Positions 1 to 36,998 of a DNA stretch of 36,998 nt are shown in pieces (the first letter of the stretch is position 1; the number at the start of each line of letters is the position of its first letter). Below the pieces are notes generated by a model that worked only from the letters and a program-made list of their open reading frames with translations, was not told the origin of the DNA and ran no database searches. A program made the translations under genes and the position numbers. This DNA comes from Rhodospirillaceae bacterium. GTDB lineage: Bacteria > Pseudomonadota > Alphaproteobacteria > Rhodospirillales > JABHCV01. The stretch is taken from the NCBI GenBank assembly GCA_014382375.1, contig JACNJU010000154.1, positions 1 to 36,998 of the forward strand, given 5' to 3'.

Positions 1-2
1 TA

Positions 3-368
3 AATGAGACTGTTAATAACATGGTGGTCCCATTACATTATTTAAACATAATTAAAACTATGACGTCAGGTCACGCTTTATAACAATTTTGTTTAGCTAA
101 TAAAATTAATTCAAAGGAAGCTGCTAGATTAAACATTGTTTAAAATACTTTCAAAACACAAGAAGAACTCTAAAAATAAATTAAAGAATTTGCTGACTAA
201 ACAAATGTTATTGCAATCAATAGAGATACATTTAAATCAACTAAAATGAGTATAGTCAGACCAATTTATGATGAGCTAGCTAAATTTGCGGGATAAAATC
301 ATTAAGGATCTCTTTATGATTTATAAATGCATGCTAAATAATGGTCTAAGCTTCAAGCTAAATTGTGA
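3..368 (+). CDS. C-terminal part of a ciliate gene (TAA = Gln), crotonase-like
   Basis: This frame is open for 121 codons only if TAA is read as glutamine. Nine in-frame TAA codons occur beside normal CAA codons, no in-frame TAG occurs, and the frame closes at TGA (366-368). This fits the nuclear code of Oxytricha/Stylonychia-type ciliates; Euplotes uses TAA as a stop and is excluded. The 5' end lies outside the window. The translation includes KINSKEAARLNIVQNTF and, further on, a NRDTFKSTKMSIVRPIYDEL segment. These resemble the C-terminal third of enoyl-CoA hydratase/isomerase (crotonase) proteins, but that family call is tentative. The stop is followed by about 48 AT-rich bases and then the telomere, a typical 3' end for a gene-sized nanochromosome. 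It is foreign to the rest of the window. The reading frame is secure; the function is not. Confidence 0.75.
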
Positions 369-416
369 ATTATAAATATCTTAATTAATTTTAAATATCA
401 TATTTTTAATTTGAGT

Positions 417-443
417 GGGGTTTTGGGGTTTTGGGGTTTTGGG
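417..443 (+). repeat. Ciliate telomere repeat (G4T4)3G3
   Basis: Three perfect GGGGTTTT units followed by GGG. This is the telomere repeat of hypotrich/spirotrich ciliates. The G-rich strand runs 5' to 3' away from the ciliate gene, as expected for the right-hand end of a macronuclear chromosome. Instead of ending, the sequence continues directly into bacterial pgl. Bacteria with circular chromosomes have no such repeat. Confidence 0.9.
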
Positions 444-723
444 CGAGGACGGGCATATTGCCTCACTGTTTCCTGATCAGGAAAACTGGTCCGCCGCCCC
501 CGGGCTGGCATTGGCTGTCGCCGGTCATCAGAAAAGACAACCCAGAATGAGTCTGACCCCGGCGGCGTTGCTTAACAGCCGCCATATTTTTGTTGTCATT
601 TGTGGGTCTGAAAAGCGCGCAATCCTTGATGCCGCCATGAAGCCCGGCCCTGTCGGTGATTACCCAATCCGCCTGGTTCTGCAGCAGGAGCAGGTGCCGG
701 TTACCATTTACGCCGTTGATTAA
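439..723 (+). CDS. pgl: 6-phosphogluconolactonase, C-terminal fragment
   Basis: This is the last 94 residues of 6-phosphogluconolactonase, which hydrolyses 6-phosphogluconolactone to 6-phosphogluconate in the pentose phosphate and Entner-Doudoroff routes. The diagnostic LGEDGHIASLFP motif opens the surviving part, and the LTPAALLNSR and GSEKRAI segments follow in the usual order. Family members are about 230-250 residues, so roughly the first 60% is missing. Upstream of the motif the frame runs into translated telomere repeat (GFWGFG), so the GTG at 415 is not a real start. The loss is caused by the junction, not by gene decay: what remains is intact. Its TAA overlaps the TAA of the convergent heparinase-like gene, with no room for a terminator between them. 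In related genomes pgl commonly sits with zwf or edd, which would lie beyond the break. Confidence 0.85.
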   Translation: MGEDGHIASLFPDQENWSAAPGLALAVAGHQKRQPRMSLTPAALLNSRHIFVVICGSEKRAILDAAMKPGPVGDYPIRLVLQQEQVPVTIYAVD

Positions 724-2366
724 ATTTTATGAAAGCGCCATTTGATTTGCGCGCCGTCGCCATGCAAGGGGCCAGCGATAACAATTTGCTCGCAACGTCT
801 GGGCTCACCATGGCCGCTCAGATAAATACTCTCCTCAAGACTGATGACACCGCCGGAAGCCTGAAATTGCCAACCGGCGCCGCTGCCCAGTTTCAACAGC
901 ACGGCGTCCCGACCCTGCACTTGCGATGCGTGAACGCCGGGGTGCAGGTGGAAGCGAACGCAAAAAGATCTTCCGCCCGAACCTTCGACAAGATCTTCAC
1001 CCCTGAAATCTTCCCCTGATGCATCAAGAAAAAATTTTCGACGATGAAGAATGCCAATAGTCTTTTTGTAACCATCGTGGGAGGTGTCAAGCCAGACAGC
1101 GCCGTCAGCCTCGCGGCGTGTGCATTCGACAATTTTGGGGCCGCTGATCAGGGAACCGTCGTCACTAAATTGCACTGAGTCGATTTCATCGGCTGACAAC
1201 GTGGAATGGGCGGCTGTGCTTCGCATAGCGGCAAACCATTTTTCACCTTCAGTGCTGGCCGCCCCGCAGTTGACGACCAGCCGGTCCTTGCCAACACTCA
1301 TTTCAAAACTGAGGGTGCCGGCATGGATGCTCCGTGCATTTGAAAAACCTGGCTTTCCAGTATCTGCGATGATCACCGTTCGTCCGGCGGCAAGTCTTTG
1401 AAAGCCACTATGGGGGGCGCTGGTTAAGGCCTTGCCGCGCACACCGGTACCGGCCAGCACTGTATCAATGAGGGTGCGTTTTTCCTCGAAGCCGCCGTTG
1501 AACAGGGCCAGCCCGCCATCGCCATGGCGCAGGGCCCGCAGCATCGGCGTTACCTTGTCGATAACACCCTGCAAATCGAGGGGGACTTCCTCATGGGCAG
1601 CAAGCAATAGTGCCCGGATTTGATTAAAGCGTGACAGCACGTCGAGCAGCTGTGATGGGTTGCGCTCACTATGGCCGCCGTCGGGAAATATCTGGGTGCG
1701 AATTTCTTTTGCAAGCAAATCGAGTGAACTTTCAAGCAGCGATTCAGCGCCGGGCAGGCAGATGGACGCGAAAATCAATCCCTGTATAGCCTTGAATTTG
1801 CGGGCGTCCCCGGGGGCCTGGGCGCAACTACGGCCCAGATGGCGGGCCTGGATCATGGCCATTTCAAGCAATACGACTTTGGTGTTTTCATTATCGGCAC
1901 TCAAAAATTCATAAAACGCCAGCCAGGCGCTTAAGCGTTCGCCAAGAATATCGGGACGCCATGACAGCTCATGCCATTTTCGATTGTGTTCAACCCAGCT
2001 AGTCAGTATGACTCCGGCCCGCGCCCGCGCTTCATCGCCACCGATGGCGAACAGGTCGGCAAGCCAGGAAAACCCGTGCAAATCGGCCAATTGTCCCGGA
2101 TCGTCCATGGACGCAATCCAGGGGTCTTGTCCCAATTGGGCGCGGTGATGGGACAAGGTAAAGAAACCTTCTAATATTCCCCGTCCGGCTTCCGGATCGC
2201 CGAGCCTGTAGGCAGGTGGAGAAAATCGAAGGGTGTCTGGCGTGCGACCCCTCAGGGTCAGGTGATAGAAGGGGCTGGCATATAGCAAATGACGCAGCGA
2301 ACGAGAACCGCTAGCAGGTGTTCGTGAAGATACTGACCCTTGGTTTTTCAATGATGCCTCGTACAC
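720..2366 (-). CDS. Heparinase II/III family protein
   Basis: This 548-residue protein has the layout of heparinase II/III-like proteins found in many alphaproteobacteria. It has an N-terminal alpha-helical region (HLLYASPFYHLTLRGRTPD near residue 30, then LHGFSWLADL) and a C-terminal beta-rich lyase-like domain that includes NGGFEEK, SFEMSVGKDRLVVNCG and FHLHPGV segments. The family includes polysaccharide lyases for acidic sugars, but the substrate of this group is unknown. No signal peptide is evident, so it may be cytoplasmic. It lies 60 bases downstream of rsmB on the same strand, an arrangement I recall from other Rhodospirillales, and is probably co-transcribed with it. The best available start is GTG at 2366; no strong ribosome-binding site is visible, so the first residues are uncertain. 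Confidence 0.8.
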   Translation of the reverse strand: MYEASLKNQGSVSSRTPASGSRSLRHLLYASPFYHLTLRGRTPDTLRFSPPAYRLGDPEAGRGILEGFFTLSHHRAQLGQDPWIASMDDPGQLADLHGFSWLADLFAIGGDEARARAGVILTSWVEHNRKWHELSWRPDILGERLSAWLAFYEFLSADNENTKVVLLEMAMIQARHLGRSCAQAPGDARKFKAIQGLIFASICLPGAESLLESSLDLLAKEIRTQIFPDGGHSERNPSQLLDVLSRFNQIRALLLAAHEEVPLDLQGVIDKVTPMLRALRHGDGGLALFNGGFEEKRTLIDTVLAGTGVRGKALTSAPHSGFQRLAAGRTVIIADTGKPGFSNARSIHAGTLSFEMSVGKDRLVVNCGAASTEGEKWFAAMRSTAAHSTLSADEIDSVQFSDDGSLISGPKIVECTRREADGAVWLDTSHDGYKKTIGILHRRKFFLDASGEDFRGEDLVEGSGGRSFCVRFHLHPGVHASQVQGRDAVLLKLGSGAGWQFQASGGVISLEESIYLSGHGEPRRCEQIVIAGPLHGDGAQIKWRFHKI

Positions 2367-2426
2367 ATTCAGGGTTACAGTTTAAGCCCGCCGATTGACA
2401 ATCTTATACAGGGTTAACCCCAACAC

Positions 2427-3719
2427 CTAACCACGAACAAGGCGGGCAGCGAAAAAGCCGTCCATGCCGCCATGTTCAGAAAGATGGTTGGGCAGGGTGC
2501 GCAAGACCCCTGCTCCGGTGATCAGTTCAGACAGGCCGCCAACATCATCAGCCGTGATTGGGTCAAGCTGCAAGGATGACTGCTCGGCAAGAATTTTTTC
2601 GATCAGATCCGGGCCTTCCTCGGGCTGCAGGGAGCAGGTGCAAAAAACCACTCGTCCGCCCGGTTTAACCATCTCGAGGGCGACTTCCAGCAGGCGATGC
2701 TGGGCGCTGCTCAGGCTATCGACGTCGGTTTGTTTTTTCAGGTAAGGGATGTCCGGGTGGCGACGGATTGTGCCGGTTGCCGAACACGGTGCGTCAAGCA
2801 GTACGGCGTCGGCCTGTTCCTCGGGTTTCCACAGGTTTGCGTCGGCGCAAATCGTCTCGCAGCTTAAACCCAGGCGAGTCATATTTTGCTCAAGGCGTTC
2901 CAGCCGTTTGGCGGAGCGCTCCACGGCCGTCACCTTGGCGCCGCGTACCAGCAACTGCGCCGTTTTGCCACCCGGTGCGGCGCACAGATCAATGACATGC
3001 TTGCCCTTAATGTCACCAAGCAGCAGCGCAGGCAAGGTGGCGGCGGTGTCCTGCACCCACCAGGCACCTTCATCAAATCCGGCAAGAGTGGTAACATTGC
3101 CGCCGGTGGCAAGACGCAGTGACCCGGTCGGCAAAATTTCCCCTTGCAGGGATTTTGCCCAGATGTCGGGATCGCCCTTAAGGGTGATGTCCAAAGGCGG
3201 TTCGTTCAGGTGGGCTTCGGCGATTTTTCGGCCTGTCGCCTTGCCGTATGTTTGCTGCCAGCTATCCCATAACCAGTCCGGTGTATTCAGGCGAGCAGCA
3301 TCCTGGTTCTCAGTGAATTTCTCACCTTCCCGGGTCAGTCTGCGCATGATCGCATTGACCAGTTTCTTGTAGGGTGAAAGATCGATGATATCAAGCAGCG
3401 AGACGGTGGTATCGACGGCGGCATGGGCCGGGATATTCAGGAAAAACAACTGGCAAATACCAAGCCTCAGGACATCACGAACGGCAACGGCGCGCCGCGG
3501 CAGTGGACGCTCCATACAGCGACCGATGATTTCATCAATCTGGCCCAGTCGGCGCAAGGTCGTGGCCGACAGGTTTCTCGCAAATGCCCGCTCACGCGGC
3601 TCCAGTGCAGTAAAGCCCGCATGCCCCTCAAGGGTCTCATCAAGGGGCCTGTGTTTCTTCAGGACGGAGCTGATAAGGTCGAGAGCGACGGAGCGGGTGG
3701 TCAGTGATGGAGTTGCCAT
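2427..3719 (-). CDS. rsmB: 16S rRNA m5C967 methyltransferase RsmB
   Basis: RsmB (Sun/Fmu) transfers a methyl group from S-adenosylmethionine to C5 of cytosine 967 of 16S rRNA. The protein has a NusB-like N-terminal domain (LDETLEGHAGF, then RAFARNL and HAAVDTTVSLLD) and a Rossmann methyltransferase domain with DLCAAPGGKTAQLL as the SAM motif. The two cysteines typical of RNA m5C methyltransferases are present in LDAPCSATGTIRRHPD and FCTCSLQPEEG. The length of 430 residues is normal. The frame extends upstream to a TTG at 3770, but the ATG at 3719 gives the usual N-terminus (MATPSLTTRSVALDLI) and leaves about 90 bases between this gene and the divergent small gene. It heads a two-gene unit with the heparinase-like gene. 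Confidence 0.93.
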   Translation of the reverse strand: MATPSLTTRSVALDLISSVLKKHRPLDETLEGHAGFTALEPRERAFARNLSATTLRRLGQIDEIIGRCMERPLPRRAVAVRDVLRLGICQLFFLNIPAHAAVDTTVSLLDIIDLSPYKKLVNAIMRRLTREGEKFTENQDAARLNTPDWLWDSWQQTYGKATGRKIAEAHLNEPPLDITLKGDPDIWAKSLQGEILPTGSLRLATGGNVTTLAGFDEGAWWVQDTAATLPALLLGDIKGKHVIDLCAAPGGKTAQLLVRGAKVTAVERSAKRLERLEQNMTRLGLSCETICADANLWKPEEQADAVLLDAPCSATGTIRRHPDIPYLKKQTDVDSLSSAQHRLLEVALEMVKPGGRVVFCTCSLQPEEGPDLIEKILAEQSSLQLDPITADDVGGLSELITGAGVLRTLPNHLSEHGGMDGFFAARLVRG

Positions 3720-3812
3720 GGCCCTTAAATGACCTAAAGGCGTTGCTTGTGCAATGCCTGAGTGGTTCAATTGTCCAAAGAGTCTTCGTTTAATGAGTCG
3801 GACCCGATTGTT

Positions 3813-3983
3813 ATGAGTGAAAAAAAGCCAGACCTCACAGAAGAAAATACAGACGTTTCAAGTCCTGAGCGCCCACAGGATGATGAAAAAGCGCAAGAAA
3901 AAAAAGAGGTCGGCGGTCCGCAAGGACCGGAGCCAACCCGTTATGGCGATTGGGAACGCAAAGGCCGTTGTGTGGATTTTTAA
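3813..3983 (+). CDS. DUF1674 / SDHAF4-like succinate dehydrogenase assembly factor
   Basis: A small protein (56 residues from the ATG at 3813) ending in PEPTRYGDWERKGRCVDF, the hallmark of the DUF1674 family. The eukaryotic member, SDHAF4 (Sdh8 in yeast), binds flavinylated SdhA and protects it before complex II assembly. The bacterial proteins share the C-terminal motif and are presumed to act similarly. The N-terminal half is charged and probably disordered (Lys/Glu/Asp-rich). A GTG at 3762 would extend it by 17 residues, but that segment is not conserved-looking and overlaps the region upstream of rsmB. It is divergent from rsmB and lies 76 bases before the TPR gene. The family is very common in alphaproteobacteria, in line with the mitochondrial link. 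Confidence 0.85.
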   Translation: MSEKKPDLTEENTDVSSPERPQDDEKAQEKKEVGGPQGPEPTRYGDWERKGRCVDF

Positions 3984-4059
3984 TATTTCAGCGCTGCGCT
4001 GATTGTTACCAGAGATTCTAACGCTTGCCCGAAGCCTGTAAGTACGGCATCTTTTTGCT

Positions 4060-5439
4060 ATGGCAATAATGAAAGACATGATCGATTGGCTTGTGACCCC
4101 ACCCAGTGACGGTGCTGGAAACGGCCAACCTATGTCCGCCAATCGATTTGTTCCAGCCCATCTCGCCCAGCAACCGTCGATCAGTGTTCTGGTTTGCGAT
4201 TTTGATGGTCCGTCGGGACGTGAAATTGGTCAACGGATGGTCAATGAACTGAGCACTCAGTCCGGTGTTCTGGTTCGTCATTTATCAAAAAAACTGAAGT
4301 CCAGCGGCAAGGGGAGCGTCGTTGAACGTCTGGTCAAGGCGGCTGAAACCGGTCGCAAGTGGTTGATGGATACGGATGCCGACATTCTGGTTTGGGGAGA
4401 GGCGTTGCCCCACGAGCAGGGTATTAAAATTCGCTTCCTTTGCGCCGTCGCCGATGCCGATACGCAACCCGGAAGCATAGGCCTTGGCGATGTTCTGGAA
4501 CTGGCCGTAAATTACGATTTAGAAATGGCAGGCGTTATTCATGCCGTCATTCTGGCCGCAATAGGCCCGCGCAAATCCAGCCCGCAACGCGAAGAGCTGG
4601 CTGACCTGCTCAGCGGTCCGGCTGACCAGTTGAATGGTTTAATCGAGACACTGCCCGGAACAATGGAAGAGACGGCGCTGGCTTCGGTGATGACCGCCAT
4701 CGGAAATGTCCTGGCCTCGATGTGGCGATTGAAGGAAGAGCCTGTCTACCTTGACCGGGCGATCAAGGCTTACAAATTGGCGCTCGTACAAAGCTATGAC
4801 AAGGACAATCCGCTGAACTGGGCATTGACCCAGAACCAGCTTGCCGCCGCCTTGCAAGCCCAGTCCGCCCGCGATAAACAACCCGGTCCCCTGAAAGAGG
4901 CTGCGGACGCCTACATCGCAGTTGCCGCTGCGCTCGGTGCACATTTGCATGTCAATGACTGGGCCCTGGCGCAAATTCATTTGGGCGATGTGCAGGTTAA
5001 ATTATCGAATTTTGGTGATCCCGTTCAGCATTTGCAAAAGGCCAGTGAAGCCTATCAGCAAGCCCTAAAGGTGTTCACCCGCGAAACCATGCCTGGCCCC
5101 TGGTCGGAATTAATGAACCAGTTGGGTATTGCCCTGATGCGTATGGGCGAAAATGTTTCTGGTGACAGGATTATGGAGCAGTCGGCGGCCTGTTTCAGAA
5201 AATCCCTTGAGGTTCGTCGTCGCGAGATTGCGCCAATTTTGTGGGCCCAAACGGCGAACAACCTGGGCGCTGTGACATTTGCCCTGTACCGGCGAAATGA
5301 AAAGACCACGGCCCTGCATGAAGCGGCGGCTTGCTTCAAGGGTGCCTCAGAGGTCTATAACCAGTACGGTCGCCGGGACAAGGCACTGATTGCGCAACGC
5401 AACCTGGACAGAATTACGGAAATCCAGCAAGCCGGCTGA
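4060..5439 (+). CDS. TPR-repeat protein of unknown function
   Basis: A 459-residue soluble protein. Residues about 40-165 form an alpha/beta-looking domain (ISVLVCDFDGPSGREIGQRM, then ADILVWGEALP) that recalls the N-terminal domain found ahead of TPR arrays in some adenylate-cyclase-like and FlgO/TolB-N-like proteins; this likeness is my impression only. From about residue 220 there are at least four helical repeats of roughly 50-60 residues. Each carries a Trp-containing anchor (NPLNWALTQNQLAAAL, VNDWALAQIHLGD, GPWSELMNQLGIAL, ILWAQTANNLGAV) followed by an alanine-rich helix and an A..Y..AL segment, as in tetratricopeptide repeats. No catalytic motif or signal peptide is visible, so a scaffold role is likely. 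ATGs at 4060, 4069 and 4078 are all in frame, and I cannot choose firmly among them. The next gene is separated by about 190 bases and starts a new operon. Confidence 0.7.
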   Translation: MAIMKDMIDWLVTPPSDGAGNGQPMSANRFVPAHLAQQPSISVLVCDFDGPSGREIGQRMVNELSTQSGVLVRHLSKKLKSSGKGSVVERLVKAAETGRKWLMDTDADILVWGEALPHEQGIKIRFLCAVADADTQPGSIGLGDVLELAVNYDLEMAGVIHAVILAAIGPRKSSPQREELADLLSGPADQLNGLIETLPGTMEETALASVMTAIGNVLASMWRLKEEPVYLDRAIKAYKLALVQSYDKDNPLNWALTQNQLAAALQAQSARDKQPGPLKEAADAYIAVAAALGAHLHVNDWALAQIHLGDVQVKLSNFGDPVQHLQKASEAYQQALKVFTRETMPGPWSELMNQLGIALMRMGENVSGDRIMEQSAACFRKSLEVRRREIAPILWAQTANNLGAVTFALYRRNEKTTALHEAAACFKGASEVYNQYGRRDKALIAQRNLDRITEIQQAG

Positions 5440-5630
5440 AGGCCTAAAGAAAATGATCCCCTTCTTTTTTACAAGCCCATCGACGTCACAAGCGTTGGGG
5501 CGAGGCTTATAATTTCACAAGGAAATAATGGTTTGACGTTGTTAAATGATGGCGATTGTCTAAACTGATAGGGCGGTATCTAGAAGCAAGGTGCTCAGGC
5601 ACCAAAACAATAAAACGGGGAGAAGCAATC

Positions 5631-6584
5631 ATGATTTCATTTTTACGCACGACTGCTGTGGCTTCGGCTCTGGCAATCGGTCTCACATTTTCCGCGCCCG
5701 TACAGGCGGATGTGGAATCCCGGGACCCCATCATTTTGACACTTCACGACTGGACCGGACAACTGATCACCACCCATATCATGGGCGAGGTTCTTAAAAA
5801 AGCCGGTTACAACATCGACTATGTGGTCGCCGATTACATTGCCCAGTTTGCGGGCCTTGAATCCGGTGATCTGCATGTTGCCATGGAAATGTGGGAAACC
5901 ACCGGCAAGCAGGCGATGGACCAAAGCCTGGCCACGGGCAAGACCGTGGATCTGGGCGAAACCGGTATGGATGCCAAGGAAGAATGGTGGTACCCACTGT
6001 ACATGAAGGAAAGGTGTCCGGGACTGCCTGACTGGAAAGCCCTGAACAAGTGCGCCGAGGCGTTTTCGACGCCTGAAACAGCCCCCAAGGGACGATATCT
6101 GGGCGGCCCGGTTACCTGGGCCGGTTTTGATGATGAGCGGGTCGAGGCCCTGCACATGGATTATGAAGTTGTCCATGCCGGTACCGACGCGGCGCTGTTT
6201 GCCGAGCTTGAATCTGCTTATGAACGTAAGGCTCCCGTGTTGTTGTGGATTTATGCGCCACACTGGGCGGTCGCCAAGTTCGAAGGTGAATTTGTTGAAT
6301 TCCCGACCTACACCGATGCTTGCTATGAAGATCCCAAATGGGGCTCCAATCCGAACATGGCATACGACTGCGGCAAGCCGTTTGGCTGGATCAAAAAAGT
6401 TGGCTGGAAAGGCGGTGAAAAGAAATGGCCGGGTGCCTACAAGGCTGTTCGCAACTTCCATGTGGATAACGCCGAAATGAGCGCCATGATCGTGGAAGCC
6501 GATCTTGAAGGAAAATCCGTTGACGATGTCGTCGCCAGCTGGATGAAAAGAAACGAAAACCGTTGGAAAGCCTGGATCAAGTAA
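5631..6584 (+). CDS. ABC transporter substrate-binding protein, glycine betaine/choline type
   Basis: A periplasmic binding protein of the OpuAC/ProX family that delivers quaternary amines (glycine betaine, choline or relatives) to the ABC permease encoded downstream. The ATG at 5631 is preceded by GGGGAGAAG and opens a classic signal peptide, with hydrophobic residues 9-22 and likely cleavage after PVQA at residue 26. Aromatic residues of the kind that build the cation-binding cage are frequent (LHDWTGQL, EMWETTG, EEWWYPLY, WIYAPHW). The length of 317 residues is normal. It is the first gene of an operon with ATPase, permease and a choline-kinase-like gene, so choline is at least as likely a ligand as betaine. 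A stable hairpin follows the gene and may keep its message more abundant than the distal ones. Confidence 0.88.
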   Translation: MISFLRTTAVASALAIGLTFSAPVQADVESRDPIILTLHDWTGQLITTHIMGEVLKKAGYNIDYVVADYIAQFAGLESGDLHVAMEMWETTGKQAMDQSLATGKTVDLGETGMDAKEEWWYPLYMKERCPGLPDWKALNKCAEAFSTPETAPKGRYLGGPVTWAGFDDERVEALHMDYEVVHAGTDAALFAELESAYERKAPVLLWIYAPHWAVAKFEGEFVEFPTYTDACYEDPKWGSNPNMAYDCGKPFGWIKKVGWKGGEKKWPGAYKAVRNFHVDNAEMSAMIVEADLEGKSVDDVVASWMKRNENRWKAWIK

Positions 6585-6610
6585 GGCTTGCCATCGTGTA
6601 AATGCAGGAG

Positions 6611-6642
6611 CGGCGGCCGGACAGGAAACTGTTCAGCCGCCG
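6611..6642 (+). promoter_or_regulatory. Intercistronic GAAA-tetraloop hairpin
   Basis: The arms CGGCGGC (6611-6617) and GCCGCCG (6636-6642) pair, then after a single C-A mismatch GGACAG (6619-6624) pairs with CTGTTC (6629-6634) around a GAAA loop. That gives 13 pairs, one of them G-U, closed by a stable GNRA tetraloop. Only three T residues follow, so it is at most a leaky terminator. It lies in the 92-base gap between the binding-protein gene and the ATPase gene, where such hairpins often protect the upstream message. This is inference; the pairing is seen directly. Confidence 0.7.
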
Positions 6643-6676
6643 TTTCCGCCTCATTCGTTCAAGACAACGGTCGCCC

Positions 6677-7708
6677 ATGTCTTCTCAATCCGAAAAGCTT
6701 GTCTGTAATAATGTCTGGAAGATTTTCGGTGAAAATCCGAAAAGTGTTCTGGCCCGCCACAACCACGCGCCCAGCGCCGGGCAATTGGCCCAGGAAGGTT
6801 ACATCGGGGCGGTGCGCGACGTCAGCCTGTCGGTAAAGGAAGGCGAAATTTTTATCATTATGGGCTTGTCCGGTTGTGGCAAGTCAACGCTTGTCAGGTG
6901 CATGAGTCGCCTGATCGAACCATCGGCGGGTGAAATCCTGTTTAACGGACAGGACCTTCTGAAAACCGGCGAAAAGGAACTGATCGATATTCGCCGTCAC
7001 AAGATGGGTATGGTGTTTCAGCATTTTGCCCTGTTGCCGCATTTAAACGTTATGGGAAATGTCGCTTTCCCGCTTGAAATTCAGGGCGTCAATCGACAGA
7101 CACGCGAAGCGCGCGCCGCCGAGGTCATTGAACTGGTTGGGCTTGTCGGTCGCGAAAATTATTATCCGCGCGAACTTTCCGGTGGCCAGCAACAGCGTGT
7201 TGGCATAGCCCGCAGCCTCGCGGTGGAGCCGGAGATCTGGTTCCTCGACGAGCCGTTCTCCGCCCTTGATCCGTTGATCCGCCGTGAAATGCAGGATGAA
7301 TTTCTGCGCCTGCAAAGTGTTCTGCACAAAACCATCGTTTTCATTACCCACGATTTTGACGAGGCGATCCGCCTTGCCGATCGTATCGCCATTATGAATG
7401 GCGGCGAAATTATCCAGACCGGGACGCCCGAAGAACTGGTCCTTAATCCGGCAACTGAATACGTCTCGGAATTCACCCGCGGTATTCCCCGCGCCAAGGT
7501 GCTGTCGGCGTCCGCCATCATGGTTCCGGTTTCCGGTGACGCGGTTTCGGGGCAGGTGGCGATGGCGACAAAAATTGATGATCTGGCCGCCGACATGGTC
7601 AGTGCGAATGCGCCGCGGGCGGTCATCAATAACGATGGTGCGGTGGTCGGTGAAATCACCCGCGATGCAGTGTTGGCCGTGCTTGTCGAAAAAGAAGGGC
7701 AGCCATGA
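6677..7708 (+). CDS. ABC transporter ATPase, glycine betaine/choline type (ProV-like)
   Basis: The ATP-hydrolysing subunit of the quaternary-amine importer. The 343-residue protein has Walker A GLSGCGKST (about 63-71), the signature LSGGQQQRVGIARS (about 167-180), Walker B IWFLDEPFSALD (about 187-198) and the switch region FITHDFDEA. A C-terminal extension of about 90 residues includes AVINNDGAVVGEITRDAVL, a CBS-like segment; CBS domains act as ionic-strength sensors in OpuA-type transporters. I take the ATG at 6677 (MSSQSEKLVC). An in-frame ATG at 6602 would run translation through the intercistronic hairpin and give an Arg-rich leader with no family resemblance. The last four bases (ATGA) overlap the permease start, implying coupled translation. 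Confidence 0.9.
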   Translation: MSSQSEKLVCNNVWKIFGENPKSVLARHNHAPSAGQLAQEGYIGAVRDVSLSVKEGEIFIIMGLSGCGKSTLVRCMSRLIEPSAGEILFNGQDLLKTGEKELIDIRRHKMGMVFQHFALLPHLNVMGNVAFPLEIQGVNRQTREARAAEVIELVGLVGRENYYPRELSGGQQQRVGIARSLAVEPEIWFLDEPFSALDPLIRREMQDEFLRLQSVLHKTIVFITHDFDEAIRLADRIAIMNGGEIIQTGTPEELVLNPATEYVSEFTRGIPRAKVLSASAIMVPVSGDAVSGQVAMATKIDDLAADMVSANAPRAVINNDGAVVGEITRDAVLAVLVEKEGQP

Positions 7709-9711
7709 ATGGGCCCACCGTCCTTAGCGCCCGCCGCCCGCTGGCCGTCAATCCGTGGCTCGTGGCCTGGGCCGTGGCGTTGGGACTGGTCGTCGTTGTC
7801 AGCCTGATTGGTAAGGATACGCTGCCCTGGGCTTTCAAGTTTCCCCGTCAATGGGTGATCCCGTTGAGTGTATGGATCAGCGATTTTACAAAATGGCTGC
7901 TCAATGACTTTGATCTCGGACTGTTTACTTTTAAGGAACTGACCCGCTCTATCGCCTGGGTTATTGAACAACCTTACTGGCTGGTCAGAAGTTTACTGTC
8001 GACGGGCTTCCTGCAGGGCCGTGGCTCGGACGCGGTTCTGGTTTTCCCGCGGCTGTCGTGGGTGGCCGTCATTTTCATCATTACCATGATGGGATACTAC
8101 GCCAAAGACTGGAAACTGGCGCTGCTTGTCGGGGTTTGCTTTCTCTATCTCGCCGTCTTCGGGCAATGGGACAGCGCCATGGCGACATTATCGTCGATCA
8201 TTATTGCGGTGCCGTTCGGTGTCATGGGTGGATTGTTGCTTGGCATTGCAGGTTTTCGCTCACCCCGCCTTGAACTGATTATCCGCCCGATCCTTGATCT
8301 GATGCAGACGGTGCCGGTGTTCGCTTATCTGGTGCCGATTCTGATCCTGTTCGGATTTGGCCCTGTCTCGGCGATGATCGCGACGATTATTTATGCACTG
8401 CCGCCAATGGTGCGGATCACCATGCTGGGGCTCCGGCAGGTGCCATCGGAAATTACGGAATTCGGTTCCATGGCTGGTTGCAGTCCCCTTCAGCTATTAT
8501 GGAAGGTGCAAATCCCGGCGGCTAAAACAACCCTGATGGTTGGTGTGAACCAGGTTGTCATGATGTCGTTGAACATGGTTATTATCGCCTCCATGATCGG
8601 CGCCGGGGGACTTGGTTTTGATGTCCTCAGCGCGCTTCGCCGCCTGAAGATCGGCGAGGGCGTGGAGGCCGGGTTTGCGATCACATTACTGGCCATTGCT
8701 CTTGATCGCTTAAGCCAGGCTTACGCTCACCGCCCGCCACCCATGCACGGGGCTGCGCGTCAGGGATTTATTCGCCGCAACCCGAATTTGGTTCTGGCCG
8801 TCTTTATTATCGCCGTGACATGGATGGTCGGGACTGTGATGACGTCCATGCAGACCTTTCCGGAAGCCTGGCAAATAACCACTGGTGCCTTTTGGGGCGA
8901 CCTGGTCCGGGCGATTAATATCAATTATTTCGACCAGCTCGACAGTTTCAAGAATTTCCTTCTGTTGAACTTGATGATTCCGTTCAAGCGTTTCCTGCTT
9001 GGCTTACCGTGGGTCACGGTTGTTGGGCTGGTGGGGTTGGCCGGTTGGCAGCTGGGCGGCTGGCGGTTGTCGCTGCTGACCGGGTCGCTGGCGCTGTTTA
9101 TTGCGATCGTCGGACTTTGGCCAAAATCGATGGTTACCGTTTATTTGTGTGGAATTTCGGTTTTGATCGCCTGTCTTATCGGTATTCCTATCGGCGTTGC
9201 AGCCTCCCGAAATGATCGCCTGCACCGAATTGTTCAGGCGATTATCGACACCCTGCAAACCCTGCCGTCATTCGTTTACCTGATGCCGGTGGTGATGCTG
9301 TTCCGGGTTGGCGACTTTTCCGCCATGCTTGCCGTTATCGCCTACGCACTGGTACCGGCGATCCGCTATACCGATCACGGATTGCGACAGGTTCCGGCCC
9401 ATTTGATCGAGGCCGCCCGGGCCACCGGTTGCACCCGTCGCCAGATATTGTGGAAGGTTCAGATGCCACTGGCGCTACCGGAAATCATGCTTGGTGTAAA
9501 CCAGACCATTATGATGGCGCTTTCAATGCTGGTCATTACGGCCCTGGTCGGGACCCGCGATCTTGGTCAGGAAGTTTATATTGCCCTGACCAAGGCTGAT
9601 ACCGGGCGCGGCCTTGTCGCCGGTGTCTGTGTCGCCTTCATCGCCATTATATCCGATCGCCTGATCAGCGCCTGGAGCAACCGGCGCAAGGCCGAATTGG
9701 GTTTGGAGTAG
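7705..9711 (+). CDS. Double-length ABC permease, glycine betaine/choline type (ProW-ProW fusion)
   Basis: A 668-residue inner-membrane protein holding two complete permease domains in tandem. Most ProW/OpuAB/ChoW permeases are about 280-350 residues and work as dimers; here both halves are on one chain. Each half has the binding-protein-dependent permease signature. The first has ILDLMQTVPVFAYLVPILILF, then LGLRQVPSEITEFGSMAGCS and ALRRLKIGEGVEAG. The second has IIDTLQTLPSFVYLMPVVMLF, then HGLRQVPAHLIEAARATGCT and ALTKADTGRGLVAG. About a dozen or more hydrophobic segments are visible. The two halves differ throughout, so the duplication or fusion is old. It overlaps the ATPase gene by 4 bases and is followed 24 bases later by the kinase-like gene. 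Confidence 0.9.
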   Translation: MNGPTVLSARRPLAVNPWLVAWAVALGLVVVVSLIGKDTLPWAFKFPRQWVIPLSVWISDFTKWLLNDFDLGLFTFKELTRSIAWVIEQPYWLVRSLLSTGFLQGRGSDAVLVFPRLSWVAVIFIITMMGYYAKDWKLALLVGVCFLYLAVFGQWDSAMATLSSIIIAVPFGVMGGLLLGIAGFRSPRLELIIRPILDLMQTVPVFAYLVPILILFGFGPVSAMIATIIYALPPMVRITMLGLRQVPSEITEFGSMAGCSPLQLLWKVQIPAAKTTLMVGVNQVVMMSLNMVIIASMIGAGGLGFDVLSALRRLKIGEGVEAGFAITLLAIALDRLSQAYAHRPPPMHGAARQGFIRRNPNLVLAVFIIAVTWMVGTVMTSMQTFPEAWQITTGAFWGDLVRAININYFDQLDSFKNFLLLNLMIPFKRFLLGLPWVTVVGLVGLAGWQLGGWRLSLLTGSLALFIAIVGLWPKSMVTVYLCGISVLIACLIGIPIGVAASRNDRLHRIVQAIIDTLQTLPSFVYLMPVVMLFRVGDFSAMLAVIAYALVPAIRYTDHGLRQVPAHLIEAARATGCTRRQILWKVQMPLALPEIMLGVNQTIMMALSMLVITALVGTRDLGQEVYIALTKADTGRGLVAGVCVAFIAIISDRLISAWSNRRKAELGLE

Positions 9712-9735
9712 GACTATTTTCGAAAGGTTAATGAC

Positions 9736-10653
9736 ATGGATGTTGACGTAACAGATACCCTTCTGGGCACCGGATTGTTTGCAGGCAAAAAGGCCGAAGA
9801 TTTCAGCTTTGAGAGGCTTGGCGGCCTGACCAACAGGAATTTCAGGGTTATGGTTGGCGGTGAAAGTTTCATGTTGCGGATCGCCGGGGCGGGCACCGAT
9901 GAATACATCGACCGTAAGGCCGAAGAAGTTTGCGCCTACGTCACAGCCAGGGCAGGTGTCAACGCCGAGGTGCTGTTCTTCGACGCTTCAAGCGGCGTCC
10001 AGCTGACCCGCTACATCGAGGGCGCAAAAACCATGAATACTGCCTTGTTCAAGGATCTGGGGGCCGTCGCGCGGGCCGGACAGGCGTTCAGAAAGGTTCA
10101 TGATTGCGGCGACAGTTTTTCCACCGAATTCAATATCTTCACAATGATGGATGAATACCTGGCCATGCTACGCGAAAAAGACGCCTGGATTCCCGATCAT
10201 TATGAAAAGACCCAGGCCGAGGCCGAAGCGGTGCGTGCCGCCCTGGCCGCAAATCCGGCCCCGTTGGTGCCGTGTCACTGCGACCCGCTGGCCGAAAACT
10301 TTCTCGACACCGGCGAGCGCATGTTTGTCATCGACTGGGAATATTCCGGCAATAATGACGGCATGTGGGATTTGGGAGACCTGTCGGTGGAGGCCGAATT
10401 TGACGCCCGCCAGGATGAGGCCCTGCTGGAAGCATACTTCGGCGGCGCAGTCCCGCCCGACAAGCGCGCCCGCATGATCATGTACAAGGCCATGTGCGAT
10501 TTGTTGTGGACTTTGTGGGGGGCGATTCAGTTCGCCAACGACAACCCTGCCGAAGATTTCAGAGCCTACGCCGAAGGCCGCTTTGAGAATTGCAAAAAGC
10601 TGATGGCGTCAGATGAATTCAATGTGCAACGATCAATTTTGCTCGAGACTTGA
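9736..10653 (+). CDS. Choline/ethanolamine kinase-like phosphotransferase
   Basis: A 305-residue cytoplasmic protein of the choline kinase / LicA / aminoglycoside-phosphotransferase fold. An N-terminal nucleotide-binding part contains GGLTNRNFRV (29-38). The catalytic Brenner-type loop is HCDPLAEN (181-188), with the catalytic Asp183, and the metal-binding motif is VIDWEYSGNNDGMWDLGDLS (198-217), typical of choline kinases. The expected reaction is ATP-dependent phosphorylation of choline or a related amino alcohol. It is the last gene of the transporter operon, 24 bases after the permease, which suggests imported choline is trapped as phosphocholine, perhaps for lipid head groups. Ethanolamine or another small alcohol cannot be excluded. 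A strong terminator follows directly. Confidence 0.85.
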   Translation: MDVDVTDTLLGTGLFAGKKAEDFSFERLGGLTNRNFRVMVGGESFMLRIAGAGTDEYIDRKAEEVCAYVTARAGVNAEVLFFDASSGVQLTRYIEGAKTMNTALFKDLGAVARAGQAFRKVHDCGDSFSTEFNIFTMMDEYLAMLREKDAWIPDHYEKTQAEAEAVRAALAANPAPLVPCHCDPLAENFLDTGERMFVIDWEYSGNNDGMWDLGDLSVEAEFDARQDEALLEAYFGGAVPPDKRARMIMYKAMCDLLWTLWGAIQFANDNPAEDFRAYAEGRFENCKKLMASDEFNVQRSILLET

Positions 10654-10661
10654 GGGATCAT

Positions 10662-10695
10662 AAAAACGGCGACACCAAATAGTGCCGCCGTTTTT
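10662..10695. terminator. Bidirectional intrinsic terminator
   Basis: AAAAACGGCG (10662-10671) pairs with CGCCGTTTTT (10686-10695), with one A-C mismatch and a further CAC/GTG extension inside. The stem carries T-runs on both strands. It lies between the convergent choline-kinase-like gene and acs and should stop both transcripts. Confidence 0.85.
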
Positions 10696-10714
10696 GTTTG
10701 AAGGTACAGAACCT

Positions 10715-12655
<1,941 letters not shown>

Positions 12656-12775
12656 AGCTGTTTGCCTCTCTGAAATTGAGCCACCGTCCCGGCGTTGCCC
12701 AGGAAAATCATTTTATTCGGTGTAATGTGACAGCGATTATCCCAAAAACGGCGCGGGAAACAAGGGGCGAAATCA

Positions 12776-13111
12776 TTAAGCCAGATAAATAATCCCATCC
12801 AGAATGTCGATTGCCACTTCGCTCAGGCTCTGTTCGGCGCAAGGGCCGGAGACGCAGTAACCGTCCTCGATCCTGAAAAGCGCACCGTGGGTGGAGCACA
12901 GGATCATCGATTTATCCGGATTGAGGAACCGCCCGGGGGCAAAATCCAGCGGCGTTCCGATGTGCGGACAACTGTTCAGGTAGACGAAGGCGCTCGCTCC
13001 TTTACGGACAACGATATAGCTATTCATCTTGCCATCTGTTTCGGCAAAGAAACCGCCGGAATTGCCGTCTTCGACCTCGTTTAGGCTGCAAAGCTTGATA
13101 GACCCGCTCAT
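12776..13111 (-). CDS. Small Rieske-type [2Fe-2S] protein
   Basis: A 111-residue soluble protein with one Rieske cluster site: Cys48-Pro-His50 in NSCPHIGTPL and Cys72-x-x-His75 in ILCSTHGALF. This spacing matches the ferredoxin-like Rieske proteins of dioxygenase or nitrite-reductase small-subunit type, not the membrane cytochrome bc1 subunit, because no transmembrane segment is present. It is probably an electron carrier, but its partner is not visible here. Its ATG (13111) is separated by a single base from the TAA of yciI (13113-13115), so the two are almost certainly translated together. Longer upstream frames belong to yciI antisense-frame reading and are rejected. Confidence 0.85.
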   Translation of the reverse strand: MSGSIKLCSLNEVEDGNSGGFFAETDGKMNSYIVVRKGASAFVYLNSCPHIGTPLDFAPGRFLNPDKSMILCSTHGALFRIEDGYCVSGPCAEQSLSEVAIDILDGIIYLA

Positions 13112-13112
13112 T

Positions 13113-13400
13113 TTAGGACAAGGGCTCGAACACCTGTTTCCAGGGCTTGATGACGACGCTTTCAAAAAGCCCGGCCTGGGCGTACGGGTCGGCTGCTGCG
13201 AACGCATCGACGGCGGCGCGGTCAGGCAAATCAACAATCAGCAGCGAGCCGTTCATGCCCTCGCCGTCATCGGTAAGGGTGGGCCCGGCGGTATAGATGG
13301 TGTCCCGGCGGGCTTTTAAGAAGTCGACATGGGCGGGTCGGTTGTCGGCGCGAACCTGGGCTGCGCCCGGTTTGTCGGTGCAATGGATGATGAAATGCAT
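13113..13400 (-). CDS. yciI: YciI family protein
   Basis: A 95-residue protein of the YciI/YCII family (dimeric alpha+beta barrel related to ferredoxin-like folds). Typical features are the start MHFIIHCTDKPGA, RPAHVDFLKA with the conserved histidine, the TAGPTLTDDG turn, and FAAADPYAQAGLFESVVIKPW. The conserved His/Asp pair suggests an active site, but no general function is agreed. It is third in the tsaD-gpsA-yciI-Rieske series, an order common in alphaproteobacteria; it follows gpsA by 35 bases. Confidence 0.9.
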   Translation of the reverse strand: MHFIIHCTDKPGAAQVRADNRPAHVDFLKARRDTIYTAGPTLTDDGEGMNGSLLIVDLPDRAAVDAFAAADPYAQAGLFESVVIKPWKQVFEPLS

Positions 13401-13435
13401 GTCAGAAATCGTCCTTGTTTTAAGAAGTTGAATTT

Positions 13436-14446
13436 TTATCCCAGCGGATCTTCAGCACCGACCGGTCTTGCAAGTAAGCCTTTGATGGTCGCCTCAATAT
13501 CGGCACCCTTGTTAAGAATTTGATCCATGGCGGTGCATAAGGGTGCGTCGACGTTCAGGCTTTTGGCCAGCCGTACGGTTGATGAGGCGGTAAACACCCC
13601 TTCGGTTACCGAAGAGCGCTCGCCAAGAACGTCTTCCAGAGAACGACCCGCACCAAGAGCGACGCCAAGGGAAAAATTCCGTGATTGCATGGCGTTGCAG
13701 GTCAGGGTCAGGTCACCGACACCCGACAGCCCGACCAGTGTTTCCGGCGATGCGCCTTTGGCCGTTGCCAGGCGGGCAATTTCGGCAAGCCCGCGGGTGA
13801 TGAAGGCGGCGCGGGCGTTGTCGCCAAGCCCGCGGCCTTCAATAATGCCACAGCCGATGGCCAGAACATTCTTGATCGCCCCGCCAAGTTCGACGCCGAC
13901 CACATCATCACTGCGGTAAGCGCGAAACGTCGGTGTTCCCATGGCCGTGACCAGTGCCGCCGCCTGATCTGGATCTTTTGACGCCAGGGTGACGGCTGTC
14001 GGCAAACCGTGGGCAACCTCAATGGCGAAGGTGGGACCGGACAAGACGGCCAGGGTAACGCCGGGCAGCGTTTCGGCGCAAACCTCGCTCAACAAGGCAC
14101 CGGTTTTCTGCTCGATGCCCTTGGCGCAGATGACGGCAGGCACCCCGTCACGCCACGAGGTGGCCATTTCAGTTGTTGCGGCGCGCAGGAATTGCGCCGG
14201 CATGACCAGCAGGACGGCATCACAGGCGGTGATATCCTCAAAGTTGGTGGTCGCCCGGATTTCCTTATCCAGTTTGATGCCCGGTAAAAAGCGGCAGTTT
14301 TCGTGGACGCTGTTGATTGCCTCCACCACATCGGCCTCGTGAGCCTGAATAACCACATCGCGCCCGGCCCGTCTGGCGGTGGCGGCAAGGGCCGTGCCCC
14401 AGGCCCCGGCTCCGGCAATGCCTATTTTCTGGATCGTCTTGTTCAT
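13436..14446 (-). CDS. gpsA: Glycerol-3-phosphate dehydrogenase [NAD(P)+]
   Basis: GpsA reduces dihydroxyacetone phosphate to sn-glycerol 3-phosphate, the backbone for phospholipids. The 336-residue protein opens with the dinucleotide-binding motif GIAGAGAWGTALA (residues 9-21), followed by VICAKGIE, VLSGPTFAIEV, the substrate-site ELGGAIKNVLAIGCGI with its conserved lysine, and LSGVGDLTLTCNAMQSRNF. The start at 14446 is ATG. It lies 57 bases downstream of tsaD, and the two are probably co-transcribed. Confidence 0.96.
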   Translation of the reverse strand: MNKTIQKIGIAGAGAWGTALAATARRAGRDVVIQAHEADVVEAINSVHENCRFLPGIKLDKEIRATTNFEDITACDAVLLVMPAQFLRAATTEMATSWRDGVPAVICAKGIEQKTGALLSEVCAETLPGVTLAVLSGPTFAIEVAHGLPTAVTLASKDPDQAAALVTAMGTPTFRAYRSDDVVGVELGGAIKNVLAIGCGIIEGRGLGDNARAAFITRGLAEIARLATAKGASPETLVGLSGVGDLTLTCNAMQSRNFSLGVALGAGRSLEDVLGERSSVTEGVFTASSTVRLAKSLNVDAPLCTAMDQILNKGADIEATIKGLLARPVGAEDPLG

Positions 14447-14503
14447 GGGAATGTTATGCCCTGTCGCCAGATCTCATTCAAGCCTTGGTGCCCTGGCACC
14501 TGA

Positions 14504-15580
14504 TCAAGCCTTGGCTCCGGCAAAGGCGGCACTGGGGGCGTCCGGGTCGAGCGGCCAGCGGGGGCGCGGGCGGAAATCAAGGCCGTCTTCGGCGGCGCCT
14601 GGCCCCGACGCCGTGATCCGCTCAATGGCCGCCCAGGCGATCATCGCCGCGTTATCGGTGCACAGACTGGCCGGGGGCGCGACCAGCGGGATTGCTTGTT
14701 TGTCGGCCAGCTTTTGCAGCCTTTGGCGTATTGACTGATTGGCCGCGACGCCACCGGCGATGACCAGGGCGTTGCATTTGTCGTGTTCCTGAAGAAAGCG
14801 GTCAATGGCGTGAGCGGTGCGGTCGGCCAGCACGTCACCCGCGGCGGCCTGAAATCCGGCGCACAGATCGGCGATATCCCGCTCCTCAAACGGACCTTCG
14901 GGCAAGGCCATGGCGGCGTGGCGGACCGCCGTCTTCAGGCCGGAAAAGGAAAAATCACATCCGGGACGGCCTTTCATCGGTCGCGGAAGGGCAAAACGGC
15001 TGGCCTCACCATGCTTTGCCGCAGCCTCAACGGCCGGGCCACCGGGATAACCCAGGCCAAGCATTTTTGCCGTCTTGTCGAAAGCTTCACCCAGCGCGTC
15101 GTCAATGGTGGTGCCAAGGCGCTTGTAGTGTCCGGGCCCTTCGACGCTTAAAAGCTGGCAATGGCCACCGGAGACAAGCAACAGCAAGTATGGGAATTCA
15201 ACCCTGTTTGTTGCCTCCAGGCGGGCGCTCAGGGCGTGGCCTTCAAGATGGTTGATGGCGATAAAGGGAAGTTTTTGGGCCACCGCAATAGCCTTGGCCG
15301 TCATCACGCCGACGATGACGCCACCGATCAGGCCGGGTCCACCGGTCGCGGCAACCGCCTCCAGCTGGTCAAAACCGGTTCCGGCCTTGCTCATTGTTTC
15401 GCCGACCAGCCGGTCGATGTGCTCAAGGTGGGCGCGGGCCGCGACCTCTGGCACGACGCCGCCGTAGGGGCGGTGCTCGTCCAGCTGCGAGAGAACCGTT
15501 TCGGCCAATATTTCGCCCGTATCCGTGACCACGGCGGCGGCGGTTTCGTCACAACTTGTTTCGATACCCAGTACGATCAT
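14504..15580 (-). CDS. tsaD: tRNA N6-adenosine threonylcarbamoyltransferase TsaD
   Basis: TsaD (Gcp/YgjD) transfers threonylcarbamoyl to A37 of ANN-decoding tRNAs, working with TsaB, TsaE and the TsaC product. The 358-residue protein has the start [18 protein letters not shown], the metal-binding [10 protein letters not shown] with His111 and His115, [32 protein letters not shown] and VAGGVAAN-type motifs (here [10 protein letters not shown]). It ends ...GAKA. It is divergent from hemC across 208 bases rich in inverted repeats. An 11-base copy of its 3' end lies just beyond its stop codon. Confidence 0.96.
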
Positions 15581-16715
<1,135 letters not shown>

Positions 16716-16724
16716 CAGATTGCC

Positions 16725-17444
16725 ATGCGGTTGATGATCACCCGTCCGCTGGAAGACGCCGAGCCGCTGGCGGCAGAGCTTGCTGCCCTGGGCGTCGAAA
16801 CAGTGATCGAGCCTCTGCTGAGTATTGAACTGACGGCTGCTGACATCCCGGACTTAACCGGCGTTCAGGGCCTGTTGCTGACCAGCGCCAACGGCGTACG
16901 GGCCTTCGCTGCCCTTTCACCGGAGCGCCACTTGCCGGTCTACGCCGTTGGCGACGCCACTGCGCGGACGGCCTTGCAGGCGGGCTTTGAAAAAGTCACA
17001 AGTGCCGCCGGTGATGTCACCGCCCTGGCCGAATTGGTTCAGCAGAAATGCCAACCTGGGGACGGTGTCCTGCTACACGTCGCGGGCTCGAAAGTGGCGG
17101 GGGACCTGGCCGCAATGCTGGCGCTGAGCGGCTATCAGTATCACCGCGTTCAGCTTTACCATGCCAGCAAGGCGACATCCCTGTCCCCGGGTGGCCTTGA
17201 CGCCCTTAAAAAGGGCGACATTGACGGGGTTGTCCTGTACTCCCCGCGCACCGCAGGCAGTTTCGTTGATTTATTAGAAAAGGCGGGTGCCGCAGATTGT
17301 GCAAAACAGCTCAATGTGTATTGTTTGAGTGATGCCGTTGCCGCCCGTGCGGGGGCGCTCGGCTGGGCCCGGATGGTTGTTGCGGCATCCCCGGATCAGG
17401 TGGCGCTGATAAAAAGCGTCAGGGAAATGATCCCGCAACGTTGA
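16725..17444 (+). CDS. hemD: Uroporphyrinogen-III synthase
   Basis: HemD closes hydroxymethylbilane to uroporphyrinogen III with inversion of ring D. The sequence is poorly conserved in this family, but the start MRLMITRPLEDAEPLAAELA, the LLLTSANGVRAF motif, VYAVGDATA, and VVLYSPRTAGSFVDLL are characteristic of its two-lobed fold. The length of 239 residues is usual. It sits 9 bases after hemC and ahead of the mitofilin-like gene. CCTGAT-atc-ATCAGG (17469-17483) makes a small hairpin in the 66-base gap that follows. Confidence 0.92.
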   Translation: MRLMITRPLEDAEPLAAELAALGVETVIEPLLSIELTAADIPDLTGVQGLLLTSANGVRAFAALSPERHLPVYAVGDATARTALQAGFEKVTSAAGDVTALAELVQQKCQPGDGVLLHVAGSKVAGDLAAMLALSGYQYHRVQLYHASKATSLSPGGLDALKKGDIDGVVLYSPRTAGSFVDLLEKAGAADCAKQLNVYCLSDAVAARAGALGWARMVVAASPDQVALIKSVREMIPQR

Positions 17445-17510
17445 TTTATCTAAACCGCAACGAAGACACCTGATATCATCAGGGATCAGAATTTTGATAA
17501 GGACGGGTGT

Positions 17511-18818
17511 GTGAGCGATAAGATCAAAAAAGAAAAGAAGGAAGGCAAGGCGGGCGTAAAGTCGCCTGCGAAGTCGAGACCCGCCGCCAAAACAGCGCCG
17601 CCAGCCGCCGCAAAAAAAACAGCGACGCCTGAACAGCCCGAAAAGCCATTGATAACCTCTAACTCTGAGGAAACCGGTATTTCGCGTTCCCTCTTTAGCC
17701 TGTTGCTGGTTGCGGTTTTGATCGGCGGCGGCTTTGCAACGCAACCCCTGTGGTCGCCTTATGTTGTTGATTACTTGCCGGGCCTGAAAAATTCCAATGG
17801 GCAGAAATTGTCCGAAGATACCCTGTCGGACCGTCTGGGCGAGATTGAAAAGGAAGTGGAACAGGTCCGAAAAGGCGGCGAAGCCATTGCCGATCTTGAA
17901 CGCGAACGTGGTCAGATGAATCAATCCTTTGAAGGGGTTATGGCGCGGATTCTGGAGTTGGAAAAACAAATCGATTATGTCCGCGGCATGTTGCAGGCAA
18001 CCTCGCCGCCGTCCGACGCAGTGGAAACCAACGAATCCCTGCAACGCTTAAGCTCGCGCATGAACAAGCTTGAAACAAGCGGCGAGACAGTCAATGTGGT
18101 TATGGAACGGTTGGCCAAACTGGAACAAGCCATGGCCGACAGTGGTTCCAATGCCAACAATTCTGCCGAGCAACTTTCCCAGATCATGGCAGGTATTTCC
18201 GAACGCCTTGGCAGTCTTGAAACCGGGGTCGCACAGTCAAGCGCTGGCGATGCCGCAGCCAATGCCCTTGCCCAAAAACAGGTGCAGGCCCAGACATTGG
18301 TGCTGGCGGTTGGCCATCTGCGTGAAACCCTGCGTAGCAGCGCGCCTTTTGCTCCGGCCCTGGACGCGCTTAAGGCGCTGGCCCAGGGCGATCCTGACAT
18401 CATGCGCGGGGTCAAGGAGCTTGCGCCTTATGGAAAAACCGGTATTGCCACAATGGACTCGCTGCGCCGGGAGTATATCTCTGCCGCAGACGCCATTGCG
18501 GCAGCGGCACCACCCTCCGTCTCGTCCGAAGATGTGCTGGGTGGTGTTCTAACGACGATAAAGTCGCTGGTGTCCGTCCGTAAGGAAGGAGGGCTGGACT
18601 CCATTGATGCCAACGCAAGTCCTGCGACAAAGGCCAGGGCGCGCCTTGATGAGGGTGATTTGGAGGGTGCCGTGGCGATCCTGTCGGAACTTGTCGGACC
18701 GCAAGCAAGTGCTGCCGCCCCCTGGTTAGAGCGTGCCCGGGCCCGCCTGATGGCCGAAACGGCGCTGTCGAGACTGCATGTCTTTGTCGTCTCGCTGCTT
18801 GCCCCGGTCAATAATTAG
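17511..18818 (+). CDS. Alphaproteobacterial mitofilin (Mic60) homologue
   Basis: A 435-residue protein with the architecture of alpha-Mic60. It has a charged Lys/Ala/Pro-rich cytoplasmic N-terminus (1-56), one transmembrane segment (about 59-76), a long coiled coil (about 95-230, rich in Glu/Leu/Gln heptads such as LSDRLGEIEKEVEQVRKGGE), and a helical C-terminal domain (about 330-435) corresponding to the mitofilin signature region. In mitochondria Mic60 shapes crista junctions; bacterial homologues are linked to intracytoplasmic membranes and envelope contacts. The position between hemD and hemY is the known genomic context of this family in alphaproteobacteria and supports the call. The start is GTG at 17511, with AAGGACGG a few bases before it. 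Confidence 0.85.
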   Translation: MSDKIKKEKKEGKAGVKSPAKSRPAAKTAPPAAAKKTATPEQPEKPLITSNSEETGISRSLFSLLLVAVLIGGGFATQPLWSPYVVDYLPGLKNSNGQKLSEDTLSDRLGEIEKEVEQVRKGGEAIADLERERGQMNQSFEGVMARILELEKQIDYVRGMLQATSPPSDAVETNESLQRLSSRMNKLETSGETVNVVMERLAKLEQAMADSGSNANNSAEQLSQIMAGISERLGSLETGVAQSSAGDAAANALAQKQVQAQTLVLAVGHLRETLRSSAPFAPALDALKALAQGDPDIMRGVKELAPYGKTGIATMDSLRREYISAADAIAAAAPPSVSSEDVLGGVLTTIKSLVSVRKEGGLDSIDANASPATKARARLDEGDLEGAVAILSELVGPQASAAAPWLERARARLMAETALSRLHVFVVSLLAPVNN

Positions 18819-18836
18819 GCGAAGGGAATAACACAT

Positions 18837-20234
18837 ATGTTACGCGCCCTTTGGTTCATTTTCCTGCTTTGTGTATTGGCCGTAACGGCCATGTGGCTGG
18901 CCGATAACCCTGGCCAGGTCAGCCTTGTCTGGCATGGTTACGTGATCGAAACATCTGCTGCCGTCATGGTTGCTGCTGTTGGCACCATCGGCGTGCTTTC
19001 CGCCTTGGCGTACCGCCTGTGGATTTTTATTCGGGGCGTTCCTGCCGGTATCGCCCGCTTTCGCCGCGATGGCCGTCGTCGTCGCGGTTATCTGGCCTTG
19101 AGCAGGGGCATGGTTGCGGTCGCTGCCGGTGATCCCGGCGAAGCCCGCAGACAGGCCGGGCGTGCCGGTGATTTGCTCGATGAGCCGTCGTTGACAATGT
19201 TGCTTTCGGCCCAGTCGGCCCAGTTAAGCGGTGACGAGAAGGCGGCGCAAAAATTCTTTACCGAAATGCTCAACAGTCCGGATACGGAATTCCTGGGCTT
19301 GCGGGGATTGCTTAATCAGGCGATCAAGCTTGAACACAGTCAGGATGCCCTGAAATGGGCGCGCCGGGCCAGCCGCCTTAAGCCCGAAAGCGCCTGGGCG
19401 GCCCGTACTCTTTTCGACCTTGCCAGCCGTAGTGGTTTGTGGGAGGAGGCAGACGAGGCTCTGGCAATGGCGATCCGCAAGAAACATGTGAGCGCTGGTG
19501 AAGCGCGCAGGCCAAGAGCTGTTCTGGGCCACCTGATGAGCGTCGATGCCGAAGGCGCTGGCGACATCGCCAGGGCCCTTAAATTATCGAAGAAGGCGAG
19601 CCAGGACGCGCCGGGGTTAAGCCCGGTTCAGATCCACTTCGCTGACTTGTTGAAAAATGCCGGTAAGCAGCGCAAGGCGGCCAACGCACTGGAAGCGGCG
19701 TGGGCAACAACCCCTGTTCCTGAACTGGCCGTTGCCTACTGGGCGGTTACCGGTGCCGATGACGCCATGACCCGCATGAAGGCGGCGCAAACACTGGCGG
19801 GGTTTAATCCGAAAGATCCGGCAACCGCCCTGATGCTGGCTCGGGCGGCACTGGATGCCAGCCTGTGGGGGGAAGCGCGCAAGGGTCTTAAGACCATGGA
19901 AATATCTGATCAACCATTGTCCAGCAGCTACTGCCAGTTGATGGCAAATCTTGAAGAAGGCGAACACCAGGACCTGACCCTGGCCCGTGAATGGCTGGTC
20001 CGGGCGGCCAGCGCAAGCCCTGATCCGACCTGGGTCTGTGAAGATTGCGGCAACGCTGCCGATAGCTGGACACCGCTTTGCGGCGGCTGTGGCGGGTTCG
20101 ATAAATTCCAGTGGCGCTTGCCGGTTCGGGTTCCTGGCCTGATTGCTCCCGAACAGACAGAGCAGACGGAGCAGCCGAAATTGATGGCGCCGACGACCCT
20201 ACAAGACGTTGACGGGGAAAGGTCGACGCAGTAA
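18837..20234 (+). CDS. hemY: HemY-like TPR membrane protein with C-terminal zinc ribbon
   Basis: A 465-residue protein with two N-terminal transmembrane segments (about 3-23 and 40-66, ending in LSALAYRLWIFI), then YLALSRGMVAVAAGDPGEARR and TPR-like helices, as in HemY of the hem operon. HemY's exact role in heme synthesis is not established. At the C-terminus Cys401-x2-Cys404 and Cys415-x2-Cys418 (WVCEDCG and PLCGGCGG) form a rubredoxin-like zinc ribbon followed by FDKFQW. That tail recalls LapB/YciM and is absent from E. coli HemY as I know it. It lies 18 bases after the mitofilin gene, and a tRNA gene begins 19 bases after the stop. Confidence 0.85.
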   Translation: MLRALWFIFLLCVLAVTAMWLADNPGQVSLVWHGYVIETSAAVMVAAVGTIGVLSALAYRLWIFIRGVPAGIARFRRDGRRRRGYLALSRGMVAVAAGDPGEARRQAGRAGDLLDEPSLTMLLSAQSAQLSGDEKAAQKFFTEMLNSPDTEFLGLRGLLNQAIKLEHSQDALKWARRASRLKPESAWAARTLFDLASRSGLWEEADEALAMAIRKKHVSAGEARRPRAVLGHLMSVDAEGAGDIARALKLSKKASQDAPGLSPVQIHFADLLKNAGKQRKAANALEAAWATTPVPELAVAYWAVTGADDAMTRMKAAQTLAGFNPKDPATALMLARAALDASLWGEARKGLKTMEISDQPLSSSYCQLMANLEEGEHQDLTLAREWLVRAASASPDPTWVCEDCGNAADSWTPLCGGCGGFDKFQWRLPVRVPGLIAPEQTEQTEQPKLMAPTTLQDVDGERSTQ

Positions 20235-20253
20235 GTAGAGCCATGGAAAATGC

Positions 20254-20329
20254 GCCGCGTTAGCTCAGTTGGTAGAGCATCGCATTCGTAATGCGGGGGT
20301 CGGGTGTTCAAGTCACCCACGCGGCACCA
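20254..20329 (+). tRNA. tRNA-Thr (anticodon CGT)
   Basis: A 76-base cloverleaf. The acceptor arms GCCGCGT (20254-20260) and ACGCGGC pair, the D arm is GCTC-agttggta-GAGC, the anticodon stem is TCGCA/TGCGG with loop TTCGTAA giving anticodon CGT (20287-20289), and the T arm is GGGTG-ttcaagt-CACCC. The discriminator A and CCA are encoded in the DNA. It reads threonine codon ACG. No terminator is evident before the convergent glxA-like gene. Confidence 0.95.
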
Positions 20330-20364
20330 TTTCCCTTTCAAAAAAACCTGGATAATAAAACTGT

Positions 20365-21393
20365 TCACGTCACTACGGTCATTACAGGCTGGAACATTTT
20401 TCGGTAGCGGGACGGGTTGAGCCCGGTTCTTCTTTTAAACAGGCGGCGGAAAAAGCCGATGTTCTCGTAACCCACCGCCGGGGCGATTTCATCAAACGGG
20501 GTGTCGCCGGTTTCCAGTAGACGCTTGGCTTCCTCGATCCGCAGGTTTTGAACATGGTCCATTAAGGTCGCGCCGGTGGCCGCCTTAAAGCGCCGCTTGA
20601 TGGTGCGTTCGGGGATCCCGGCATGGTCAACCACACGGGCGACGGGCTCGCTTTCACGGAAGTGAACCTTAAGCCATGTTTCACATTCACGAACTGCGGA
20701 ATCCGCGTGTGCTGTCTGGTTGACAAGACTGGCGAAGGGCAACTGGCCTTCATCATGCCATTTCAGAAGATAAACCTTGGCAATGCGTAAGGCCTCACCA
20801 GGGTTGCAATGGCGCGAGATAATATGGATCGCAAGGTCATGCCATGAACTGGTGCCGCCAGCGGTAACAATGCGGCCCAGGGGATCGGCAAAACACAGGT
20901 TAGGCTCCGGTTGAAAGCGCACTTTCGGATAACTTTTGTGAAACAGATGCTGATAACCCCAGTGGGATGTTGCATCCCGTCCGTCAAGCAAGCCGGTTTC
21001 GGCCAGCATAATAGCCCCGGAACAGGCCGAATAAATCGATGCCCCGGAATTATAGCAATGGCGAATCCAGTCCATCAGTTCAGGGTAGCGCCCTTTAAGG
21101 TTTTCATCAGGGGCCAGCCACAATTCAGGCAATATGATGATCGGTGCCATCGGTTGATCGCTGATGCAGTGTTCAGGATTGACCGGAATATTATTGCCGC
21201 AAACAAAACCCGCACCCATGGGAGAGACAATTTTGGGCTTGATCAGGGCGACTTCCGGTTCTGTACCGACAAGCTGTTGCCAAAGATTACCGGCAGAGGC
21301 CAGCACATCAATCATCCCGTATAGGGCCGAACCGGCGGTTTCGGGTACCGCGACGATCAGGGCGTCTTGGCTGGATTTGCGATCATTTTCCAT
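20365..21393 (-). CDS. GlxA-type transcriptional regulator (DJ-1/PfpI + AraC HTH)
   Basis: A 342-residue regulator. Residues about 10-190 form a DJ-1/PfpI-like domain (VAVPETAGSALYGMIDVL, then IYSACSGAIMLAETGLLDG with the nucleophile-elbow cysteine, and TSHW), and residues about 235-340 form an AraC-type double helix-turn-helix (RVVDHAGIPERTIKRRFKAATG and EIAPAVGYENIGFFRRLFKR). Members such as GlxA, CdhR and GbdR sense small metabolites. It is divergent from the osmC-like gene across 132 bases and is the obvious candidate regulator of the osmC-hydrolase-reductase set. The ligand cannot be told from sequence. The gene ends 36 bases from the convergent tRNA. Confidence 0.9.
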   Translation of the reverse strand: MENDRKSSQDALIVAVPETAGSALYGMIDVLASAGNLWQQLVGTEPEVALIKPKIVSPMGAGFVCGNNIPVNPEHCISDQPMAPIIILPELWLAPDENLKGRYPELMDWIRHCYNSGASIYSACSGAIMLAETGLLDGRDATSHWGYQHLFHKSYPKVRFQPEPNLCFADPLGRIVTAGGTSSWHDLAIHIISRHCNPGEALRIAKVYLLKWHDEGQLPFASLVNQTAHADSAVRECETWLKVHFRESEPVARVVDHAGIPERTIKRRFKAATGATLMDHVQNLRIEEAKRLLETGDTPFDEIAPAVGYENIGFFRRLFKRRTGLNPSRYRKMFQPVMTVVT

Positions 21394-21525
21394 TGATTAA
21401 ACCTTTTTGTGGCACGAACGCATCTTTATTGGCAAAAATCGTACTCAAATGCAAGCATTCCCTGCCCTATCTTCCTCTCATCGCCTCCCATCAGGGCGGC
21501 ACAAACAGTTGCAAAGGAAGATGTT

Positions 21526-22098
21526 ATGAACAGCCAAAACACAGCTCACGATATGCCTACCGTTACCAACGGCGTTAATGTCAGTGCTTTATTTGAAACC
21601 ATTGACGCGGTTAAACAGACACCGGAAATCGCTGATTTTCAGTTTCGCGCCTCTAACACCTGGATGGGTGGCGATCACAACCGCTCGACAATCAGCGGCT
21701 TCCGTGGTGCCTGCGACGAGCAGCCCCACGCCAAGGGTCCGTTCGTTGTCGACAACGCCGAACCGCCGCTTCTTCTGGGTGAGGGCAAGGCTGCCAACCC
21801 GGTTGAATATGTCCTGCACGCCCTGGCCGGTTGTCTGACGACAACCATGGTCTACCATGCGGCGGCCCGCGGAATCGTTATTGAAGATGTGCGCTCTGAA
21901 CTGGAAGGCGATCTTGATCTCAAGGGTTTTCTTGGAATGGACAGCACCGTCCGAAAAGGCTTTTCGGTTGTCCGCGTGCGGATGCAGGTCAAGTCCGAAG
22001 GCGACGTCGAAACATTGACGTCACTGGCGAAATTCTCGCCGGTCTATGAGATGGTTTCGCGTTCCCTTCCGGTGGAAATTTCCATCGAAAAAATCTAA
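21526..22098 (+). CDS. OsmC family protein lacking the second cysteine
   Basis: A 190-residue OsmC/Ohr-fold protein. NPVEYVLHALAGCLTTTMVYHAA holds the conserved cysteine (Cys103) at the start of the central helix. In classical OsmC/Ohr peroxidases a second cysteine lies in the later helix, but here that position reads KFSPVYEMVSRSLPV with serine. The only other cysteine is Cys63 in RGACDEQP. So thiol peroxidase activity by the usual two-cysteine mechanism is doubtful. The ATG at 21526 has AAAGGAAG upstream; earlier in-frame codons are rejected because they give a non-family leader. It is first of a three-gene set with a hydrolase and a reductase; OsmC domains fused to alpha/beta hydrolases are known elsewhere. 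Confidence 0.88.
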   Translation: MNSQNTAHDMPTVTNGVNVSALFETIDAVKQTPEIADFQFRASNTWMGGDHNRSTISGFRGACDEQPHAKGPFVVDNAEPPLLLGEGKAANPVEYVLHALAGCLTTTMVYHAAARGIVIEDVRSELEGDLDLKGFLGMDSTVRKGFSVVRVRMQVKSEGDVETLTSLAKFSPVYEMVSRSLPVEISIEKI

Positions 22099-22173
22099 CA
22101 CCTGCTGGTCCGGGCGCAAGGATACAAGCCCCCGGACCAGCGACATGTTTCGTAAAATTCAGGAGAACTGGTC

Positions 22174-23016
22174 ATGGATACGAGCAGACAAAACGGCGTC
22201 AACGTTTCGATAAAACAAGCAGGCAGTGGCCAGCCGGTAGTTCTGTTGCACAGTTCGGCCAGTTCGAACAAGCAGTGGTATCTTGCTTTTAAAACCTGGA
22301 CCGACAGGTATCATCTTGTCGCGCCTGATTTATACGGCGCTGGCGGCACCGATAACTGGACCGGCCCCGGGGGCCTGACACTGGCGGGTAACGTGGCGCT
22401 GGTCACGGCTGTGGCCCGCAAACTGGGCAAACCGGTCCATCTGGTCGGTCATTCCTACGGCGGCGCGGTTGCCCTGCAGATGGCGTTGCTGTACCCGGAG
22501 CTGGTTTTGAGTCTGTGCGTGATTGAGCCTGTTGCGTTCAATATTTTACGCGACGGCACGGACACAGAACGCGGCCTGTTCGATCAGGTCTCCCGCCTTG
22601 CCCGCGACATCACCCAGGACGTCTCGCAGGGATTTCCTGAAAAGGCGATGAAACGTTTCGTCGATTACTGGAACGGCGATGGAACCTGGGCGGGGTTGGA
22701 TCAGGATCAACGTTTAAAACTAGCCCGCAATGCAGCCATGTTGCCGGTTGATTTCAGCGCCACACTGGGCGAAGCGACGTCGATTACGGCCTACGCTGGT
22801 ATTACAGTTCCGACGCTGGTTCTGTGCGGAACCAACTCGCCAAAACCGGCCCGCCAGATCACCCGTATGCTGGCAGAGACAATACCTGATGCCCGCCACC
22901 GAACAATTGCGAACGCCGGTCATATGTTGCCCCTGACCCATCCGGCGAAGGTTTATGCCGCCATTGGCGAACACCTGGTTATGTGTCAGCCGCCGTCCCG
23001 GAAACGGGCGGCCTGA
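22174..23016 (+). CDS. Alpha/beta hydrolase
   Basis: A 280-residue alpha/beta-hydrolase-fold protein. The oxyanion region is VVLLHSSASSNKQW, the nucleophile elbow is LVGHSYGGAVA with Ser94, and the catalytic histidine is His250 in NAGHMLPLTHP. At the place where the acid residue usually follows strand 6 (VPTLVLCGTN), the expected Asp is not obvious, so the acid may come from elsewhere. The substrate is unknown. The ATG at 22174 follows AGGAGAACTGGTC. It is 75 bases after the OsmC gene and 81 before the aldo/keto reductase. OsmC and this protein both carry NGVNVS near the N-terminus, perhaps by chance. Confidence 0.85.
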   Translation: MDTSRQNGVNVSIKQAGSGQPVVLLHSSASSNKQWYLAFKTWTDRYHLVAPDLYGAGGTDNWTGPGGLTLAGNVALVTAVARKLGKPVHLVGHSYGGAVALQMALLYPELVLSLCVIEPVAFNILRDGTDTERGLFDQVSRLARDITQDVSQGFPEKAMKRFVDYWNGDGTWAGLDQDQRLKLARNAAMLPVDFSATLGEATSITAYAGITVPTLVLCGTNSPKPARQITRMLAETIPDARHRTIANAGHMLPLTHPAKVYAAIGEHLVMCQPPSRKRAA

Positions 23017-23097
23017 GACTCAGGCCCTTGTTTTTTCAGTCTCCAGAAGATAGATACCCTGTTGACCTTGATGGGGCGGATTTTTTAAGGAGCTGAT

Positions 23098-24096
23098 ATG
23101 GAGAAGCGAAAACTTGGCAGCGTGGGAACGGTTGTTTCGGCCCTTGGCATCGGCGCGATGTCGTTTGCTGATTTTTACGGCCCCACAGACACGGAAAAAT
23201 CCCACGCCATTCTCAACACCGCCCTGGATCTGGGCATCGATCATATCGATACCTCCAACGTCTATGGTCAGGGTATTTCAGAAGAGCGCATCGGGTCATT
23301 TCTTGGCCAGCAGGGGCCGAGTCGTCACGAGCTGTTCAAAATCGCCACCAAGGCCGGTATCTGTCGTGGTGGTGAGGGCAAAGATTATGACAACAGCCCG
23401 GAGCACCTTGAGGCGGAGCTCGACAAATCCTTGAAACGCATGGGCGTCGATCATGTTGAGTTATTTTACGTCCACCGCAGGGAGCAGGAGCGGCCCATTG
23501 AAGAGGTCGCGGGAACCCTGGCCGGTTTTATCGCCGCCGGTAAAATCAAACAATTCGGATTTTCCGAAATCGCCCCGACATCCCTCGCCCTCGCCGCCAC
23601 CGTTCACCCGGTAGGTGCCGTGCAATCTGAATACTCACTCTCGACACGCTATCCGGAATTGGGACTTTTGCAAAAAACCGCCGAACTGGGAACGACGCTT
23701 GTTGCCTTCAGCCCGGTGGGCAGAAGTTTGCTGACTGACAGTCCGCATTCGGCTGAAAAAGCGCAGACCTTCCCGTTTCTGAAAAACAATCCGCGCTTTA
23801 TTGAACCCAATTTGAGCCGCAATGTGGAAGCCACCAAGGGTTTTCGCGCCCTGGCCCGGGATATGGGACATAAGGCATCATCCCTTGCCATCGCCTGGGT
23901 CCTGCATCAGGGCGAGCACATTCTGCCCATTCCCGGCACCCGTTCCACCGATCACCTGAGGGAGCTTGCCAAAGGCGCTGACTTATCGCTCAGTGCTGCG
24001 GACCTAAGGGCGATCAATGATCAGTTGCCCGTCGGCTGGGCCCATGGTGACAGGTACTCTGTACCGCAATGGGCGGGGCCTGAAAAATACTGCTAA
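23098..24096 (+). CDS. Aldo/keto reductase
   Basis: A 332-residue NADPH-dependent aldo/keto reductase. The catalytic tetrad is visible: Asp51 and Tyr56 (HIDTSNVYGQG), Lys85 (IATKAG) and His126 (FYVHRRE). The cofactor-binding end is present too: FGFSEIAPTSL, VQSEYSLSTR, VAFSPVGRSLLT and PIPGTRSTDHL. It resembles the YakC/AKR13-like group that reduces aldehydes and ketones. The ATG at 23098 has AAGGAG 6 bases upstream. It ends the three-gene set with OsmC and hydrolase; a role in clearing reactive carbonyls fits the set, but is inferred. Confidence 0.92.
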   Translation: MEKRKLGSVGTVVSALGIGAMSFADFYGPTDTEKSHAILNTALDLGIDHIDTSNVYGQGISEERIGSFLGQQGPSRHELFKIATKAGICRGGEGKDYDNSPEHLEAELDKSLKRMGVDHVELFYVHRREQERPIEEVAGTLAGFIAAGKIKQFGFSEIAPTSLALAATVHPVGAVQSEYSLSTRYPELGLLQKTAELGTTLVAFSPVGRSLLTDSPHSAEKAQTFPFLKNNPRFIEPNLSRNVEATKGFRALARDMGHKASSLAIAWVLHQGEHILPIPGTRSTDHLRELAKGADLSLSAADLRAINDQLPVGWAHGDRYSVPQWAGPEKYC

Positions 24097-24182
24097 ACGG
24101 TTCATATGAATTGATGCCGGCGTTAGTAATGTCTTCATCCGATCACGATATAAATAGATGTATTGTGTTGGAGGGCTGACCG

Positions 24183-24533
24183 ATGACGGCTGAGGAATTG
24201 CGCGCGCAGGAAGAAGACGCCTACTGCCTGATGGAGGCGGCGGTGATGCTTGACCAGGCCCGTCCCGGGCAGGACGGTAGTGAGGTGAGCGTGCTTGAGG
24301 CGGCATTGAGCAATAATATGGACCTTTGGGTCGCCATCCGAGCGACAATTACCCAACCCGCCAACAGTTTACCCGATGATGTGAAGAAAAACCTGGTTCG
24401 GCTTTCCAAGTATGTCGTCTCTACCACCCGCAAGCAGGGTAGCGCCATCACAGAGCACGCCCTGACAACGCTGATCAATATAAATTTGCAAATTTCCGAA
24501 GGCCTGCTGGAAGGTGCCGAGAAAAGTGACTAG
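24183..24533 (+). CDS. flaF: FlaF-like flagellar biosynthesis regulator
   Basis: A 116-residue protein matching FlaF in pattern: an early helix, then VLEAALSNNMDLWVAIRATI, LPDDVKKNLVRLSKYVVSTT and the ending LTTLININLQISEGLL, close to the LIDINRxxxEGL signature of the family. In Caulobacter and relatives FlaF and FlbT act after transcription on flagellin production and secretion. GGAGGG lies 8 bases before the ATG at 24183. No flagellin or flbT gene is in the window. The next small gene starts about 30 bases after the stop and may be translationally coupled. Confidence 0.8.
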   Translation: MTAEELRAQEEDAYCLMEAAVMLDQARPGQDGSEVSVLEAALSNNMDLWVAIRATITQPANSLPDDVKKNLVRLSKYVVSTTRKQGSAITEHALTTLININLQISEGLLEGAEKSD

Positions 24534-24541
24534 TATTAGAA

Positions 24542-24558
24542 CTCCTTAAATAAAGGAG
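24542..24558 (+). promoter_or_regulatory. Hairpin sequestering a Shine-Dalgarno
   Basis: CTCCTT (24542-24547) is a perfect complement of AAGGAG (24553-24558) across a 5-base loop. AGGAG is the ribosome-binding site for the TTG start at 24562 or 24565, so the hairpin would hide it. A ribosome ending on the flaF stop (24531-24533) would cover the first arm and open the site, so coupled translation is likely. Confidence 0.6.
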
Positions 24559-24564
24559 CACTTG

Positions 24565-24906
24565 TTGGTCGAAAAAATTCCCGAAGACAAACACCTTAAA
24601 CGAAAAGGCAGCGACCGGCGTGCGCATGCCGACCGGCGTTCTGCCATTGCGCCCTGGACAGGTGATGAGCGTCGCAGTGGCAACAGACGCCAGGCCGCTG
24701 ATCGCCGCGGTCTGCCTTTCGGGGTTTATTATAAAACCAGCGAGCCGCTGGCTGTTTTGTATGACTGGTTACGTGATCACTGTTATGGCAAATGGTCCGT
24801 CGGTATTGAGGCGGTCGGAAGTGATCCGTTCAAGAAGGCGGTGAAAGTGCTTTTCGAGCTGGAAAGTGACAAGGATACCTTCATGACAAGTGTGGTACGC
24901 GGCTAG
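24565..24906 (+). CDS. Arg-rich small protein downstream of flaF
   Basis: I do not recognise this protein of about 113 residues. The N-terminal 45 residues are a run of Arg pairs at regular intervals (KGSDRRAHADRRSAIAPW, then DERRSGNRRQAADRRGL), probably disordered and perhaps RNA- or membrane-binding. The C-terminal 60 residues look folded and hydrophobic (FGVYYKTSEPLAVLYDWLRD, then KAVKVLFELESDKDTFM). The frame opens with two TTG codons (24562, 24565). The second is better spaced from AAGGAG, and no ATG is available. Position after flaF suggests a flagellar or post-transcriptional role, but this is inference only. It ends 22 bases from convergent msrA. Confidence 0.65.
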   Translation: MVEKIPEDKHLKRKGSDRRAHADRRSAIAPWTGDERRSGNRRQAADRRGLPFGVYYKTSEPLAVLYDWLRDHCYGKWSVGIEAVGSDPFKKAVKVLFELESDKDTFMTSVVRG

Positions 24907-24928
24907 AGCATTTCCGGGCTAGTATGAA

Positions 24929-25402
24929 TCAGGGGATATGGCAGCTCGCCATGCCGCGTTTCTCCAAATATTGCTGATGATAATCCTCGGCCGCGTAAAA
25001 GGTTGAGGCAGCCGTGACTTCCGTGACGATGGGGTTGGGATAGGTGGCTGCTTGTGTATGGGCGGCTATAGAGGCTTCTGCCTTGGCTTTTTGTTCCGGT
25101 CCATGAAAAAAGATCGCCGAGCGGTATTGACTGCCGATATCCGGGCCTTGACGGTTCAGGGTCGTCGGATCATGACAGGCCCAGAACAGGTCAAGCAGGT
25201 TCTGGTAATCGACAACAGCCGGATCGAATGTCACTTCAACGACTTCTGCGTGGCCGGTCTGGCCGCTGCAGACGTCCCGGTAAGTCGGGTCTTTCAAGGT
25301 GCCGCCCAGATAACCGACGGCTGTGGATTTAACGCCTTCAAGGCTTCGAAACGCCACTTCGACTCCCCAGAAGCAGCCTGCGCCAAATGTCGCTTTTTCC
25401 AT
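24929..25402 (-). CDS. msrA: Peptide methionine-S-sulfoxide reductase
   Basis: MsrA reduces the S-epimer of methionine sulfoxide in damaged proteins. The catalytic motif GAGCFWG has Cys10, and [27 protein letters not shown] and [12 protein letters not shown] follow as in the family. Near the end Cys154 in SCHIP may resolve the sulfenic acid. The length of 157 residues is typical of the short form. The ATG at 25402 follows GGAGAG; a TTG one codon earlier is less likely. It stands alone on the minus strand. Downstream reductant would be thioredoxin. Confidence 0.95.
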
Positions 25403-26642
25403 CAATCTCTCCGATCCTTAAAATTCTGAACCTAATATGTAATCATTGTTTTGATAACGTCCACAGGTAGTTTCAAAATTAAGGAGAACCGTTGGGTTTC
25501 CGAATCGCTGGGCAGCACCGGAACCGCAATAATGTGTTGTGGCGATGCGGTGATGGCGCTTCGCGGGTTTGAAACCATTGTCGGACCTTCCCCCTCGACA
25601 GGCTGGCTTGCCGGTGCCATTGCCCCATTGGCTGAACGAAACAAGCGCCATTTGGCGGGCTTCACCGGGGTTTAAAAAGAAAGGCTTGTCGGCGGGCGTT
25701 TTAAGAGCGGGGAGTTAGGCGTGTCAGATCACAAAATAAAGTGAAAAAGATCATTTCGATACCGTACTACATTGATAAATAGTAAGAAATTACATTTTTG
25801 TCGATCTGTTTAAGAATGGCTTTTGTATCCGAACAAGCCCGTGGGGGTGGTCAGTTCCGTGGCCATACGAGCCCACCTTGGGGGGCATTTTAAGGATCTG
25901 CGGCGGTTCAGGTTTTATGGCCATAGATGATTGATTTCGGCCATGGAAAAATACCGCAACTGTCAAAAAATAAATTCACTTCACTTAAACAATAATTTTA
26001 TGGCGCTTGTGATCAGAAAATATTTTTGCTTCGGGAAATCCTTTCTGGCCCTTCCGGAGAGAGACAGTCGAAAGGAGACATTTTCTCTTAAAGGCGTGTT
26101 GCGGACTTTCCCATTGGCCTAGTCTGAAAACTTCGTATCACTTTCTCAATAAACGGCGGCGGGCCGTCGTGACCAGGTTCTGGCGGACCGCGAATGGTCG
26201 GAACGGGGTTAGTTTTAGCCTGAAAAATACCAGCAAGGGTCTTGTTGCTCGCAAAATTTGTTATTTCCCTTGCTTTTTGCCACTCAAAAAATGTTTATTT
26301 ACAATGCATTACAGAAGACTGATCGATTTATAAAGATTGCTTTAACACTTTCCCCAGGGAAAGGGAAAACAACAACATATGCAGTTACGACGAGCCGGAA
26401 GCAGGACAGTCAGACGGGGTGTGGGTCTCCTGGTGGTGCTAAATGGCCACCCGCTGTCTTGTTTTGAGGCCACCATGGGGTCTCTTTGGCAGTAAAATGG
26501 GAAAACCCTGAATTTTCCCTAATCTTGCCGGAATGACCAGCCTTGGGAGCCACCACAAAGCCGCTTTATCAACGAATCGTTAACCATAATCTGTTCATAT
26601 TGCGGGGCTGATTACCGGGCCTGTCCCGCCAACAGGATTGAT
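25403..26642. other. About 1.24 kb without a convincing gene
   Basis: Short open frames exist on both strands but none has a good start, ribosome-binding site and protein-like composition together. Bases 25480-25680 are GC-rich and look like possible gene debris; 25720-26400 is clearly more AT-rich than the neighbours. TATGGCCATA (25917-25926) is a perfect palindrome, and GGGAAAA (26499-26505) pairs with TTTTCCC (26513-26519). It probably holds the msrA and J-protein promoters and perhaps an RNA gene or a decayed gene. Confidence 0.5.
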
Positions 26643-27320
26643 GTGAAGATGACTGCCAAAGCTGCTCCAAACCGCAAGCACTCCTATACGATTCCCTGTT
26701 CAAGTGATTTTCGTGACGCGGTGATGGCTCTGGCCGACAAACGCCGGGTCAATGTCGCCGATCTGGCCCGTTCGGTGGTTCTGGTTGTCAGCGCCGAAGA
26801 AATTTCCGATTTTCCCGACCCCGGCGGCCCACTGGCTGGTGACCGTGAAATCGTTGTTCTGAAATCCGGCGCTGCCAAGGGCAAGCCCTGGCAACGCAAA
26901 CCCCGCCTGCAGGTGCGTATGGCGCCCGGCTATGACGCTGTAACACTGCGCCGGGCCTTGGGTGTGGCGCTGTCTATTGATAAAGGGGCTGTTGATATCA
27001 GTCTCAATGGCGGCATCGAACAACAAGCAGCGCCGGTTGTTGATGAAAGCCTGATGCATGAGGCCCGTGAAGAACTGACCCGGTTGCGCTCTATTATCTC
27101 CGCACTGTCCTTCGAGCCCCTGCCCCAAGGCATTAAAAACCGCAACGACGCCCTTCATATTCTTGGCTTTCCTCCGGGCAGTCTGCCCGATGGAAAATCC
27201 ATGAAATCCCGCTTCCGTACCCTGGCCAGTATCCATCACCCCGACAGCGGCCATGGCGACCATGATCGTATGAGCCAGCTAAACGAGGCCATGGACCATC
27301 TCAAGCGTGGGGCGGCATAA
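26643..27320 (+). CDS. J-domain protein with N-terminal helix-turn-type region
   Basis: A 225-residue protein. The last 60 residues are a J domain: DALHILGFPPGSLPDG, MKSRFRTLASIHHPDSGHGD with the HPD triad at 199-201, and MSQLNEAMDHLKR. This domain stimulates the ATPase of a DnaK-type Hsp70. The N-terminal 50 residues (YTIPCSSDFRDAVMALADKR, then VNVADLARSVV) look like a ribbon-helix-helix DNA-binding segment, but that is a weak impression. The middle is unassigned. There is no Gly/Phe or zinc-finger region, so it is not a canonical DnaJ. GTG at 26643 lies 6 bases after AGG; ATG at 26649 is an alternative. It faces yccA across a hairpin-rich gap. Confidence 0.8.
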   Translation: MKMTAKAAPNRKHSYTIPCSSDFRDAVMALADKRRVNVADLARSVVLVVSAEEISDFPDPGGPLAGDREIVVLKSGAAKGKPWQRKPRLQVRMAPGYDAVTLRRALGVALSIDKGAVDISLNGGIEQQAAPVVDESLMHEAREELTRLRSIISALSFEPLPQGIKNRNDALHILGFPPGSLPDGKSMKSRFRTLASIHHPDSGHGDHDRMSQLNEAMDHLKRGAA

Positions 27321-27343
27321 AATAAGCTCCTCAGACGCCGGGC

Positions 27344-27409
27344 GGGGTCTCCGACCCCTTGGCTCGCCGCATAAACGGCGGCCCGCAGTCGCGGGCTTGG
27401 TGAACCAAG
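27344..27409. repeat. Four back-to-back small hairpins
   Basis: In 66 bases: GGGGTC-tcc-GACCCC (27344-27358), CGCCG-cataaa-CGGCG (27365-27380), GCCCGC-agtc-GCGGGC (27381-27396) and CTTGG-tgaa-CCAAG (27396-27409). They abut one another and lead directly into a strong terminator. The arrangement suggests a structured 3' untranslated region or a small RNA. Confidence 0.6.
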
Positions 27410-27414
27410 AATTA

Positions 27415-27447
27415 ATGGCGACAGGATATACTCCTGTCGCCATTTTT
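27415..27447 (+). terminator. Strong intrinsic terminator
   Basis: ATGGCGACAGGA (27415-27426) pairs perfectly with TCCTGTCGCCAT (27432-27443) around TATAC, followed by TTTTT. It ends the J-protein transcript and has some A/T on the other side, so it may also slow the converging yccA transcript. Confidence 0.9.
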
Positions 27448-27520
27448 ATTTTGACTTCCTAAGGCCCAGCCAAGAGAGCGGAGCGAACGCCCGGCCCTTG
27501 AGGGGCTTGAACCTTAAAGC

Positions 27521-28285
27521 TTACTTTCTCTCCCCGAACAATCTCAACAACATGAGAAACAGGTTGATGAAGTCCAGATACAGGGTCAGTGCGCCCATAA
27601 TGGCCTTTTTGGTCATCACGGCCGCGCTATCGGCTTCCATGTATATGGATTTGATTTTCTGGGTGTCATAGGCGGTCAGGCCGACGAAGATCAACACGCC
27701 GAGCACCGAAATAACGAAGTGCATGGCCGATGATTGCATGAACATGTTGACGACCATGGCGATGATCAGGCCAATCAGGCCCATCATCAGGAACGATCCC
27801 ATGCCTGTCAGGTCGCGCTTGGTGGTGTAGCCATACAGGCTCATCCCGGCGAAGGTTCCGGCGGTAATGAAGAACACCCTGGTCACCGAGGCACCGGTGT
27901 AGACAAGGAAAATATTGGCCAGGGAAAGGCCCATCACAGCGGCAAAGGCCCAGAATACGGCCTGTGCGGTCGATGCCTGCATCTTGTTGATGCCGAATGA
28001 CAGCGCCAGAATGAAGGCGAATGGCGACAGCATGGCAATCCAGGCAAGTCCGGTCGGCTGAAGCATGCCATCGGGGCCGGTTGCATACAGCAGGTTAAGG
28101 ATTGCCGGCGTGTTAGCGCTGAAATAGGCAATGATGCCCGTCAGGGCAAGCCCTGAAGCCATGTAGTTATAAACCCGGAGCATATACTCGCGCAGACCGG
28201 CATCAATTTCGACGCTTGCGTCGGTCTGGGCACCGCCGACTGCATGGGTGCCCAATGTAAATTTGCCGTTGGGATCGGAAGCCAT
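27521..28285 (-). CDS. Bax inhibitor-1/YccA family membrane protein
   Basis: A 254-residue inner-membrane protein of the BI-1/YccA/YbhL family. Seven hydrophobic segments are visible, with LREYMLRVYNYMASGLALTG at the start, and the C-terminal LIFVGLTAYDTQKIKSIY and LYLDFINLFLMLLRLFG segments that carry the conserved Asp residues of this calcium-leak-like fold. YccA in E. coli interacts with the FtsH protease. I choose the ATG at 28285 (MASDPNG) because ATGAGG five codons upstream serves as its ribosome-binding site; an ATG at 28297 is the alternative. It is monocistronic. Confidence 0.92.
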   Translation of the reverse strand: MASDPNGKFTLGTHAVGGAQTDASVEIDAGLREYMLRVYNYMASGLALTGIIAYFSANTPAILNLLYATGPDGMLQPTGLAWIAMLSPFAFILALSFGINKMQASTAQAVFWAFAAVMGLSLANIFLVYTGASVTRVFFITAGTFAGMSLYGYTTKRDLTGMGSFLMMGLIGLIIAMVVNMFMQSSAMHFVISVLGVLIFVGLTAYDTQKIKSIYMEADSAAVMTKKAIMGALTLYLDFINLFLMLLRLFGERK

Positions 28286-28320
28286 GAAAAACCTCATTTG
28301 CTGTAAAAAACAATCTTCGC

Positions 28321-28350
28321 TTAATATGGCAGAATAGCGCTCGAAATCAA
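28321..28350 (-). promoter_or_regulatory. Possible sigma-70-type promoter of the yccA-like gene
   Basis: On the minus strand TTGATT (28350-28345) and TATTAA (28326-28321) are spaced by 18 bases and lie 36 bases before the start codon. The match to consensus is moderate. Confidence 0.4.
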
Positions 28351-28378
28351 GGTGATGCTTGTAACAAAACGTAACAGG

Positions 28379-30931
28379 TTATTTATTGCGTAAGTGGGTC
28401 GAGGCCGTTTCCCCAAGCGCTTTCCAGGTGCCAAGGTATCCGGCGACAACGGTCACAAACAGGCAGATGGCAACGGTGCTGGCGACCACTTCAGGCAGGA
28501 AAATCCAACCGGCGCGCATCAGAAAAACCATTACCGCCCAGGCTGTCAATGTACCGATAGCGGCGGAAATAACACCCGTGGCAATGCCTAAAATGCCGTA
28601 TTCAAAGGCGAAGGCCTTAAGCAGGCGGCCCCGTGTCGCCCCCAGAACCTTGAAAATAACCGCATCATAAATACGGCGGCGCTGGCCTGCGGCGAGGGTT
28701 CCGGCGAGCACCAGTGAACCGGCAATGATCGTGATCAGCGAGGTGCCCTGCACCGCCTGGCCGATGCCTTCCAGAATATGGGCGGCCGCTTCAAGGGCTT
28801 CGCGCACACGGATCGAGGTGATGTTGGCAAAGCGGCTTGAGACGGCATCTTCCAGTTCTTCCTCGATGTCTGCTGGCGCTTCAACGGCGGCGATATGGGT
28901 ATGGGGGGCACCCTCCAGCGGTCCCGGCGCCAGAATGATGGCGAAGTCGAAGCGCAGGGATCGCCAGTCGATTTCGCGCAGGGACATGATCGTGCCTTCA
29001 ATTTCGCGGCCCAGCACATTGAGCGTCAAGGTGTCGCCAACATCAATGCCAAATCCCTTGGCCAGTCCGGCGTCCAGGGAAATCACCGGCGGCCCTGAAT
29101 AATTCTCATCCCACCATTCCCCCTTGATAATTTTTGAGCCCTCGGTCGGATTGGCCGACGACGTCAACGCCCGGTCACCATTTATGGCCCATTGCGATTC
29201 CGGTGCGACGGTGGCTTTTTCGACCGGGACGCCATCGATTTTGACAATCCGGCCGCGCAGGCTGGGCATCCGCCGGAAGCCCTTTGTCCCTGCTATCCCG
29301 GTTACCGTGTCATCAAAGGTCGCGACTTGCCCCGGCTGGATGTCGATGAAAAAAAATGCCGGTGCTTCTTCAGGCAGGCGTTCGTTGACCTGATAGTTCA
29401 AATTCCCCTGAATAAGGGCGACGGCAACCAGCACCGACAGGCCCAACCCCAGTGATAAAACGACGCTGGGGGCGTTGGAGCCGGGCCGGTGGATATTGGC
29501 CAGGGCTAGCCGCAGTTCGGCGTTTTTAGGGCTTTTAATTCGGACTGTCCATTTAACCAGAAGCGCCGCCCCCAGCCGCAACAAACCAACCGTGACCAGC
29601 GCACCACCCACGAACCAATAGGAAAAATAACGATCACTGGCGCTCAGGATTGTTAATCCGGCAAGTGCCGCAACACCTGCGATGGCGGCGATCATGGCGG
29701 CGCGGCCGGGTTTCAGGTTTGACGGCGCAATGGCGTCACGAAACAGGGTCGCCGCCGGGATTTCCCGGGCCCGCCCCAGTGGCCACATGGCAAAGGTAAG
29801 GGCTGTCAGCAAACCGAAGATTGCGGCCAGCGCCAGTGGCTTTGGGTAAAAATCGATATCCGGGGCGACGGGCATCTGGTTTGCAACGGCTGCCAGACCA
29901 ACAGCCGGAATGATGCCGCCGAATATCAACCCGATCCCGATCCCGAGCACACTCAAAACCATCACCTGAAGAAGATAAATCCTGAAAACAAGGGCTCCCG
30001 GTGCGCCGACGCATTTGAAGGTGGCGATGGTTGCGGTTTTGCCATCCAGATAACCGCCAACCGCATTTGTCACCCCGATGCCGCCAACCAGCAAAGCGGT
30101 CAGGCCGACAAAGCTCAGGAAAAGCGTCATTCGGTCGATGAAACGGCGAATACCCGGCGCTGCCTCATTTGGCTCGCGGACCCGCCAACCGGCCTTCGGG
30201 AAAACGTCGTTCAGATCTTCGCGCCAGGCGGCGGGATCGACTCCCGTGGGCAACAGCACACGGGTATGGAAATGGGCTTGCGAGCCCGGTCTGATCAGCC
30301 CTGTTTGCTCTAACGCCGCCATGGATACCATCAGGCGGGGTCCGAAACTAAGGACACTGGCGACCCGGTCGGGCTCGCTTTTAATGATGGCGGTGATGCT
30401 AAAGGTCGCATCGCCGACTTTGACCTGGCCACCCAAATCGAGCCCCAGCCTTTTCAGTAAATTGGCGTCGGCGACAGCGCCGAAACGGTCATCGCTCTGT
30501 TTGGCCAGCGCCTCATCTAAGGCCAGCGCCGGGGACAATTCCATTTCACCGATCAAGGGGTAGGCGTCATCGACGCTTTTCAGTTCGATCAAGGAACGCC
30601 CACGCTTGCCCGCGCCCGTTCCTTCAAGCGGGGCAGCCATGGCGCGTAACTCCAACGTTTTTGAAAGCGCCCGGGTCTGCTCAGTAAGGTAGTGATCCTG
30701 TTTTTCAGTGTTAGCGTGGTTATGGAAACGCAGGTCAATATCGCCGCCGAGAATATTTTTGGCATTATTGTTCAGACCGGCGGTGACCGAGGCGCTGATC
30801 GTGCCGACGGCGGCAATGGCGGCGACGCCGACGCCCAGACAGGCGAGAAAAATGCGAAAGCCGGTCAAGCCCGCACGCAACTCTCTACGCGCCAACGTCC
30901 ATGCCAGTGCCCACTGCGCGCTAACCCTCAT
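28379..30931 (-). CDS. FtsX-like ABC permease (YbbP type)
   Basis: An 850-residue inner-membrane protein. It has an N-terminal transmembrane helix (FRIFLACLGVGVAAIAAVGTI), a large periplasmic domain (about 50-270), a block of transmembrane helices (about 270-480), a second periplasmic domain and a final set of three helices including LITIIAGSLVLAGTLAAGQRRR and YDAVIFKVLGATRGRLLKAF, the FtsX permease signature. It matches YbbP, partner of YbbA, a mechanotransmission-type ABC system presumed to handle envelope lipids or proteins. I choose the ATG at 30931 ([19 protein letters not shown]). It overlaps the ATPase gene by 11 bases. Confidence 0.92.
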   Translation of the reverse strand: MRVSAQWALAWTLARRELRAGLTGFRIFLACLGVGVAAIAAVGTISASVTAGLNNNAKNILGGDIDLRFHNHANTEKQDHYLTEQTRALSKTLELRAMAAPLEGTGAGKRGRSLIELKSVDDAYPLIGEMELSPALALDEALAKQSDDRFGAVADANLLKRLGLDLGGQVKVGDATFSITAIIKSEPDRVASVLSFGPRLMVSMAALEQTGLIRPGSQAHFHTRVLLPTGVDPAAWREDLNDVFPKAGWRVREPNEAAPGIRRFIDRMTLFLSFVGLTALLVGGIGVTNAVGGYLDGKTATIATFKCVGAPGALVFRIYLLQVMVLSVLGIGIGLIFGGIIPAVGLAAVANQMPVAPDIDFYPKPLALAAIFGLLTALTFAMWPLGRAREIPAATLFRDAIAPSNLKPGRAAMIAAIAGVAALAGLTILSASDRYFSYWFVGGALVTVGLLRLGAALLVKWTVRIKSPKNAELRLALANIHRPGSNAPSVVLSLGLGLSVLVAVALIQGNLNYQVNERLPEEAPAFFFIDIQPGQVATFDDTVTGIAGTKGFRRMPSLRGRIVKIDGVPVEKATVAPESQWAINGDRALTSSANPTEGSKIIKGEWWDENYSGPPVISLDAGLAKGFGIDVGDTLTLNVLGREIEGTIMSLREIDWRSLRFDFAIILAPGPLEGAPHTHIAAVEAPADIEEELEDAVSSRFANITSIRVREALEAAAHILEGIGQAVQGTSLITIIAGSLVLAGTLAAGQRRRIYDAVIFKVLGATRGRLLKAFAFEYGILGIATGVISAAIGTLTAWAVMVFLMRAGWIFLPEVVASTVAICLFVTVVAGYLGTWKALGETASTHLRNK

Positions 30932-31607
30932 AAGATATTTTCCCGTCCAGCATGGCAATGGTCCGGCCGCAGCGTTCGGCCAGCTCCGGCTGATGGGTGA
31001 CCAGCATCATTGTCGTGTTGCAGCGCTCTTTCAGGTTGAACAGTAAATCCATAACTTTATGGCCCGTATCACCATCCAGATTGCCGGTCGGTTCATCGGC
31101 CAAAAGAATGGTCGGTTCGGGTGCGAAGGCGCGAGCCAGCGCCACCCGTTGTTGCTCGCCACCTGAAAGCTGGCCCGGATAGTGATCAATTCGGTGGCTC
31201 AGGCCGACGGCGTCAAGCTCGGCGCGGGCACGCTCAAAAGAATCGGAGCGCCCGGCAAACTCAAGGGGCATGGCGGCGTTTTCCAATGCGGTCATGGTTG
31301 GCACCAGATGAAAGTCCTGAAAGACAATGCCGACATGGTTCTGTCGAAACAGGGCAAGTTGGTCTTCGTTCATGGCGTTCAGGTCGTGCCCGGCGATGGT
31401 GATTTCACCGCGGGTCACTTTTTCAAGACCAGCAATAACCATCAACATGGAGGTCTTGCCAGAACCGCTGGGGCCGATGACGCCGATGGTTTCTCCCGCC
31501 TTGATAGACAGATCAATCCCGCGCAGGATGTTGACCTCGCCTGCATTGCTGGTCAGGCTAAGTTCAACCAGTTTTAATTCAATGGCCGTATCGGTATGCT
31601 CTGTCAT
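30921..31607 (-). CDS. ABC transporter ATPase (YbbA type)
   Basis: A 228-residue ATPase of the MacB/LolD/YbbA group. It has Walker [11 protein letters not shown]-loop [18 protein letters not shown], signature [14 protein letters not shown], Walker [13 protein letters not shown] and switch [12 protein letters not shown]. It pairs with the YbbP-like permease, whose gene it overlaps by 11 bases. Its ATG (31607-31605) shares two bases with the ATG of the divergent esterase gene, so each promoter must lie inside the other gene. The tesA/ybbA/ybbP neighbourhood is also found in E. coli. Confidence 0.94.
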
Positions 31608-32280
31608 GATGTTCCTTAAGTTTTTCCGCTTCCGTTATGGCGAGGTCAGCGACAAAGTCAATGCGCTGATACTAATTGTACTGCTCACTTTTTCTTTACC
31701 GGCCCCGATACTAGCTTCCGATCCGGTCCGAATTATGGCCCTGGGGGACAGTCTCAGCGCCGGTTACGGCTTGCTGCAAGCGGACGCATTTCCAAACCAG
31801 TTGCAGCGCGCCCTCAATGACGATGGCATTGATGCCGTGGTCATAAACGCCGGTGTTTCAGGCGATACATCTGCTGGCGGCTTGTCCCGGTTGGAGTGGG
31901 CGTTGTCCGAAAGGGTCGACGCGGTTATCATTGAATTGGGTGCAAACGATGGTCTGCGTGGACTTGATCCGGGAGAAACGTTTAAAAACCTGGATGCAAT
32001 TTTGGGCAAGTTGAAGCAACGGGGACTGGCGATGTTGTTGACTGGTATGCGCGCACCACCAAATCTGGGGGAAGACTATGGCCACGAGTTTGCGGCCATC
32101 TATCCCCGGCTGGCCAAAAAGCATGACGTTCCGTTTTATCCGTTTTTTCTTGAGGGTGTCGCCGCTATTGCCGATCTCAATCAGGACGACACTATCCATC
32201 CAAACGCTCGTGGGGTAAGGGTTGTTACCAAAGGCATCCTTCCCTTTGTCAAAGAGATGATTCAGGGGATAAAAAAATAA
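31606..32280 (+). CDS. Arylesterase / thioesterase TesA-like (SGNH hydrolase)
   Basis: A 224-residue SGNH-family hydrolase, probably exported. Block I is IMALGDSLSAGYG with Ser49, block II is INAGVSGDTSAGG, block III is ELGANDGLRG and block V is DDTIHPNARG with the catalytic Asp/His. A hydrophobic stretch (about 20-32) followed by PILAS before residue 39 looks like a signal peptide, but the preceding 18 residues are long and basic-aromatic. Start choice is uncertain between ATGs at 31606 and 31609, and both overlap the divergent ATPase gene's start. Activity may be on acyl-CoA, lysophospholipid or aryl esters. The FIST gene follows with no gap. Confidence 0.9.
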   Translation: MMFLKFFRFRYGEVSDKVNALILIVLLTFSLPAPILASDPVRIMALGDSLSAGYGLLQADAFPNQLQRALNDDGIDAVVINAGVSGDTSAGGLSRLEWALSERVDAVIIELGANDGLRGLDPGETFKNLDAILGKLKQRGLAMLLTGMRAPPNLGEDYGHEFAAIYPRLAKKHDVPFYPFFLEGVAAIADLNQDDTIHPNARGVRVVTKGILPFVKEMIQGIKK

Positions 32281-33414
32281 ATGTCCGCCTTCAAGGTTGT
32301 TCACACACAGGCTGATGACTGGGCCCACGCCGCAAAAGTTTGCGCCGACGGCCTTGCCCGAGGGGCCGGGGATTTCAATCTCGGCTTCATTTACGCCACC
32401 GACCCTCTGGCTGACGATCTGCCATCGATCCTGACTTACTTAAGACAGAAATCGGGTATTGAGCACTGGGTTGGCAGCATTGGAATGGGTATTTGCGCTA
32501 TTTCCCAGGAAGGAGGCGGGGAATATTTTGATCAACCCGCCCTTGCAGTTATGGCAATGGCGTTACCGGCGGACAGCTTCCAGATTTTACCACCTTTGGA
32601 AAATGATATTGGCGAATTACCGAAAAAGGCGCTCACCTGGATTAAAGACAAAGCAGCTTATTTTGGCGTCGTTCACGGTGATCCGTCCAATTCCCTTGTT
32701 CCAGAACTGATCGAGGAACTGGCGAATGCGACCACGGGATTTCTGGTTGGCGGCCTGTCATCATCAGCAGCATCAGGGCCATTTTATCAGGTTGCCGAGC
32801 GTGTCATCAAAGACGGCCTGTCAGGGGTCATGTTTGCGCCCGGCCTTGATGTTGTCACGGCCCTTTCTCAAGGCTGCATACCGATATCGGAAAGCCATCT
32901 TATTTCTGATTGTATTGACAACATCATCATCGGGCTTGATGGCCGCCCTGCCCTGGACGTGTTCATTGAGGATATTGGCGAAGAGCTGGCTGAAGATCTG
33001 GGACAAGTGGCGGGGCTGGTCCATGCTGCCCTTCCCATTGAGGGTTCAGATACCGGGGACTATCTGGTTCGGGCCCTGGTCGGCATTGATCCTGATCGGG
33101 GCTGGTTGGCCATTGGCGAGCAGGTTCAGTCAGGCGGGCGCTTGCTGTTCGTGCGCCGCGACCCGGTTAGCGCAGAAACAGACCTGCGAAACCGGCTCGA
33201 ACACCTCAAAGGACGCCTTGATAAACCGCCGGGTGCCGCCCTTTATTACAGTTGCGTCGGGCGCGGCCCTTCGATGTTCGGCGCGGGGGAGCGGGAGCTT
33301 GAGATAATCATGGATATTTTCGGTAATGTGCCGCTGGTTGGTTTTTTTGGCAACGGCGAGATTTCCCATAATCGTCTTTACGGATACACCGGCGTGTTGA
33401 CCCTGATTTCCTAA
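32281..33414 (+). CDS. FIST domain protein
   Basis: A 377-residue protein with FIST N and FIST C domains, proposed small-ligand sensory domains. Typical stretches are LGFIYATDPLADDL, EHWVGSIGMGICA, GFLVGGLSSSAASG, LSQGCIPISESHLISDC, RALVGIDPDRGWLAIGE and the C-terminal YYSCVGRGPSMFG, then PLVGFFGNGEI. There is no kinase, cyclase or receiver domain, so it is a stand-alone FIST protein. Its ATG directly follows the TAA of the tesA-like gene (TAAATG), which strongly implies coupled translation. The linked role is unknown. Confidence 0.88.
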   Translation: MSAFKVVHTQADDWAHAAKVCADGLARGAGDFNLGFIYATDPLADDLPSILTYLRQKSGIEHWVGSIGMGICAISQEGGGEYFDQPALAVMAMALPADSFQILPPLENDIGELPKKALTWIKDKAAYFGVVHGDPSNSLVPELIEELANATTGFLVGGLSSSAASGPFYQVAERVIKDGLSGVMFAPGLDVVTALSQGCIPISESHLISDCIDNIIIGLDGRPALDVFIEDIGEELAEDLGQVAGLVHAALPIEGSDTGDYLVRALVGIDPDRGWLAIGEQVQSGGRLLFVRRDPVSAETDLRNRLEHLKGRLDKPPGAALYYSCVGRGPSMFGAGERELEIIMDIFGNVPLVGFFGNGEISHNRLYGYTGVLTLIS

Positions 33415-33454
33415 AAAAAAGAAGCGGTCTGCTTTGGGGATTGCAGACTGCTTC
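33413..33454 (-). terminator. Intrinsic terminator facing the minus strand
   Basis: GAAGCGGTCTGC (33421-33432) pairs with GCAGACTGCTTC (33443-33454), one G-U wobble included. The run of eight A (33413-33420) precedes it on the plus strand, so the T-run follows the hairpin only for transcripts on the minus strand. No minus-strand gene is seen just upstream of it. Confidence 0.6.
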
Positions 33455-33473
33455 CAAGAAACTTAAGAGAGGT

Positions 33474-33511
33474 GGCGGCCCGCCAGGGAGGGGCAAACGG
33501 GCCGCCGTTTT
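33474..33511 (+). terminator. Probable terminator of the tesA-FIST unit
   Basis: GGCGGCCCG (33474-33482) pairs perfectly with CGGGCCGCC (33498-33506) across a 15-base loop, followed by GTTTT. It is GC-rich with a short T-run. Confidence 0.65.
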
Positions 33512-33656
33512 GAGAGTTCCTTTATCGTTTTTACAGACTAGCGGCAGCCTGCTGAATTGACTCTGAACTTGTTGTTCATCAACCATTCACAATGGTGAAG
33601 GTGGCTCGAAGCGGTTAGAATAACGAGCGTGGAAATATGAATTTAGGATACCTCGC

Positions 33657-34223
33657 ATGATTCGCCTGTTCGTCGGAATCCCGCTTGCCCAGGATGTGCG
33701 CCAGCACCTGCATAGCCTTTCTGGTGGCCTGGAAGGGGCACACTGGATCAGCCCTGAGAACATGCATCTGACGCTGCGTTTTATTGGCGAGGTCGACGAG
33801 GTTCAGGCCGCTGATATCAATGATGCCCTTAGCAGCATTGATAGCCCCGCATTTGAAATTTCATTGGCGGGGGTTGAGGCCTTCGGCCGCGCCCATATGG
33901 TCCACACAATTTGGGCTGCAGTACCAGGCGAGCCGGCCCTGTCTCATCTTCATGGCAAGGTCGAACGGGCTTTGGTTCAAAGCGGGCTTGCGCCCGAACG
34001 CCGAAAATTCACCCCGCACATTACCCTGGCCCGTGTCAGAAAATCCCCTAAGGGGAAAGCCGCCGCCTGGCTGGCCGATCATGGCGGTTTTAAATCGCCG
34101 CCGTTCACGGTTGATCACTTTGTGCTTTTCAGGAGTCATCTGGGTCACAACGGCGCTCATTATGAATCCCTTGCGGAATATGCACTGGCCTATGAACCTG
34201 TTCTAGAAGCCGAACTTTCTTAA
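33657..34223 (+). CDS. thpR: RNA 2',3'-cyclic phosphodiesterase
   Basis: A 188-residue 2H phosphoesterase (ThpR/LigT). The two HxTx motifs that define the family are HLTL (37-40) in MHLTLRFIGE and HITL (121-124) in KFTPHITLARVRK. It begins MIRLFVGIPL, the usual N-terminus. The enzyme opens 2',3'-cyclic phosphates on RNA and has weak 2'-5' ligase activity; its physiological role is unclear. The last 21 bases overlap the 3' end of the convergent fructosamine-kinase-like gene. Confidence 0.94.
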   Translation: MIRLFVGIPLAQDVRQHLHSLSGGLEGAHWISPENMHLTLRFIGEVDEVQAADINDALSSIDSPAFEISLAGVEAFGRAHMVHTIWAAVPGEPALSHLHGKVERALVQSGLAPERRKFTPHITLARVRKSPKGKAAAWLADHGGFKSPPFTVDHFVLFRSHLGHNGAHYESLAEYALAYEPVLEAELS

Positions 34224-35057
34224 AATTCCATCGACAGAACCAACGTAGGAACCGCCGAACAGGCGCACATGGACGAGCAGTGGATACAGGTTATAAAGAT
34301 CCCGCCGCTCCTCAAAAAAGCCAGGTGCAATGGGACGGTGTTCCTTGTAGCGCGAGAAGAAAGCATCGCCGAAGGTTGAGAACAAGGTGGTGAAGGCGAG
34401 TTCGATTTCCGGGTCGGCAAAATAAATAGCCGGATCAATGAAGCCGGTGATAGCTCCGTTTGCGGCGAGCACGTTGCCGCCCCACATATCGCCATGGATA
34501 AGGGAGGGCCGGGCGGGTTCGACAAGCCACCTGTCGAGCTTACCGGCGAAGGCTTCAATACGTTTCATCATCTCGCCGGGCAGGCGTCCTGCGATCACCC
34601 CCTGACTGGCCATTTCGATTAGCCGGTGTGCGGCGAAGAATTCGAGCCAGTTTCCGGTTTGTGGGTTGGGTTGATGAAGGCCGCCGATAACGGTGTCAAA
34701 ATCAAAGCCATAACTTTTGGCGCTTACCCCGTGCAGGGAGGCGACAAGGTCGGCGGCATGGATTTCAGCATTCGTATTCATTTGTCCAGCACCGTCAATA
34801 AAAGTCATCAACAGCAAGCCGTCATCGCTGTGCAGCACAGCCGGTACCGGTAATTCTGAATGATCGGCCAGGTATTGCAGCATCAGGCCTTCAATGGCGA
34901 GGCCGCTTCCCGTATCGCCGACTTTGGCAACAAGGCTTTCCCTGTTGTTTAAGTTTACTTTGCAGACATCACCGACGCAGCCACCGCTTAAAGTCCGTAT
35001 GCTGGTGATCCCGGCACCGGCAATCTTTTCGATTGTTTTGCGTAGGTGATCTTGCAT
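34203..35057 (-). CDS. Fructosamine/ribulosamine kinase-like protein
   Basis: A 284-residue member of the fructosamine-3-kinase family. Key parts are TLSGGCVGDVCKV (22-34), the catalytic HGDMWGGN with Asp190 and the metal-binding FIDPAIYFADPEIELAFT with Asp208. The family phosphorylates ketoamines formed on proteins by sugars, so that they fall apart; many bacterial members act on ribulosamines or erythrulosamines. It is last of three genes with a low-molecular-weight phosphatase first, an association noted for bacterial homologues where the phosphatase is proposed to dephosphorylate sugar-phosphate adducts before the kinase acts. The ATG at 35057 is 6 bases after the preceding stop. Confidence 0.9.
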   Translation of the reverse strand: MQDHLRKTIEKIAGAGITSIRTLSGGCVGDVCKVNLNNRESLVAKVGDTGSGLAIEGLMLQYLADHSELPVPAVLHSDDGLLLMTFIDGAGQMNTNAEIHAADLVASLHGVSAKSYGFDFDTVIGGLHQPNPQTGNWLEFFAAHRLIEMASQGVIAGRLPGEMMKRIEAFAGKLDRWLVEPARPSLIHGDMWGGNVLAANGAITGFIDPAIYFADPEIELAFTTLFSTFGDAFFSRYKEHRPIAPGFFEERRDLYNLYPLLVHVRLFGGSYVGSVDGILRKFGF

Positions 35058-35063
35058 CAGGCT

Positions 35064-35438
35064 TTAAGGAAGGGAAGGGTCTTCAGGTGCGGCGATGCGG
35101 TCTTTCTGGGTCCGTAAGATGCGGCGGGCCAGGGATCTGTAATAACTTTGCAGGGCCGGATATTTTTCCTTGATGCTTTGCTCCTGTTGATGGTGTTGGA
35201 TAATGCGGCTTGTTTGTGGCTGCTCTTTGATCCGTATGCGCACGTCCTGCCGCGCCTTAAGCTGGTCGCTGTTTGGAGCATCTTGGTCAACCCCCCCATG
35301 CAGGGCAAGCACAAACGCACCATCCGGAATGTCTGGAAGCGTTGTGGTGATGAATGCCACCGGGGGTACGCCTGTTGCTATTGTTTTTGCCAGCAGAGCC
35401 ACCACTGCGATTGCAGACGTGCTCAATGTCTCAAACAT
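35064..35438 (-). CDS. Unknown 124-residue protein in the deglycation operon
   Basis: I do not recognise this protein. It starts at ATG 35438 with AAGGCAG just upstream. Residues 1-50 are apolar (MFETLSTSAIAVVALLAKTI, then VPPVAFITTTLPDIPDGAFV), with a His-Gly-Gly at about 47-49. The C-terminal 75 residues are polar and basic, rich in Gln and Arg (KARQDVRIRIKEQ, HHQQEQ, YYRSLARRILRTQKDR). It may be a membrane-anchored or small soluble protein. It is held tightly between the phosphatase gene (44 bases upstream) and the kinase gene (6 bases downstream), so it is very probably real and functionally linked. Frames on the other strand here lack ribosome-binding sites. Confidence 0.7.
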   Translation of the reverse strand: MFETLSTSAIAVVALLAKTIATGVPPVAFITTTLPDIPDGAFVLALHGGVDQDAPNSDQLKARQDVRIRIKEQPQTSRIIQHHQQEQSIKEKYPALQSYYRSLARRILRTQKDRIAAPEDPSLP

Positions 35439-35482
35439 GCTGCCTTAAAGTATAGTCCAGTGGCGGCTGTTTTGCCAGAAAC

Positions 35483-35956
35483 TCAAAGATGCTTGTCGCG
35501 AATGTCGCCAAGCAAGCCTTGTGAGGCGTTCTCGATAAGGTCGAGGACAACCTCGAAACCGTTGCCGCCTGTATAGTAAGGATCGGGCACGCTTCGCTCC
35601 TCTACGCCTTCGGCAAAATCCAGCATCAGGTGAATTTTGTGTTCAAGACCGGGTGGACAGATGGCAAGCAGGTTGTTCAAGTTGTCGTGGTCCATGGCCA
35701 TCAGGTAATCGAATTCAACAAAATCATCGGCCCGTACCCGCCGCGCTTTCTGGTGGCTCATATCAATACCACGTCTCAGGGCGGCGGCTTGCGAGCGCGA
35801 GTCCGGCGGCTCGCCAACATGGTAGGCCGCGGTGCCGGCTGAATCGACTGAGATCAGGTCGCCCAAGCCCTCGCTTTTAATAAGGGCGTCAAAAACACCT
35901 TCGCCGGTTGGTGAGCGACAGATGTTTCCCAGACAAATGAAAAGAACCTTGATCAA
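35483..35956 (-). CDS. Low-molecular-weight phosphotyrosine-type phosphatase
   Basis: A 157-residue LMW phosphatase. The catalytic loop is CLGNICRSP with Cys8 and Arg14-Ser15, and the general-acid aspartate is Asp125 in VPDPYYTGGNGFE. DSAGTAAYHVGEPPD and SHQKARRV are also typical. The family includes protein tyrosine phosphatases and enzymes acting on sugar-phosphate adducts. Linkage to a fructosamine-kinase-like gene favours a role in protein deglycation here, not exopolysaccharide control. It is the first gene of the set and divergent from the dienelactone-hydrolase gene across 155 bases. Confidence 0.93.
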   Translation of the reverse strand: MIKVLFICLGNICRSPTGEGVFDALIKSEGLGDLISVDSAGTAAYHVGEPPDSRSQAAALRRGIDMSHQKARRVRADDFVEFDYLMAMDHDNLNNLLAICPPGLEHKIHLMLDFAEGVEERSVPDPYYTGGNGFEVVLDLIENASQGLLGDIRDKHL

Positions 35957-36111
35957 AATTTAAATCTCCCTGCCCACGACCATAAATGACGGGGGCTTTA
36001 AGCGAAAATCAAATTTTTCCCCGGAGCTGGTGACTTCACTGTGATGTGATTTGAACCCTTTGAAAAACTCCATTACCTTTTTGTCAGTTTTATATAAGGG
36101 GAGGGAATATC

Positions 36112-36996
36112 ATGACGCGTTTGACCGCTGGCAATTTCGATCAGGAATTGCTCGACATTTATGACCGCTACGCCCATGGCTTGATCGAGCGCAGGGAATT
36201 TCTGAACAAGGCGGCAAAGTTTGCCGCCGGCGGGATCAGCGCTGCAGGACTCTTGAAAATATTGTCACCCGACTATGCCCTGGCCAATCAGGTCGAAGAA
36301 AACGACAAAAGAATTCAGCCAGAAAATATTTCCTACGCTTCTCCCGATGGTCACGGCGCTATCAATGGATACCTGGTGCGCCCCGCCGGTGGCGGCAAGC
36401 GCGGTGGTGTCGTCGTCGTTCATGAAAACCGTGGTCTTAACCCTTATATTGCCGATGTCGCCCGCCGCGTCGCGGTTGCCGGTTTTACCGCCCTGGCACC
36501 GGATGGCCTGACCCCGTTGGGCGGCTATCCGGGAACGGATGACGAAGGCAAGGCCATGCAAAAGCAGCTCGACAAGGGCAAGCTGGAAGAAGATTTTGTC
36601 GCCGCGTTCGAGCATTTGAAAGCGCACCCGCAGTCTAACGGCAAAGTTGGCGTGGTCGGCTTCTGCTACGGCGGCGGTGTCTGTAATGCCATGGCTGTTC
36701 GGTTGCCGGAGCTTGCCGCCTCGGTGCCTTTTTATGGAAGCCAGCCAGCCGCAGCAGATGTCTCGTGGATCAAGGCGCCGTTGCTTCTGCACTACGCAGA
36801 ACTGGACACCCGTATCAACAAAGGCTGGCCCGACTATGAGGCGGCCCTCAAAGCCGAGGGCAAGGAATACACCGCCCACATCTACCCGGGCGTCAACCAC
36901 GGCTTCCACAACGACACCACCCCGCGTTACGACAAAACCCAGGCGGAACTGGCGTGGAGCCGGACGGTGGCATTTTTCAAGGAGAAGCTGGCTTAG
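36112..36996 (+). CDS. Dienelactone hydrolase family protein, possible Tat signal
   Basis: A 294-residue alpha/beta hydrolase of the dienelactone hydrolase family (YghX-like). The nucleophile is Cys185 in GFCYGGG, with Asp232 (YAELDTRIN) and a His of NHGFHN (263 or 266) completing the Cys-Asp-His triad; [13 protein letters not shown] is also typical. The N-terminal 60 residues include [16 protein letters not shown] and a mildly hydrophobic stretch ending in DYALA, which may be a twin-arginine export signal, although the region before the arginines is long and the hydrophobic core is weak. GGGGAGGG stands 6 bases before the ATG at 36112. The substrate is unknown. The gene ends two bases before the window edge and is complete. 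Confidence 0.9.
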
Positions 36997-36998
36997 CC

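Follow-up and report, generated by a model that had tools for sequence, protein, structure and literature searches.

According to excerpts of a published description, only a very short spacer separates the gene of a macronuclear nanochromosome from a simple telomeric repeat, and the commonest telomeric repeat at the starts of Stylonychia reads is 20 bases long (PMC4122937). Excerpts of a second paper give telomere runs of 16–96 bases for contigs of Euplotes aediculatus and the G4T4 repeat for Euplotes (PMC10449743). A third, on the Euplotes focardii consortium, treats contigs without terminal telomeric repeats as potentially prokaryotic (PMC4494151). A limited literature search, covering titles and the beginnings of abstracts, found no report on G4T4-tagged chimeras in prokaryote collections. 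Here we describe a contig of an alphaproteobacterium (Rhodospirillaceae) that starts with such a nanochromosome end.

The stretch of DNA analyzed (the window, 36,998 bases) is the initial part of contig C114 (64,945 bases), and what is described below as the ciliate piece is therefore located at the start of this contig. The genome (G000) comprises 3,300,286 bases in 205 contigs, with 99.37% completeness and 2.12% contamination. The features concerned are the following:

1–416, + strand: 3′-terminal part of a macronuclear nanochromosome from a spirotrich ciliate, not native to the bacterium (GC content, composition change point, single copy, outward telomere)
3–368, + strand: last 121 codons of a putative ciliate coding region, followed by a TGA stop (code 6 translation, codon-phase asymmetry)
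369–416, + strand: 48 bases, 4 of them G or C, forming a 3′ untranslated region or subtelomeric spacer
417–443, + strand: telomere, (GGGGTTTT)3GGG, with the G strand directed into the bacterial DNA
440–443, + strand: TGGG, a possible overlap at the join, matching both the telomere repeat and the pgl motif of relatives
444–723, + strand: C-terminal part of pgl (6-phosphogluconolactonase), matching PF01182 with 72.1 bits at profile positions 136–221 of 225
720–2366, − strand: heparinase II/III-like gene, convergent with pgl (Pfam)

The GGGGTTTT units lie at 417–424, 425–432 and 433–440 and are followed by GGG (441–443), the next base being C. When up to 2 mismatches were allowed, the 16-mer GGGGTTTTGGGGTTTT was found in the window only at 417 and 425, two matches that were reached by none of 100 dinucleotide shuffles. 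A search of the whole 3.30-Mb genome gave 417–443 as the sole 16-base G4T4 site, together with three further 12-base matches, all within DNA of 51–64% GC. The telomere 20-mer was present in one of 297 genomes searched, namely this genome itself, and in none of the 296 others, which are its relatives. The base composition changes at the same place: GC content per 400-base bin is 25.5% in 1–400 versus 45–64% in all other bins of the window, and the best composition change point in 1–3000 falls at 412 (24.8% versus 56.3% GC, log-likelihood gain 73.4). DNA of about 25% GC thus abuts alphaproteobacterial DNA of 56% GC, with a sharp border at the telomere. The remainder of the contig contains no 400-base window below 40% GC (minimum 40.2%), and no second copy of 1–416 was found in the genome. 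The original prediction, which took three perfect repeat units plus GGG as the boundary between AT-rich and bacterial DNA, therefore describes the site correctly.

The frame starting at base 3 is open for 121 codons if TAA is read as Gln, and ends with a TGA stop at 366–368. It contains 9 TAA and 3 CAA codons but no TAG or CAG (0 each), and the 5′ part of the coding region would fall outside the contig, beyond its start. An open frame in the ciliate code was considered as proof of a ciliate gene and rejected as insufficient, since an equally long TGA-free frame arose in 528 of 1000 dinucleotide shuffles of 1–416. Codon periodicity was adopted as evidence for this reason: the codon-phase asymmetry of 1–365 is 25.7, compared with a shuffle mean of 6.0, and was matched by 1 of 5000 shuffles, G occupying codon positions 1, 2 and 3 in 29, 9 and 13 of the 121 codons, respectively. 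The G strand at 417–443 runs outward from this frame, and the coding DNA lies near the telomere across a short AT-rich gap (the 48-base spacer). Searches with the deduced protein gave no family in Pfam (best DUF7708, E 0.038, below the cut-off), no significant relative among PDB sequences (best E 0.29), a best E of 6.1 by tblastn against the 115 listed telomere loci from GTDB, and no relative in IMG/VR; a single-sequence structure prediction was poor (mean pLDDT 43.8). The nine in-frame TAA codons ahead of the TGA stop are putative Gln codons that no homologue was found to confirm. Judged from its sequence, 3–368 looks like the end of a ciliate gene, and gene, spacer and telomere together look like the layout of a nanochromosome end. 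An AT-rich ciliate gene end had been predicted here, and it is supported by the low GC content and the codon periodicity.

It was also predicted that the repeat is the telomere of hypotrich ciliates. The assignment to a ciliate, and more precisely a spirotrich, stands, while hypotrich is too narrow, since G4T4 telomeres are common to spirotrich ciliates generally. The use of TAA for Gln with TGA as stop, as read in the 3–368 frame, presumably speaks against Euplotes, and the same code is not known to tell hypotrichs from oligotrichs or choreotrichs. Given the distribution of genetic codes, this code would point to a spirotrich other than a euplotid as the source. Nor does a run of 27 bases help in naming the ciliate order, next to the 20 bases given for Stylonychia and the 16–96 for Euplotes aediculatus.

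On the other side of the border, the PF01182 match of the pgl piece is above the curated cut-off (27 bits). As the prediction of a bacterial pgl gene implied, it begins at the border, and it is truncated: rather than the full length of the profile, only the C-terminal portion is covered, and the piece keeps the last ~94 codons, with ~130 N-terminal residues gone. Whole pgl genes are present in the same-genus genomes G001 (226 aa) and G003 (226 aa) and in the same-family genomes G004 (230 aa) and G005 (223 aa), and no pgl match was found in the third same-genus genome, G002. The order of pgl and the heparinase-like gene is the same in G001 and G005, and this neighbour shows the bacterial side to be ordinary chromosome. 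The pgl of G001 resembles the piece described here in sequence (85.1% identity across 94 residues) and in its convergent heparinase-like neighbour, but differs in being whole.

Searches of this genome with the PF01182 profile and the G001 pgl recovered neither the 5′ part nor any further piece of pgl. The bacterial continuation was also sought with these two, with G6PD_C and with the upstream neighbours of pgl in G001 and G005; only the window itself or weak matches of 27–33% identity were returned, and the upstream gene order varies among the relatives. None of these searches placed the missing bacterial chromosome end on another contig of the genome. The G6PD_C profile had no match in this genome, whose sole recovered pgl piece is the truncated one; the oxidative pentose phosphate branch may be truly absent or may lie in assembly gaps.

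Two unrelated DNAs thus abut in the contig, and the join cuts a gene that is intact in relatives. We observed that two different DNAs meet, that the telomere faces the bacterial side, that pgl is cut and that other contigs have a like anatomy (see below), and the start of the contig is very probably a chimera that arose in vitro or in silico from a nanochromosome end and an unrelated bacterial break. A chimeric contig end had been predicted, and the composition break, the cut pgl and the lack of the 20-mer in the relatives agree with it. The border coincides with the telomere, whose orientation is that of a completed ciliate chromosome end, and both count for a chimera. Because ciliate DNA lies behind the G strand and bacterial DNA ahead of it, a finished chromosome end was joined to something else. 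Capping of the bacterial DNA by telomerase would have left that DNA behind the G strand and, since the G strand instead heads into it, was rejected for this contig.

We infer a laboratory or software step (ligation, amplification or assembly) behind the join. The sequenced sample would have contained DNA of a spirotrich ciliate reading TAA as Gln; macronuclei of this kind carry a great number of short chromosomes that end in G4T4 repeats. One nanochromosome would then have been joined by its natural 3′ end to a break within pgl of the unrelated alphaproteobacterium, whether through ligation of fragments, a template switch in the course of amplification, or an assembler's use of a short overlap such as TGGG as a bridge. 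In the loci of relatives seen at this motif (L119, L123, L124, L128 and L131), pgl has ATGGGCGA or CTGGGCGA, so TGGG at 440–443 is compatible with telomere and gene alike; it was perhaps the overlap used at the join, as judged from the motif of relatives rather than from the native bases of the species itself. The contig would then have been binned with the bacterium, and kept there because almost all of it is bacterial. Positions 1–443 are almost certainly a contaminant and, as bacterial biology, an artefact.

To look for similar joins, the GTDB contig collection was scanned with the telomere 20-mer, which gave at least 115 stretches with at least 136 runs. Among the matches listed, at least 75 G4T4 runs in at least 65 loci were directed off a contig end, compared with 3 that lay within 30 bases of an end but faced inward, and 58 that were internal. 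This asymmetry of 75 to 3 among the matches listed indicates that most terminal runs are real telomeres. From the 61 listed runs not directed off an end, 17 contigs with an anatomy like that of the window were selected by hand and non-blind, most of them as candidates: L006, L008, L018, L019, L022, L026, L039, L048, L065, L066, L068, L084, L097, L103, L104, L107 and L112. One of these, L084, carries one of the 3 inward runs; no more than 64 bases lie behind the telomere in L018, L065 and L084; and in L022 the telomere adjoins a G-rich repeat. Five others of the 22 loci inspected (L003, L024, L049, L053 and L083) were left out as unclear or repeat-like. The other internal runs, e.g. in Microcystis, Saprospiraceae maxbin.051 and Shewanella, were left out on inspection because they have the appearance of native repeats. 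All 17 contigs are titled MAG, under labels that include Proteobacteria, Bacteroidetes, Planctomycetes, Verrucomicrobia, Chloroflexi, Actinobacteria and others.

In L008, the 1,455 bases behind the telomere have a frame of 444 codons in code 6 versus 55 in the standard code, and the code 6 frame contains ThiF and rhodanese domains. Clear domains were found in 4 of 9 ciliate-side frames, namely those of L008, L019 (Vps26), L112 (UPF1 zinc-binding) and L066 (papain-type protease, which is not eukaryote-specific); L068 had a TPR match below the cut-off, and L097, L103, L104 and L107 had no domain at E 1e-5. On the bacterial side, 4 of 10 frames are cut at the join with matches above the cut-off (L008, DndB; L026, sulfatase; L048, epimerase; L066, kinase), L112 being a weak fifth truncated case below the cut-off. 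Domains without clear truncation at the join were found in L039, L065, L068 and L104, and no domain match was found in L097. In L022, L066, L103 and L107, a telomere at the start is followed by a ciliate piece, a second telomere and then, directly, other DNA. Such varied partners and one-sided joins are as chimeras give.

These contigs also bear on the alternative that the nanochromosome end was truly integrated into the bacterial chromosome by eukaryote-to-bacterium transfer, the telomere being kept and pgl disrupted. In its favor, the contig is continuous over its 64,945 bases, and the genome is nearly complete with little contamination (the values given above). However, no bacterial DNA is seen on the far side, as the contig opens within the ciliate piece; an insertion should leave the 5′ part of pgl somewhere, and this part was not found in the genome; the insertion is absent from all close relatives searched; and insertion does not explain why L022, L066, L103 and L107 join other DNA past the second telomere on one side only. 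We therefore consider integration very unlikely.

In addition to the internal joins, telomeres are found at the tips of contigs. Nine contigs of 3.1–7.4 kb in bacterial MAGs (L010, L012, L014, L028, L072, L080, L108, L109 and L111) have an outward telomere at both ends, and these two-telomere contigs are probably complete ciliate nanochromosomes binned with bacteria. In L012, L014, L028, L080 and L111 the code 6 frames far exceed the standard-code frames, whereas the JARLIC contigs L010, L108 and L109 are GC-rich and less clear as nanochromosomes. Several GC-rich terminal contigs, including JARLIC L009, L051 and L109, show no clear composition change point, and L069, a cyanobacterial isolate contig among the 65 loci above, has 50–61% GC over the 300 bases nearest the run, which is possibly a native repeat. 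In a second class, formed by some GC-rich contigs, the tip is a telomere backed by a short AT-rich stretch, beyond which bacterial genes begin. The trigger-factor domain of L064 (46,846 bases; tip at 6,711–6,846 of the locus) begins at profile position 63 of 144, and a DegT-type gene of L067 (tip at 1–92) begins at position 98 of 360, both being truncated beside the tip. The joins in these two fall in the interior of a ciliate chromosome and thereby mirror the join in C114. In two contigs filed under Candidatus Anadelfobacter sociabilis FL12-VI (L050 and L077), a G4T4 run lies near the contig start, and the frames behind it reach 244 and 491 codons when TGA is recoded, versus 139 and 290 codons, respectively, in the standard code. 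Candidatus Anadelfobacter sociabilis is a symbiont of Euplotes, and Euplotes contamination fits both contigs.

In IMG/VR, the 20-mer was found in 16 contigs filed as viral (L156–L171), at an end of the fetched stretch in 15 of the 16. One of them, L161, has a telomere at both ends, encodes topoisomerase II and looks like the complete ciliate nanochromosome for this enzyme. Phage genes were observed in L165 and L171 (terminases) and L160 (baseplate protein), and L169 has telomere runs at 1–20 and 886–905, followed by DnaB-like helicase DNA.

Ciliates eat bacteria and, after injection, cap foreign linear DNA with telomeres. The contig could accordingly be a real ciliate molecule, in which bacterial DNA taken up from food or a symbiont became attached, inside the macronucleus, to the end of a nanochromosome. 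L064, L067, L165 and L171, with bacterial or phage genes close to a telomere that points outward, are in keeping with this reading. In C114, however, the orientation of the G strand, which faces the bacterial side, shows that telomerase did not cap that DNA, and the remainder of the 64.9 kb is ordinary bacterial chromosome in which pgl has its usual neighbour; such a molecule is extremely improbable. It is hardly credible, too, that some telomere-tipped bacterial or phage contigs are real macronuclear captures of prey or symbiont DNA, joined to nanochromosomes or given telomeres as these are, and C114 a by-product of that process. Finally, a repeat and AT-rich stretch native to the bacterium, e.g. 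a low-complexity repeat next to what remains of a phage or plasmid, has a parallel in the G4T4 runs of at least 20 bases with similar flanks in Microcystis and Shewanella isolate contigs (among the matches listed), but can be practically dismissed in view of the 25% versus 56% GC, the single copy of 1–416, the codon periodicity of a frame that contains nine TAA codons, and the relatives with an intact pgl and no repeat.

The chimera remains the preferred reading. The suggestion that the ciliate was a host, predator or co-cultured cell was not supported, the genome having a single 16-base G4T4 site and like joins occurring in MAG contigs of many bacterial phyla, with telomere tips in IMG/VR phage contigs. 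This spread over phyla and phage contigs is as expected of ciliates merely sharing the sample. For this bacterium, 1–443 should be trimmed and pgl regarded as broken by the contig end. The same type of error recurs in public genome collections: 17 picked GTDB contigs look like fusions, and the 20-mer was found in at least 115 GTDB stretches and in 16 IMG/VR contigs. Genes on telomere-tagged pieces can pass wrongly for horizontal transfers or viral genes. The telomere is a useful tag with which to screen for such pieces in genome curation.

The GTDB MAG contigs with telomeres (L008, L019, L104, L107, L112 and others) are like C114 in having ciliate-code DNA behind an outward G4T4 telomere that abuts other DNA. 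They differ in their partners and in their telomeres, which are 20 to 42 bases long compared with 27 in C114, and some hold a whole nanochromosome. The nanochromosome ends of Stylonychia and Euplotes, as far as the excerpts describe them (PMC4122937, PMC10449743), share with 1–443 the C4A4/G4T4 repeat, a gene near the end and little AT-rich spacer between. In those ciliates, however, the telomere is the end of the molecule, whereas in C114 only the 3′ tip of the nanochromosome is present and bacterial DNA comes next.
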